Part shown: piece by piece, positions 1-49,779 of the stretch
Layout of the letters: each line of letters begins with the position of its first letter
Position numbering within the stretch: position 1 is the first letter of the stretch
Origin: a virus
Reading direction: 5' to 3' (one strand)
IMG/VR virus record: IMGVR_UViG_3300027965_000188
Span: 1-49,779 of that record
DNA: 49,779 nucleotides
Position numbers and translations under genes: made by a program
The notes under the pieces: model-generated
What the model was told of the DNA's origin: nothing
Seen by the model: the letters and a program-made list of their open reading frames with translations, nothing else
Database searches by the model: none

Positions 1-867
1 TCATGAGTTGTGGCCTTTGTTGTCGACGCTCTTCTCATTGGTCTCGACGGGTTGCGCCTTTCCCGCGTTCGCGCTCGGGATGGTTCCCTCGGCCTTATCG
101 ATGGCCTCGCGACAGATTTTCAACGCCCGTTCCTCCGCTCTAGCAGCGTCAATAGCGCACTCGCGGCAGCGATCTAACGAGCGCAGGACTGCTGCCATGT
201 GCGATCGAATTGTGTAATACGGGTGATCTGAACGCGTTGCGTCGGGGTAGATATGCAACACTATCTGATGTAGTGCTTCGACGGCCTTCTCATGATCCGC
301 GAATGACTCACGAATCTCTCGCAGCCGCCGCGAATCCTCCTCGGCTCGCTCGGCCAGTTTCTCTGCGGAAAGTTGCCTTGCGTTCACCGCTTTGCAGGCT
401 TGCGCGTATGCCCATGCGGTCGGCACGGTCCATATGGTTCCGTCGTCATCGGTAAACGTTTCGTTCAGCCGTGCTTCGGCTTTCTCGGCCTTGGCGCGGA
501 GTTGGTCGCGCTCGGCGATTAGACTGTTGACTTGCGCAGCCTGAATGCGCACAGCGCCCTCTGAGATTTTCAGTTGCGCCTCCAGTGCGGCAATCCGCTC
601 GTTAAACTCAGCCTTCGCCTTGTCGTAGCCCTCAAGCCGCGCAACCGAACCCGGAGTCTCAGCCACCAAAGACGAAAACTCTTCCTGCGAAATCAGGTCA
701 TCGTTAAACAGTTCGTGCCGTTTGTAGCGGACCAGATCGCGCATTCGCTCGTTGCTGGACTCCAGCGCAGCAATCTTGCCAACGATGGCATCGTGATCTT
801 TGGCGTATACGGCAAGTGCTACCCACTCTCTAGTCGTAAAGCCCTCCGATAGCTTCTGTTCGCTCAC
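1..867 (-). CDS. Coiled-coil early phage protein, function unknown
   Basis: Predicted 288 residues. I chose the GTG at 867 because it follows an AGGAG Shine-Dalgarno at good spacing and overlaps the stop of the upstream gene (GTGA), which implies translational coupling; an ATG at 924 lacks such support. The chain is strongly helical and charged, with heptad-like Glu/Lys/Ala stretches through roughly residues 30-130 and 165-200, so a coiled coil is likely. The last ~25 residues (SANAGK..., then EKSVDNK) are encoded by a copy of the ~60-nt interspersed element also found in noncoding spacers. No enzymatic motif is visible. The product may be structural or regulatory; function is not assigned. 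Confidence 0.75.
   Translation of the reverse strand: MSEQKLSEGFTTREWVALAVYAKDHDAIVGKIAALESSNERMRDLVRYKRHELFNDDLISQEEFSSLVAETPGSVARLEGYDKAKAEFNERIAALEAQLKISEGAVRIQAAQVNSLIAERDQLRAKAEKAEARLNETFTDDDGTIWTVPTAWAYAQACKAVNARQLSAEKLAERAEEDSRRLREIRESFADHEKAVEALHQIVLHIYPDATRSDHPYYTIRSHMAAVLRSLDRCRECAIDAARAEERALKICREAIDKAEGTIPSANAGKAQPVETNEKSVDNKGHNS
17..77 (-). repeat. ~60-nt interspersed element, copy R1 (inside a coding 3' end)
   Basis: Read on the minus strand it begins GAGCGCGAACGCGGGAAAG and ends GAGAAGAGCGTCGACAACAAA, the two conserved blocks of the repeat family. Here it is read in frame as the C-terminal tail of the adjacent gene. Any downstream gene lies beyond the window edge. Confidence 0.7.
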
Positions 868-1040
868 TTCGACTCCTTCCTTCCGACTTCGTACTCGCTC
901 CGTGCCTTCCAGCCATCCCGCCAACCTTCAGCACGGTGCTTATTGCGAAAGTGCCTGTAGGTTTCCGATACGATAACGACGATCACAACGTTGCCGTTAA
1001 GCAACAAACAAAACCAAACGGCCGCTATATACCAATCCAC
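864..1040 (-). CDS. Small single-span membrane protein
   Basis: Predicted 58 residues from a GTG at 1040. Residues ~3-25 form one hydrophobic segment (WYIAAVWFCLLLNGNVVIVV). A basic cytoplasmic-type tail follows, with the pattern RAEGWRDGWKARSEYE, which resembles tails of small phage proteins of unknown function. The stop overlaps the GTG of the next gene by four bases. A 15-codon reading frame starting at the ATG at 1072 lies just upstream and could act as a leader. The start is uncertain because no ATG is available in frame. Confidence 0.55.
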   Translation of the reverse strand: MDWYIAAVWFCLLLNGNVVIVVIVSETYRHFRNKHRAEGWRDGWKARSEYEVGRKESK

Positions 1041-1068
1041 TGGATCATTTCCAATAGCTGCTGTTCGC

Positions 1069-1179
1069 TCATCGACCCACCACCGTCAGAGCCATCACGA
1101 TAAGGCCCACGAGTAGTACGACAATGACGAAGCTCTGAATTTTAATCGTGTTTGCCAACTTATCAAGGTCTTTGCTCAT
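1069..1179 (-). CDS. 36-residue single-span membrane peptide
   Basis: An ATG at 1179 is preceded by AGGAGCGG, a good ribosome binding site. The product starts MSKDLDKLANTIK, followed by one hydrophobic helix (residues ~16-34, SFVIVVLLVGLIVMALTVV) and ends GR. This is typical of tiny phage inner-membrane peptides. It ends in an ATGA overlap with a following short frame, consistent with a compact operon. Function is unknown; a holin-like role is possible but there is no lysis context here. Confidence 0.6.
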   Translation of the reverse strand: MSKDLDKLANTIKIQSFVIVVLLVGLIVMALTVVGR

Positions 1180-1197
1180 TAGAACCGCTCCTTTTGG

Positions 1198-1398
1198 TTA
1201 GTGTTCTTTCGCTCCGAATGCTCCGCCCGGCTCATTAAATTCTCTTCTATCGGCAGAGTGATGAACCCATACGTCCGCATCCTCAGGATGTTGAGTTGGA
1301 GCGCACCAACAACTTGCGTCCGCCTCGTGAACCCTGAGATCATTTCTGGGTATCACGTGACCGTTGTCATACACTTCCCAATTCTTTTCTTGGCTCAT
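1198..1398 (-). CDS. Small hypothetical phage protein, NGHVIPRNDLR type
   Basis: Predicted 66 residues. The N-terminal half carries WEVYDNGHVIPRNDLR followed by CWC, a pattern I recognise from small uncharacterised phage proteins. His and Cys residues (H14, H23, C30, C32, H37) could bind a metal, but this is inference. The leader GGCGGTCCGGTC-ATG is nearly the same as the leader of the gene starting at 3294, which suggests a shared translation-initiation design. Confidence 0.6.
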   Translation of the reverse strand: MSQEKNWEVYDNGHVIPRNDLRVHEADASCWCAPTQHPEDADVWVHHSADRREFNEPGGAFGAKEH

Positions 1399-1435
1399 GA
1401 CCGGACCGCCTCAACCGAAGCCGTCTTATTGCTCC

Positions 1436-1458
1436 GTGCTGCAACTCCAGTGCAGCAC
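1436..1458 (-). repeat. Heptaloop hairpin, copy 1
   Basis: A perfect eight-base stem (GTGCTGCA / TGCAGCAC) encloses the seven-base loop ACTCCAG (CUGGAGU in the minus-strand RNA). The same loop recurs on different stems at 10729, 12359, 13485 and 41465 and starts the loop of the nested hairpin at 3331. It lies between the stop of the HNH gene and the next start on the minus strand. Confidence 0.65.
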
Positions 1459-1486
1459 AAGACGCAACAAACTCTGAGTCTGATTA

Positions 1487-1882
1487 TCATCTCAACTTCT
1501 CCTTTGCAATACCCACAGCCAGCTTAATCATGGCTGGAATGCCTCGTTCCACCGGACTCAACGGTATTGCTTCATTTTCCAGATACCCGACATAGTGGCC
1601 GTTTTCTACCCGGACCTGGATTTTGGAAGCGAGTCTTTCGGCTTGCTTTAGAAGGTCGACTCCGAAGCGTTCCTCGAAGCGCCGGCGCCCCAGTTTGTGG
1701 AGCGAGTCGTTTCCGGTTCGATGATGTTTGAGGCATAGCGGCACGGTTCTGAAATCCGATGCCTTCTGTGCCATGCCGTGAGGCCCTACGTGCGCCGCTT
1801 CGATATGCCGAAGGGTTTGGCATATCAAACAGGGTAAGGAACGAATCCAGGCCAGATAACGCGTATTGCGGGGTGGTTTCAT
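1487..1882 (-). CDS. HNH-family (DUF968-like) nuclease
   Basis: Predicted 131 residues. A treble-clef zinc/HNH pattern is visible: C18-x-x-C21, then EAAHVG with H31 and H35, then VPLC50-x-x-H53-H54 and H62. The spacing and the segment QKASDFRTVPLCLKHH fit the HNH-like DUF968/recombination-associated nucleases of temperate phages, which act on DNA branches or ends. The position next to a PD-(D/E)XK nuclease supports a role in replication or recombination. It is not adjacent to the capsid intron, so I do not call it that intron's homing endonuclease. Biochemical specificity cannot be read from the sequence. Confidence 0.8.
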   Translation of the reverse strand: MKPPRNTRYLAWIRSLPCLICQTLRHIEAAHVGPHGMAQKASDFRTVPLCLKHHRTGNDSLHKLGRRRFEERFGVDLLKQAERLASKIQVRVENGHYVGYLENEAIPLSPVERGIPAMIKLAVGIAKEKLR

Positions 1883-1975
1883 AAACCTATGGGGTGTGTG
1901 TTGCTGAGGCAGGGGACGCCACCTGCGGTTGCTTCCCCTGCATCCCCTTCATCCCTTTCGAAGCGGGTGTGGGTT

Positions 1976-2869
1976 TCAATCGTCCGCTCCCGAGACTTGC
2001 CCGCCGAAGTCTTTTACGCACTGGCGCCAATACGGACAGTACTTGGTCGAACACAGGTAATGGTTCCGGTTGGGCACCACGATCCCGGACGCCATGAGTT
2101 CCTGGGCCAGCGGGTAGATGCTTTCAACGTACTGCTTGTCGGCTTCCGTGACCTTGAACGACTGCGGAACGATCTTTATTTCGCGCTGCAGCTTTACAAC
2201 GGTATGGAGTTCGGCTTCACCCGAGGCGCCGGGCGTTAGTTGCGCGTAGGTCGAAACCTGGAACCGGTAATCCGGCCGGATGACGTTCTTGGACGGGCTC
2301 TTGTTGGCCGACTTCAGGTCGATGATGCGGCCCTGGACGTCCAGCAGATCCACGAAGCCCCGTACCCGGACGCCACCGATGACACCCTGGACCGGGAGTT
2401 CCACGGCTGCCGGCTGAATCAGCGGCGCCGTAGTTTCCATGAACTTTGCGACCAACTTCGCTCCCATGGCGCGCAACTCGGCGCGGTCCTCGTCCTTTTC
2501 GAAATTAGTTTGCTCCTCTTCTTCAATCCAGGCGTCCCGGTAATACGCCACAGCCGAGGCGATCGACATGTCTTTCTTGGTCTCGATCTTCTGGGTGAAG
2601 TTTTCCTTCGAGGTCGCGTGTAGTGCTTTGCCGATGGCACGCGCCGATCCCTGGATGTCCGGCAGCTCGAGTTTGTACTTGTAGTAATACTTGGCCGAAC
2701 AGCTCAAAACGCAGTTGGCGCGGGAAGGCGAAGACGGGTCATCGGTGTAAGGGGCGGACGGCGCCGCCCCTTCGGAGCAAGTCGAGGACGGTGCTTGCTC
2801 CGTTCCATTCGCCCGACGTGGCAGTGCGGGCGCGGAAACTGAAATGAGATTAGTAGTAGGAGTAGTCAT
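1976..2869 (-). CDS. PD-(D/E)XK nuclease, RecB/Cas4-like exonuclease
   Basis: Predicted 297 residues, start preceded by AGGAG. After a ~50-residue low-complexity N terminus comes the family's opening motif (SCSAKYYYKYKLELP). Then GKALH84, VRGFVDLLD (D174) and IIDLKSA (D184, K186), and Q204 in YRFQVSTYAQ: the core of PDDEXK_1 exonucleases. C273, C278 and C284 (CSTKYCPYWRQC) with an upstream Cys resemble the iron-sulfur cluster ligands of AddB/Cas4-type nucleases, although cluster binding is inference. Its likely job is DNA end processing in phage recombination. It overlaps the preceding gene by four bases (ATGA). Confidence 0.87.
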   Translation of the reverse strand: MTTPTTNLISVSAPALPRRANGTEQAPSSTCSEGAAPSAPYTDDPSSPSRANCVLSCSAKYYYKYKLELPDIQGSARAIGKALHATSKENFTQKIETKKDMSIASAVAYYRDAWIEEEEQTNFEKDEDRAELRAMGAKLVAKFMETTAPLIQPAAVELPVQGVIGGVRVRGFVDLLDVQGRIIDLKSANKSPSKNVIRPDYRFQVSTYAQLTPGASGEAELHTVVKLQREIKIVPQSFKVTEADKQYVESIYPLAQELMASGIVVPNRNHYLCSTKYCPYWRQCVKDFGGQVSGADD

Positions 2870-3294
2870 AAACTTTCTCCTGGGTTGTTGTTTTGTTTTT
2901 GACGCTCCTCTGGGCGGTCGGACGTCGGTTGCGGCTTTCCCGCGTTCGCGCTCTGAATGGCTCCCTCGGCTTCGGCGATGGTCCGGTCGGCAAGTTGGAC
3001 CAACTCCAGAATCAACTCGTCGCTAATTCCCTCGCGGACGGCCCGGAGTGATTTGCCGACATGAGACGTGGCCCGGGCGAGACGAAGCAAATCCGGCGCA
3101 GCGGCGATCAGCCGCGCGAGATACAGCAATTCAGTCTGGTCCTCGCGCTCACCCGTTCCGGGAGGCTGGCAGATATAAACGACATGCTGTCTGGCGAGGG
3201 GATCACCGACGGGCAGCGTGATGGCTGCCGGTGGGCTGATTCTTAACCACTCCTCGATCACATCGATGTGGCTTGTGTCGAAAACGAAGCTCAT
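2866..3294 (-). CDS. Hypothetical early protein
   Basis: Predicted 142 residues with a strong GGAGGTCCGGTC leader before ATG. The central region (LLYLARLIAAAPDLLRLARA) is a pair of predicted amphipathic helices found in many uncharacterised phage proteins ('...ARLIAAAPDLL...' type). The C terminus (SANAGKPQP...) is encoded by interspersed element R2. No catalytic motif is seen. Confidence 0.65.
   Translation of the reverse strand: MSFVFDTSHIDVIEEWLRISPPAAITLPVGDPLARQHVVYICQPPGTGEREDQTELLYLARLIAAAPDLLRLARATSHVGKSLRAVREGISDELILELVQLADRTIAEAEGAIQSANAGKPQPTSDRPEERQKQNNNPGESL
2893..2956 (-). repeat. ~60-nt interspersed element, copy R2
   Basis: Minus-strand reading GAGCGCGAACGCGGGAAAG ... GAGGAGCGTCAAAAACAAA. 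It is fused in frame to the 3' end of one gene and ends ~24 bases before the start codon of the nuclease gene at 2869. Confidence 0.7.
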
Positions 3295-3330
3295 GACCGG
3301 ACCTCCGAAGTCGAAGACGCCAATCCAAAC

Positions 3331-3402
3331 GCGCTGCTACTCCAGTGGGGATACCCCATGTCAGTACCGCGCTCCTAACAGGGCGTATCGCCAGAGCAGC
3401 GC
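3331..3402. repeat. Nested hairpin carrying a 46-nt element
   Basis: Outer arms GCGCTGCT (3331-3338) and AGCAGCGC (3395-3402) are perfectly complementary. The loop begins ACTCCAG, the conserved heptaloop, and then contains a 46-nt element at 3347-3392 (ends GGGGATACCCC and GGGCGTATCGCC). The same 46-nt element, in the opposite orientation, sits inside other hairpins at 10642-10687 and 33478-33523. Confidence 0.65.
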
Positions 3403-3422
3403 AAGGCGCTTACCGGTGAGCA

Positions 3423-3644
3423 TCATTTGGTCCTCCTGCTGTGTTTCTCTTTTCTCGTTTCAAGGACGCTTAATTTCTGGCCCAGTTCAAATACCGCCAG
3501 CCAGGGGACATTGTAAGCCTCGCGGACCCCTTTGGGATGGATCGCTACTGTGTGCGCGGATAGTTCCACGATCAGGGGACGATTACGGTAGACGGCGGAT
3601 GTCTCGGCCTTGAGATGTGTTTTCGGCTCTGCAATGCGAGTCAT
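3423..3644 (-). CDS. Small conserved phage protein (PKGxREAYxVPWLAV type)
   Basis: Predicted 73 residues. The core RPLIVELSAHTVAIHPKG followed by REAYNVPWLAVFELG is a pattern shared by small uncharacterised proteins in many phages and prophages. A beta-rich body with a short basic tail is expected. It overlaps the HTH gene upstream by four bases (ATGA), so the two are probably translated together. Function unknown. Confidence 0.65.
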   Translation of the reverse strand: MTRIAEPKTHLKAETSAVYRNRPLIVELSAHTVAIHPKGVREAYNVPWLAVFELGQKLSVLETRKEKHSRRTK

Positions 3645-4060
3645 TCAAGGCCTCCGCTGTTTTTGTTGGCAACGCTCTTCTCAGCGGTCTCGCGAGCTTG
3701 CGGCTTGCGCTCGTTCGCGCTCTCGGAGGGAAAAGCGGGGTTTGTAAGGGGCGAAAAACCGTAGGTTGTGCGCCCCTTATCATCAGCGACCAACCGGGGT
3801 GATCTCCCTAATCGTTTCATCTCTTCCCGAACTTCAGGAACACATTCATAAACGATCGGTTCTAATTGTTCTCGTTTTACAATTCCTAGAGCCCGGTAGC
3901 AGCTCTTCAGGTGGTTTTTCACCGTTTGTAGATTGATGCCGGCCATGTGGGCAATCTGGTTGTTGTTGTAACCGAGGGCTGCGTAGACCGCAATTTCCGA
4001 TTCGCGCGGCGTCAGTCCTGAAATGTGATACGGGGAGGACAGCATACTCAACGCGGCCAT
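3641..4060 (-). CDS. LuxR/GerE-type HTH transcriptional regulator
   Basis: Predicted 139 residues. Residues 16-60 form a GerE/LuxR DNA-binding domain: LTPRESE (16-22), then NNQIAHMAGINLQTVKNHL as the helix-turn-helix. There is no N-terminal receiver or sensing domain, so activity may be constitutive or controlled by abundance. The tail (SANERKPQ..., TAEKSVANKN) is encoded by interspersed element R3. Sitting inside the leftward early operon, it could control early or late transcription; the palindromes at 6004-6022 are candidate targets but no link is shown. Confidence 0.8.
   Translation of the reverse strand: MAALSMLSSPYHISGLTPRESEIAVYAALGYNNNQIAHMAGINLQTVKNHLKSCYRALGIVKREQLEPIVYECVPEVREEMKRLGRSPRLVADDKGRTTYGFSPLTNPAFPSESANERKPQARETAEKSVANKNSGGLE
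3659..3725 (-). repeat. ~60-nt interspersed element, copy R3
   Basis: Minus-strand reading GAGAGCGCGAACGAGCGCAA ... GCTGAGAAGAGCGTTGCC then AACAAAAAC. It encodes the C-terminal tail of the HTH protein and ends just before the start codon at 3644. Confidence 0.7.
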
Positions 4061-4182
4061 GAGTCGTCGCCTCCGTCATCCCACTTGTTGTTGACCAAGC
4101 CCCCGCCGAAATAGACCAGGAACAGCACCAGGGCAACACCCACGATGAACCCGGCCACGAAGGAAAGGACTAATGCGGCCAT
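4048..4182 (-). CDS. 44-residue single-span membrane protein
   Basis: ATG at 4182, preceded by GGAGGTGC. Residues 3-26 are hydrophobic (LVLSFVAGFIVGVALVLFLV), followed by a glycine turn and an acidic tail (KWDDGGDDSWPR). Both ends overlap the neighbouring genes by 13 bases, which indicates tight coupling in the operon. The orientation and function (for example membrane anchoring or lysis timing) are unknown. Confidence 0.6.
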   Translation of the reverse strand: MAALVLSFVAGFIVGVALVLFLVYFGGGLVNNKWDDGGDDSWPR

Positions 4183-4895
4183 GATGCACCTCCGTTAGCG
4201 GCTCTCGACTCGCGTAGTTGTTCGTTGCGGGCGCGAAGATTCAGCGCTTGGGGTTTACCGTCCATGACGGCGATGAAGGCCGAGGTGGCCAAGCGCTGCA
4301 AAAGATCGCCGGTGAAGTCGAGGTGCCATTCGACTTGCAGGCCTTTCGATTTGGCGTATTCGCAGGTTTGCAGGAATCCATCTACTGCGGCGATTAGAAC
4401 TCCTGCAATGGCCTGACTCAGTTCAGTGTGAATAATCGGTGCCCGCTCTGTAGCCGCGGGCGCGATATGATTCTCGGTAGCTGTGCCGTTCGGTTTCGGC
4501 TGGACGGATGCTGCTTGCGGAGCCGTTTCTCTAGCGGGAGGGGCTCCGCTCGCAGGCCTGCGAGCGGGTGGCGGTTGGGTGACCGCTGCCGCTTGGATCG
4601 CAACCGGCTGAACGGGCGCGCCGGGATCTCCGGGCGGATCTACCCGTTTCACTTCCCAGATGATGTTGCGGCGGTTGCCCTGCTTCTGCTCTTTTTTGCA
4701 GATCGAGACAATCTCGCCGGGCTGAATTTCAAGCGCAAGGATTTTGCTCTCGACGTCGCGCTTGAACGAAACTCCCCGGCCGTCGGTGGTGGTACGGAAG
4801 TAGTACTCGCCCCACTGCCCGTCTTTGGGAACGCCCTCGGCGTGAGTGAAGGCCATTTCCTGCGGGATGTTGGTGTCGAACTTGATGAATTCCAT
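4170..4895 (-). CDS. Possible OB-fold-like nucleic-acid-binding protein
   Basis: Predicted 241 residues from the ATG at 4895, which has GGAGGTGG eight bases upstream. Residues 1-85 are beta-rich (FIKFDTNIPQEMAFTH, then alternating hydrophobic strands and LALEIQPGEIVSICKKE). A ~60-residue Pro/Ala-rich linker follows, then a helical C-terminal domain (LSQAIAGVLIAAVDGFLQT). The layout and the nuclease-rich operon are compatible with an ssDNA-binding accessory protein, but I do not see a diagnostic SSB motif or acidic C-terminal tip. Treat the function as a guess. Confidence 0.6.
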   Translation of the reverse strand: MEFIKFDTNIPQEMAFTHAEGVPKDGQWGEYYFRTTTDGRGVSFKRDVESKILALEIQPGEIVSICKKEQKQGNRRNIIWEVKRVDPPGDPGAPVQPVAIQAAAVTQPPPARRPASGAPPARETAPQAASVQPKPNGTATENHIAPAATERAPIIHTELSQAIAGVLIAAVDGFLQTCEYAKSKGLQVEWHLDFTGDLLQRLATSAFIAVMDGKPQALNLRARNEQLRESRAANGGASWPH

Positions 4896-5257
4896 CACGC
4901 CACCTCCCTGTGCCACCAATCGCAACCACACGGACCTGCAGCCGCCATAATTGTTCCGCCGTCCCGGCAGGGCGTTGCAACATCGCCGCGCTCATATTCG
5001 CAGCCATATTTCTCGACGTGCAGTTGGATCGCATGCTGGCATTCGTCGCAATCTGCGGTACGGAGTTCCTCAAGGATCGATTCGGCATTACCGCAGACCG
5101 ATTTGATAGTGGCGCGGTAAGCCCCGCCGCAACCATTGTCAACGTCCTCCAGGCCGATCGATTTCATCGTGGCGTGCGCCTGATCCAAAGCATCGATGGC
5201 TTGCTGAAGTTGCTCGATGGATTGTTTCCAGAGTTCGTATCGCGTTGTTTTCGGCAT
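4895..5257 (-). CDS. Cysteine-rich hypothetical protein
   Basis: Predicted 120 residues; the ATG at 5257 follows GGAGGTGG. The N-terminal third is helical (LWKQSIEQLQQAIDALDQAH). The rest holds eight cysteines, including CDEC and CGC, suggesting zinc binding. The stop overlaps the start of the next gene (TGATG). Function is not recognised. Confidence 0.6.
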   Translation of the reverse strand: MPKTTRYELWKQSIEQLQQAIDALDQAHATMKSIGLEDVDNGCGGAYRATIKSVCGNAESILEELRTADCDECQHAIQLHVEKYGCEYERGDVATPCRDGGTIMAAAGPCGCDWWHREVA

Positions 5258-5259
5258 GG

Positions 5260-5658
5260 CTAGGCCACCTCCGGGATAAAAGTCTTCAGCGCGCCGAGGC
5301 CTTCGTGCGCATCGTTCACGGTGCGGTTGACGTATTGCAAAATCGCTACCACGTGCTCGCGTTCGGGCACGATGGACGATTCGGCGTTGTGCGCGAGATC
5401 GAAGGCTTCGCGCAGATAGTTGCGCGTTACCGTTTCCTTGCCCGAGCCCATGCAATGCGGGCACGGTTGGCAATCCGGGTCCCAGGACGCCGCATCGCCG
5501 CCCGAGCCTCCGCAGTCGGCGCATTCCATCTCTACGGTTTTGATCCAGGGCAGGTCTTCGCGCTGGGCCGGTTTCGATTCAAGGGGAGCCGGAATCTGCA
5601 CCGTGGCCAGGATTGGCCGCAGTTTCAGGCTGGTTTCTAACTGTTGAAAGTGATTCAT
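5260..5658 (-). CDS. DnaJ-type zinc-finger small protein
   Basis: Predicted 132 residues. Two paired motifs typical of the DnaJ cysteine-rich domain are visible: C46-x-x-C49-GGSGG and C66-P-H-C69-MGSG, with an extra C63. There is no J domain, so this is a stand-alone zinc module, as seen in many small phage proteins. The second half is helical (LREAFDLAHNAESSIV). It may bind protein partners or nucleic acid. It overlaps the upstream gene by four bases. Confidence 0.65.
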   Translation of the reverse strand: MNHFQQLETSLKLRPILATVQIPAPLESKPAQREDLPWIKTVEMECADCGGSGGDAASWDPDCQPCPHCMGSGKETVTRNYLREAFDLAHNAESSIVPEREHVVAILQYVNRTVNDAHEGLGALKTFIPEVA

Positions 5659-5930
5659 GGTTTGTCCTCGATGCCCCGTAACAGGGCCTTTAATGCTTTC
5701 TGAAGCAGCACCCGCAAGGGAACGTCGTCCCAGGAAAGCGCTGGCTGAGCGATCTCAAGGTCAATCGAATTGCCCTGCTTGACCACGGTGAATTGGCTGC
5801 CCGGCGAGACGGAGTGATTCTGCCACTCGCCCGTCTTCCGGTCGTAGATTTGCGTTTCGGCGGCCAGACGGACCCGGAACAGCGGTCCGTCCAGCTCGTC
5901 TTTGGGAGCTGCCACAGTGCCTCCTTGCAC
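5655..5930 (-). CDS. Hypothetical protein, first gene of the leftward operon
   Basis: Predicted 91 residues. Beta-rich middle (FRVRLAAETQIYDRKTGEW) and a helical end (LRVLLQKALKALLRGI). It is the first gene downstream of the leftward promoter at 5998-6027, about 67 bases from the -10 box. No family recognised. Confidence 0.55.
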   Translation of the reverse strand: MQGGTVAAPKDELDGPLFRVRLAAETQIYDRKTGEWQNHSVSPGSQFTVVKQGNSIDLEIAQPALSWDDVPLRVLLQKALKALLRGIEDKP

Positions 5931-5997
5931 CTTGCTTTCGCTCCCGGCGTTGGTTTGTTCTCAAATGAACCGGCGTTGCGCATCGGAGTACGTTCTT

Positions 5998-6027
5998 AGT
6001 ATATGCGCAACCCCCTTGCGCAGTCAA
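5998..6027 (-). promoter_or_regulatory. Leftward early promoter with palindromic operator in its spacer
   Basis: On the minus strand: TTGACT (-35, 6027-6022), 18-base spacer, TATACT (-10, 6003-5998). The spacer contains the inverted repeat TGCGCAA-CCCCC-TTGCGCA (6004-6022), so a dimeric regulator bound there would occlude the promoter. It would drive the operon from 5930 to the left edge. The 5931-6071 gap holds nothing else recognisable apart from the rightward promoter. Confidence 0.65.
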
Positions 6028-6035
6028 GCCCCTGT

Positions 6036-6064
6036 TTTACTTTTAATGCAAACGGGGTTACGCT
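6036..6064 (+). promoter_or_regulatory. Putative rightward leaderless promoter
   Basis: TTTACT (6036-6041), 17-base spacer, TACGCT (6059-6064), then exactly seven bases to the ATG at 6072. The hexamers are weak, but the seven-base spacing to the start codon is the same as for the better promoters at 27541, 28430 and 34750. Confidence 0.4.
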
Positions 6065-6071
6065 ATGGGCA

Positions 6072-6833
6072 ATGGCTAAGATACCCAAGGGTGTTCGGGA
6101 GTATTTCAAAAAGGAGGGCCGGCGGGGCGGACTAAAGAGTGCGGTAGCCCGCATGGAGAAGCTGACGCCGGAGCAGAGAAGCGAGTACGCGCGGAAGGCG
6201 GCAAAAGCGAGGTGGGCGAAAACGGCAGCCAAGGGCGTCGTGATCGTGGCGCTTTTGCTATTGCCCTTAAAGGCGGTCGCCCAGGTCGGTCCGTGTTGGG
6301 GCCAACTTATCCCACAGCGGACGCTCGGAACGGCGGTATGTGAGAATCCGCGGCCGGTCTGCCTGACCGATCCTAACGGGCAATCCGGCCGTTGGGTGTG
6401 GCAATGCGGCGAAGATCGAAGACAAGTGGAACGGCCAACAATACCCACGACTTCGACCGATTCCAGTATTCCGATGAGAGTCCGTCCGCCGACCTTCAAC
6501 GATCCGATCGACACGATGATTAAACTGCGGCAGCTTCGGCAGCTGCAGTTACAGAATCAGCAAATGAGCCGCCAATTGAGCGCCCCCGAGCTCACCCCGG
6601 CGCCTTCGGCTCCTGAGCCGGAGAAACCTGCGGCAGCGCTCACGCCGGAAGCCAAGAAGGCTTTTCAGTCGCTTTACGCCTGCGGGGTACTGGACGGCAT
6701 GCTGACAGAGGCGAAGGTCCTCGAAAAGCCGGATATGGCCCGCGTTGTCGAAGAAGCGATGAAGGGGACGAACTGCGAAGCCGTAAGAAGACTGGTGGGC
6801 TTCGAGTCGCCGCTGGCACCCGAAAAGCCGTAA
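6072..6833 (+). CDS. Gly-Gly-motif protein fused to an exported/membrane domain
   Basis: Predicted 253 residues from the ATG at 6072; an upstream in-frame ATG at 6003 lies inside the operator and is less likely. Residues 16-48 (GRRGGLKSAVA, then LTPEQRSEYARKAAKARW) match the small motif family also found in the genes at 27351 and 28186. Residues 55-70 (GVVIVALLLLPLKAVAQ) look like a signal or membrane segment, followed by a Cys-containing, Pro-rich exported region. The fusion is odd because the DNA-binding-like motif would lie inside and the rest outside. An internal GTG near 6239 could start a separate exported protein. Confidence 0.6.
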   Translation: MAKIPKGVREYFKKEGRRGGLKSAVARMEKLTPEQRSEYARKAAKARWAKTAAKGVVIVALLLLPLKAVAQVGPCWGQLIPQRTLGTAVCENPRPVCLTDPNGQSGRWVWQCGEDRRQVERPTIPTTSTDSSIPMRVRPPTFNDPIDTMIKLRQLRQLQLQNQQMSRQLSAPELTPAPSAPEPEKPAAALTPEAKKAFQSLYACGVLDGMLTEAKVLEKPDMARVVEEAMKGTNCEAVRRLVGFESPLAPEKP

Positions 6834-6841
6834 GGTAAACC

Positions 6842-7333
6842 GTGAGCGACGAGCAGTCCTCGAACTGGGTAGATCGCCGAGCCAGGCGGGAATACGTACT
6901 CAGGTCCCAAGCCGACAGCATTTGGCAAACCGTGAGGGCGTTGATTCAGGATTGCTGTGAAAGCTTCAACAGAAACTACTGCGACCCAGACGCGCCTCAG
7001 GTGGACTGCCGCCCTGAAAACGGCCACCGCTTTCTTGTGAAGCGCACCATTCCCCGCGATGGTCAGACCATCATCCGCGACATCAGCAAGAGCGTTCTCA
7101 TTGAATTCAATGAAGCGGAAGAGTCCATTCGCGTGACGCCTTCCGACAAAGCCCCTCTGGTTTTTTCGATCCAGTCGGACGAGACCAGAGCCTTCCTGGC
7201 GTACAACAAGCAAGAAATCACGGCTGACGAATTGTCGGAGAAGAGCCTGGAGGATCTGTTCTTCGGTAAAGCCTCCGGGGGCCGCCCCGCAACGCGCAAC
7301 ATCCGCTCGGGTCCTCGCGACTGGATGGGCTGA
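6842..7333 (+). CDS. Hypothetical cytoplasmic protein
   Basis: Predicted 163 residues from GTG at 6842 (AAGGT upstream), eight bases after the previous stop. Composition is mixed and soluble, with beta-strand character in TIPRDGQTIIRDISKSVLIE and a basic tail. I do not recognise a family. Likely co-transcribed with the gene before it. Confidence 0.6.
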   Translation: MSDEQSSNWVDRRARREYVLRSQADSIWQTVRALIQDCCESFNRNYCDPDAPQVDCRPENGHRFLVKRTIPRDGQTIIRDISKSVLIEFNEAEESIRVTPSDKAPLVFSIQSDETRAFLAYNKQEITADELSEKSLEDLFFGKASGGRPATRNIRSGPRDWMG

Positions 7334-7433
7334 ATCCCATCCGCAACACGCTCCAGCGTTGGCGGGGCTATTACCCTGCGATATTTACCGTTCTCTGTTT
7401 GTCTCTTAGACTTGAACCGGAGGGGAGAAACAG

Positions 7434-7631
7434 ATGTTCTTTACGTTAGGTTTGCCGGGCGGGGACACGCTGCTAGTGAATACTGATCGCGTGGCCTTCA
7501 TTCGTATTTTGAACGATGGTTCGTGCCGCATATGGTTTTCTGACCAGCAGAATATTCTGATCGCACGCGATCAAGCCGAGAAGTTTCTTTCGGAATTTAC
7601 TACGCGCACCCAATCGGTCGATGTGCGCTAA
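7434..7631 (+). CDS. Small hypothetical protein
   Basis: Predicted 65 residues, ATG preceded by GGAGGGGAG. Beta-rich (LPGGDTLLVNTDRVAFIRIL, then CRIWFSDQQNILIARD) ending in a helix. The shape resembles small single-domain phage proteins; no function assigned. It converges with the minus-strand gene at 7628. Confidence 0.55.
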   Translation: MFFTLGLPGGDTLLVNTDRVAFIRILNDGSCRIWFSDQQNILIARDQAEKFLSEFTTRTQSVDVR

Positions 7632-7816
7632 ATCCTAAGAGTGGGCTCTTGGTCTAATCGCAATGCGGGGAGCAGGTCCGCGGCGGCCTTCAAGGCGCAT
7701 AACGATTCCATGTGGTTGGCGCCGGAATCGCGCACGGTTGAAATCAGTTTCTCAACCAGCCTAAGGACCAAGTCGCTCGAGTCGTGCGGATTGGGAACTT
7801 CCACTGAGTTCAACAT
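7628..7816 (-). CDS. Small helical hypothetical protein
   Basis: Predicted 62 residues from ATG 7816, ending tail-to-tail with the plus-strand gene at 7631. Sequence DLVLRLVEKLISTVRDSG and LCALKAAADLLPALRL suggests two amphipathic helices. There is no strong ribosome site, so confidence is moderate. Confidence 0.45.
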   Translation of the reverse strand: MLNSVEVPNPHDSSDLVLRLVEKLISTVRDSGANHMESLCALKAAADLLPALRLDQEPTLRI

Positions 7817-7826
7817 AGCGCGTCCC

Positions 7827-7890
7827 GAGCGCGAACGAGCAACTGGCTCAACCAACGCGAGACCGTTGAGGAGAGCGTTACCAACAAAAA
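7827..7890 (+). repeat. ~60-nt interspersed element, copy R4 (plus orientation)
   Basis: GAGCGCGAACGAGCAACTGG ... GACCGTTGAGGAGAGCGTTA then CCAACAAAAA. This is the only copy on the plus strand and it again precedes a same-strand gene, rtcB at 7929, supporting a role in the leader of the following gene. Confidence 0.65.
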
Positions 7891-7928
7891 CCCTTCACTC
7901 AGATCCAGAAACTCCTCATACTGAAACT

Positions 7929-9104
7929 ATGCAAGTAATCGAAGGCATTCCAGTATGGGGTGATCCAGTAGACCAGGGAGCGTTAGAGCAGATCAAGAAC
8001 TGCATGAAGACCGCAGACCACGCGGCTTTAATGGCCGACCATCATCTCGGCTACGCAGTTCCCATCGGCGGAGTCGTGGCGTACCACGACAAAATATCCC
8101 CTTCGGGCGTAGGTTTTGACATTGCCTGCGGAAATAAAGCGGTCCTGACAGACGCCGATGCGTCGGACGTCAAGCGCAACATTGCCCGGATCATGGATGA
8201 CGTTTGGAACACGATCAGTTTCGGAATTGGCCGGCGCAACAACGAACGGGTAGACCACGAACTGTTTGACGATGAGGCCTGGAAACTTAGCGCCGTGGCG
8301 CCGCTCAAGGAAATGGCGCGCGGCCAGCTGGGGACCGTGGGATCAGGAAACCACTACGTGGACATCTTCTCGGACGAACTCGATCGCATCTGGATCGGAG
8401 TCCACTTTGGATCGCGCGGCCTCGGGCACAAGACCGCAACACACTTCCTGAATGAGGCGGGGGCAAAAGACGGAATGATGGTAGATCCCTGCGTCATTCC
8501 GGTTTCATCGGATCTGGGCGCCGATTACTTAGCGTGTATGGCGCTGGCCGGCCGGTACGCGTATGCGGGCAGGGATTGGGTGTGCGATCGCGTGGCGCGC
8601 ATCTTGGGCGCGGCGGTACTCAAGGAAGTACACAATCATCACAATTTCGCGTGGTGCGAGAAACATCGTGACGGCGAAATGTGGGTGGTGAGGAAGGGCG
8701 CTACGCCGGCGTTCCCCGGGCAGAAGGGCTTCGTGGGCGGCTCGATGGGCGATATCTCGGTGATTATCGAAGGCGTCGAGCACTCAGACGGAGAGCATTC
8801 GCTCTATTCGACAATTCACGGAGCGGGCCGCGTCATGGGCCGGATGGAAGCCAAAGGGAAGGTCGACAGGAAGACGGGCGAGGTAAAGCGGGCGGGGAAG
8901 GTCACCAGGGAGATGATGACGGAGTGGATTCAGCCGTTAGGCGTGGAACTGCGCGGGGCAGGAGTGGACGAATCGCCGCATTGCTATAAGCGGCTGCCCG
9001 AGGTTTTAGAACAGCACAACGGCTCTATTCGAATTCTGCATGTCTTAACACCACTGGGTGTTGCTATGGCAGGCGAGGGCGAATTTGATCCGTACAAAGA
9101 CTAG
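7929..9104 (+). CDS. rtcB: RtcB-family RNA ligase
   Basis: Predicted 391 residues. RtcB joins RNA 2',3'-cyclic phosphate (or 3'-phosphate) ends to 5'-OH ends using GTP and manganese. Family signatures are in order: PSGVGFDIACGN (~57-69, metal ligands), GTVGSGNHYVD (~134-144), HFGSRGLG (~159-166), HHNFAWCE (~237-244), GSMGD, and HGAGR (~297-301), the segment that carries the guanylylated histidine in this family. The C-terminal DESPHCYKRLPEV is also typical. In a phage it would most plausibly repair tRNAs cut by host anticodon nucleases. A possible promoter (TTCACT-17-CATACT, six bases before the ATG) lies after repeat R4. Confidence 0.93.
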   Translation: MQVIEGIPVWGDPVDQGALEQIKNCMKTADHAALMADHHLGYAVPIGGVVAYHDKISPSGVGFDIACGNKAVLTDADASDVKRNIARIMDDVWNTISFGIGRRNNERVDHELFDDEAWKLSAVAPLKEMARGQLGTVGSGNHYVDIFSDELDRIWIGVHFGSRGLGHKTATHFLNEAGAKDGMMVDPCVIPVSSDLGADYLACMALAGRYAYAGRDWVCDRVARILGAAVLKEVHNHHNFAWCEKHRDGEMWVVRKGATPAFPGQKGFVGGSMGDISVIIEGVEHSDGEHSLYSTIHGAGRVMGRMEAKGKVDRKTGEVKRAGKVTREMMTEWIQPLGVELRGAGVDESPHCYKRLPEVLEQHNGSIRILHVLTPLGVAMAGEGEFDPYKD

Positions 9105-9120
9105 TTGCGTGTTCCCTAGT

Positions 9121-9149
9121 AGGCGTGGAATCTGACGCCTCGTCATTTT
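9121..9149 (+). terminator. Weak terminator-like hairpin after rtcB
   Basis: AGGCGT/ACGCCT six-base stem with an eight-base loop followed by CGTCATTTTG. The T-run is short, so this is a modest candidate. The rest of the 9105-9317 gap shows no gene. Confidence 0.35.
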
Positions 9150-9317
9150 GCTGGAGCACCCCGCGCCGGGCTTTAGACCCCAGACTTGGCTATCCCCCTT
9201 TTAACAGGGAGACGGGGGCAGTTATTGCTGCTCCCTCCAACACTCCGGGAACATTTCTAGAATATCGGAAAAATATCGCAGCGGAACTAAGGCAGAATTA
9301 AAAAGGCGGGGGTGAGC

Positions 9318-9647
9318 ATGAAGCTGGTTGTGACCATATTGCTGGCGGGTGTATTACTCTCGAGCTGCTCAACGCGAGTTGGCTCAGACAGCCTTGAAAC
9401 GCGCCTAGGTTTCGACAGCCTCGATCCCAACTGCTACCGGGTCACGCACGCCAAGGCCGGTAAGTGCCCGGACGGCTCGAAACTGGAGAAGGATTTCTTC
9501 AGCGAAAAAGACGGCTCGCGCCAGGACGCCTGCGTAAAGGGCGATCTGAACACCGGCTGCGGAGAGACCGACTATCTGATGCCGGGCGAGGGCCAGCAGT
9601 TCCACATCCAGATCAAAATACTGGACGAAGCGAAGCCGCACGCATGA
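9318..9647 (+). CDS. Small lipoprotein
   Basis: Predicted 109 residues from ATG 9318 (GGCGGGGG upstream; GTG at 9312 is an alternative). The N terminus MKLVVTILLAGVLLSSC is a signal peptide with lipobox LLSSC (Cys17), so the mature protein should be lipid-anchored. The mature part has five further cysteines, probably disulfide-bonded in the periplasm. Phage lipoproteins often act in superinfection exclusion or lysis; which applies here cannot be told. Confidence 0.7.
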   Translation: MKLVVTILLAGVLLSSCSTRVGSDSLETRLGFDSLDPNCYRVTHAKAGKCPDGSKLEKDFFSEKDGSRQDACVKGDLNTGCGETDYLMPGEGQQFHIQIKILDEAKPHA

Positions 9648-10027
9648 GCTGCACCAACACGCAGTTGTTCGAAGCCTTGTTGCAGGGCATTATTCGCGAA
9701 ATGAAGCGTGTTTACTGGAACACGCAACAGGCGGGTTGGGGATCGGTGGACTGTTCTATAGATTGTTCGGAGTGGTGGCCGGACAATATGAGCCCTGTGG
9801 TACTGGGCGATGCCTTTACTCTTCGGATAGCGGGCGACGACGAGCGTTGGGCCGTCATCAATTGCGGAGGCCGGGAACTCACCGTGGAGATTTCAAGTAA
9901 ACGCATCGGCATGTACGGCCCTCACGATTATATGACCGACACGGAATTGGTCCTGTGGTTCAATCGCGCGATGGCCGACTTATCGGAATTCGACCGCACC
10001 ACACGGAAGAAGCTCGGGTGTGCTTAA
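9644..10027 (+). CDS. Hypothetical protein coupled to the lipoprotein
   Basis: Predicted 127 residues; ATG overlaps the lipoprotein stop (ATGA). Soluble, mixed alpha/beta, with several cysteines and tryptophans (CSIDCSEWWPDN) and a helical C terminus (ELVLWFNRAMADLSEF). No family recognised. Confidence 0.6.
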   Translation: MSCTNTQLFEALLQGIIREMKRVYWNTQQAGWGSVDCSIDCSEWWPDNMSPVVLGDAFTLRIAGDDERWAVINCGGRELTVEISSKRIGMYGPHDYMTDTELVLWFNRAMADLSEFDRTTRKKLGCA

Positions 10028-10035
10028 AGGGAATA

Positions 10036-10067
10036 CTGCGAGAGAAAAACCGCAGGTTGTTTCTTTC
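10036..10067. terminator. Terminator-like hairpin between convergent genes
   Basis: CTGCG/CGCAG stem with ten-base loop followed by GTTGTTTCTTTC on the plus strand; it lies between convergent genes ending at 10027 and 10085. Confidence 0.4.
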
Positions 10068-10084
10068 GTCAGTTGCGGCCTGAT

Positions 10085-10492
10085 TCACTGTTGTGATTCA
10101 TCCGATTCATCGTAGGACTCAACGGTAAGTTCGCACACCGGTCCGTCATCGCAGCCGCATCCGCCCTTATGGCAGTACATCTGGCATTTCACTGACATCT
10201 GCTCATGGGTTTCCGGGTTCTCAACCTGGAAGTGGCCGTAAGCCGGCGAGTCGACTATGTCGCAGTGTCCCGGTATGTGGGCGAAGCAGTCCAGTCTTGC
10301 CTTGCGGTCGGTTGGGAATTTCTCGAAGCACTCTTGCGTCTTTTCGTCCTGTACCGTTTGAGTCCGTATCAAACAGCGGCAGGCGTGCTTCTTTAAGTGG
10401 CAGGTGTCTTCTACCTTCTTGTGTTGCTTCTTGGGCTTCTCTGCTAATAAGCAGAGGGATAGAAGGAGTGATAAGAGTAGGAGTTTTTTCAT
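10085..10492 (-). CDS. Exported cysteine-rich protein
   Basis: Predicted 135 residues. Signal peptide MKKLLLLSLLLSLCLLAEK, followed by a mature region with about twelve cysteines (CHLKKHACRC, CHKGGCGCDDGPVC), pointing to a disulfide-rich periplasmic or surface protein. It is downstream of repeat R5 and the structured spacer behind the endolysin. The Cys at position 14 is not in a good lipobox. Function unknown. Confidence 0.65.
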   Translation of the reverse strand: MKKLLLLSLLLSLCLLAEKPKKQHKKVEDTCHLKKHACRCLIRTQTVQDEKTQECFEKFPTDRKARLDCFAHIPGHCDIVDSPAYGHFQVENPETHEQMSVKCQMYCHKGGCGCDDGPVCELTVESYDESDESQQ

Positions 10493-10497
10493 TTTAT

Positions 10498-10559
10498 GTT
10501 GTTGACGCTTTTCTCAGCGGTCGGAAACGGTCAGAGACTTTCCCGCGTGCGCGGTCTGA
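10498..10559 (-). repeat. ~60-nt interspersed element, copy R5
   Basis: Minus reading GCGCACGCGGGAAAG ... GACCGCTGAGAAAAGCGTC then AACAAC, ending six bases before the ATG at 10492. Relative to the coding copies it has an extra base in the middle and is not open in the tail frame. Confidence 0.75.
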
Positions 10560-10566
10560 AGCGAGT

Positions 10567-10584
10567 TGTCAATGTTCATTGACA
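10567..10584. promoter_or_regulatory. 18-bp perfect dyad, copy 1
   Basis: TGTCAATGTTCATTGACA, a perfect inverted repeat with a two-base centre, the shape of a dimeric repressor operator. An identical copy is at 13370-13387 in the equivalent position beside repeat R7. Confidence 0.6.
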
Positions 10585-10626
10585 CCCGAAAACCTGAATG
10601 CAATCACGGAGTGGTCCACTCAGGCC

Positions 10627-10697
10627 TTCGCGTGAGGCCTTGGCGATACGCCCCATCAGCACCGCGCTGCAAACTATGGGTATCCCCATCACGCGAA
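10627..10697. repeat. Stem family H2 with inserted 46-nt element
   Basis: Outer arms TTCGCGTGA and TCACGCGAA are the same as in the simple hairpins at 12306 and 13431, but here the loop contains the 46-nt element (10642-10687). The whole 10493-10746 spacer (254 bases) is made of such elements and no gene is seen in it. Confidence 0.65.
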
Positions 10698-10728
10698 TCA
10701 GGGATTCCCCCGGGCTTTTGGGGTTAGG

Positions 10729-10747
10729 GCTGGCACTCCAGGCCAGC
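10729..10747 (-). repeat. Heptaloop hairpin, copy 2
   Basis: GCTGGC-ACTCCAG-GCCAGC, directly at the stop codon of the endolysin gene on the minus strand. Confidence 0.65.
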
Positions 10748-11109
10748 TATGCCACCCCCTGATCGAACAAGCTGAAATGGTTTCCATCAGGATTACTTTG
10801 GAAATCTCCGCCCCACCTGCACAGCGGATGTTGCTGCTTCCACCATTCGCCTAAAGGTTTGTAGTCGTTCGAATTGGTCAGCCATACGCCGTCTTTGTCG
10901 AGAATAAGATCTAAGGCCAGGCGTTTGCAATGCTCCGAGTTCTTGATGCCGGTTCCTTTTTGCGCATCCAGCTCGGCTTGTTCTGGAGTCCGGTAGGCTT
11001 CTCCGAACCGCGGCTGGTAGCCCAGTGCGATCGCTTCCAAGATCAGATTGGCCGCGAGCTGGCAGAACAGGTGCTGCTTTTCTATGAGGGTTAAATCTGG
11101 GGTGTCCAT
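10747..11109 (-). CDS. Endolysin, M15-family peptidase
   Basis: Predicted 120 residues. It matches the M15 (L-alanyl-D-glutamate / D-Ala carboxypeptidase type) zinc peptidases that phages use to cut peptidoglycan stem peptides. The motif order is GEAYRTPEQAE (~36-46), KNSEH60-CKRLALD67 (first two zinc ligands), LGEWWKQQ, and DGNH111F (third ligand). No signal peptide or transmembrane segment, so release would need a holin. It is flanked by structured repeat spacers on both sides. Confidence 0.88.
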   Translation of the reverse strand: MDTPDLTLIEKQHLFCQLAANLILEAIALGYQPRFGEAYRTPEQAELDAQKGTGIKNSEHCKRLALDLILDKDGVWLTNSNDYKPLGEWWKQQHPLCRWGGDFQSNPDGNHFSLFDQGVA

Positions 11110-11120
11110 GGGAAGTGTTT

Positions 11121-11186
11121 TTTGTTTTCGACGCTTTTCTCAGCGGTCGATAAAAGGCGCGGGGCTTGACGGCGTGCGCGCTCTGA
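11121..11186 (-). repeat. ~60-nt interspersed element, copy R6
   Basis: Minus reading GAGCGCGCACGCCGTCAAG ... GACCGCTGAGAAAAGCGTC then GAAAACAAA, ending about a dozen bases before the endolysin ATG at 11109. Confidence 0.75.
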
Positions 11187-11190
11187 CGCG

Positions 11191-11715
11191 ATGCTTAAGG
11201 TCATGAAGATCATTGAGGCGATGAAGACCTTGAAGCACCTCCAGGAGAAATGCGCCGATCTGAGGAAGAAAGTCGCCACTTATTGTGCGGACCTGGATTT
11301 TGAGACGCCTGTTTACCCCGACCAAAAGGACCAAGTCACTCAGTGGATTCAATCGCACCAGGACTCACTGCATGAGATCGCCCGTCTCCGCGTAGCTATT
11401 CAACGCACTAACCTTTCAACGCCGGTGACCATCGAAATTGACGGCAAGCAGGTCACAAAATCGATTGCGGAATGGATACATCGGCGGAAGGATCTTGCCA
11501 AAGCAGATCTGGAAATGTGGAGCGGACTCGGAGACCGCAGTCTTCGGGAGGGCCTTATGCAAAATACGACGGGCGGCAACATCACGGTTAAAATCAGGCG
11601 TTACTTCGACCCAAAGTTACGAGACGCCAAGGTTGACGTCTACCGCCGCGAACCGTCCTTGATCGACTCCACCCTCGAGACGGTCAATGCCGTGACCGAT
11701 GTCATCGAGCAATAA
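11191..11715 (+). CDS. Coiled-coil protein, DIP1984-like
   Basis: Predicted 174 residues (ATG 11191; ATG 11203 is an alternative). The first ~90 residues are a helical hairpin (MKTLKHLQEKCADLRKKV and LHEIARLRVAIQRTN), then TIEIDGKQVTKSIAEWIHRR and a C-terminal beta region. The order resembles DIP1984-type proteins of unknown function, but I am not certain. It starts on the plus strand from within repeat R6, which belongs to the opposite-strand endolysin gene. Confidence 0.6.
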   Translation: MLKVMKIIEAMKTLKHLQEKCADLRKKVATYCADLDFETPVYPDQKDQVTQWIQSHQDSLHEIARLRVAIQRTNLSTPVTIEIDGKQVTKSIAEWIHRRKDLAKADLEMWSGLGDRSLREGLMQNTTGGNITVKIRRYFDPKLRDAKVDVYRREPSLIDSTLETVNAVTDVIEQ

Positions 11716-11932
11716 GTCCACATCCCCAGGGGTGCTCGCCTTCCCCGTCATTACTGATGAGGAGCCGAGCCTGGTGTTCGCCGAAATAAGGCCTGAATCT
11801 GCACCGACGATTCTGTACCCGGCGGATGTCAATCAACAATGCTCTGTTGCAAGTTCGGTTGCAGATTGTCCGGCTGAGGAGTTACGTAAAATGTCTCCTG
11901 AAGAATACCGTCGGCGCCGGCGGCAGGAATAA
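11699..11932 (+). CDS. Small protein with SPEEYR C-terminal motif
   Basis: Predicted 77 residues, overlapping the previous gene by 17 bases. The end, LRKMSPEEYRRRRRQE, closely resembles the C termini of the scaffold-like protein (LDPDEYRRQVESARRRG) and of the gene at 42498 (MSPDEYRTMREAA). The N-terminal part is unstructured-looking. The shared tail suggests a common binding partner; this is inference. Confidence 0.55.
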   Translation: MSSSNKSTSPGVLAFPVITDEEPSLVFAEIRPESAPTILYPADVNQQCSVASSVADCPAEELRKMSPEEYRRRRRQE

Positions 11933-12017
11933 GCCTACAATGGAATCGTTCGACGTGCAGAGATAAAAACTGGCAAAAATGAAGCGTTCGTGTTCGCACG
12001 TTAGCGAATACTATACA

Positions 12018-12093
12018 GAGACCCTAGCTCAGTGGTTAGAGCGCCTGGCTATTAACCAGGAGGTCAGCGGTTCGAATCCGTTGGATCTCGCCA
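12018..12093 (+). tRNA. tRNA-Asn with anticodon ATT (A34)
   Basis: A full cloverleaf folds with standard spacing: acceptor GAGACCC/GGATCTC (one C.A mismatch at 5-68), D arm GCTC/GAGC, anticodon stem CCTGG/CCAGG with loop CTATTAA (anticodon ATT at 12051-12053), T arm AGCGG-TTCGAAT-CCGTT, discriminator G73 and encoded CCA (12091-12093). U35, U36 and G73 fit asparagine identity. A34 instead of the usual G34 is unusual in bacteria. The 12094-12305 stretch after it shows no gene. Confidence 0.88.
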
Positions 12094-12305
12094 AAAACAA
12101 CATGGCGTTAAGGCTCAAGGTCAAAGGCTGAAGGTTGCATAGGCTCAAAACAAGCAAGGGTGAACAGGTGAAAGCGCGCAAGGATGTAGTGCTCGGATCT
12201 AGAGCAGAATGTCCTCGGGCTAGTTACGTTTTCTTCGTTTTTTCTTCCAGAACTTCCGAGGCTTCCTGTACGGGTGAACTTAGACTACAACGGTCCACTC
12301 AGGCC

Positions 12306-12327
12306 TTCGCGTGAGGCCTCACGCGAA
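12306..12327. repeat. H2 hairpin without insertion
   Basis: Perfect palindrome TTCGCGTGA-GGCC-TCACGCGAA, followed by a CCGGGA/TCCCGG segment, in the 3' spacer of the minus gene at 12381. This is the 'empty' version of the structure at 10627. Confidence 0.65.
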
Positions 12328-12358
12328 TCCGGGACTCTCCCGGTCGTCCGGGTTTAGG

Positions 12359-12377
12359 GCTGGCACTCCAGGCCAGC
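12359..12377 (-). repeat. Heptaloop hairpin, copy 3
   Basis: GCTGGC-ACTCCAG-GCCAGC, four bases past the stop codon of the gene at 12381. Confidence 0.65.
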
Positions 12378-12380
12378 GTC

Positions 12381-12821
12381 TCACCATCCAAATCCAATGT
12401 TGTACGTTACTGTTGTTCCACCCACTCCGCTTCGTATAATGCGTGTTCCAAGAATTGTCTTTAAGCGAGAACTGTGAGGAAAAGGTCCGGTTAAAACACC
12501 GCCGCCCGCATAAGCTCCCGATGTTGCTCCCCCATTGGTAGCGACGCCGGCGTTTGCCAGCGCAAATAGTTTCCACGGTCCAAAGCTCCGCAGCCCGGTT
12601 GCAATGCCTGTCCGGGCGCTGGTCACGATCCGCTTATTGACCAGTACGGCGTCGGTCTCGCTGAAACTCCAGACATCCTGGGTCTTCGAAATGTTGGTCG
12701 CGGCCACAAACCATGCCGAGGGCTTGGGCGAAGACTGGGGCAGGAGCGTAATTCCGGCGCCGTAGAAGGTCTGGGCGGCCGCGGGGATTGAGAACAGGAG
12801 AAGCGCGAGGAGTCGTTTCAT
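12381..12821 (-). CDS. Small outer-membrane beta-barrel-like protein
   Basis: Predicted 146 residues from ATG 12821, overlapping the previous stop (ATGA). Signal peptide MKRLLALLLFSIPAAAQ with predicted cleavage after AAAQ. The mature part alternates hydrophobic and polar residues in short strands (FYGAGITLLP, SAWFVAATNI, KTILGTRIIRSG) and ends TYNIGFGW, a terminal aromatic residue as in outer-membrane barrels. The length suits an eight-strand barrel. Phage-encoded barrels can block superinfection or alter the host surface; that role is inferred. Confidence 0.6.
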   Translation of the reverse strand: MKRLLALLLFSIPAAAQTFYGAGITLLPQSSPKPSAWFVAATNISKTQDVWSFSETDAVLVNKRIVTSARTGIATGLRSFGPWKLFALANAGVATNGGATSGAYAGGGVLTGPFPHSSRLKTILGTRIIRSGVGGTTVTYNIGFGW

Positions 12822-13009
12822 GCGGTCGGCTTTGGGGTCCAGGGACGCAGGTGGACCGTAAACGTGCATTCCACCGTGGCCTTGCATTCGACCGTGGCGC
12901 CGTCCAGGCGGTCGAGCACTTGGTTTAGTCCGGCGAACAGTTCGGTGATGTTAAGCGCGATACCGGCGTTCAAGTCCTTCGCGGTCTGGTCGGCCACTTT
13001 ATCGAGCAT
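12818..13009 (-). CDS. Small helical protein in lysis region
   Basis: Predicted 63 residues. Helical first half (VADQTAKDLNAGIALNITEL, GLNQVLDRL), then a beta end (ECKATVECTFTVHLR). The start directly follows the TAA of the gene at 13010 and its stop overlaps the barrel gene, so three small genes form one unit. Confidence 0.55.
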   Translation of the reverse strand: MLDKVADQTAKDLNAGIALNITELFAGLNQVLDRLDGATVECKATVECTFTVHLRPWTPKPTA

Positions 13010-13282
13010 TTACGTTCCCCCTCCTGGGGTGTGTTTTCGGGTTTCGGTTAAGGCAGCATCCACGGCCGCGGCGTCCTCGACGTGGTTCTTCTGGATCTTG
13101 TCCAGCACGTCTCCGGCTTCTTCTGCGATGGGATTGGTTGCTTGATGCTTTCCTATTTCGCCCGAGATGGTGTAGTCCGGCGGTGCACCGAGAACCAAGG
13201 ATGCAAGGGATCTGTCGAAGGCATTGAGAGTGAAATTGTAGAGACGGGATCCTAGTCCATGAAGGAGTCGACTAATCCACAT
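13010..13282 (-). CDS. Lysis-neighbourhood small protein
   Basis: Predicted 90 residues. The N-terminal helix (MWISRLLHGLGSRLYNF) is amphipathic, followed by GAPPDYTISGEIGK, a pattern resembling small uncharacterised proteins encoded beside lysis genes in other phages ('PDETLSGR' type). The rest is helical and acidic. It is the first gene after repeat R7. Function is not established. Confidence 0.55.
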   Translation of the reverse strand: MWISRLLHGLGSRLYNFTLNAFDRSLASLVLGAPPDYTISGEIGKHQATNPIAEEAGDVLDKIQKNHVEDAAAVDAALTETRKHTPGGGT

Positions 13283-13296
13283 AGACTGTTATTGGT

Positions 13297-13362
13297 TTTT
13301 GTTTTCGACGCTTTTCTCAGCGGTCGATAACGGTCAGAAGCCTTCCCGCGTGCGCGCTCTGA
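13297..13362 (-). repeat. ~60-nt interspersed element, copy R7
   Basis: Minus reading GAGCGCGCACGCGGGAAGG ... GACCGCTGAGAAAAGCGTC then GAAAACAAA, ending ~15 bases before ATG 13282. It is nearly identical to R5 and R9 in the end blocks. Confidence 0.75.
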
Positions 13363-13369
13363 GGCGAGT

Positions 13370-13387
13370 TGTCAATGTTCATTGACA
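13370..13387. promoter_or_regulatory. 18-bp perfect dyad, copy 2
   Basis: TGTCAATGTTCATTGACA, identical to 10567-10584 and likewise placed just upstream (minus strand) of a ~60-nt element. Confidence 0.6.
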
Positions 13388-13430
13388 CCCAAAAACCTGA
13401 ACCCAATTACGGAGCGGTCCACTTGAGCCA

Positions 13431-13505
13431 TTCGCGTGAGGCCTCACGCGAATCCGGGATTCCTTCGGTCTTTTCGGGGGTTAGGGCTGGCAATCCAAGC
13501 CAGCC
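13431..13505. repeat. H2 hairpin plus heptaloop hairpin, copy 4
   Basis: H2 arms TTCGCGTGA/TCACGCGAA at 13431-13452, then GGCTGGC-AATCCAA-GCCAGCC at 13485-13505, in the 3' spacer of the minus gene at 13518. The loop differs from the other copies at two positions. The 13283-13517 spacer contains only repeats and no gene. Confidence 0.6.
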
Positions 13506-13517
13506 TGTACCCCAGCC

Positions 13518-14123
13518 TCAGGCAATCTTTTCCCAGTAGTTACTTCTTCCAAATGGAGTAATGCTCACATGTTTTAAGAACGTCCCTCGTGCTTCAGTAA
13601 ACATGGATCCATCCGGGTACGTATTTCCCAGAGCGTTGGAGAGGTATAGCGTCCCCAAAGACTGCGGACCAACCGGACTTTGCGCGGTCGGGGGCGGAGG
13701 AGGAGCAGGTACGTCAAACGGCGGGTAATCGGCCAGGTTAACGCTCACCTTGATCGATCCGGGAGGCGGGGTGGCCGGATACGGCCCCAAGGTGCCAGGC
13801 GTATCAAGACCTGGGCTCGAGAACTGGCCCGGCATCCCCAAACCAGGCTGAAGAGCTGAGGGAACCCAGACCATACCGGCGTTCAATCTCTCCGTCATGC
13901 ACAAATACGGGTCCCAGGCATAGATCATGATTGGCGCGTCGATGGTGTAGCCCTTGGCTGCGAGTGCCGCGCCGCGTGCAATTCTGGCCGAGATCGCATC
14001 CGGACTGTCGGCCGGCATGTCCATCAAAGCCCTGACTTCGGGCGGCTGCGCAGCACGGTAGGCCTGGTCGAACTGTTGTTCTGCGGACAACGACACGCCG
14101 CCGCTGGTCAATTGATCGCTCAT
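13518..14123 (-). CDS. Proline-rich hypothetical, possibly virion-associated
   Basis: Predicted 201 residues. N-terminal helical region with AISARIARGAALAAKGY, a Gly/Pro-rich middle (GLGMPGQFSSPGLDTPG; DVPAPPPPPTAQSP) and a short C-terminal strand region. Such layouts are common in linker or minor structural proteins. No defined family. Confidence 0.55.
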   Translation of the reverse strand: MSDQLTSGGVSLSAEQQFDQAYRAAQPPEVRALMDMPADSPDAISARIARGAALAAKGYTIDAPIMIYAWDPYLCMTERLNAGMVWVPSALQPGLGMPGQFSSPGLDTPGTLGPYPATPPPGSIKVSVNLADYPPFDVPAPPPPPTAQSPVGPQSLGTLYLSNALGNTYPDGSMFTEARGTFLKHVSITPFGRSNYWEKIA

Positions 14124-14203
14124 AGTACTTTCGATGACTCCTTATGGTTGAAATTAGGAAACAAATCGGTTAGCTTAACGGTCACGGAAGAGAGGAAATT
14201 GCT

Positions 14204-14833
14204 ATGCGGAAATTTCTGTTCTTTTTGGCTGTGCCGTGCGCCGCGTCCACGATTACCTATGACATTCAGGAAAACCTGCCACTTACATCGCTGGCCTTTC
14301 CTGCGAGCTTTTCTATTCCGGTGCCCGAGTTCAACGGCAGCTTGCCGAGCATGGACTGGTCGCTAAACGCCACGTTCTGGGTTCACGAAGGCATCAACGA
14401 TATGTACATGACTCCGGGCATCCCCTACACTGCATCGCTCGAATTGGGCATCGCGTCCGACCCGTTGGGATTGAGCAACCAGACAGGCTACAGCTTCTCG
14501 GGTGTGACGACGGGCCTGCATCAAATCAGCATGGGAGGCGGGGCCGGGATAGATTCAGTCAGCCTGTCCGGGACCGCTCCAGATCCGTCAGTGTTCGAGG
14601 GAACCGGCACGTTTGCGATTCCGCTGGTGCTGTCGAACCAATCGTGGGCGACCAACGGCGTGGTAGCGGCGATCACCACCGTCTACGGAAGCGTGGACCT
14701 GCAATTGAACTACGATCCTGTTGATCCGGTCCCCGAGCCGCGCTGGTTGGCGCTCACTTTGCTTGTGCCCTTTGCGTGGCGGCTCAGATCGTCTGGACGG
14801 CCGAAGTCGCCAACACCTTTCCAGAACTGTTGA
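14204..14833 (+). CDS. Exported protein with PEP-CTERM-type sorting signal
   Basis: Predicted 209 residues; ATG preceded by AGAGAGGAAATT. Signal peptide MRKFLFFLAVPCAAS, a beta-rich Ser/Thr/Gly body, and at 176-196 VPEPR, a hydrophobic stretch (WLALTLLVPFAW) and RLRS: the three-part PEP-CTERM signal recognised by host exosortases in exopolysaccharide-producing bacteria. The tail then runs 13 residues further than usual, perhaps because the stop lies inside the overlapping opposite-strand gene (14784-14833). It is a plus-strand gene in a minus-strand fibre region, as expected of a moron. No exosortase is encoded here, so sorting would need the host. Confidence 0.65.
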   Translation: MRKFLFFLAVPCAASTITYDIQENLPLTSLAFPASFSIPVPEFNGSLPSMDWSLNATFWVHEGINDMYMTPGIPYTASLELGIASDPLGLSNQTGYSFSGVTTGLHQISMGGGAGIDSVSLSGTAPDPSVFEGTGTFAIPLVLSNQSWATNGVVAAITTVYGSVDLQLNYDPVDPVPEPRWLALTLLVPFAWRLRSSGRPKSPTPFQNC

Positions 14834-17800
14834 CGTAAACCAGCCGGTAGTAAATCGTCCCGATCTGTCGATCAGCCGGAATGGTGCAGGAATTAGTGCT
14901 GCAGGCGACGGTAAACCATGTAGTCTGCGGCGCGACTCCGTTTGTGTCGAACACCAGCGGCGAATAAGCGTATTGCACGTACGCGGCTGTGGCGTTGGTC
15001 ACGTCCGACAGTTTCATATTCACCACCGGAGTCATTGGCGCATTGATGCCGCCGCCCGAGGCAGGGAATACGTAAGCCCGGAACGCACCAGGGTCGCATG
15101 TCATCGAGTCGGACGCTGTTCCCGGCGATAGCGTTGTGACCGAAATGCCAGACCATGTTCCGTAGTAGCGATAGATCGGCTGGCCGGTCAGCAGGTAGGG
15201 CGAGAGATTCGCCGTGCAGGTCTCGGTGTTGTCTCCATAAAACTGGATTCCCAACAGGTTGCCATAGCTGGACGTGCGCGCCATTGTCTCGAAATACGGC
15301 CCGTAATCCGGGCTTGCCAGAGACGGCTGAAACAAAAGTCCGCTGGTGCCGAGGTACTTCACAAGCAGATTTGCATGTGCCGTAGCTACCCAATCCTGGA
15401 ACGTGTTGGCGTAGTCCCAGTGCGGATTAATGAAGGCTTGCCCCGACAGATCCGGCGTGGAGATCGAGCGCGTGTAATTAGTGGCCGTGTACGTGTTGCT
15501 GGCGCTCAAGCCTGTGCGGTCGTAGTAATCCGGCACCATGCAGCAGCCCGTGAGCGCTGAGCCGTACTGCCGGGACGCCGCCGCGCGCTCCAGGTAAGCC
15601 GTGTTGATAGCCGCGTAGAAATATCGCGGACCAACTTCACTGTTGGTCGCCCAGGTATGGGAGCCGCGAACGTAAGAATTGTACGGCACGATCAGAGCGG
15701 TTCCACCTGTAGACGCCGTGAAGTTAGGAATTTGGCGTATCAGTCCTGGATTAAATCCCACTCCTGCCGCATTGAAATCCGACACATCGAAGTCGTAAGC
15801 GAACGAGACGCCGTCCGCAGCCGTTCCCGAACCGCTAATGGTGAACGTCATCCCGCGCTTGGCGCTGAAATTTATGGCCGGCGACAGTTGCGTGTGCGAG
15901 TAATCGGAGCTGTTGACCTGAATGCCATGCAGATCCGTGCTAATTGAATTGGTGCTGTTATCCTGCCAGGTCAGCGTCCCGCTAGAGGGGTTTGCTGAAA
16001 ACGTGGAGTTTGCCAGATCGACTACGAGATGCGCAGAATCTGGAATCGACAGGACATAGAAGAATCCATCACAATTCCCGCCGCTCGATCCGGTGACTTT
16101 TAGACGAGTGTTTCCAGGGAACCGGTTCCGCACGCCATGATCAGAGAAAGTGATCGTGTTTCCAACGCACGACACAACAGTAGCCGGATAACCAACTTCC
16201 GCGAAGTCCAGAGACACCCCCTCGGTTTCCACCATCAGGGGCAGCGTAAGATTCATGTAGGGCAGAATATCGGTGCGGAGTTCCGTGTTGAGTAGTGATT
16301 GCTGCACGTCGCCGAGGTCAATACGTCCCGGCAGGAATTGGCCGTTCGGGTTCCAATAGGCTTCGCAGTCGTCGGCCATGTTTCGCGAAGGACTTCCGGC
16401 GTACACGTTTCCGCACCAGCTCGGAACAACTCCCGCACCGCTAAATCCAGTCGGAGGCCAACCCATCAGCGGGCCGCCAGCCGCAAGGTGCCAGCCGCGC
16501 ATTTGATAAAACGTGTTGTACGTGTTGTATAACGTCCACGGTCCACCGGTTGGCGGCTGATTCAGGTTCGTGTCGAAAACCAGCACGGCATAAGGTTCGA
16601 GCGTGGCTGTTGACGATGCGTTTCCGGTGCATGAACTGCCCACCGTGAAAGTCCAACTCGTTCCGCCAGGACCGTGGAATAGCGGCGTCCCGGTGGAGGC
16701 ATTGTAATTCAGAACGCTGGCGCAAGGACCCGTGTCGCCGTGAATCAGGAACGTATTTGCGCCGCCAATTGAGCACCCAGGAGAACACGTCACGGTAGCC
16801 GTCGTGCCACTCACCGAAATGCTTTGCAGTTGCGATCCGTTTCCGGGTTGCAGGCCGCCAAGTCCGACGCCCTCCAAGGGAGCGTAGCCCCATTTGTTGA
16901 GCACTTCGTCGGTGACAGAAATTGCCGTCGCGCACGTTTGGTATTGCTGCATGTAATACTGCCATGCAGGGGTACTGTAGCCGGGTCCAGGCCCAAGCGA
17001 CATGACGCCGAGCTGCGACGATCCGCCAGCCCAGTTGTCGCCGATCAGGTGAACCTTTAGGCCGTACGTGGCTGCGGTATTGCAGATCGGAGTGACATCG
17101 GCATTGACGTTCGTGTGGAAGGTTGGCTCAACCGTTCCCACTGACGGCGGGGAAATTATGCTGTGCTCCATCGCGGTGAAGCCGGAGGCTATGAAATCTT
17201 TCCCGAACTGTGAAGGCTTGTAGATCGTCCAGGTTGAATCCGAATTAGCCATGTAATCGGAGTAGAACTGGCTGATGTGGGTTGTCGATGTGCTTGGGTT
17301 GAAGGCCGTCAGAATTGTGCCGGTTTTCGATACGTGCGGCAGCCCGTCCTGTGGCAGAACGAGGATGTACATGGGCCGCGTCAAACCGCTCACGGAGTCG
17401 GTTGTGGTGACTGCGGCGAATCCCACTGAAGCCGCCGTGAACGTACAACTAGACTGGGTGACCGACGAAGTGCTTGGCGCCCCGCAGGTAAGCGTGGCGC
17501 TGGTGGTCGAACTATCGGTGTTGGTCACGTTCCCGGTCAAGGTCACGGAAGTGGGATAGTGACACGTTGCGGTATTCGTGACGCACAAGAACGCCTCTCG
17601 CGGCGCGATACGCAGATCGGAGGCGACAACCGGATTGGCAAACGTGATCGTTTGTTCCCACGCTCCCATGTCGCTCCAGACAGCGTTCAAGCAACCGCTG
17701 CAATTTGGGCCGTCCACGCGCAGCAAGACTTGATGGGCGATGTTTTGAAAGTTCTGTGTCGGGAGAAAGACCGAGGTTGAAGCACTGGTGAACGCCAAGG

Positions 17801-18902
17801 AAGTAACGGCAGATTGACCATCGACAAATAGGGTCGCGGTTTTACTGGGAGTGCCGGTGTTAGGCGACACCGTCGCGGTGATTCCCCATTGACCGAGCCA
17901 ATTTCCATTGCTCGGCATTACGGCGTACTCCGCCCCTGATATGCCGATGACAGAATCGGTAAGGACGGTATAGCCGACGCCTGCCGTTACTGGATCGAGC
18001 GCGTGGTTCCAGCTGGCTCCTAGAAAGATCGCTTCCCCGGTCTGTGCCACAGGGATTGGAGCGGCTTGTATCTTGCCACTCCCGCCTGTCGTCAGCGCGT
18101 CTCCGTCAATCGGCGATGCAGCAATATTTGTCGCTTTGAAGCTAAAAATCTGTGCGTTGCTAGTTTCGTTGGGCGAATAATGCACCGTGATCGCGTCTGA
18201 TCCGCTGCCGCCGTTGCCAGTGCCTACGCACCATTGGGACGGATAATAGTTACCGCCCGAGCCAGCACGAAATGTCCCGCAACTCCACGTCGCCCCGCCC
18301 ACGTTCGTGACCGTGATACTCGTGGCAGTGCCCATGACGGCGTAAACCACCAGCGTATCGGTCGAGGCCGACGAGAACGTATTCGTCGCCATTGACGCAC
18401 CGGGGCTGGCCGCGCTTTTGACCGCGACGGCTTGAGACACCATCGACGTTCCTGAGGTTTTCAGGCTGAAGACATTCGCGCCCCAGTTGATATTGAACCC
18501 TACCGTCATGGTGGGCGCCGGACCATTCACCGCCGTAGTGGTGGTGGCAGGGCTGGTCTGCTGAGGCAGCGGCTCGGCAACGCTAAACGCTACCGCCGGA
18601 CTGGTGGCAAGGACGTTGTTCGCTACACCGCGTGCAATGGCAACGATGCTGTGCGTGCCGTTCGATGCATAGTACGGGTTCCAGACACACGGCCATATCC
18701 CGCCCGCACGGCTGATGCATGCCAGCTCGCCGTCCACGTCGTATTCGACCGCCGCACTCGCAGGCAGACTGACAGCCGACGATAGAAACGTAAACGAAGT
18801 GCCGGTGAGCGACTGGCTCGCGGTGGGAGCCGTCATTGTGATGCTCTGCGCCGAAGCGGCCGCCCCTAAGAGGATGAGAATTGCTGAAAGTCTGGTTATC
18901 AT
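14784..18902 (-). CDS. Giant (1372-residue) exported fibre-like protein
   Basis: Signal peptide MITRLSAILILLGAAASAQS, then an Ig-like beta domain (ITMTAPTASQSLTG...YDVDGELACIS, ~20-105), a beta-sandwich domain like one in its upstream neighbours, another Ig-like repeat (DLRIAPREAFLCVTNTATC), and a long central region rich in aromatic and Asn residues that could be an enzymatic (for example carbohydrate-active) domain, though I see no certain catalytic motif. The C terminus is again Ig-like. The start overlaps the previous stop (ATGA). Likely a receptor-binding fibre or a secreted adhesin; a secreted enzyme is the alternative. Confidence 0.7.
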   Translation of the reverse strand: MITRLSAILILLGAAASAQSITMTAPTASQSLTGTSFTFLSSAVSLPASAAVEYDVDGELACISRAGGIWPCVWNPYYASNGTHSIVAIARGVANNVLATSPAVAFSVAEPLPQQTSPATTTTAVNGPAPTMTVGFNINWGANVFSLKTSGTSMVSQAVAVKSAASPGASMATNTFSSASTDTLVVYAVMGTATSITVTNVGGATWSCGTFRAGSGGNYYPSQWCVGTGNGGSGSDAITVHYSPNETSNAQIFSFKATNIAASPIDGDALTTGGSGKIQAAPIPVAQTGEAIFLGASWNHALDPVTAGVGYTVLTDSVIGISGAEYAVMPSNGNWLGQWGITATVSPNTGTPSKTATLFVDGQSAVTSLAFTSASTSVFLPTQNFQNIAHQVLLRVDGPNCSGCLNAVWSDMGAWEQTITFANPVVASDLRIAPREAFLCVTNTATCHYPTSVTLTGNVTNTDSSTTSATLTCGAPSTSSVTQSSCTFTAASVGFAAVTTTDSVSGLTRPMYILVLPQDGLPHVSKTGTILTAFNPSTSTTHISQFYSDYMANSDSTWTIYKPSQFGKDFIASGFTAMEHSIISPPSVGTVEPTFHTNVNADVTPICNTAATYGLKVHLIGDNWAGGSSQLGVMSLGPGPGYSTPAWQYYMQQYQTCATAISVTDEVLNKWGYAPLEGVGLGGLQPGNGSQLQSISVSGTTATVTCSPGCSIGGANTFLIHGDTGPCASVLNYNASTGTPLFHGPGGTSWTFTVGSSCTGNASSTATLEPYAVLVFDTNLNQPPTGGPWTLYNTYNTFYQMRGWHLAAGGPLMGWPPTGFSGAGVVPSWCGNVYAGSPSRNMADDCEAYWNPNGQFLPGRIDLGDVQQSLLNTELRTDILPYMNLTLPLMVETEGVSLDFAEVGYPATVVSCVGNTITFSDHGVRNRFPGNTRLKVTGSSGGNCDGFFYVLSIPDSAHLVVDLANSTFSANPSSGTLTWQDNSTNSISTDLHGIQVNSSDYSHTQLSPAINFSAKRGMTFTISGSGTAADGVSFAYDFDVSDFNAAGVGFNPGLIRQIPNFTASTGGTALIVPYNSYVRGSHTWATNSEVGPRYFYAAINTAYLERAAASRQYGSALTGCCMVPDYYDRTGLSASNTYTATNYTRSISTPDLSGQAFINPHWDYANTFQDWVATAHANLLVKYLGTSGLLFQPSLASPDYGPYFETMARTSSYGNLLGIQFYGDNTETCTANLSPYLLTGQPIYRYYGTWSGISVTTLSPGTASDSMTCDPGAFRAYVFPASGGGINAPMTPVVNMKLSDVTNATAAYVQYAYSPLVFDTNGVAPQTTWFTVACSTNSCTIPADRQIGTIYYRLVYVNSSGKVLATSAVQTI

Positions 18903-20842
18903 TGAACTCTGACACCGCCTGATAAGGAGATACCGCTGAGCGCCGACGCGCCAGGCGCGGCTACGGCTGGCGTTAGATTGATCGTGCGGTAGTAACTACT
19001 GTACGGGTCTGTTGCCGGGTTGCCTGTTGAATTGATGTAGTCGCCGCTCTGCAAAACTGTCAGTGTCACCGCACCCGACGCCCACGTTGCGCTGGACAGG
19101 TCGAACTCGGGATAATTCGGCAGCATCGACCCCCCGGCCACGCCGCCTGTATTCAGCAAAACCGGTCGATCCGTCAATTTGGCGGCCCAAAACACAGTGA
19201 GATCATAAGGCTGATACATTCCAGTTTGAAGCCAGATGTAGCCCAGGCCCGCCACATACTTTGGCCCGCTTGCGCCGGGAACGTCCACGGCCACGCTCTG
19301 CGGATTGAACAGAAACAAGGTCGGCGCGGTCAGGGTGGAACTCCAATTGGAATTGTTGAGCGGATCGCCGCCCACTGCACCGACATACGCTTGCCACTGC
19401 CCAGACTGCGTGCAATCCACATTGCGAGCGCAGCGGGCCAGATAGTAGCTCGTTTCCAAGTAGTCGGCTGAAACGATGTACAGATACGTGGAATTTCCAT
19501 CCACGTTCGTCGCTCCGGTTGAGGGCTGTTCAAACTGCACAAAAAAGTTTCTTATGAACTTGGTCCCACTAAAAGTCGGCGTGTCGCTCGCTACCGGCAC
19601 GTCGCCGTTTACGTCCGGTGTGATGGAACAGGTTTCAATGCCGGTCGAGTGCGCCGGTTTGCACCAACTGACGCCATGATCGAGCGAGCGCATTAGGAAC
19701 GCCGTTGTGCCTAGCCAAGGTGTGCCGCCCGATGGTGAATCTAGTTGCCGATTGACCCACCAATAATGTGATCCGGTATGATTGGCGTCCACCACGTAAT
19801 TCTGACCGGCAGATTTCCAGCCCAAGTTGTCGGTCCAAGACGAAGGCACATTTGTGCTGCCTGCTGAGCCGTACTCGGTCATGCAGTTGACATCCGAACC
19901 ATTCAAATACCCGGCGCTCAAATATTTAGCGAGGACGATGGACTGACTGCCGCACCCGCCCGGTTGAAACCCGGTTCCATCGTTTGCGGTCGTGTAGGTC
20001 ACGCCGTTGTTGTCCGTGGTGAGATGCGGCGTATCGCCGTGTGAAAAGCGCCCGTTATTCGGTAGGCCGTTCGACCCGTTGTACTGATCGTTGTAGCGCG
20101 TGAACGCACTCACGGAGTTGAGCGTTGGGTAGTTCGCTGCGACTGATCCCGGCAGTTTGAATCCAATCACAAACCCATCCCAGGCAACCGCTCCCGTCGC
20201 GTGTATCTGCGGCCAGTACGTGCCGGTCGAACTCGCCAATTGATAGCTCACTCCTGCGCCGTTGTTAGTGTCCTGAACGATTTGTGTCCAGCCAGACGCC
20301 GCCGTCAGACCAGGAATTGCGCCTTCATTGCCCCACGCGATCAAAAGCTCGTTCGGGTACGTGGCGAGAATCGGGCCGACGTATACGTCACTCGCAGCGG
20401 CAGCCGTTCCGAAATTATGAAAGCCGGTGTCCTCGCACGTGGTCGTCGCATTGCCGCTCCACTCCTGTACGTAGATGCCGGAATAGGTACTGGAGGACCC
20501 AAACGTGGCCGTGAATGTCGTGTTGGCAGTTGATGGGTAGTTGCACAGATGCCACATGGTATAGCTGGCGCTGGGCGATGTATTGCTGATCGGAAATGCG
20601 CCGACCTTTAAGGCCGTCGTCGCCGCTGCGTAGCTGACGCTATTGGAGTCGGTCAGCGTTTGGCTGACGCCGTTCGCACCCACGACTTCAACGGTTATCA
20701 TGTGCCCCGCTGTGACCGAGATGGTACAGGCGCGTGTAGTCACTCCCCCAGCTCCGGTGGATTGAGAGCAGCTATGAACTGGCCCGCTTGACCATTGGCC
20801 GAACAGCGCGGGCGTGAATAATATTGCGATGAGCCATTTCAT
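18899..20842 (-). CDS. Exported fibre-like protein, 647 residues
   Basis: Signal peptide MKWLIAILFTPALFGQ. The first ~210 residues form a beta-sandwich (HMITVEVVGANGVSQTL ... GIYVQEWSGNATTT) related to the 245-residue upstream neighbour. The rest has repeated Gly/Asn/Trp/Tyr-rich strands (THYWWV-like, WFxFE) suggestive of a propeller or other beta fold. ATGA overlaps at both ends tie it to its neighbours. No catalytic residues identified. Confidence 0.65.
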   Translation of the reverse strand: MKWLIAILFTPALFGQWSSGPVHSCSQSTGAGGVTTRACTISVTAGHMITVEVVGANGVSQTLTDSNSVSYAAATTALKVGAFPISNTSPSASYTMWHLCNYPSTANTTFTATFGSSSTYSGIYVQEWSGNATTTCEDTGFHNFGTAAAASDVYVGPILATYPNELLIAWGNEGAIPGLTAASGWTQIVQDTNNGAGVSYQLASSTGTYWPQIHATGAVAWDGFVIGFKLPGSVAANYPTLNSVSAFTRYNDQYNGSNGLPNNGRFSHGDTPHLTTDNNGVTYTTANDGTGFQPGGCGSQSIVLAKYLSAGYLNGSDVNCMTEYGSAGSTNVPSSWTDNLGWKSAGQNYVVDANHTGSHYWWVNRQLDSPSGGTPWLGTTAFLMRSLDHGVSWCKPAHSTGIETCSITPDVNGDVPVASDTPTFSGTKFIRNFFVQFEQPSTGATNVDGNSTYLYIVSADYLETSYYLARCARNVDCTQSGQWQAYVGAVGGDPLNNSNWSSTLTAPTLFLFNPQSVAVDVPGASGPKYVAGLGYIWLQTGMYQPYDLTVFWAAKLTDRPVLLNTGGVAGGSMLPNYPEFDLSSATWASGAVTLTVLQSGDYINSTGNPATDPYSSYYRTINLTPAVAAPGASALSGISLSGGVRVQ

Positions 20843-21576
20843 TGGACGGCGATACCAAACACCGAGGGATTCGCGACTACGTTGGTGGCCGGGGTGTACG
20901 GCATACTCGTTATGTAGCTGGCGATGCTGTTATTCGACGCAAAGGTCCCACACCCCATCGAATCGACCGTGCCACTTGTTGGATCGTCCATCGTGCCGAC
21001 AACCGCGCCGATGTTAGTCCCATTCACGTATTGAACTTCTGCCTGCTTCGCAAACGAGGCGCCACTGATGGAGTAAACCCCACCTGTACCGACAGCGCCC
21101 ATCGCGCAAAATCCAGTGAGATGGTCATGATTCGTCGCTGTCGTGATGTTGGTGCTCAGCGTGGTTCCAGCGGTAGTATTGTTGCGACCGGTGGCGTCGT
21201 TGGACGTTTGCGTGTTGGCTATCGCATATACCGCCACACAAATCGACATGAAGGCCCCGGTCTCGGAAGCGGACCATTGGTGTCCGGTCCCCACCGTGTC
21301 GCCGTTGAGTGTAGACCAGTAAGTAAAGGTCACGCCCACGTTGGACCCGGCTGTATTCGCCGACTGACCGTGGTTGGTGTTTTTGTTGTCAACAATAGGG
21401 GGAGGGCTGGCCACGCCCGCGTAATAAGTAACTGCTACCACCCAGTACGTTGCGCCCGTCGTGTCCACTGCCGTAGATGTCACGGAATTAGCCGACCCCG
21501 CATCGCAGTGGTAGTACGGAAACGTCGTAGCGCACATCGGCAGCGCCAAGAGCGCAAGCAGAATCAGTCGCCGCAT
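20839..21576 (-). CDS. Exported beta-sandwich protein, 245 residues
   Basis: ATG 21576 preferred, with GAGGT eight bases upstream; GTG 21582 is possible. Signal peptide MRRLILLALLALPMCAT. The mature part is a single beta domain (TYWVVAVTYYAGVASPPP ... TYWSTLNGDTVGTGH) similar to the N-terminal domain of the following 647-residue protein, suggesting duplication. Likely a fibre accessory or surface protein. Confidence 0.65.
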   Translation of the reverse strand: MRRLILLALLALPMCATTFPYYHCDAGSANSVTSTAVDTTGATYWVVAVTYYAGVASPPPIVDNKNTNHGQSANTAGSNVGVTFTYWSTLNGDTVGTGHQWSASETGAFMSICVAVYAIANTQTSNDATGRNNTTAGTTLSTNITTATNHDHLTGFCAMGAVGTGGVYSISGASFAKQAEVQYVNGTNIGAVVGTMDDPTSGTVDSMGCGTFASNNSIASYITSMPYTPATNVVANPSVFGIAVQ

Positions 21577-21581
21577 GGCCA

Positions 21582-24092
21582 CTACCTCACTACCCGGTAA
21601 TTCAACGTGATCGCGCCGGGGGTAATACTGCTCGCCGTGTTGTTAGCGACGATGAAGTTCACCGTATTGGCGGTCGGGAATTTAATGATCGTGAGCATCC
21701 CGTTTGCGCTGGGAGCATAGCCGGTGACGCCGGTCGGATCGGCGTTGAAGTCAGAAATAATGTCGTCCGTGGTCGCCATCCCAGTGCAGGTTGCGGTCAC
21801 CGTGGACGCCTTGGCACCTGATGCGATAGCGCTGGTGCCGAGCGAAACCGTGCCGCTGCAAATCGTCTGCGTGATCGTCACCGCACCACCGTTATTAAAA
21901 TTACAGTGCAGAAGGTGGTCGGACGCCAATTCATAACAGAACCACTGACCGCTCGCGCCTGTTGGTGACGAACTGCCTTCTGGCCCTGTGATGCCGTGCC
22001 AAGTGCAGGTCGTGCATACGGCGGCAGAACCTTGGTAGTTCGTGCCGTCGAAGGTGAAGTCTTGAATCGTGACGTTGTTCGCACCGACGTCAGGCTGCGA
22101 AGCACCTTTGAACGTCGCCGGAAAAGCCGTGTACGTGCCTGCGCTGGTAGCGCCTTGTACCGTGATAAGCCGGTATGGGCCAGAGCCGTGCGGATTCGTT
22201 GCCGCCAGGGTCGTCGCCGTGCTCGTGCCGGTGAAGGTCACCTGACACACGTTGCTAACGCTAAAGTCGCAGGTTGTCGTGCCGCCTGAATTGAACGTCG
22301 GTGTGGAAGGTGCGGCCCAATTGACAGTTTTTCCGCCAAGTAATGAGCCGTCCGATCCGTTTTGGGTCAGATTGGAATTGCCGAGCGTCGTGCTGGCCGT
22401 GAATATCGGGAACGTATTAGTGGTGCCTGAGCCGCCTATTGTGCCGCCGCCTCCGAACGTAGTCCACGTGTTCGTTGCGTTGCAGCCCTTGAAGGCTGCG
22501 CCTGTGCTGTTAAACTCGATTTGGCCTACTGCGCACGTACCTGGATCTGCTGTATGGTTCGGCAGCCGCACGTCCACGGCATTGTTACTGAAGTCCTGTA
22601 GCCCTGTCGAGTAGGTATTGGCCTGATTGTTATAGACAACCGTTGACGGCAATTGCGCTGCTGTGATTTGGTTCTCTGGGCTGATCGCAATCCACACGCC
22701 GGTCGAGGGACAAGACCCGGAGCAATAGAGCGCTATTAAGCTCGGCTGATGCGGCTGCATCAAAGCGCCGATGGCCGTAGATCCATCGCGTTTTACAATC
22801 GACAGCGGTGTTCCGAGAGAGCAATAGTCGAAGCTCGCAGTCGTAGTAGAAGCCGTATCAACAGACAGGTAAACGTGCATCCCGTTCGTGAGCACGGCAT
22901 TCGCACAGCCTGCAGCCGGGGAGCCAGTATAAGCCGTGGTCCCGTTGGTCGAATTTACGAAATCCCACTTGCCGTCTTGAAAGTCCCCACCCGCTACTGT
23001 ATAAGCGAAATTCGGTCCGAATGTGCAATCGGTTCTGGATGCGCCGGAATTGTCGACGCACGAAGTCGTTGCGCCAGTGCCAGGAATGACGTTGAGTGTT
23101 GAGCGCGGCGTCAGAGATGTTCCGTTGTTTTGAACCGTGGTATATCCACCCCCGCCGCCCCCACCGCAAGTCGATCCATTACACTGAACAGTCCCCGTAC
23201 CTTTGCTGACCAGGTTGAGATTGATATTCGCGTCCGGCCCCGTCGCGGAGATCGTAACCGTCGCGGGGTTTGCCGTGGCCGCGTTGGTCACCGTCACGCT
23301 ATCGACCGCCGACGCAGTGGCGCTCGACACTAAGAACGGATTTCCATTGCCATCCAAAATGGTGGTTACTTGCGGACTCGACAGCGTCGGCCCCGTTGCA
23401 AACACCAGCGAGCCACCCGACCCGGTTTTGGTGGTCATCGCTGAGTAGAGATTCGCGCTTGACGGCGTTGCCAAGAACGTGGCCACGCCCGTGCCTAACC
23501 CCGAAATGCCGCTGTTTATCGGTATTCCAGTTAAGTTGGTTCCAATTCCGCTTGACGGTGTTCCGAGCGCTCCGCCGTTGACAACGAACGCGCCTGCCGT
23601 ACCGACGTTTACCCCCAGTGCCGTAGCGACCCCCGTCCCTAATCCCGAGATCCCGGTGCTGACAGGGATAAGCGGCAAATCTCCCGCTACCAGGGCGCAG
23701 GCCCCAAACGTGGTTGCAGTGCCGCACGTTCCGATGACCTGGTGCGAGGTTTGGGCAGAAGTCGGCGCCACGCCGATGTTGCCGGCCGTCGTGACTGGAG
23801 ATCCGCTTACGGTAAGCCAAGGAATTGATGTAAGGGCCAGTCCTACGCTCGTTACGGAACCGCCCGAGGTCACGCCCACGTTGAACCAATTTCCGCCCCC
23901 CGATGGACACGCATAGAGCGCATTGGGTGTGCTGGTCGTGTTGATATAGAGCGATCGTTGTCCAGGGCAGGGATTCGTCGGTGCGCCTGAGCCGGTAGTG
24001 ACTCTGGCTCCCAAAGGCGGAGCTGGTCCCTGGGCCCGGGCGGCAACGGCAAACAGAAATACAAACAGAATAGAGCGCATGAAATTGCGCAT
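21582..24092 (-). CDS. Phage tail fibre-like protein with signal peptide
   Basis: Predicted 836 residues. Signal peptide MRNFMRSILFVFLFAVAARAQ. The body carries repeats typical of phage tail fibres: GALGTPSSGIGTNLTGIP, two GISGLGTGVAT copies, FLATPSSANLYSAMTT, and SKGTGTVQCNGS, then a Gly-rich linker and a C-terminal beta domain. Repetitive shafts of this kind trimerise in known fibres. The Sec signal on a fibre is unexpected. First of four overlapping fibre genes. Confidence 0.72.
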   Translation of the reverse strand: MRNFMRSILFVFLFAVAARAQGPAPPLGARVTTGSGAPTNPCPGQRSLYINTTSTPNALYACPSGGGNWFNVGVTSGGSVTSVGLALTSIPWLTVSGSPVTTAGNIGVAPTSAQTSHQVIGTCGTATTFGACALVAGDLPLIPVSTGISGLGTGVATALGVNVGTAGAFVVNGGALGTPSSGIGTNLTGIPINSGISGLGTGVATFLATPSSANLYSAMTTKTGSGGSLVFATGPTLSSPQVTTILDGNGNPFLVSSATASAVDSVTVTNAATANPATVTISATGPDANINLNLVSKGTGTVQCNGSTCGGGGGGGYTTVQNNGTSLTPRSTLNVIPGTGATTSCVDNSGASRTDCTFGPNFAYTVAGGDFQDGKWDFVNSTNGTTAYTGSPAAGCANAVLTNGMHVYLSVDTASTTTASFDYCSLGTPLSIVKRDGSTAIGALMQPHQPSLIALYCSGSCPSTGVWIAISPENQITAAQLPSTVVYNNQANTYSTGLQDFSNNAVDVRLPNHTADPGTCAVGQIEFNSTGAAFKGCNATNTWTTFGGGGTIGGSGTTNTFPIFTASTTLGNSNLTQNGSDGSLLGGKTVNWAAPSTPTFNSGGTTTCDFSVSNVCQVTFTGTSTATTLAATNPHGSGPYRLITVQGATSAGTYTAFPATFKGASQPDVGANNVTIQDFTFDGTNYQGSAAVCTTCTWHGITGPEGSSSPTGASGQWFCYELASDHLLHCNFNNGGAVTITQTICSGTVSLGTSAIASGAKASTVTATCTGMATTDDIISDFNADPTGVTGYAPSANGMLTIIKFPTANTVNFIVANNTASSITPGAITLNYRVVR

Positions 24093-24221
24093 GTAGACAC
24101 ACTCCGGGACACCCGCTCAGGAAGAACTTCTTTTTCAGTTAGAAGAAGAAGGTTATGAGCAGGAGTCTGGCTTTGAAGATGTTGTTGAGACTAAGAGATG
24201 TTTTGTGGTGAAGCTGATTTT

Positions 24222-24282
24222 ATGGCAACGCTCTTCTCGCCGCTCTCGACGGGTTGAGACAGTTGCCCGTTCGCGCTCTGAG
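24222..24282 (-). repeat. ~60-nt interspersed element, copy R8 (divergent)
   Basis: Minus reading GAGCGCGAACGGGCAACTGT ... GCGAGAAGAGCGTTGCC. It lies in the 3' flank of the gene at 24290, ~130 bases before the start at 24092. The 24093-24221 remainder has a purine/pyrimidine-rich hairpin (AACTTCTT / AAGAAGGTT) but no gene. Confidence 0.55.
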
Positions 24283-24289
24283 GCGCTGG

Positions 24290-24616
24290 CTACTTCTTGG
24301 TTTCGGGGGCTGGTTGCGGAGTTTTGGGCGAGCAGGACGGTTCACCCGCATTATCGAACGCCAGCGTCTCCGTGTCCGCGCAGGCAGCACTGAGCTTTTG
24401 GACTGCGGCGTTGAGAGCGGCGCTGGCCTTGTCGAGGGCATCCTGGGCGGCAAAAAACTCCGATCGCGCGCGCCAGAAAGCGGAACGCAGCTCAAAAGAC
24501 GGCTTCGGAGGGGCCTGTTTGTCAGGCTCCGCGGCCGATGCCGGAACCATAATCAAGAAAACGAAAACCGCGATCCAGAGTGTGCGCAAGGTATTCGAGC
24601 TCCTTTTATAAATCAT
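24290..24616 (-). CDS. Membrane-anchored helical periplasmic protein, spanin-like
   Basis: Predicted 108 residues. One N-terminal hydrophobic segment (LWIAVFVFLIMVPASAA) that could be an uncleaved anchor or signal, then a ~50-residue helix (SFELRSAFWRARSEFFAAQ, DALDKASAALNAAVQKL) and a Pro-rich end. This resembles inner-membrane spanins (Rz type), but no partner Rz1 lipoprotein is seen overlapping it. Assignment is tentative. Confidence 0.5.
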   Translation of the reverse strand: MIYKRSSNTLRTLWIAVFVFLIMVPASAAEPDKQAPPKPSFELRSAFWRARSEFFAAQDALDKASAALNAAVQKLSAACADTETLAFDNAGEPSCSPKTPQPAPETKK

Positions 24617-24633
24617 TGTAGGTCAGTTGGGGT

Positions 24634-26109
24634 TTAGGGCGCGTCGCAAATTCCGCCCGTCCAGTGCGAACAGGTTCCTCCGGTATGCCCTGCCGTGCCG
24701 TTGATGTTGACGCCGGACGAGAGATACAGTGTTTGCCAGGTTGTCGCAGATCCGGGAGCCCCGAGGTTTAGGCCGGCGCCATTGGGATACAGATTTGCGT
24801 TCATGACAAAATATGCGGAAGACCCTACTCCAAAGACTGTATAAAAACGCATTAGAGTATTGGCCGATGAATCCTTCAAATCAAGAATGTGTATTCCATT
24901 CGGTTGTAGATTCCAAAAGTCTGTGATGCTATTTGGAGTTCCGAAAACGATCTCAAGGTTTGAAGTTTCTAGCTGACCGCCGAAAAAGCCGTTGGACCAG
25001 TAGTGGTTAGCCGCTCCGATATCCGCCGCACCCGATGCTGCCGGCCACAGTGAGGTGTTGATGGCCGTTGGTGCTGTCAGGTTGGACAAGGACGTATTTG
25101 CTCCGCCCCCGCCGCCTCCGCCGCCGCTCCCGCACCCTGAACACGTTCCGGTAATCGTGACATTGACGAAGTTCGCGTTTCCGCCGGTGAACTGCTGGCC
25201 CCAGATGTTAGAGAACGGCAGGATATTGCTTCCCAGACTGGCCCCGCCCGACAAGGGAACCACCTGGGTCCCGACATAGAAATTAGCCCCGTAGATGCCC
25301 GCCGCCTTGGCGGCAATGTTGCCGAGGTTGTAGATTCCATCCACGGCCCACTGGATTGAGCCCGCCATGGTCCCGCCGGCCAGCGGAAGAAACGCGCCGC
25401 CTCCGCCGCCGCTCCCGCAGCCTGTGCACGTCCCGGTAATCGTCAGATTATTGAACGTCCCGTTCCGGTTGGTGTCGATTACGGTGTTGGCGCCAAACAG
25501 CACACCGCCGCCGTTCATGACCAGGTTTCCGGTTAAGGTGCCGCCGGTCAGCGGCAGGAATCCAGAAACACTTCCACATCCTGTACACGTTCCGTTGATC
25601 GTCAGGTTTTGCACCGTGGCGTTGCGGCCCGAATCCACAACGGTGGATCCGCTCATGACCAAGGCCTGATTCAAGAACAACGAGCCGAAGGGATTGGAGG
25701 TGTTGCCGAGATTTGTTGCTCCCGACGATAATACGTTTCCGGCCAGCGTACCGCCGTTCAACGATAAATAGTTCGCAAGCACCGGGGACACGACGTTATC
25801 CACGGTCCACAGCGTCGATCCGCCCGAGGTTTGCAGGACCAGTTTGTACGCCATCGCCCCCAGCCAGACACTCATCCTTCCGGCCGAGTCCGCCACAACC
25901 GGATTTGAATTCGGGAAAGAACCGGTCGAATCCGTATAGGTCGCCTGGGGCGTTGTCGTTCCGGCCAGATAGCTATAGAGCAGACACCCTGAGCAGGCCA
26001 CACCGTTGTTGTCAAAGAACTGCAGCTTGGGATAGGGAGACAAGCCGGCGTTTTGCGAATAGAGCGAGGCCAGGAATAAGGGGAGGATCAGTAAGAGTTT
26101 TCGAAGCAT
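24634..26109 (-). CDS. Tail fibre-like protein with repeated Cys/Gly motif
   Basis: Predicted 491 residues from ATG 26109. Signal peptide MLRKLLLILPLFLASLYS. Residues ~25-130 resemble the head-proximal fibre domain (FFDNNGVACSGCLLYSYLAG, TYTDSTGSFPNSNPVV) seen in many phage fibres. The shaft repeats LxGGTxxGNL and NLTITGTCTGCGSG (at least three copies), with two poly-Gly stretches. The C terminus (GLNLGAPGSATTWQTLYLSS) is fibre-like. A virion receptor-binding protein is likely. Confidence 0.72.
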   Translation of the reverse strand: MLRKLLLILPLFLASLYSQNAGLSPYPKLQFFDNNGVACSGCLLYSYLAGTTTPQATYTDSTGSFPNSNPVVADSAGRMSVWLGAMAYKLVLQTSGGSTLWTVDNVVSPVLANYLSLNGGTLAGNVLSSGATNLGNTSNPFGSLFLNQALVMSGSTVVDSGRNATVQNLTINGTCTGCGSVSGFLPLTGGTLTGNLVMNGGGVLFGANTVIDTNRNGTFNNLTITGTCTGCGSGGGGGAFLPLAGGTMAGSIQWAVDGIYNLGNIAAKAAGIYGANFYVGTQVVPLSGGASLGSNILPFSNIWGQQFTGGNANFVNVTITGTCSGCGSGGGGGGGGANTSLSNLTAPTAINTSLWPAASGAADIGAANHYWSNGFFGGQLETSNLEIVFGTPNSITDFWNLQPNGIHILDLKDSSANTLMRFYTVFGVGSSAYFVMNANLYPNGAGLNLGAPGSATTWQTLYLSSGVNINGTAGHTGGTCSHWTGGICDAP

Positions 26110-26190
26110 GGTTTTCTTGTGCGGGATGTCGGTCAACTGAACTGTAATCGTGCGTTTTTGCTGCACCCAGCGAGGCTGCGGAGACGGGCA

Positions 26191-26219
26191 GAAAAAAGGC
26201 CCCCGAGAGCCGGGAGCCT
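26191..26219 (-). terminator. Rho-independent terminator
   Basis: On the minus strand GGCTCCCG-loop-CGGGGGCC is followed by TTTTTTCT: a GC-rich stem with a U-run. It ends the transcript of the small gene at 26322. The rest of the 26110-26321 gap shows no gene. Confidence 0.75.
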
Positions 26220-26321
26220 GGCTGGATGATCGCTGTGCTATCGGTGTTCTACTGGTGAGAAATCAGACGGGACCGGGTGCAGCAAAACTGTGTTGGAAGA
26301 CTCATCGAAGGAACCAGGCAC

Positions 26322-26516
26322 TCATTCCCATCCTGCTTTGGTCGCCCGCACTCCAGGGATTCCGTTCAAGTTATAAACGGCCAAAAGAGCCTTGGCTTTG
26401 TCAGAGAAATCGACCTGCCATTGCGGACAGTTGAGTCTCAAGGCCCACTGGCCCAAGACCGTATGCACTCGTTTCAACCGGTCGGGGGAATCGACGTTTA
26501 TGATGACGGTGTACAT
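26322..26516 (-). CDS. Small hypothetical protein
   Basis: Predicted 64 residues (starts MYTVIINVDSPDRLKRVHTV). Beta-alpha pattern with conserved-looking tryptophans; resembles a small ferredoxin-fold protein but no family is assigned. Preceded by a structured leader (26531-26575) and followed by a clear terminator, so it appears to be its own transcription or regulation unit. Confidence 0.55.
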   Translation of the reverse strand: MYTVIINVDSPDRLKRVHTVLGQWALRLNCPQWQVDFSDKAKALLAVYNLNGIPGVRATKAGWE

Positions 26517-26530
26517 CCAAAGTCACGATA

Positions 26531-26600
26531 CGGAGCGGCGCGGGTTAGCCCGCAAGGAGATTAGGTGCCGCTCCGCATATGTCCGGGGACGGCTCCGGCA
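26531..26600 (-). promoter_or_regulatory. Structured RNA leader
   Basis: A nine-base outer stem (CGGAGCGGC with GCCGCTCCG, 26531-26539 and 26567-26575) encloses a perfect inner hairpin GCGGG-TTAG-CCCGC. A further CCGG...CCGG stem lies at 26583-26598. It sits immediately upstream of the start codon at 26516 and could be a translational regulator or a protein-binding site. Confidence 0.5.
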
Positions 26601-26630
26601 ATGAGGAACGGAGGCAAGTCCTCCCGGAAA

Positions 26631-27344
26631 CTAATTGGAATTTGCGGAATTTGAAAGTGGAGTAGGATTGAAATCCGTCGAGCTGTGTTCCATCACGTAG
26701 ATGCCGGGCTTATCGTTGTCCGACACCTTGGCCAGTCCGGTCTTTTCAAGGAAGAATAGCTGCCCGGTTGCGGACCAGTACGGTTTCTGGGCGAGCTTGA
26801 TAAAGTCTTTCCGATCTGGATCGAGCGGGAACCCCTCGGCCGCGAAATGATCGATGGCTTGGAGGTTTCCGCCCGACGTGACCAGCAAGATGCGTTCGCC
26901 CTGCCTCAGATGCTCCTGCGCGGCGCGCATGACGATCATGAGCGGCTTCAGAAACTCTTTATACGTCTCGCCGGGCTTGCCTGAAATCGGGCTTACGCCC
27001 GGCGGCCGCGAATCCGGTTTGAGAATGAGCGCGCGCATGGCGGCGTAGACGGTGTGCGCCGGCCTTCCTTCGAGCGCGCCGCGGAACCAGGCGTCCAGGC
27101 CTTTGAGCGTGATGGGGTCGCCAAAATGTTCGGCCGTCTCGAGCGATCGATCTTCGGGCCCCGAGAAGACGTTGCTAAACGGGTGCGAATACTTGGCCGC
27201 CATCTGTTTCACCTGCGCTCGTCCCTGCTCGTTGAGCGGGATATTCGCGCTCCCGGTGACACGGCGTATCGCGCGGCCGTTAGTTGGCTCAGGTTTACCT
27301 TTGCGGATCACCTTCACGACGTCGCGGATGTGAATTTCAGGCAT
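26631..27344 (-). CDS. Histidine-phosphatase-fold protein lacking catalytic histidines
   Basis: Predicted 237 residues. It follows the phosphoglycerate-mutase-like layout: VIRKGKPEPTN (normally RHG), IPLNEQGRAQVKQMA, FSGPEDRSLETAEHF (SxxxRxxxTA), WFRGALEGRP, GKPGETYKEF (normally GES) and ILLVTSGGNLQ (normally HGG). Both histidines expected at the active site are replaced, by Lys and Ser, while the other landmarks remain. It is therefore probably not a standard histidine phosphatase; a binding or regulatory role is possible. Confidence 0.72.
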   Translation of the reverse strand: MPEIHIRDVVKVIRKGKPEPTNGRAIRRVTGSANIPLNEQGRAQVKQMAAKYSHPFSNVFSGPEDRSLETAEHFGDPITLKGLDAWFRGALEGRPAHTVYAAMRALILKPDSRPPGVSPISGKPGETYKEFLKPLMIVMRAAQEHLRQGERILLVTSGGNLQAIDHFAAEGFPLDPDRKDFIKLAQKPYWSATGQLFFLEKTGLAKVSDNDKPGIYVMEHSSTDFNPTPLSNSANSN

Positions 27345-27350
27345 GCGTTT

Positions 27351-27533
27351 TTACGCTAGGTGCGTTTGGCCGACCTGGACGGAACGCGCTTTGTTCTTCC
27401 ATCGAAGCAGCGCGCCGGCGCGGGCTATTTCGCGTCTGGTCTCCGGCGGCATCATTGCAAATCCCTTAGGTACTCGCTTTTGACCGCCGCGGCGCCCAAG
27501 AGCAACTGCGGCCGGATTCTTTCTCTTCGCCAT
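27351..27533 (-). CDS. Small basic Gly-Gly-motif protein
   Basis: Predicted 60 residues from ATG 27533. Motif AVALGRRGGQKRVPKG followed by MPPETRREIARAGALLRW, matching the family in the genes at 6072 and 28186. Small, very basic, likely nucleic-acid binding. It has its own strong promoter exactly seven bases before the start codon, so it is probably translated from a leaderless mRNA. Confidence 0.65.
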   Translation of the reverse strand: MAKRKNPAAVALGRRGGQKRVPKGFAMMPPETRREIARAGALLRWKNKARSVQVGQTHLA

Positions 27534-27540
27534 CAGCCAA

Positions 27541-27569
27541 AGTATAAGCGCTTGTGGGAGGCGTGGCAA
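27541..27569 (-). promoter_or_regulatory. Leaderless promoter for the 27351 gene
   Basis: Minus strand TTGCCA (27569-27564), 17-base spacer, TATACT (27546-27541), seven bases, ATG at 27533. Both hexamers are close to sigma-70 consensus and the start point would coincide with the start codon. Confidence 0.65.
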
Positions 27570-27614
27570 ACGCTGACGTACTGTTACTTGGGTAAAAGCG
27601 AAGAAGTACCGGTA

Positions 27615-27848
27615 CTAGGCCTTTGCCCTGAGAGTGACCTTGTCTTTGCCCTGCTGATAAAACCGCCAGTACAGGCCGAGAATCTCACCGGCTCCAGGGA
27701 TTTCTTTATTGCAGCCAGGGCAGTTCCGCTCAGCTTGCGTAACGATTTGTCCGTGGCCGCTGAACGTTACCACGGTTTTGCAGTTGGGACACTCGAAACT
27801 GATCGAGTCCAGCTCTGCCAGCCGGAACACCTGCCAGGTCTCGCTCAT
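27615..27848 (-). CDS. Zinc-ribbon protein
   Basis: Predicted 77 residues. CPNC (20-23) and CPGC (43-46) form a zinc ribbon; the flanks (LAELDSISFECPNCKTVV, then a C-terminal helix) match the upstream neighbour at 27845, so the two are paralogues. It overlaps that gene by four bases (ATGA). May bind nucleic acid or a host protein. Confidence 0.65.
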   Translation of the reverse strand: MSETWQVFRLAELDSISFECPNCKTVVTFSGHGQIVTQAERNCPGCNKEIPGAGEILGLYWRFYQQGKDKVTLRAKA

Positions 27849-28138
27849 GGAACTCGGTCCTCTCCCGGCGCGTGCTCTATCTCACCGCTTTGAAACTCGA
27901 TCTGCTTTTCGATTTTGAGCAGATTCCGGTAAGAGTTTTGCAGGTCCACCAACCCGGGAGCCAACGCCGTGTCATAGCTCTTGCGGCAGCCCGGACACTC
28001 ATTTGGAAGCAGCACTCCGAACCTGGTTGCGTGTTCAGAAGGTTCCTGAAGATCCAATACAACGCGCGTGCGACAGTGCTGGCATCTGACCGATACAAAA
28101 CGAAGATCAGCCAGCGAGATAACCAAGGCTCTGCGCAT
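27845..28138 (-). CDS. Zinc-ribbon protein, paralogue of its neighbour
   Basis: Predicted 97 residues from ATG 28138 (TTG 28150 is an alternative). CQHC (~19-22) and CPGC (~50-53) with the preceding LADLRFVSVRC mirror the 27615 gene. The C-terminal helix (LVDLQNSYRNLLKIEKQIEF) is longer. Tandem duplication is likely. Confidence 0.62.
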   Translation of the reverse strand: MRRALVISLADLRFVSVRCQHCRTRVVLDLQEPSEHATRFGVLLPNECPGCRKSYDTALAPGLVDLQNSYRNLLKIEKQIEFQSGEIEHAPGEDRVP

Positions 28139-28185
28139 GGTGGCGATCAAGGTGTTCTAAGCACGAACAGGTCAACGTTAGACCG

Positions 28186-28422
28186 TCATTTTCCCTTCGT
28201 TCGCAATGCGCGGCGCCTGCGGCGCTCCATAGCCTCTTCAGCCTTGTCGGGATTATCGAGAAGCCACTGGTCCCAGCGCGACCGGGCACCTGCTTTTCCA
28301 GCCTGACTGGCAATTTCCTGTCTGCGCTTGCGCGACAACTTGGCTGCCCTAGCTGGGCCACCTTTCTGGCCTCCTAGCCGACCTAGCGCGACAGCCGCCG
28401 CATTCTTTCTCGGGGCGCTCAT
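28186..28422 (-). CDS. Small basic Gly-Gly-motif protein
   Basis: Predicted 78 residues. AVALGRLGGQKGGPARA and LSRKRRQEIASQAGKAG, then a basic C terminus (ERRRRRALRTKGK). Third member of the family at 6072 and 27351. Its -10 box (TATACT) lies seven bases before the ATG, so the mRNA is probably leaderless. The gene borders a divergent control region with a perfect inverted repeat and could be an autoregulator; that is inference. Confidence 0.65.
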   Translation of the reverse strand: MSAPRKNAAAVALGRLGGQKGGPARAAKLSRKRRQEIASQAGKAGARSRWDQWLLDNPDKAEEAMERRRRRALRTKGK

Positions 28423-28429
28423 CGGAATC

Positions 28430-28495
28430 AGTATAACTTATGCGCTCAAGTGACAAACAATAGCCTTGACATAGCTTGAGCGGTCAGGCCATAAT
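28430..28495. promoter_or_regulatory. Divergent promoters with inverted-repeat operator
   Basis: Rightward: TTGACA (28466-28471), 18-base spacer, CATAAT (28490-28495), reading toward the gene at 28550. Leftward: TATACT (28435-28430) with a TTGTCA at 28456-28451, reading to 28422. The arms CGCTCAAG (28443-28450) and CTTGAGCG (28475-28482) are perfectly inverted and overlap both promoters, as expected for a shared operator. Confidence 0.65.
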
Positions 28496-28549
28496 GACAG
28501 TGCTGAGATAAAAACGGTACGCGGACCTTAACCGCAAAGTGAGGACACA

Positions 28550-28966
28550 ATGGCATCTCTTTACGTCGTCAACAGAACAGGCCGAGCGGACCGATCCGCC
28601 GCGCCAGAGATTCGATACAGCGTGCGCATCCACGATCTGGGCGCGAAGGCTTCAGCTCGCGTGCTGCGCGACATTTTGCTGCTGGCCGTCAAGGAATGCA
28701 GCGTTCTGGCGCAGCGCGCCCATGCCAAACAGGTCCGCGACTCCCAGGGATTCGGCGAGTGGCGCGATCTGCTGCTTTCTTTAACGGAACCCCTGAAGCG
28801 CGCCAAAATGCTGAAGCGCGGAGTGCTTGAGATCGTGAACCTTACCGGGCCGCAACTGCTCGAATTAGTTGAAATGCACGATTCCTTCGCCCGGCCTGAG
28901 ATTCGGAAAGAGTACCGCACGGGGATTTTGAGCATTCGGCGCGAAATGAGCGCGATGGCGGCGTAA
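28550..28966 (+). CDS. Helical hypothetical protein
   Basis: Predicted 138 residues with GTGAGGA before the ATG. Largely helical and basic (ASARVLRDILLLAVKECSVL; EPLKRAKMLKRGVLEIV). Expressed from the rightward promoter at 28466. No family recognised. Confidence 0.6.
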   Translation: MASLYVVNRTGRADRSAAPEIRYSVRIHDLGAKASARVLRDILLLAVKECSVLAQRAHAKQVRDSQGFGEWRDLLLSLTEPLKRAKMLKRGVLEIVNLTGPQLLELVEMHDSFARPEIRKEYRTGILSIRREMSAMAA

Positions 28967-28969
28967 AAC

Positions 28970-29227
28970 ATGTCGGAGGAAGACCACCGCCAGATGTACC
29001 TGTTGTTGAATGCGCGGGTCACAGAGCTTAGTTTCAGGCTTTATGCGGTTCAGAGTCTGCTGCAGGAGCAGGGAATTGTTGCGGATGCGGACGTCGAGCG
29101 GCGCATTTCCGAACTGAAGCAGTTGTGGGAAGACCGGCTTGAGCAGCATCTGGCCGATCAAATCGAGAAAGAGAAGCTCGAAGCGCTGCGTCGGCTGCTT
29201 GAGTCGCACGATGGACCGCCTCAATGA
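28970..29227 (+). CDS. Small coiled-coil protein
   Basis: Predicted 85 residues, three bases after the previous stop. Continuous helix with heptads (RVTELSFRLYAVQSLLQEQ; RISELKQLWEDRLEQHLADQ) and the end LEALRRLLESHDGPPQ. Probably a dimer or trimer; function unknown. Confidence 0.6.
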   Translation: MSEEDHRQMYLLLNARVTELSFRLYAVQSLLQEQGIVADADVERRISELKQLWEDRLEQHLADQIEKEKLEALRRLLESHDGPPQ

Positions 29228-29345
29228 CCCAATCCATAATTCGTTGCTCCCTTATGTCGAGACTACCTAACTGCGAGCTCTCGAAGCGAAGCAAGCCGCA
29301 GATCCTGGACCCGGCCTTGGCGCGATATACACCCGGCTAATAGAG

Positions 29346-29432
29346 ATGCTAGGGCATCCCGATCCTTCTGACAAAGAGCAGCAAGACGAGCTGCGCCGGC
29401 TGTTTGAAGGTTTTGAAGGACCGTCCCAGTAA
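29346..29432 (+). CDS. Possible tiny gene with similar tail
   Basis: A 28-codon frame beginning MLGHPDPSDKEQQDELRRLF and ending EGFEGPSQ. The end resembles that of the preceding protein (LRRLLESHDGPPQ), so it may be a partial duplicate. The frame is also open upstream to ~29265 without an ATG. Weak evidence. Confidence 0.3.
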   Translation: MLGHPDPSDKEQQDELRRLFEGFEGPSQ

Positions 29433-29464
29433 GGGAATCTTCCACTCTGGATACTCCTTATTGA

Positions 29465-31621
29465 TCAGTATATGATCGACCCGTCTGGCCTGAGTCCCTT
29501 TACCTTCACAAATCGGCCACTCTTGATCTGCACTACGTCGCCCACGTTGATCAGCGGCCAGCTTTTTACGGGCGTGGCCGGGGCTTCGGTTGTTTCCAGT
29601 GCGGCGGCGTTTTTCAGATCTTCGGGTTTCTCCAGGGCATCCTTAAGTGCCTGCGCAGCGGCCAGCGCCTTCGGATTGTTCTTGAGTGCGGAGGGGACGT
29701 CGGTGTTCGCTCCCGCTGCCTCTTTCTGCGCCGAACGTGAGGAACCCGCCGCAGCAGATTCCGGAAGGGAAGAAGGGGGTGCTGGCGATACGCTGGGCTC
29801 AACCACACCGGCCTGACGGGGGGTATCCCCAGGGGAAGCAACCGCAGGTGGCGTCCACTGCTGCGTTTTGCTCTTCTGAGCTTCCTCAGCCATTTCTAAC
29901 TTACCCCGCAATGGTTCACTGATGGATCGTTTGTCGAGAAGATTCTGGTACAGCTCGAGCATGTTCTCCTGGCTCAACTGAGTCATGGATTTTACGCGGT
30001 ACTGCATTTTCGCGACGTCGGAAAGCGCCTCGTGATCTAATCCGAGTTCCGATCCAATGCCGTGAAGCGCCCGGTTGATATAGGACCGTCCGACGATCTG
30101 GTATCCATCGCCTTCGAGGTTTTGGCGGGCTTCGTCCTCCCCTAATCCATTTTCGCGAGCGTACTGCGTGAGGCCTTCTTCGCTCATGATCTTGGCCGGC
30201 GCGAAAGCCTTGCTCGCGTCTCCGGGAAGATTCACGACGCGGGAGGTTGGCGCAGATGGAGGGAGTTGAACCTGTGTGCTTGAAAAGCTGTGGGGTTCCT
30301 CGGCCGGAGTTTCTTTGGCCGGCGCAGGATTAGCGTCTGCGGCCTTGGAGACTTCCGCTGTAGGAGAATTTGCCTGGGCACCGCTCTTTGCGGCTGCGGC
30401 AGCTTTTTCGGCGGGCGTTTGCCATTCTACGCGGGTGCTTTCTGGGGTGGTAGGCAGCGCAGCAGCGGGAGAAAGCGGCCGGTCGTGGAGTCCGCGATAT
30501 ACGCTATCGACCCTAGCCTTGTCCTCTTCGCTTAACTCTGCGTACTTTGTACGGGGTTTGGCGGTGACGTCTGCCGATTGCGCCAGTTCATCCTTACTGA
30601 TGATTTCTCCGTCGCGAGGGGCGGCATCGGGTGAAGCAGGAGGAGTTGCCGGGGCGGCTTCATCGATCGGGCGGTTGCTTGCCGTGACATCCTGGCCGGT
30701 GATCCCTTGTGGAGTGATAGGGCCAGCGATGATGGGCGGCTTTCCTGAAGGAGCGGGTAATTGTCGCGACTCAGGCAGGGGAACCGGAGGCTGTTCGGCT
30801 GTTGCGGCCGGGGCAGATTCAGCCTTCGGGATGTTGGCTCTTATCGCGTCGGCGGCTTTTGCGGCCGCAGCATCTCTGGCAGCGGTGGCCTCGGCTAATT
30901 CTGCGTGGCGTGCGGCGAGTGCATCCAAGGCGCCCCGAACAGCGCCAGTCACCATTTTTCCGCCCAGGGCTAGACCAATACCGCCGTGATAGCCGACTCC
31001 CACAGCTTGGCCCGCAAAGCCCGGCAGCATAATGTCCGTCTTGTAGTTAAGCTTTTTGAGTGAATCGACGGCCCCCTTGCCGGCGCCTTTTGTTGCGGCG
31101 ACTGCACTGTCAGCCGTCTCTGGCGCGGCCTTAGCTAGACCCTTCAGGCCGCCGGCCATGATATTTCCGTAGGTGTTTGCGGCACCGACCGGATCTTTCT
31201 CGAAAAACTCCCGTGGATGGGTGATGTTGTGCGCGAGTTCTTCTACAGAGTCGAAGCCGGAAGCGAGCATTGGAAAGCGGCTCGCGAAGTCTGGATGAGC
31301 GTTGGAAAACCGGCCTGTTAACGGTGTCTTCGTTTCCAGCGCCTTTTGAAAAGCCGCTTCATAGTCCGCATCGGACTGAAAGTCTTTCCTGGCCGGAAAT
31401 CCCGGTACGGGCGGCAGAGAGTCGCTGTTCGGCCCCGGAGCAGTGGATGTGACGAGGTTTTTCAGGCTGCCGGGGAGATTTTGAATGACCCTAGACCAGT
31501 CGAGCGAAGGGGTTTTGGTGGTGATATGGTCGTCGGTGGACTGCCACTGCGACGGTCCTGCGACAGACGGACCGGCATGGTCGTCGGTAGACTGCCACTG
31601 TACTGTTTGTGGGTCGGGCAC
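29465..31621 (-). CDS. Large internal/ejection-type virion protein
   Basis: Predicted 718 residues from GTG 31621, directly after the TAA of the gene at 31622. The N terminus holds a direct repeat (QWQSTDDH twice). Middle regions are Ala/Gly-rich helices with a membrane-like segment (~150-250), then long Ala/Pro-rich linkers. Position and composition fit the multi-gene DNA-ejection cassette (P22 gp16/gp20-like) that is released into the cell envelope with the genome. No lytic transglycosylase motif is visible. Confidence 0.65.
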   Translation of the reverse strand: MPDPQTVQWQSTDDHAGPSVAGPSQWQSTDDHITTKTPSLDWSRVIQNLPGSLKNLVTSTAPGPNSDSLPPVPGFPARKDFQSDADYEAAFQKALETKTPLTGRFSNAHPDFASRFPMLASGFDSVEELAHNITHPREFFEKDPVGAANTYGNIMAGGLKGLAKAAPETADSAVAATKGAGKGAVDSLKKLNYKTDIMLPGFAGQAVGVGYHGGIGLALGGKMVTGAVRGALDALAARHAELAEATAARDAAAAKAADAIRANIPKAESAPAATAEQPPVPLPESRQLPAPSGKPPIIAGPITPQGITGQDVTASNRPIDEAAPATPPASPDAAPRDGEIISKDELAQSADVTAKPRTKYAELSEEDKARVDSVYRGLHDRPLSPAAALPTTPESTRVEWQTPAEKAAAAAKSGAQANSPTAEVSKAADANPAPAKETPAEEPHSFSSTQVQLPPSAPTSRVVNLPGDASKAFAPAKIMSEEGLTQYARENGLGEDEARQNLEGDGYQIVGRSYINRALHGIGSELGLDHEALSDVAKMQYRVKSMTQLSQENMLELYQNLLDKRSISEPLRGKLEMAEEAQKSKTQQWTPPAVASPGDTPRQAGVVEPSVSPAPPSSLPESAAAGSSRSAQKEAAGANTDVPSALKNNPKALAAAQALKDALEKPEDLKNAAALETTEAPATPVKSWPLINVGDVVQIKSGRFVKVKGLRPDGSIIY

Positions 31622-33325
31622 TTATTGAACGTCTTCTGCTGTGAATAATTTCGGGTTGCTGGGATTGACCGCTGTGATCTTGAGTTTTTTCCCGGTCTTC
31701 GGCGAGAAATAGATTTTCCCGACATCCGACTGTGAAAGTGAGGGGGGAATCGCGGGAACGTCCGAACCTTTGGTCGAAGTGTTTGAACCCCTCGGTTGGA
31801 TGGAGGCACCCTTGAAGGTCGAACCGTAGGACTGGTTCAGCACATTGATCTTGTTGCTGTAGCGCTCGGCGGCCACCTTTGCAAGCGTCCCGTGAAGATC
31901 CTGCATCGCGTCCAAAATCTGCGGCGGAATCGATTGGCCGCTGGTCTGTTTTCCGAGCCAACCCTGTAAACGATCGAGCGCGGAGCCAGCCCCGCCGTAG
32001 GTCTGAATCTCGGGCATATTGACGCGCTTCACCTGATTTCCGGCGTTGATCGTGAGGACTCCGGTAGTGGGCGCGTATGCGTATGCGACCTTGTTCCCGG
32101 ACTTTGCAAGGTCGATGATGCTCTGCATCTCGTCTGCGGCGTTTACCGCATCGGCGTATTCATCGCTGATTTTGGTGTAGTTGGCTGTGGCCGGGGCAAT
32201 AAGATGAGGCGGTACGTTCGAGAGTGCCGCGTTCGACGATGCATTCAGCTGTCTTTGGGCTTGGACCGTGCCCTGAACCCTCGCATTGATTACACCGGGG
32301 TCGACTTCACGCTCGATCTCCTGTACTGACTGAGCGCCCTTTTCAATGGCGTCGTTGACACCCTTGAGTCCGAGGCCGTTTTGTAGGGCATTCGCGGCGG
32401 CTGCTTTGGCGCGCTGATTTTGGAGCGGATAGCGGCGGGGATCGATCACACCGTCAACCTGGGCGCGCAGTTTCGCAGGGTTCATGTTGGCCGCTGCTGC
32501 GGCATTCATGAGGTCGATGTCGTATTTCGGACGCTCGGCTACCGGGACTTGCGCGCGCGTCAGTTTTGCTACGGCGTCCGGCGAGTAAATGGCTGGAACC
32601 TTGGCCTGCGCAGCGGGCGAAAGCGTTTTCCACTGCGCGGTCCATGCTTCTTGGTTATCGGGAGCGTTCTTTGCAAAAGAGGAGACTTCCTGGTCGACGG
32701 CGTCGGTCTGTTCCTTTTTGGCTTTCGCCATTTTGTCGGCGCTGTCGAAAATAGTGCTGAGGTATCCGACCTTAGCGGCATGGGCCATCACTTCGTCGTC
32801 GCCGGGATAGGTTGGAGGGTAATCCTTCGTGTCGATGCCCCGCTGTCTCAAGTTGTCAAGCGCGCTCTGGTAGAAATCCATTTTCTTTTCCGGCGGCGCC
32901 TGTAGGATTCCGGCTAGGGCTTGGCCTTCTAAGAGGTTGCGTGTCTTGAGATTCTCGTACTTGGATTTAGCGGTGGTCTCTTGTGAAAGCGCGAGCTCTT
33001 GCGCGGCCTGTTGCATTTTCAAGTGATCCGCGTCGAGCGCGAGAAGTGTTGTTGGGCTCACCTTCCCGTCAAGTCCAGACCGGAATGAATTCCAATCGAC
33101 TGGCTTACTTGGATCGGCCGCGGCGGTCTTGGCAAATTCGTTCTTAATCGTGTTCTGATCTTGCAGGAGAGTCTGTCTCTGCTGGTTTTCTAGTTCGGCG
33201 GCCTGCACCTGTTGCGCGCGAAGTTGATTTTCCTGGATCGCTCCTTTTAAGGAATAGAGCCTGGCTGCCTGGTCTAAGGGATTGGCGAACTGGGGAGGTT
33301 TAACGTCTAGAGCTACTGGCAGCAT
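31622..33325 (-). CDS. Ejection/internal virion protein
   Basis: Predicted 567 residues. Almost entirely helical with long coiled-coil stretches (LRAQQVQAAELENQQRQTLL) and Ala/Gln-rich composition, as in phage internal virion or ejection proteins. It begins just after repeat R9 and is followed without gap by the 718-residue gene. The C terminus is beta-like (KIYFSPKTGKKLKITAVNP). Confidence 0.65.
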   Translation of the reverse strand: MLPVALDVKPPQFANPLDQAARLYSLKGAIQENQLRAQQVQAAELENQQRQTLLQDQNTIKNEFAKTAAADPSKPVDWNSFRSGLDGKVSPTTLLALDADHLKMQQAAQELALSQETTAKSKYENLKTRNLLEGQALAGILQAPPEKKMDFYQSALDNLRQRGIDTKDYPPTYPGDDEVMAHAAKVGYLSTIFDSADKMAKAKKEQTDAVDQEVSSFAKNAPDNQEAWTAQWKTLSPAAQAKVPAIYSPDAVAKLTRAQVPVAERPKYDIDLMNAAAAANMNPAKLRAQVDGVIDPRRYPLQNQRAKAAAANALQNGLGLKGVNDAIEKGAQSVQEIEREVDPGVINARVQGTVQAQRQLNASSNAALSNVPPHLIAPATANYTKISDEYADAVNAADEMQSIIDLAKSGNKVAYAYAPTTGVLTINAGNQVKRVNMPEIQTYGGAGSALDRLQGWLGKQTSGQSIPPQILDAMQDLHGTLAKVAAERYSNKINVLNQSYGSTFKGASIQPRGSNTSTKGSDVPAIPPSLSQSDVGKIYFSPKTGKKLKITAVNPSNPKLFTAEDVQ

Positions 33326-33345
33326 AAATAGTCCATTCGTATGGC

Positions 33346-33410
33346 TTTGTTTTCGACGCTTTTCTCAGCGGTCGAACACGGTCAGAAACTTTCCCGCGTG
33401 CGCGCTCTGA
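33346..33410 (-). repeat. ~60-nt interspersed element, copy R9
   Basis: Minus reading GAGCGCGCACGCGGGAAAG ... GACCGCTGAGAAAAGCGTC then GAAAACAAA, ending ~20 bases before the ATG at 33325. Confidence 0.75.
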
Positions 33411-33459
33411 GGCAATGTCGGGGTTGTTCTGCTCAGCGATTCAGGGAAGAAGTGGGCCT

Positions 33460-33543
33460 ACGGGAGAAGGAACCGACGGCGATACGCCCTGTTAGCAGCG
33501 CGGTGCGAACCGTGGGTATCCCCAAACGGGTTCCGTCTCCCGT
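33460..33543. repeat. Stem family H1 with inserted 46-nt element
   Basis: Arms ACGGGAGAAGGAACC and GGTTCCGTCTCCCGT enclose the 46-nt element (33478-33523). The same outer stem without the insertion is at 36311 and 43274. It lies in the 3' spacer of the minus gene at 33562; the 33326-33561 spacer has no gene. Confidence 0.7.
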
Positions 33544-33561
33544 ACTCTCAGCATCAAAGTC

Positions 33562-34728
33562 TCACAACCCAGCCGGTGCTAAGTCTGCTCCGGTTAACCA
33601 GTCTGCTCCGGTCATGTCCATGTATCCGCCCGGTCCCGGAGGTGCCACGGAATACGGCAGTGAATAATTGTTGGTGTTGAGCGACTTCATGAGGCTGTAG
33701 TTTGCTAGCGCATTTCCCGCACCGGCAATGCCGCCCCACAGCGAGTTTGAGCCACCTACCATCCCAGCGGCCTGGGCGTTGGCGCCGCCCGTAAGCGCGG
33801 TCCCGGCAATCTGCGCGCCCGTCAATCCAAACTGGCCCGACGCCTCGGCGCCTTGCAGCCCGAGCTGCGCACCGGTGATGCCCATGTTCGCAAGCGTGTT
33901 GGCGGTTCCAGTAAGATTTTGGCCGGTGTAGTAGCCGGCGTTGGTGAGGTTTGTCCCGCCGTACAGCGCGGCATTTAAGGTGTTGGACGATGCCAGGTTT
34001 CCGTAATTCTGGAAGGCCGTGTTCGACTGCGCCGCGGCCGGGAGGCCGAAACTGGCGAGCGACATCAGCGACTGCAGGTTGTTGGTGCGATTGGTCTGGA
34101 AGGTCGTCAGCGCCCGGTTGTACGCGTTCTGATATTCCGTTCCGGCCAAGCCCTGTCCGTAATTCTCGATCGCGGCTAATGTATTGCCGCTCTGCAAAGA
34201 CCCGTTCGCCGCGGCAGTGCTTTGCAAGGCACCCAGGCCCTGCTTCAGCCGGAACTGATAGCCGGGATCGTTTTGAAGGTCGGTCGGATTGAAACTGAAC
34301 TGCGATGTCAGCGCGCCGCCCGGCTGCAAGGCCGCAGCTAAGGAATTGACGCCCTGCGTCCCTGCAGCAAGGAACGGCTGCAGGTTATTCTGCTCGTTTG
34401 TGTTGGTGGCCGCAAGCAGCGAGTTGGCGTTCTGAACGCCGGTATTGACGGTCTGGTTAGCGTTTGTGACCGCGTTGTTTACGGCCGCGATCGACTGGGG
34501 ACTCGCCGCAGCGACCAGGCTCTGGCCATTGTTTACGGCATTGGTGACGCCGCCCTCGGCCGCCTGGACGCCCTGCTGGGCGCCGGTGGCCGCGTTTTCG
34601 GCCATGGTGGCGACCTTTTGGGCCGTCTGGGCCTGAAGTTTCGAGGCTTTGTCGGCGGCGTTCTTGCCGAAGATCCCGCCAAGCAGGCTTCCGCCCGCTG
34701 CGATTCCCTCTGATATTCCAAATGGCAC
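33562..34728 (-). CDS. DNA ejection protein, P22 gp7/tail-needle neighbour type
   Basis: Predicted 388 residues. N-terminal Gly-rich helix (GISEGIAAGGSLLGGIFGK), then a segment I recognise from phage DNA-ejection proteins: NDPGYQFRLKQGLGALQ, AANGSLQSGNTLAAIENYGQ and EYQNAYNRALTTFQ (~150-215). The rest is Ala/Gly/Asn-rich helices. Its place between the tail module and two further ejection-type genes matches the P22 order. Confidence 0.78.
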   Translation of the reverse strand: MPFGISEGIAAGGSLLGGIFGKNAADKASKLQAQTAQKVATMAENAATGAQQGVQAAEGGVTNAVNNGQSLVAAASPQSIAAVNNAVTNANQTVNTGVQNANSLLAATNTNEQNNLQPFLAAGTQGVNSLAAALQPGGALTSQFSFNPTDLQNDPGYQFRLKQGLGALQSTAAANGSLQSGNTLAAIENYGQGLAGTEYQNAYNRALTTFQTNRTNNLQSLMSLASFGLPAAAQSNTAFQNYGNLASSNTLNAALYGGTNLTNAGYYTGQNLTGTANTLANMGITGAQLGLQGAEASGQFGLTGAQIAGTALTGGANAQAAGMVGGSNSLWGGIAGAGNALANYSLMKSLNTNNYSLPYSVAPPGPGGYMDMTGADWLTGADLAPAGL

Positions 34729-34749
34729 GGGAGATTTACTTTCTGCCGC

Positions 34750-34755
34750 TATACT
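34750..34755 (+). promoter_or_regulatory. Leaderless -10 box for the plus-strand gene at 34763
   Basis: TATACT, seven bases before the GTG at 34763, the same spacing as at 27541 and 28430. No clear -35 box. Confidence 0.45.
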
Positions 34756-34762
34756 TCAAAGT

Positions 34763-34978
34763 GTGATCGTGGTCACGGGTCGCCGACCGCTCTTCATCGG
34801 ACAACGCGTCACCATTGACTACGATCACCTTGGCAACCGGCTTGAGACGCCGCAACCAGCGGTAATTGTCAAGCAAGCTACGCTCGCCGAGTATGCTTCG
34901 CAGCCTGGAAAGCCGATGGAACCCGAGCTACTTTCATCCCACGGATTCGATTACTTTTACTGGGCGAGCACCGATTAG
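34763..34978 (+). CDS. Small plus-strand gene inside the virion operon
   Basis: Predicted 71 residues from GTG 34763. Beta-rich (RRPLFIGQRVTIDYDHLGN, then VIVKQATLAEYAS). It has its own promoter-like -10 and opposite orientation, the pattern of a moron that can be expressed independently of late genes. Function unknown. Confidence 0.5.
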   Translation: MIVVTGRRPLFIGQRVTIDYDHLGNRLETPQPAVIVKQATLAEYASQPGKPMEPELLSSHGFDYFYWASTD

Positions 34979-35343
34979 ACCTGAGCTTCAAACACTTTCC
35001 AGCCGTGCTCTCTGTAACCCAACTTGCGCGCCACGGCAATCGAACCGGGATTGGACGCGAATACCAGAAACCGGCCTTCGGCAAGCGAAAGCATTTCCCG
35101 CTCTACTCCGCGGCCGAGCAATACGGCGATTCCCTGTTTGCGAAATTCGGGGGCAACATACAGGGGCCCGGCGTGCGCGATCGCGTTCATGCCCCACATC
35201 CCGATAATTTCTCCGGCGTGCTCTGCCACCACGGCGCGATTGTGTTCTGGCGAAGGAAGCTCCCACCCGTTGGCCGCGTAAATATCTTTGAGCCGCGCCC
35301 ACTCGGAGTCAGGCAACAAACGAATGGTTATGTCGTGCGCCAT
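34975..35343 (-). CDS. GNAT-family acetyltransferase
   Basis: Predicted 122 residues. GNAT core visible: GEIIGMWGMN strand, GPLYVAPEFRKQGIAVLLGRG (acetyl-CoA pyrophosphate loop R/Q-x-x-G-x-A type), then FASNPGSIAVARKLGYREHG (the N-x-x-A..GF/Y element). Short for the family. It overlaps the second GNAT gene by 16 bases. Likely acetylates a protein or small molecule; the substrate is unknown. Confidence 0.8.
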   Translation of the reverse strand: MAHDITIRLLPDSEWARLKDIYAANGWELPSPEHNRAVVAEHAGEIIGMWGMNAIAHAGPLYVAPEFRKQGIAVLLGRGVEREMLSLAEGRFLVFASNPGSIAVARKLGYREHGWKVFEAQV

Positions 35344-35834
35344 ATCTCCCGGGTGAGTTCGTAGACGATCATGTCGCGCCGCGTTCCGTTTGAGATCACG
35401 TAGTCGGGCAAAATATTCTTCACCCGAAATCCCAGGCGCTCATTAAAAGCGCGGGCCGGATAGTTGTTGGACGTAACCATTCCCAGCACGTAGCCTAGCT
35501 CCGGGTTTTCGGTGAAGACCTTATGCAAGGCCACGCGCGCGGCTTCGTCCATGAGCCCTGTTCCCCAGATCGCCCGCGAACTTGCAACGTACGTTCTGGC
35601 TCCCATGCGTCCAATGGGCTCGAAGATCAGGGCGCCTGAAATCTTGCCGCAGTCCTGATCGATGACCGCCCAACTGCGCGCGGTCTCCAGCGACTCGCCG
35701 ATTTTCACGTGAAACTCACGCTCATCCCGCGGAAACTGATCGGTTGCGGCAATGACGCTCGCGTTCAGCCAGTGGTGCAGGTCTTTCCAGGCCGTCATGG
35801 GAAACGGTTCGACCAGCCGGATATTGGCGCTCAT
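35328..35834 (-). CDS. GNAT-family acetyltransferase, RimJ/RimL-like
   Basis: Predicted 168 residues. GALIFEPIGRMGARTYVASS, the AIWGTGLMDEAARVALHK CoA-binding stretch and SNNYPARAFNERLGFRVK are standard GNAT features. It begins directly after the tail gene at 35835 and is coupled to the smaller GNAT. Acetyltransferases next to tail genes are known in several podoviruses; the target is unknown. Confidence 0.82.
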   Translation of the reverse strand: MSANIRLVEPFPMTAWKDLHHWLNASVIAATDQFPRDEREFHVKIGESLETARSWAVIDQDCGKISGALIFEPIGRMGARTYVASSRAIWGTGLMDEAARVALHKVFTENPELGYVLGMVTSNNYPARAFNERLGFRVKNILPDYVISNGTRRDMIVYELTREIWRTT

Positions 35835-36221
35835 TTACTTGGTATAGAAGGCCTGTAGAACTGCTTTCATCGCTGGGGCGTTTGCGAACGTGATTTGAGC
35901 AGACGTCAAGGTGTAATCCGAGCCTTGCTTCTGTAAACTGCCGTTCACAAACAATTGCAGCGACGTCGCGGGATTCGGCGGATTCAAAAGCGTGAAGGCG
36001 GCATTGGTTCCGTCCAGCATCCCTTGGGGGATTTCGGCGTAGACGTTCCGGTTGAGCAAATATCGGATGGCTAAAAAGGCGTCGTTTAACCAGCGCTGCC
36101 AGAACGGCGTGGCATAGCTCATGAGCTGTCCCTGCGTCGTGATGCCCTGGTCAATGCGTGCTGCAGCAAGGGGAGTTTGAACCGAGGGCTGATCTAAACG
36201 AGGAAACCCGGAGGAAGCCAT
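35835..36221 (-). CDS. Small virion (tail/neck) protein
   Basis: Predicted 128 residues. Helical N-terminal half (FWQRWLNDAFLAIRYLLNR) and a beta C-terminal half ending in a strand pattern often seen in phage decoration or adaptor domains (LDGTNAAFTLLNPPNPATSL; LFVNGSLQKQGSDYTLT). It follows the gp10-like gene, where P22 places the tail needle, but it is shorter and not clearly a needle. Confidence 0.65.
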   Translation of the reverse strand: MASSGFPRLDQPSVQTPLAAARIDQGITTQGQLMSYATPFWQRWLNDAFLAIRYLLNRNVYAEIPQGMLDGTNAAFTLLNPPNPATSLQLFVNGSLQKQGSDYTLTSAQITFANAPAMKAVLQAFYTK

Positions 36222-36225
36222 AATG

Positions 36226-36290
36226 CTTTGTTGTTAACGCTTTTCTCGAAGGTCGATTACGGATTCAGGTTTACGGCGTGCGCGCTCTGA
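36226..36290 (-). repeat. ~60-nt interspersed element, copy R10
   Basis: Minus reading GAGCGCGCACGCCGTAAAC ... GAGAAAAGCGTTAACAACAA, ending a few bases before ATG 36221. A stop in the tail frame shows it is not coding. Confidence 0.7.
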
Positions 36291-36310
36291 ATCAGGGAAA
36301 AAGTGGGTTC

Positions 36311-36344
36311 ATGGGAGAAGAAACCGCCGGGTTTCGTCTCCCAT
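36311..36344. repeat. H1 hairpin without insertion
   Basis: ATGGGAGAAGAAACC / GGTTTCGTCTCCCAT, with one internal mismatch and loop GCCG. In the 3' spacer of the gp10-like gene. Confidence 0.7.
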
Positions 36345-36362
36345 GCTCTCAGCGGCAAATCC

Positions 36363-37814
36363 TCACAACGGTCCTGGGGCTAAGGTTGTATATGCATCTA
36401 CAATCGTGACGCCGACTGGATCGGAAATGACAGCTTCATACGCCCGGTCCCGCGATCTTCCCAATCTCCTTGAAACGTAGCGGTATTTGTACTCCCCAAC
36501 GCCCGCCTGTGCGAGCGATTGCCCCGCTCCAGTCTTTAGCGGCACCCCGCCTAATTGCCGCTGATTCGACCAGGTAAATCCCCCGTCGTCAGAGAACCGC
36601 ATTCCAATGGTCGGAACGGAACCTTGTCCGGAGGCAGGACCTTGCGAGACCTGCATGTCGATCACTAAGCGTCCGTGCCGCGCCCAGTTCATCTCGTTTG
36701 AAATGTGCGGGGAAGTTCTCAGCCGTCTTATGGGACTGCCGTTGTCCGAGTAAATGTCTTCCGACTGGATGTAGATGTTTCCGTTGCGGTAGTCGCCCAC
36801 GAAATGTATACCCATGGTGTAGGCGTGGAAGCGCGCGATATCGGCGTGGTACTGGGCGTATTTGGTGTCCCAGAATCCCCGCTCATGCCAGGCTCCGGAG
36901 GCCGTATCGAAAACCCAGGTCGCATCTGCGGTGGGGAAGCTTAAGCAGTAGAAGTTGTGGCCGCTTTCCTGATAGGGATAGCCGACGGCATCGAAGGAGT
37001 TCGAATACTGCCGAATTCTGGCCTCCATGGCGTGGTTTGAGACGCGCTGCGGAAGGAATCCGAGCGCCCTCCAGACCATCAGGGCGCCGCGGTCGTCGCC
37101 CCCCAGCCACATGAGCGAGTTGTCAATTTTTGCGACCGAGGCCGGCGCCCACAATCCCTGCTCGATAAAGGCGCCCTGAATTTCCTGAAAGGGAACGCCA
37201 GGCGGAGGGAGTCCGGCATCGGCCCAAACTTCGATGGTCTTGTCGCCCATGAGCCACAGCAGCTCATGATCGGCGAAGACCGCGACCAGGCGGTCGGGCG
37301 AGCCGGATTTGGTCGAGAAGTTGAGCGGATCCCAGGTCGAGCCGTCAAGCGGGTCAGAGACATTGAACTGATTTGAATTGGGCTGCGCCGCTACAAAAAC
37401 GCCCTTGAGAAAACATCCCGAGACGGCGTTGACCACCGGCTTGACGGTTTGGCCGTCAGCCAAATAGCCCTGGGCGCCAGAGACAATGAAAAGCTCGTTT
37501 CCATTGGAGGAAATGGATACCGGGGTCGAAGCAAGGCCTACGTCGCCTAGCAGGTTCGGTGCTTTGTTGAGAAAGACCTCGTAGAGTTTTGAGCCGCCCA
37601 CGGCGAAGAGGCGGTTCTCGCCGCCCCACAGGCCCCGGACTGGCGAGGACGGAAGCGTAGTGAGAAGTTTTCTCCCCGGTGTCCCTTTGAGTATCCAGTC
37701 GTTTTTTCCGTGCCCCGATTCTACTCGCTCGATATAAAGGTTCACCGAACGCTCGGCGTCCGGCGCCGGACTCAGGCCTAAATAGCCCGGTCCGACAAAT
37801 CCAAATCGAGGCAT
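36363..37814 (-). CDS. P22 gp10-like packaged-DNA stabilisation protein
   Basis: Predicted 483 residues from ATG 37814, near the ~470 of P22 gp10. The N terminus (GFVGPGYLGLSPAPDAERSV, NLYIER) and GTPGRKLLTTLPSSPVRGLW match this hub protein, which joins the gp4 ring and plugs the tail to hold DNA in the capsid. The repeating beta-propeller-like pattern (SKLYEVFLN, ELFIVSGAQGYL, LLWLMGDKTIEVWAD) continues through the chain. Neighbouring gp4-like and fibre genes support the call. Confidence 0.82.
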   Translation of the reverse strand: MPRFGFVGPGYLGLSPAPDAERSVNLYIERVESGHGKNDWILKGTPGRKLLTTLPSSPVRGLWGGENRLFAVGGSKLYEVFLNKAPNLLGDVGLASTPVSISSNGNELFIVSGAQGYLADGQTVKPVVNAVSGCFLKGVFVAAQPNSNQFNVSDPLDGSTWDPLNFSTKSGSPDRLVAVFADHELLWLMGDKTIEVWADAGLPPPGVPFQEIQGAFIEQGLWAPASVAKIDNSLMWLGGDDRGALMVWRALGFLPQRVSNHAMEARIRQYSNSFDAVGYPYQESGHNFYCLSFPTADATWVFDTASGAWHERGFWDTKYAQYHADIARFHAYTMGIHFVGDYRNGNIYIQSEDIYSDNGSPIRRLRTSPHISNEMNWARHGRLVIDMQVSQGPASGQGSVPTIGMRFSDDGGFTWSNQRQLGGVPLKTGAGQSLAQAGVGEYKYRYVSRRLGRSRDRAYEAVISDPVGVTIVDAYTTLAPGPL

Positions 37815-37830
37815 GCCCTTGTGCCGTTTC

Positions 37831-40425
37831 TTAGTGGGTCCAAGCGCCGTTCTCGCGGAAGCAGGTACGGCCCGTCGAGCTTCCGGCTGTGCATGTGGAA
37901 TTACCGTCGCTGACAAATAGTTGTGAGCCATTCGCTAGCGATGGTAAAGCACTAAATGTTGGCTGGAATCCCATATCCGACATGATCACATTCGTGGGCG
38001 TTCCGCTGATCGTGAAGTTCGTATTGTCGTAACGATTCGTTCCAATCGTGACGTGCTCAGCAGCATCTTGGAATAGGTACGGGGTGTTAACTTGATTGAA
38101 GGAATTCCCACCAAAGTACCATGCAATATTTGTGCCGCCCGCTGCTTCGGCCATCGCGATCGCTTTCCAGGCGTTGGATTGTCCCGGTCCCTGGAATACA
38201 TTACCTGTAATCGTTCCTTGATACATTGAGGGGCCGGACGATGCGCTGCCGACTATCTGGATTCCCTGTGCTCCGCAGCCACTACAGAGCGGTTGGGCGA
38301 TTGTGTTGCCGGTGATCGCTATGAGATTGAAGGCACCGTTTAAAAAGATGTTCGATACCTGCGCCGTTTCAAGAACGTTATCGTCGATGATTAGCTGTGT
38401 CGAGACGACTGAATTCAAGTAGACGTTATAGTTCAGATTTGTGGTCCCCGACCCAAAGCAGTTGTTGTGGTGGAACGTGATTCCGCCTGAGCTTGTGATG
38501 TACAGACACGCAAGCGCTGGACTGGAGAGGTTGTAATTGAACATCACGTTATTCGCCACCCACGGCCCATCACTATCGGGGAAGTTTGCATCGGCGGCAG
38601 TGAAACAAGTGTGCGAAAAGTTGTAGCAGACGTTATTGGTGAACCACGTTTGACTCGCGTTGACGCTAAGAACAGCATCGTATAACGGCTCGAAATAGTT
38701 GTCGTTGATTACGGTGAATGCGTTGTCGCATGATGCGCCGCAGTTTCCAAGACGAATGCCATAGCCGCCCGAAGTTTGTTGTGTTGTGGCCGTGAAGCCG
38801 CAGTGCTCGATTCGGTTTTTTGTCCCGGTCGCGTCGATAATGCCAATTGCCGCGCCGGTTGCTTGAAGGAACGTAGTAAACTTACCAGCACAGGTTAAGG
38901 TTTGACCCGAAGGTGGACGTGCCGGGGCGTAGATTTGCCACGTGCCGGGAGGAACATAGACCGGAGTTAATCCCGCAACATTGAATGCTTCCTGTAGCCC
39001 TGCATTGGCGGGTCCTATCGTCCACGCCCCGGAGTGATTGTTCACAGGAACAAATGTCAGGGTTCCAGACGCTGCGCCGGATGTGCATGTTCCGCCAGTG
39101 CCAAACACCGCCTCGGGGCCGCCAATTCCGCCAGAAACGTAGTAATAGTGCCCCAAATCTGACCCATTTACGCCGAGAGGGCATGGCGTGAGGGTGACCG
39201 TATTGGTGACGCCGGACGTCAGCGTTCCACCGGGTGTTTGCGGCGAGAAATTATAGGTAGACGTCACGATCAGGGTGCTTGGTCCGCCCGAACCCGTCCC
39301 GCATGGGGCGCCCGCGTCCACGGCGTTTCCGTTGGCGTCATATTTGACGCAATCGCCACTAACCGCCGCTCCTGAGGCCAACTGGACTTTAGTTCCGTTG
39401 CCTTGGGCCAAAGTTACGCCGGTGCCGCCCTGCGCCACAGAAAGCGGTGTGGCGAGACCGGTAAGAGAGGTAATGTCAGAGTTTGGACCCGAAGCCGCAG
39501 CGCTGAGGTTCGCCCGCGCGGTAGCTGCGGTGGAGGCGCCGGTGCCGCCGTACAGCACTCCGACAGCGGTTCCCTGCCACGTCCCGGTACCGATCGTCCC
39601 AAGGGTCGTGATATCGGTCCCTATCAATTTCGAGGCCGCGATCGAGCCCGCCAGCATGGCGTTGGTGACGGTCGAGTTGGCGATGCGCGCGCCAGGGATA
39701 CTGCCGCTTGTGAGGGAACTGGCGTCGATGCCTCCGGTTCCGACCGGGAACAGTACGCCCAGGGTCGACATCTGCAGGCCGTTGCCGTTGTTGTCGATTT
39801 GAACGGGGTGGAGAGCCGAACCCGAGGTGGTGGTTAAATGCAGGAGGTTTCCGGTGCCGGTATTGCCGGCCGTATCGGTCACTTTCCAAACATCCATGTT
39901 CGACCCGGTAGCGTTTCCCGCCGTGAATAAGCTGGTGTTATTGCCGAGCGCAAGCGAAAGATTTCCTGTCGGCGCCGCAAGGGAGTTCCAGGCTTTGACC
40001 AGGCTGAGGTTTGCACCGAGTGCGGTTTCGATAGCCTCGATTTCTTTGTTCTTCGCGTTGGAATGCCACGCGTCTACGAACCCGTTCACAGTCACCCCGG
40101 CGACGTGCGACGCGGCCGTGGTCCCGTCGAACCCTCTTCCGTCAGTATTCGGGCAGGACGAGTGCCCCACGGTGAGAAGATTTCCCGCGACCGCGCAAAC
40201 GGCGATGATTTCGGTATCGACCGTGACCAGCATGTTGGGAACGAAGCCGGTCGAGTTCTGGACCACGATGACGTTGTCGGTCGAGAGCATGCTCGCGTTG
40301 AGCGTAGTCGTCGTATTGTTGACAGCGATTTTCAGTTGCTGATCGGTGACCACGGCGCCCGGATAGACGGCCGTCTGCGCGGCGAGCGTGGCGCTCAGGG
40401 CAAGCGCTAAAAGTAGCGTTCTCAT
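37831..40425 (-). CDS. Beta-helix tailspike/fibre with signal peptide
   Basis: Predicted 864 residues from ATG 40425. Signal peptide MRTLLLALALSATLAAQ. Residues ~40-130 resemble fibre attachment domains, then repeats typical of fibre shafts (TITxGSIxGARIANSTV, GVLYGGTGAST, PLSVAQGGTGVT). Residues ~500-800 form a right-handed beta-helix: repeated short strands with Asn/Gly turns (FTVINDNYF, WFTNNVCYNF, ITFHHNNCFG, LIIDDNVLET, IAITGNTIA), the fold of P22-type tailspikes that cut or bind surface polysaccharide. Active-site residues cannot be fixed from sequence alone. Confidence 0.78.
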   Translation of the reverse strand: MRTLLLALALSATLAAQTAVYPGAVVTDQQLKIAVNNTTTTLNASMLSTDNVIVVQNSTGFVPNMLVTVDTEIIAVCAVAGNLLTVGHSSCPNTDGRGFDGTTAASHVAGVTVNGFVDAWHSNAKNKEIEAIETALGANLSLVKAWNSLAAPTGNLSLALGNNTSLFTAGNATGSNMDVWKVTDTAGNTGTGNLLHLTTTSGSALHPVQIDNNGNGLQMSTLGVLFPVGTGGIDASSLTSGSIPGARIANSTVTNAMLAGSIAASKLIGTDITTLGTIGTGTWQGTAVGVLYGGTGASTAATARANLSAAASGPNSDITSLTGLATPLSVAQGGTGVTLAQGNGTKVQLASGAAVSGDCVKYDANGNAVDAGAPCGTGSGGPSTLIVTSTYNFSPQTPGGTLTSGVTNTVTLTPCPLGVNGSDLGHYYYVSGGIGGPEAVFGTGGTCTSGAASGTLTFVPVNNHSGAWTIGPANAGLQEAFNVAGLTPVYVPPGTWQIYAPARPPSGQTLTCAGKFTTFLQATGAAIGIIDATGTKNRIEHCGFTATTQQTSGGYGIRLGNCGASCDNAFTVINDNYFEPLYDAVLSVNASQTWFTNNVCYNFSHTCFTAADANFPDSDGPWVANNVMFNYNLSSPALACLYITSSGGITFHHNNCFGSGTTNLNYNVYLNSVVSTQLIIDDNVLETAQVSNIFLNGAFNLIAITGNTIAQPLCSGCGAQGIQIVGSASSGPSMYQGTITGNVFQGPGQSNAWKAIAMAEAAGGTNIAWYFGGNSFNQVNTPYLFQDAAEHVTIGTNRYDNTNFTISGTPTNVIMSDMGFQPTFSALPSLANGSQLFVSDGNSTCTAGSSTGRTCFRENGAWTH

Positions 40426-40451
40426 GTTGGTTTCGGGGTTTGTTTGCGGAG

Positions 40452-41171
40452 TTACTGCGCTGTCGGCGCGGTGATCGGAGCAGTGGGCGGAGCGGCCGGC
40501 GGCGTGCCTTCGCTGGTCCCCAGCCGGATGGCCCGGTTGAATGTCATGACTGCGGTCTTGCGATCGAGCGCCTGTTGCACGATGCCCTGGTCGAGCGGTA
40601 CGCCAGGATTGAGTTCCGGCCAAATCCGGACTGCGAGCATGTACTCGAGCAGCTCGGCGTAGGCCGGAGGTAGGACAAGGACGGTCTGAAGCGTCGGGAC
40701 CGCCGATACGGCCTGCCAGGTGATCAGCTCGAGCTGGCCGCCTTGCGAGGGGTACGGCCAGAGCGACAGGTTCATGTTGGGCACGGCGTAGTCCGGATAA
40801 AGTTTCCGGGGCACCTGGGCGACGTTATTCTTTTCAGGGATCAGGTTGTACTGTTCGGCGTTGATGATGTCCAGGTCGAAGCGCAGCGCGGTGACGGCCT
40901 GTATGAAACTGGCGCGCGCGATCTTGACCGGACGCGGAACATTGAACGGCGCCGGGGCGGTCGGGCCCATGGCGTACACGCCGGTTAAGTTTGTGAGGGC
41001 AAACTGAGCCGCCGGAAGCGCGTAGATCATTGGCTCCTCGGCCGACAGTCCATCGATCAGGTCATTCAAGGCCTGCAGAAAGTCGACGGCTTCGTCGTTG
41101 CCGGGAGATTCGCCCTGCGCTAAAGCCCCGGTGATGCGCATGGAGCGCGAGATGAGATCTAAGCCTGTCAT
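40452..41171 (-). CDS. P22 gp4-like tail accessory (neck) protein, copy A
   Basis: Predicted 239 residues. The opening (LDLISRSMRITGALAQGE, DFLQALNDLIDGLSAEE) is the helical core of the gp4 family that forms the first ring below the portal. The C-terminal part is beta-rich and ends in a Pro/Ala/Thr-rich tail (PPAAPPTAPITAPTAQ). It is paralogous to the gene at 41698 (shared PxYxEALEYxLA-type helix). Confidence 0.75.
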   Translation of the reverse strand: MTGLDLISRSMRITGALAQGESPGNDEAVDFLQALNDLIDGLSAEEPMIYALPAAQFALTNLTGVYAMGPTAPAPFNVPRPVKIARASFIQAVTALRFDLDIINAEQYNLIPEKNNVAQVPRKLYPDYAVPNMNLSLWPYPSQGGQLELITWQAVSAVPTLQTVLVLPPAYAELLEYMLAVRIWPELNPGVPLDQGIVQQALDRKTAVMTFNRAIRLGTSEGTPPAAPPTAPITAPTAQ

Positions 41172-41187
41172 GGGAGAATGTCGCTAT

Positions 41188-41424
41188 ATGGCCTGGGATG
41201 GAACGGTGTGGGTCGGGGTGCGGACCTTCCGGGAAGTGGAAGAGGGGACGCTAGCGAAACTTGAGTGCGGGCATGCCGCAGCCGTAAATTGTTCGGTGTC
41301 TGAACTTACCCACGGAGCGATCGCTCCGGCGAATGTCCGGATGCGCTACAACACCTTCGAGGTGATCTGCGAGTCCTGTTCTGAACTACTCCGCGAGAGG
41401 TACACTCCCAAGCAATTCGCGTGA
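41188..41424 (+). CDS. Small zinc-binding plus-strand protein
   Basis: Predicted 78 residues from ATG 41188 (ATG 41170 possible). CGH (~32-34) and CESC (~64-67) suggest a zinc finger. It lies between two minus-strand virion genes, in the opposite direction, and its stop codon is inside an H2 hairpin. A moron-like gene of unknown role. Confidence 0.5.
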   Translation: MAWDGTVWVGVRTFREVEEGTLAKLECGHAAAVNCSVSELTHGAIAPANVRMRYNTFEVICESCSELLRERYTPKQFA

Positions 41425-41481
41425 AGTCTCACGCGAATCCGGGAATCCCCCGGTTGAGGTTGCCCCGGCAATCCAGGCCGG
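41416..41481. repeat. H2 hairpin plus heptaloop hairpin, copy 5
   Basis: H2 arms TTCGCGTGA-AGTC-TCACGCGAA (41416-41437), then CCGGC-AATCCAG-GCCGG (41465-41481). The heptaloop stem differs completely from the GCTGGC stems, but the loop is nearly the same. In the 3' spacer of the minus gene at 41486. Confidence 0.65.
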
Positions 41482-41485
41482 AAGC

Positions 41486-41698
41486 TTACCGTGGCCGGAT
41501 CATTGCCTGGTATAGATCCGATCCAGAAACCGCAACTCCACCCTGCGGCGTCCAGCCCTGCCGGAAATACGTCTGAACTTCAGCCTCTAAAGCGTGTAGG
41601 GTTGGCGCCGTCAGAATAATGTAAAGATCCGCCTGTTCAGGAATAAAACTGCTGCCACCGAAATCCTGTGTATCGAAATCAGCGTTTGGAACGCTCAT
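41486..41698 (-). CDS. Small DUF1737-like protein
   Basis: Predicted 70 residues. LYIILTAPTLHALEAEVQ, GWTPQGGVAVSGSDLYQAMI matches the small family (often called DUF1737) found in phages and bacteria, of unknown function. It overlaps the gp4-like gene start by one base. Confidence 0.65.
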   Translation of the reverse strand: MSVPNADFDTQDFGGSSFIPEQADLYIILTAPTLHALEAEVQTYFRQGWTPQGGVAVSGSDLYQAMIRPR

Positions 41699-42498
41699 TA
41701 CCAGTACTTGCCCGTCAGGATATTCCAGCGTCCGCGTTCGCCGGGCCGGCCTTGCATTGCGGCCTCAACCACCATTTCAAGCGGCGTCAGATTGATGGCC
41801 TTGATGCGCGCCTTGGATGCGCGGGCTTGATTCATCGCTTCCGCAGACATGTTTGCGCGCTTCTGAAACCGCATGGCCAGCATTTTGGCCAGATTGTATT
41901 CGAGCGCTTCCTGATAGGCCGGAGGAACGACTACGGCCGTGTTGGTCGAGGGGAAGGTCGTCAGGTTCTGCCAGGTGTACAGCGCGATCTGCCAGTTGGC
42001 CAGGGGAACAGGCCAGAGATTCACGTGGCCGTTGGGTACGAACGGCTCGTAATACAGCATGTAAGGAATGGTCGAGTTTAAGCTTTTGGGCGAAAGCGCG
42101 GCCCACTCCTGGTAGGTCAGGATTTTGAACGGCTCCTCGATCGTGGGGTTCAGGTTGTTGAAAATGAATCCGGCCTGCTCGATTCGTTCCGGGCGTTGGA
42201 GTTTCCAGTCCACTGTCCCGGTGGTGCCGAGCACATAAGTCTGCTGGTTGGCGACGATGTTGAACACGCTGCGCAGAATTGCCCAGACCATCAGGCGCTC
42301 AGCCTGCCAGGCGTCCACCATTGAGTTCAGGACCTTCAGCCCGTCATTAGCTGCATCTGCACCGTAGCCTCGTCCAGGCGCCCCTAAGACGCCGGCAATC
42401 CTGTAGGCCGAATAGATGATGTCCGACACCAGGATGGCGCCCGAAAGCGCGGATCCGCCTCCGAAGAGTTGCGTGTTGAAAAGTGGATTGGTCGGCAT
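41698..42498 (-). CDS. P22 gp4-like tail accessory (neck) protein, copy B
   Basis: Predicted 266 residues. SDIIYSAYRIAGVLGAPG, LKVLNSMVDAWQAERLMVW is the gp4-family helical bundle; the middle (QTYVLGTTGTVDW, PERIEQAGFI) and VVVPPAYQEALEYNLAKMLA are shared with the copy at 40452. Two tandem members suggest duplication with division of labour, or one as head-completion and the other as neck. Confidence 0.75.
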   Translation of the reverse strand: MPTNPLFNTQLFGGGSALSGAILVSDIIYSAYRIAGVLGAPGRGYGADAANDGLKVLNSMVDAWQAERLMVWAILRSVFNIVANQQTYVLGTTGTVDWKLQRPERIEQAGFIFNNLNPTIEEPFKILTYQEWAALSPKSLNSTIPYMLYYEPFVPNGHVNLWPVPLANWQIALYTWQNLTTFPSTNTAVVVPPAYQEALEYNLAKMLAMRFQKRANMSAEAMNQARASKARIKAINLTPLEMVVEAAMQGRPGERGRWNILTGKYW

Positions 42499-42893
42499 TA
42501 TGCGGCCTCGCGCATGGTGCGGTATTCGTCAGGCGACATCCGCGCTGCGTCCTTCTTGACGGCCGAGATCATATTGAGCAGTTTTTCGCTTGAGAGCGGT
42601 GCGCGCTTCTTGTCCGGCTCCCACTGGTTGCAGTAGGCATTGGCTGCAATGAGGCCGGGCGTATCGCCTTCCGAGTTCTTATCCACGCGTTCGCAGTCTT
42701 CCGCGGCAAGGTCGACGTGAGAGCAGCGCTTGCAGGAAAACCCCGGCTTGTTCTCGGCGTAACCTAATTGAACTTTGGTAAACAGTCCGAGCCAGGGAAT
42801 CTCGTACTTGCCCGAATCGGCATGCGCGAAGGCGTTGCAGCCGCCCGATTGTGCGCTGATCTCGACATTCGGTCCGAAGAAGGCGCAGCCCAT
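42498..42893 (-). CDS. Cys-rich (HiPIP-like) protein with missing start
   Basis: 131 residues from ATG 42893, but the frame is open upstream to the TAG at 43002-43004 and that upstream part reads KISKATAGYQYRPETEYRCF, then ECVFAKPTGQG. Together with GCAFFGPNVEISAQSGGC, this matches small phage proteins with a high-potential iron-sulfur-like Cys pattern (C-x-x-C...C...G.I...G.C). No ATG, GTG or TTG is available there, so the true start is unclear (ATC, or read-through of the TAG). The end AARMSPDEYRTMREAA shares the C-terminal motif of the scaffold-like protein. Confidence 0.65.
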   Translation of the reverse strand: MGCAFFGPNVEISAQSGGCNAFAHADSGKYEIPWLGLFTKVQLGYAENKPGFSCKRCSHVDLAAEDCERVDKNSEGDTPGLIAANAYCNQWEPDKKRAPLSSEKLLNMISAVKKDAARMSPDEYRTMREAA

Positions 42894-43001
42894 ACCCTGG
42901 CCTGTGGGCTTAGCGAATACGCACTCAAAGCAGCGGTACTCGGTTTCCGGCCGGTACTGATATCCGGCCGTGGCCTTACTGATCTTGATGAGCGGCGCGC
43001 G

Positions 43002-43238
43002 CTAGTGACCGGAGTAGTGGCCCTTGCCGTCGGAGGAATGCTTCTCGCCCTTGGGTTTGTGACCCTGGCCGCCGAGCACGTGGTTATAGAGCCGCGCCGC
43101 ATCGCCGATGGTTCCTTTGGGATCGTGCTCATGTTCTTTGGCGTACTCAGAGACCGATTCTCCGGCGCGGTGCGCGGCATTGGTGAGCCGCCCAGGATGC
43201 TTGATTGCGGATTGGATGAAGTTCTTTTTGTCGGCCAT
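43002..43238 (-). CDS. Small His/Lys-rich protein
   Basis: Predicted 78 residues. Hydrophilic, helical, with many His, Lys and Gly residues (KGEKHSSDGKGHYSGH at the end). Its TAG stop is directly followed, in the same frame, by the Cys-rich domain of the next gene, so a fused read-through product is possible. Function unknown. Confidence 0.55.
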   Translation of the reverse strand: MADKKNFIQSAIKHPGRLTNAAHRAGESVSEYAKEHEHDPKGTIGDAARLYNHVLGGQGHKPKGEKHSSDGKGHYSGH

Positions 43239-43273
43239 GAATGCTCCGCCTAAATCAGGGAAGAAGCGGGTTT

Positions 43274-43307
43274 ACGGGAGAAGAAACCGCCGGGTTTCGT
43301 CTCCCGT
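43274..43307. repeat. H1 hairpin without insertion
   Basis: ACGGGAGAAGAAACC / GGTTTCGTCTCCCGT, loop GCCG; same as at 36311. In the 3' spacer of the gene at 43324. Confidence 0.7.
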
Positions 43308-43323
43308 ACTCTCAGCGAGAAAT

Positions 43324-43578
43324 CTAACATCCTCGCTTCCAGTCACTCTTTCCCGTCCCTGCTGATTTCTGTGAGACGGTATTGACTGGTTTATCGAAGC
43401 AGCGGTTGATCATCCGCTCTTCTGAAAACTTCATCGGTTCGTCACCTGCCGAGACAGGTCCGGAAGGATTGACGTTGATGATGTCTCCCTTGCCTGCCTG
43501 CATGGGCTGGTGCGCGGTGCGGTTGATGATGCGGTCGGCCGGTGCGCTGATGGCGTCGGTATCCATGGATTTATTCAT
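43324..43578 (-). CDS. Small hypothetical virion-operon protein
   Basis: Predicted 84 residues, hydrophilic, no clear fold (DRIINRTAHQPMQAGKGDI). Overlaps the upstream gene by eight bases. Position between the neck and capsid genes suggests a minor head or regulatory protein. Confidence 0.5.
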   Translation of the reverse strand: MNKSMDTDAISAPADRIINRTAHQPMQAGKGDIINVNPSGPVSAGDEPMKFSEERMINRCFDKPVNTVSQKSAGTGKSDWKRGC

Positions 43579-43921
43579 TGGGTTGCTCCTTGTGTTTCGA
43601 ATTTCTGGGGTCGAACATGCGCCACTGTTTAGTGGCGCGTCTGCGGGCGATTCTGCGGCGGATACGTCGGGATTCTCCGCCGAAGTGCTCGTTCACGATC
43701 TGGATGTGGATGTGGAACAGCGAGTCCCTGAGAATCTGGCGGGTGAACGGTGTCATTCCCTCGCCAGCGCGGCGCCGCTCCAAAGCCGAATAAGCGGCAT
43801 CCTTGGCCTGATCGAAGAACTGCTTTCTGAACTCCGATTCGTCCAGCACTCCGCCACCCATGCGAACCTTGGCTTTGAACAGGTCGAGTGCCTTCTGGTA
43901 GGCGCGCGTAGTTGCAATCAT
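43571..43921 (-). CDS. Basic helical virion-operon protein
   Basis: Predicted 116 residues with Arg-rich helices (RRIRRRIARRRATK). ATG overlaps the stop of the 59-residue gene (ATGA). The strong positive charge suggests nucleic-acid contact; the role is not known. Confidence 0.55.
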   Translation of the reverse strand: MIATTRAYQKALDLFKAKVRMGGGVLDESEFRKQFFDQAKDAAYSALERRRAGEGMTPFTRQILRDSLFHIHIQIVNEHFGGESRRIRRRIARRRATKQWRMFDPRNSKHKEQPNE

Positions 43922-44097
43922 TTGCCGCTCCAGTGCTTGGATTTCTTGCGCGGGAGATTTCTCTCTGGAGTCGAGGCGAAGTCGTGGAGCTGCTCTTTGG
44001 ACATCTTGAGCAGTCCACGGTTGGCCGGGTTCAGCTTTTCAGGGTGGTGCTCGGCGATAGCGGCCGCGCGCCGCATGGCCTTCGATACGCTGGGCAT
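43918..44097 (-). CDS. DUF3008-like small basic protein
   Basis: Predicted 59 residues, ATG 44097 directly after the TAA of the upstream gene. MPSVSKAMRRAAAIAEHH, RGLLKMSKEQLHDFASTP, then ERNLPRKKSK matches the small DUF3008-type family found in bacteria and phages. Function unknown. It is short enough to be missed by gene finders but is held in place by overlaps on both sides. Confidence 0.7.
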   Translation of the reverse strand: MPSVSKAMRRAAAIAEHHPEKLNPANRGLLKMSKEQLHDFASTPERNLPRKKSKHWSGK

Positions 44098-44625
44098 TTA
44101 CTTTTTCGCCTGCTCGGCGTTGGCCTCGGCCTTGACGGCCTCAAAATCTGCCTGCAGGCGATCGCGTTCGGCGGTCACTTCGGCCAAGGCAGCCTGGGTG
44201 TTCTTGAGCTCGGCCTTGACGTCTTCATGCTCTGCGGCAAGCGCGATGTGCTTTTCCTTCAATTCGCCGTAGGCCTGGTCGAACAGGCGCGCCTGTCGCT
44301 CGAGTTGTTCGTTGGCCGGAAGGTCGGACGGCGGGGGCTGAATCTTGGGGCGCGGGTCGGAGAAGGCCGCCGGCGGATTGACGAACCAGCCTTCTGAAGA
44401 AAGACGTTCAAACTCCTCCTGTGTTTTGACAATCCTTGAGCTGCCGTTGGGGTGATACATCCAGGTCGGCAGTTCCTGATGAACGTAGGGTTCAACGATC
44501 TTGCGCACCCAGCCGGCTTTTGCCAGAGCGCGCTCTTCTTGGACTCCATGGACGACGCGGACCTGGCCGCCCGAGGCGGTCATGGTTACCGGGTAACCCT
44601 TTTCTTTGGGTGTGGTCACACTCAT
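44098..44625 (-). CDS. Coiled-coil virion-operon protein
   Basis: Predicted 175 residues, AAGGAG before ATG. Beta N terminus (VTMTASGGQVRVVHGVQE) containing a KAGWVRKIVEPYVHQELP stretch, and a C-terminal coiled coil (ALAEVTAERDRLQADFEAVKAEANA). Possibly a minor head protein. Confidence 0.6.
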   Translation of the reverse strand: MSVTTPKEKGYPVTMTASGGQVRVVHGVQEERALAKAGWVRKIVEPYVHQELPTWMYHPNGSSRIVKTQEEFERLSSEGWFVNPPAAFSDPRPKIQPPPSDLPANEQLERQARLFDQAYGELKEKHIALAAEHEDVKAELKNTQAALAEVTAERDRLQADFEAVKAEANAEQAKK

Positions 44626-44702
44626 TGCTTTAATCTCCTTGTTGATCTGGTTCGGTGAAAATATTGGGGACTAACGTCAGCAGGGGCCGGCTCCGAACAG
44701 TT

Positions 44703-44978
44703 TCATGGTGCAGGCCGGAGGTGCGGCAGAGCAGAGGCTTTCAGATCCGACGGTAACCAATGTGCTGCTGGCCTTCTGATTGTTGTAGTCCGCAGCTGAT
44801 CGAGAGCCTTCTGGATTTTCTTCGAGCGCCAGGATACAAAGCCCTGCGAGACCCACTCGCCGGCATGCCTTCTTACAATTTCAATACTGTAGGATTCGTT
44901 GAGAATTGCCCACAGCAGCCCCGCGATCACGCCCAGCAAGACCACGATCAGGCTCAGCAAAATGTCGGTCAGGCTCAT
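44703..44978 (-). CDS. Single-span membrane protein
   Basis: Predicted 91 residues from ATG 44978 (GGAGG upstream; overlaps previous stop). Transmembrane helix at ~6-27 (ILLSLIVVLLGVIAGLLWAI), then a basic helical tail. In the virion operon, perhaps a holin-like or virion-associated protein. Confidence 0.55.
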   Translation of the reverse strand: MSLTDILLSLIVVLLGVIAGLLWAILNESYSIEIVRRHAGEWVSQGFVSWRSKKIQKALDQLRTTTIRRPAAHWLPSDLKASALPHLRPAP

Positions 44979-45340
44979 GGGTTTTCCTCCGTGACAACCA
45001 CGGTGCCTCCGGCCAGCGAGCTGATGGCCTGCACCGCTCCCTTCCATTCGGTGTCCACATAGGGTTGGCTTGATTCGTCGTTGGCAGAACCGCAGGCCGG
45101 AAGCGCTATGTGGTAAGCGTTCTGGGTGGGGGAACTCGCGCCCAAGTTCAGCTTGATCACCGTCGTTCCGGTGTTCTGGATGATCAGTTTCACCCTGGTT
45201 GCATTGGCTGCCACGATCTGAGAAGAGGCTGTCCCAACGGACTGCTGGGCGGCTGGGGAAACCGTTGTGCTCGAGGGCGGGGTTACGGTTGCCGAGAAAT
45301 TGCCCGAAACTGCCGGGCCCCTTGTGCGTTCAATCGACAT
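44975..45340 (-). CDS. Head decoration-like beta protein
   Basis: Predicted 121 residues. Thr/Ser-rich N terminus, then a beta domain (NATRVKLIIQNTGTTVIKLN, LGASSPTQNAYHIALPACG) of a kind repeatedly encoded next to phage capsid genes. A decoration or head-fibre role is likely but not proven. Confidence 0.6.
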   Translation of the reverse strand: MSIERTRGPAVSGNFSATVTPPSSTTVSPAAQQSVGTASSQIVAANATRVKLIIQNTGTTVIKLNLGASSPTQNAYHIALPACGSANDESSQPYVDTEWKGAVQAISSLAGGTVVVTEENP

Positions 45341-45345
45341 GAATT

Positions 45346-45741
45346 TCAGTAGGTGTCGTAGGAAACCTGTACTTTGTCCCCTGGATTGGCGCCATGTACC
45401 CAGTAGTTCTCACCCTGAATGCGCCCGAAGTCGTCCGAGTCGCTCCAGGACCCGCCCGGACTCTGCGCGGAGGCGAAGTCAAGCTCTGCGACCAGGTCGG
45501 AGGCAGCAAAAACAGCCGCTGGCGCACGTCCGACTGAACCGGTAAGCACATAGCCCAAGCCCGATCCGCCGTGAATCATCTGGAACGAAATCGAGCGCAG
45601 GCGCATGGGCTGGACGAAAAACGTCGCACCGGCGGGAGCCAGCTGCGATGTCATGCCGGCCGCGGCCATCTGGGCCGCCGTCATACCGGTGGTGATGTTG
45701 ATCGGGGCGGCGCCGATGGTGAGCGTTACGTTGATTCGCAT
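45346..45741 (-). CDS. Virion-type hypothetical protein
   Basis: Predicted 131 residues, beta-rich, with an Ala/Gly-rich N-terminal segment (TTGMTAAQMAAAGMTSQL) and strands (TFFVQPMRLRSISFQMIHGG). Position beside the coat gene suggests a structural component. Confidence 0.55.
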   Translation of the reverse strand: MRINVTLTIGAAPINITTGMTAAQMAAAGMTSQLAPAGATFFVQPMRLRSISFQMIHGGSGLGYVLTGSVGRAPAAVFAASDLVAELDFASAQSPGGSWSDSDDFGRIQGENYWVHGANPGDKVQVSYDTY

Positions 45742-45744
45742 GGG

Positions 45745-46047
45745 TTACTCCAAAACTCCCAGAACGTGCTCTTCCGGGATCAACAGCACGGTTTCTCCCT
45801 CGATCAAGTGCCTTTCGCCGGCGTTGCGGTGATAGGCAATGCGGTCTCCCGGCTTCACGTCCAGCGGTTGAATCGAACCGTTTTTACGGCGATGGCCTTC
45901 CCCGGTCTTGAGCACGGTCCCGAATGCAGCATGTCCCGAGGTCCGCGAGCTTTCAGGAGCGTTATCGGGGATGTGCAGCGCGCCATGCATTTCTTTGGGC
46001 GAATCCATGCGCACTACGATCTGGTTGTATAGCGGTCTGAATGTCAT
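45745..46047 (-). CDS. GroES-like co-chaperonin
   Basis: Predicted 100 residues from ATG 46047, the usual Cpn10 length. FRPLYNQIVVRMDSP, ALHIPDNAPESS, then AAFGTVLKTGEG, LDVKPGDRIAYHRNAG and IEGETVLLIPEEHVLGVLE reproduce the GroES fold pattern and mobile-loop position. Some phages encode their own co-chaperonin to help GroEL fold the coat protein (as T4 gp31). Its place two genes after the coat gene agrees. Confidence 0.82.
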   Translation of the reverse strand: MTFRPLYNQIVVRMDSPKEMHGALHIPDNAPESSRTSGHAAFGTVLKTGEGHRRKNGSIQPLDVKPGDRIAYHRNAGERHLIEGETVLLIPEEHVLGVLE

Positions 46048-46052
46048 GGTTG

Positions 46053-46092
46053 TTGAAAAAGAGCCTGCGGAGTCACGTCGGACCCCGCAGGT
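46053..46092 (-). terminator. Rho-independent terminator upstream of the GroES-like gene
   Basis: Minus strand: CCTGCGG and CCGCAGG arms with an inner GTC/GAC pair, followed by CTCTTTTTC. It would end or attenuate transcription from the coat and 46110 genes before the groES-like gene. Confidence 0.65.
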
Positions 46093-46109
46093 CACTAGGA
46101 GGGAAGTGG

Positions 46110-46862
46110 TTAATAACTCGGGTAAAACTTCGTGCCGTCCCAAACTTCAAGGAGCGCTTTCGACACGACACCCGTGGTCGCGATGGCGATGTTGCCCGAA
46201 GTCCCGGTCGACCAGAGGCCGTCCGGAATAAGAATCAGCGTGCCACCCTTGGGAAATCCTGAGGGCACGGTGATGGTGTTGATGGTCGTGGTGCCGGTTA
46301 CGTGCACCACCGGAGTCGTGGGCGCGATGGTCGCCGCCGACGCGATAGCCGTACCGACCTGAGGAGCGGTATTGAAATACGTCCAGGCGAACCATTGGCC
46401 GTTCGATCCGCAGTTCCAGACGTTGCCGGTTGTGTAAACCACGCGCGGCAATACTGGAACAGCGCTAGCGGTGCAGGCGCCGAACGGATCGATGTTATAG
46501 AACTGGCTCGGCGTTCCGACCCAGACCGTGGCGCCGGAGTTGTGCGCCATAACCGGGGTGCCGGAGTAGCCGCGCTCCACCGTGATCGTGGTTCCCGATA
46601 CGGCGTTTACGCGCATCAGTTCTTTGTCCACGAACAGAACGGTGAGGTTCGGCCCGCCGGTCGGAGAACCCACGCCGCCCTGAGGCGTCGAAACGCTGGG
46701 GGCGGTGATGCCGGTGGCGCTGGCAACAAACACGGTGGTGTTGAAGCCGCGCTGCGACAACGGCACGGCGGTCGAAAGCGTGGTGGAGGTCATGGCGGCT
46801 TGCCCGAAGAGCGAAGCCGCAGCGAGAGAGAGACCCGCAATGAGTTTCAGGATGTGTTTCAT
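46110..46862 (-). CDS. Virion-operon beta protein with signal peptide
   Basis: Predicted 250 residues. Signal peptide MKHILKLIAGLSLAAASLFGQA, then beta-rich Thr/Val/Gly sequence (LTVLFVDKELMRVNAVSGTT, ITVERGYSGTPVMAHNSG) as in head-fibre or decoration proteins, with a C-terminal domain ending LEVWDGTKFYPSY. A Sec signal beside the coat gene is unexpected. A head fibre or decoration is the likeliest role. Confidence 0.65.
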   Translation of the reverse strand: MKHILKLIAGLSLAAASLFGQAAMTSTTLSTAVPLSQRGFNTTVFVASATGITAPSVSTPQGGVGSPTGGPNLTVLFVDKELMRVNAVSGTTITVERGYSGTPVMAHNSGATVWVGTPSQFYNIDPFGACTASAVPVLPRVVYTTGNVWNCGSNGQWFAWTYFNTAPQVGTAIASAATIAPTTPVVHVTGTTTINTITVPSGFPKGGTLILIPDGLWSTGTSGNIAIATTGVVSKALLEVWDGTKFYPSY

Positions 46863-46898
46863 GGGTGTTGGTGTCCTTTGCTTGATTTCGGGCCCGGG

Positions 46899-48536
46899 TT
46901 AGCCGGCGATCCGGCACGCGAATTCCGGCCGGAGAGTCTTCCATCCGCCGAATGCTTCTAAGCGCGTGTAGCGCCGGTTGGTGCGCATGTCGAAGCCGCG
47001 CGTCAGGCGCATGCTGATCCCGACCTTGGGATTAGAGATGCGCTCGGACCAGTCGAGCCCGCCCGGCAGTTCAAGGTTGACGATGGCGAGCGCAAAGGCA
47101 TCGCGGTGGAAAGCGAGCGCCTGGGGCGAGGAAACGCCCGAGATGTTCGCCAGGTTGGCAGCCGCGGTGTTGTAAACAAAGATGGCCGCGTTATTGGCGG
47201 GCGATTGCGTCACGGTCTGGAAGGGGCTGGTGACGTCGATGTTGATGTCGGGCGAGATCGGAATCGTCAGGTTGCCAGATCCATCCGAGGCGGGGCAGTT
47301 GGGTCCCACCACGAACGTCCGGAGCTGCCCGGTGTCCCGATAGGAGATCGGGTTGACGGAGTTGACGCCCGCGACCTTGATGATGTCGCCGGTATTCAGA
47401 ACCTGGGTTGAGGCGGTCCAGCCGCTGGTGATCAGCGAAGAACCGGTCTGGTTCGCGCCGTTAACCACGGGCGTTCCGCCGGCGAGGCCAACGGTAGCGC
47501 GCGAGACGTTCTGATCCATCGACCACTTGAAGCCCAGCGCCTGGCCCATGGTTCCCGAAAGATACTGCTCGGAGATGGTCTTGGGCGGGTTGAAGAGCGT
47601 TGCACCGAATTCGATGGCGGCCGCTTCCATCTCTGGAGAAACCACCAAGGCCCGGAGACTGCCGTAGGGGGCGCCGGAATTGGACAGCGTGACACCGGCA
47701 GCGGTGTAAGCGGTGCGGGTGGTGGGAGTGACGCCGGGCGTCACGTTCAATTGCGCCAGGTTATAGACGTCGGCGTACAGATCGAGGCCTTCGCCGTCGA
47801 TCATGTTCGCGATTCTCTGCACGGCCGGCTCGATGTAGCGCTCTCCGAACCGGTCGATGGTTAGCGTGAGGTCTTGATCTGAGATGTCCAGATCACAGCC
47901 CCACAGGCGGTTGATGGTTACCGGCACGACGGTTTCCCGGATGTCTTCCAGTTGAATGCCGTCGCCGATTCGTCCGCGGAAGCGGACTGGCATGCGGGCG
48001 TTTACGGTGTCGTTTTCGTTGGCAGCGGCCTCGCTAGGGCCGTGTGCGTCCGCTCATTGGGCTGAGCCAGACTTGCTCCCCTTTCGAGGAGGACCAGACT
48101 ATGTCACGATCCGAAGCCTAGGAGGCTTGGGACCCGAAGCGCTTCGAGCTGCTTAGCTCTACTCCCGTTGCGGGATAGTCGTTACACGTTTCTCTTTGGT
48201 GAACCTCGGCCAGGGTTTTAGCCGCCGCACCTTCGTTCATCACTGAGACTTCGCTCGGCGTCGCCATGGCCCAGACACAGAGTTGCATTAACAGCATCGC
48301 CGTTGCACCACCGATGCTGTTACTCTTCCGGGCTGTAGGATTCACCGAATTCACTTCGTTTTTCTCCGCAGGATCTCTCCTGCGTGGGGCTACACTGTTA
48401 ACCCGATTTTGTCGCCAGGAACTGCGAACCTATCATCGAACTCCCTATTAACTTGCTTGGCGAAGACCAGGTTGTTCTCCCACCGCATCAACGATTCTTG
48501 AAGAATCGCGACCGGGTTGAGTAATTCATTTGCCAT
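46899..48536 (-). CDS. Major capsid (P22-type coat) protein, split by a group I intron
   Basis: Join of exon 1 (48401-48536) and exon 2 (46899-48010); ATG 48536 preceded by AAAGGA. Exon 1 gives 45 codons plus one base, starting MANELLNPVAILQESLMRWE and ending VPGDKIG. Exon 2 completes a Tyr codon and continues TVNARMPVRFRGRIGDG, the conserved beginning of P22-type coat proteins. Total 415 residues, the usual length. Later landmarks (VPVTINRLWGCDLDISDQDL, TLTIDRFGERYIEPAVQ) confirm the family. Unspliced, the mRNA would stop three codons into the intron. The capsid protein should self-assemble on the scaffold encoded upstream. Confidence 0.92.
48011..48400 (-). ncRNA. Group I self-splicing intron (td-like, IA type), no endonuclease
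   Basis: 390 nt, numbered from 48400. P1: exon GGGU pairs with GCCC (11-14), with the U.G pair at the 5' splice site. P2: CGCAGGA/TCCTGCG with GAGA loop (17-34). P5/P6-type 11-bp stem at 79-89/102-112. P7: GACTAT (221-226) with ATAGTC (299-304), and the block AACGACTATCCCG...GGGAGTAG is like the T4 td core. P7.1 CCCG/CGGG, P7.2 GAGCT/AGCTC, P8 AAGCCT/AGGCTT, P9 with GAAA loop (310-325). The intron ends in G (390). P10: GUGU (6-9) pairs with the first four exon-2 bases, ACAC. No endonuclease motif occurs in any frame. Confidence 0.95.
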
Positions 48537-48639
48537 GGTTAGTCCTTTACGTCGTCACGACGTTAAGTTGAAATGCGGGATGAAGAAGGAGGAGCGGCCG
48601 AGTCTGTCATCCCGACGGTCTCGGCTCGCTTCGAGGTGC

Positions 48640-49779
48640 TTAGCCGCGGCGCCGCGCGCTCTCTACCTGTCTGCGGTATTCATCCGGGTCGAGCGATCGC
48701 AACTTTTCAGGCGGAAGTTCCGTCACGCGAGTTGCGGCCACTGCGGCCCTGCTTCCTACAGGAGTGGGCGGGGGGGCGGCGGGCGTTACAACCTCTTTTT
48801 TGGCCGGCTTAGGATCTTCGGGCTTCGCTTGCTCTACCTCATCGATCTCCTCGTCTTCAGGCTCCGGAGGGTCCTGAGGGGCGAGTTGATCTTCGAGTTT
48901 TCCGAGCTCTTTGAAGGCCCGCGCTATAGCTTTTTCGGTCTCTAGCCGGGTTGCATTCTCAGACAATGTGGTCGCCGAGGCGATGCGGTGCGCAACATCC
49001 GGGTTTTGGCCCAGATAAAACAGCACATCCCCACCGCGCTCTAAGCGGGGTAAAACGTACCCCATCACATTGCTAAAAACAATCTTGTCATGCGTCTTTT
49101 CGAGTAGTTTCTCGAACTCTGGATTCTTGGCGCGCTGCGAGGCGAGCTCGGCCGCCCAACGCTCCTGAATGAGTTTGTCGTCGGCGGAAGGCTCGGGCTT
49201 GGCCTCGGTTTTTGGCTCTGCCTTTTTTTCTTCGGCGGCTTTGGCCTTGGCCTGTGCACGCTTTTCTTTTTCCTTGGTGATGCGCTGGTGCTCGCGCACA
49301 TCGTAGCGCCAGTCCGCCAGGTCCTCAATGTACTGAGGATCGTATTGGCCGAGCGGGTATTTCTGCTCGTCTTCGAAGTTCGGTTTTGGACCGGGCGCTT
49401 GGGGAGCCGGATCTTCGTCCGTCTCGACCGCGGCTTCCTTTGCAGGAGCTGCAGTCTTCGTTTCGGCCGGCGTCTTCATCTCGGAGATGGTCCGCTCCTG
49501 ATCGGCCAGCTTTTGGTTCAGCTCGCGAATCTGCTGGCGCAGGGCCTTGAAGGTGTTCTTCTTGGGTTTGGCCGGCGCGGGGGTCTGCTCGGTTGCGGCG
49601 GTCTCTTCGGCGTGCTCGGAGGCCGGCTTGGTTTCTGCTGGCTGTTCCGTTTCTTGTGCGTTTTGTAGGGGTCCGTCGGTCAGGACCTGGGTTTCGGTGA
49701 CCGTATGGCCGGAGCTCTCGAGAACCTTTTGGATCTCTTCGGGCGTTTGCGTCATCGACGCAATGCTCAACTCGTCCAT
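48640..49779 (-). CDS. Scaffold-like protein (may be partial at the window edge)
   Basis: 379 residues from an ATG at the very last bases; a longer frame could begin beyond the window. Very acidic/basic, low-complexity and helical (KNTFKALRQQIRELNQKLADQE; AEEKKAEPKTEAKPEPSADD), with a C-terminal end RSLDPDEYRRQVESARRRG. Position directly before the coat gene and charged helical character match P22-type scaffolding proteins, whose C-terminal helix binds the coat. The 48537-48639 gap holds a stem (GCCGAG/CTCGGC) but no gene. Confidence 0.75.
   Translation of the reverse strand: MDELSIASMTQTPEEIQKVLESSGHTVTETQVLTDGPLQNAQETEQPAETKPASEHAEETAATEQTPAPAKPKKNTFKALRQQIRELNQKLADQERTISEMKTPAETKTAAPAKEAAVETDEDPAPQAPGPKPNFEDEQKYPLGQYDPQYIEDLADWRYDVREHQRITKEKEKRAQAKAKAAEEKKAEPKTEAKPEPSADDKLIQERWAAELASQRAKNPEFEKLLEKTHDKIVFSNVMGYVLPRLERGGDVLFYLGQNPDVAHRIASATTLSENATRLETEKAIARAFKELGKLEDQLAPQDPPEPEDEEIDEVEQAKPEDPKPAKKEVVTPAAPPPTPVGSRAAVAATRVTELPPEKLRSLDPDEYRRQVESARRRG

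Follow-up and report, generated by a model that had tools for sequence, protein, structure and literature searches.

A predicted self-splicing group I intron of subgroup IA (td-like, bearing P7.1 and P7.2 hairpins) almost certainly interrupts the coat gene of a soil phage, with its insertion point between the first and second bases of the Tyr46 codon. The gene lies on the minus strand of the DNA analysed here (IMGVR_UViG_3300027965_000188, positions 1-49,779; from now on, the window, 49,779 nucleotides in length), and group I introns are also found, at the same and at other positions, in the coat genes of related viruses.

The interrupted gene and the anatomy of its intron

The limits of the exons and of the 390-base insert (48536-48401, 48400-48011 and 48010-46899) are exactly those of the original prediction. 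The main features are listed below.

48401-48536, minus strand: coat gene exon 1, made of 45 complete codons and the first base of Tyr46; PHROG 283 positions 1-45, E 4.8e-5; aligned without gaps to the intron-free relative L007
48011-48400, minus strand: group I intron of 390 nt with subgroup IA-like layout, in which no endonuclease gene is recognised (longest start-to-stop open reading frame without family match); RF00028, 44.6 bits; junctions confirmed by the empty site of L007
46899-48010, minus strand: coat gene exon 2, stop codon included; PHROG 283 positions 65-383, E 1.3e-54; Pfam PF11651, 98 bits

Both exons match consecutive stretches of PHROG 283 (major head protein), while the match to Pfam P22_CoatProtein (PF11651) comes from exon 2, at 98 bits with a cut-off of 24; by sequence classification, the interrupted gene is a P22-type coat protein gene. 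The earlier description of a frame that stops after codon 45 and resumes 390 bases later holds for the interruption and for its length, whereas the stop itself is displaced, as the unspliced frame runs through three further codons (L-T-V) before the TAG at 48392-48390. Joining of the exons yields a 415-aa frame reading ...GDKIG-Y-TVNARMPVRFRGR..., which is the anticipated product, KIG-Y-TVNARMPVRFRGR, in the register of the family.

The elements of the predicted fold are, in the 5' to 3' direction of the intron:

48401-48404, minus strand: P1 5' strand, GGGU, the last base being the U of the splice-site U.G pair
48392-48395, minus strand: P10 strand, GUGU, within the guide; pairs with the 3' exon ACAC (48010-48007)
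48387-48390, minus strand: P1 3' strand (internal guide), GCCC
48367-48384, minus strand: P2 hairpin, CGCAGGA-GAGA-UCCUGCG
48352-48358, minus strand: P3 5' strand, CGAAGUG
48290-48321, minus strand: extra hairpin in the P5 loop, missing from the 270-nt same-site intron of L005
48176-48180, minus strand: P7 5' strand, GACUA
48163-48175, minus strand: P7.1 hairpin, UCCCG-CAA-CGGGA
48146-48159, minus strand: P7.2 hairpin, GAGCU-AAGC-AGCUC
48135-48141, minus strand: P3 3' strand, CGCUUCG
48108-48134, minus strand: P8
48097-48101, minus strand: P7 3' strand, UAGUC
48076-48091, minus strand: P9 hairpin, GAAA tetraloop
48026-48069, minus strand: two more 3'-terminal hairpins (P9.1/P9.2-like)
48011, minus strand: terminal G of the intron, as in all 18 introns of the set described below

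The P1 U.G pair, P10, the tetraloop-capped P2 (GAGA) and P9 (GAAA) stems, P7 and the terminal G had all been recognised beforehand, and all are present as claimed, although the P10 pairing is of 4 bp only and is weak or absent in several relatives. The layout, in which hairpins P7.1 and P7.2 separate P7 from P3, is that of subgroup IA; the two hairpins presumably point to IA2, the class of T4 td, rather than to another of the IA classes. The fold is more stable than those of dinucleotide shuffles (z −2.76, with none of 100 shuffles as good). The P5-loop hairpin (about 48289-48322) is an inverted repeat, which also gives a self-match of 82% on the plus strand.

The Rfam group I model (RF00028) scores 44.6 bits over 48409-48075, all of its 253 positions being matched, and E is 7.6e-12 in a search of the record for RF00028 alone; this agrees with the group I assignment of the original prediction, though the score is below the curated Rfam cut-off of 50 bits. 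The default Rfam scan of the window lists no intron, and a filtered E-value scan of the whole window returned no intron match, because of the sub-threshold score and of the speed filters. Higher scores are obtained with introns at the same site in L109 (64 bits) and in L005 (88.7 bits); the low value of the window intron is probably due in part to extra sequence in the P5 loop and in the P6 region, which the L005 intron does not contain.

Independent information on the junctions comes from intron-free genes. The coat protein of L007, 65% identical, reads AKTGYTVNARLPVRFRGR and aligns across the predicted junction without gaps in both DNA and protein; the junctions are likewise ungapped in two close pairs, L109 with the intron-free L070, and L071 with L060. 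The covariance model, the anatomy and the intron-free relatives at the exact predicted junction converge in identifying the insert as a group I intron.

Two other features of the window were recorded. At 12018-12093 a tRNA Asn with anticodon AUU is predicted, which is unusual in that bacterial Asn tRNAs normally use GUU, and four large adjacent minus-strand frames (1372, 647, 247 and 836 aa) at 14784-24092 have no PHROG match at 1e-5.

Coat-gene introns in related viruses

Relatives were gathered by scanning IMG/VR with the coat protein itself and with two alignments of it, and splice sites were assigned by requiring a U before the intron, a G at its end and an uninterrupted protein once the exons are joined. 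In this way 18 group I introns, of which 17 are complete and one is truncated by the end of its contig, were located in the coat genes of 11 distinct viruses, at eight sites. The sites, given as positions in the coat coding sequence and numbered as in the window for the clade (L037 and L043 follow their own numbering), are:

site 46: L037 (own numbering)
site 97: L004, L006, L066, L068, L109
site 136: window, L005, L006, L008, L066, L109
site 143: L071
site 153: L004, L006
site 155: L068
site 249: L005
site 1157: L043 (own numbering)

Most insertion sites are in the conserved N-terminal stretch of the gene, and five of the eight fall at coding positions 97-155, i.e. within 58 nt. The extreme case is L006 (1525-4089), with three introns at 97, 136 and 153, within 56 nt of coding sequence, which leave exons of 97, 39, 17 and 1,089 nt. 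An initial placement of site C after codon 52 was rejected, since the protein alignment then had a gap of one residue, which disappeared when the P1 U.G rule moved the site to codon 51. The introns of L037 (2617-2890, position 46, 87.5 bits) and L043 (4005-4258, position 1157, 52.2 bits) are isolated ones, outside the intron-rich clade.

The pairing scheme was also evaluated over the set. In 17 of the 17 complete introns, the P1 3' strand that provides the U.G pair starts within the first 17 nt (shuffled heads: mean 1.0, maximum 5). When P1, P3 and P7 are considered in 16 introns, pairing is seen in 97.3% of cells, as opposed to 74% in shuffled and at most 41% in slid controls, and 64 cells are double-changed versus 18 in the control; the P3 and P7 strands were picked by an anchor rule and best pairing, with L066_B left out of the pair count as the anchor rule failed, so that these counts are biased upward and serve as support rather than as an unbiased test.

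In a tree of 69 coat proteins, from which the incomplete L068 was left out, the group that contains the window is supported and comprises 14 rows; 8 of these bear introns, as opposed to only 2 of the 55 outside the group. Intron-bearing and intron-free genes alternate among close relatives, so that at least six gains or losses are required on the tree. An uninterrupted coat protein is encoded by 63 of the 75 relatives in the second set; a contig scan of genomes returned a sole coat relative, intron-free, in a Candidatus Sabulitectum MAG; and the DNA pattern of the site-B splice junction occurs at seven loci in viral contigs, none of which encodes a coat relative. Fold class, splice sites, empty sites and repeated presence or absence are matters of direct observation in this set. 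A further observation regards L007, in which a divergent coat-like stretch (6072-6533, minus strand; 26% identical to residues 1-117 and 42% to residues 353-390), approximately 2 kb downstream of the coat gene and on the other strand, may represent a second coat-like gene.

In 17 whole records RF00028 matches the coat gene only, and the records of 40 further relatives gave zero RF00028 matches; the coat-only pattern could soften with better models, since most of the records are fragmentary and the sensitivity of RF00028 is incomplete. Four introns (L004_A, L006_B, L008_B and L066_B) encode HNH endonucleases matching PHROG 2255 (phrog_2255; E from 1e-18 to 2e-10). For the window intron no homing endonuclease was detected, its longest start-to-stop frame (48118-48354) having no family match, and the HNH protein of L066, when used as a query, retrieved only itself. 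By taking into account the same-site relatives with HNH genes and the close genes without introns, the coat gene would be a repeated homing target in the phage lineage of the window, whose intron probably derives, as an ORF-less copy, from a mobile one. In the simplest history, introns would have homed into conserved coat sequence, after which some copies would have lost their endonuclease gene.

A reading compatible with this history goes further and proposes that coat introns spread as weapons in competition, with endonucleases attacking the coat genes of co-infecting intron-free relatives and ORF-less copies persisting by protecting the site, as intron endonucleases have been described to act as competition weapons for phages PhiPA3 and PhiKZ (PMC11620839). 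The alternation of intron-bearing and intron-free genes among close relatives, the conserved location of most sites and the HNH frames in four introns are all in line with it; plain homing, however, requires no benefit to the phage, and the proposal is best regarded as tentative. A specialised role of the coat gene as a hotspot, in which packed introns allow alternative splicing that regulates capsid assembly, appears improbable. In that reading, skipping of the 39-nt exon between sites A and B, which stays in frame, would generate a second coat isoform lacking 13 residues near the N-terminus.

Predicted splicing and alternative origins of the insert

Returning to the group I intron of the window, its splicing is the step that we infer from group I chemistry. 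The intron would fold within the late mRNA, and a guanosine held by P7 would attack the bond that follows the U of the P1 U.G pair. The exon so released would then attack after the terminal G, with P10 doing the positioning. Joining of ...AUCGGGU to ACACCGUAAAC... (as DNA, the predicted ligated junction is ...ATCGGGT-ACACCGTAAAC...) would restore the 415-aa coat protein. The capsid gene being among the most highly expressed of phage genes, each coat intron must splice very efficiently, and the window intron presumably does so; it may likewise have reached its site by homing.

Alternatively, the insert could be a decayed remnant that no longer splices, with a shortened coat protein produced from an internal ATG at 47993, which opens a 364-aa frame (the Met of the full-length coat is at 48536). 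An RF00028 score below the Rfam cut-off and a length of 390 nt, greater than that of the ORF-less same-site intron of L005 (270 nt), could be taken as signs of decay. However, every core helix is intact, and exon 1, where no frame damage is seen, maintains residues kept across the clade (e.g. N21, K27, R31, K43 and G45) that would be needless if translation started downstream of it. With these considerations, such a remnant is very unlikely. There is hardly any chance that the insert is some other element (a group II intron, an intein or a random insertion) or an assembly chimera, for which the low Rfam score and nothing else could be invoked, against the RF00028 match, the scores of up to 88.7 bits of same-site relatives and the identical sequence in a second assembly. 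The latter is L003, an 81-kb contig assembled from a different sample, in which 5,878 bp, intron included, are identical to the window; this argues against an artefact of assembly. Among the specific candidates, an intein is ruled out by the in-frame stop codons and a group II intron by the match to the group I model.

Relation to known introns

The predicted intron of the window has in common with that of T4 td, of subgroup IA2, the IA layout, the P7.1 and P7.2 hairpins and the U.G pair at the splice site. The td intron interrupts the thymidylate synthase gene and encodes I-TevI, whereas no endonuclease frame is recognised in the window intron. 

As to the consequences of these observations, a lineage whose detected introns all fall in one gene, that of the coat, at eight sites, and which has intron-free sisters for comparison, makes homing specificity, splicing efficiency, the handling of tiny exons and competitive advantage testable. 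On the practical side, annotation may leave the coat genes of metagenomic phages in fragments, as the window intron escapes the default Rfam threshold.

Capsid-gene group I introns have already been published (PMC3706429, PMC7886860), so that the caution of the original prediction in not claiming the first one was well placed. In LittleE, a Cluster J mycobacteriophage, splicing of the major capsid intron was proven by RT-PCR and protein sequencing, and lactococcal phage Tuc2009 is also cited in the introduction of the same paper (PMC3706429). As in the window, a probable group I intron is found in the major capsid gene of LittleE, with U ending the exon and G ending the intron (PMC3706429); the LittleE capsid is, however, of the HK97 type and its intron of 819 bp carries a LAGLIDADG-like frame, while in the window the coat is of the P22 type, the intron is of 390 nt with no recognised frame, and splicing is predicted. 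In the literature searched, the coverage of which is incomplete, no intron-bearing P22-type coat gene was found.

Several group I introns split the major capsid gene also in Delta and Zeta crAss-like phages, where an MCP gene is in one case divided into five fragments (PMC7886860), but their introns and inteins are in many genes, whereas here, in 17 records, Rfam-detected introns are confined to that for the coat. Twort orf142 and Bastillevirinae have in common with the present set HNH frames, short internal exons and the presence of as many as three introns in one gene, those of Bastillevirinae being IA-linked (PMC11878797). The genes differ, in that orf142 is a tail tube gene, and in Bastillevirinae polymerase, terminase, nucleotide reductase and thymidylate synthase genes are interrupted (PMC11878797). 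The question of why phage introns settle mostly in DNA-metabolism genes was raised in a published study (PMC11878797). Group I introns in capsid genes, one or several, are therefore already known, and what is unusual here is their concentration in one structural gene.
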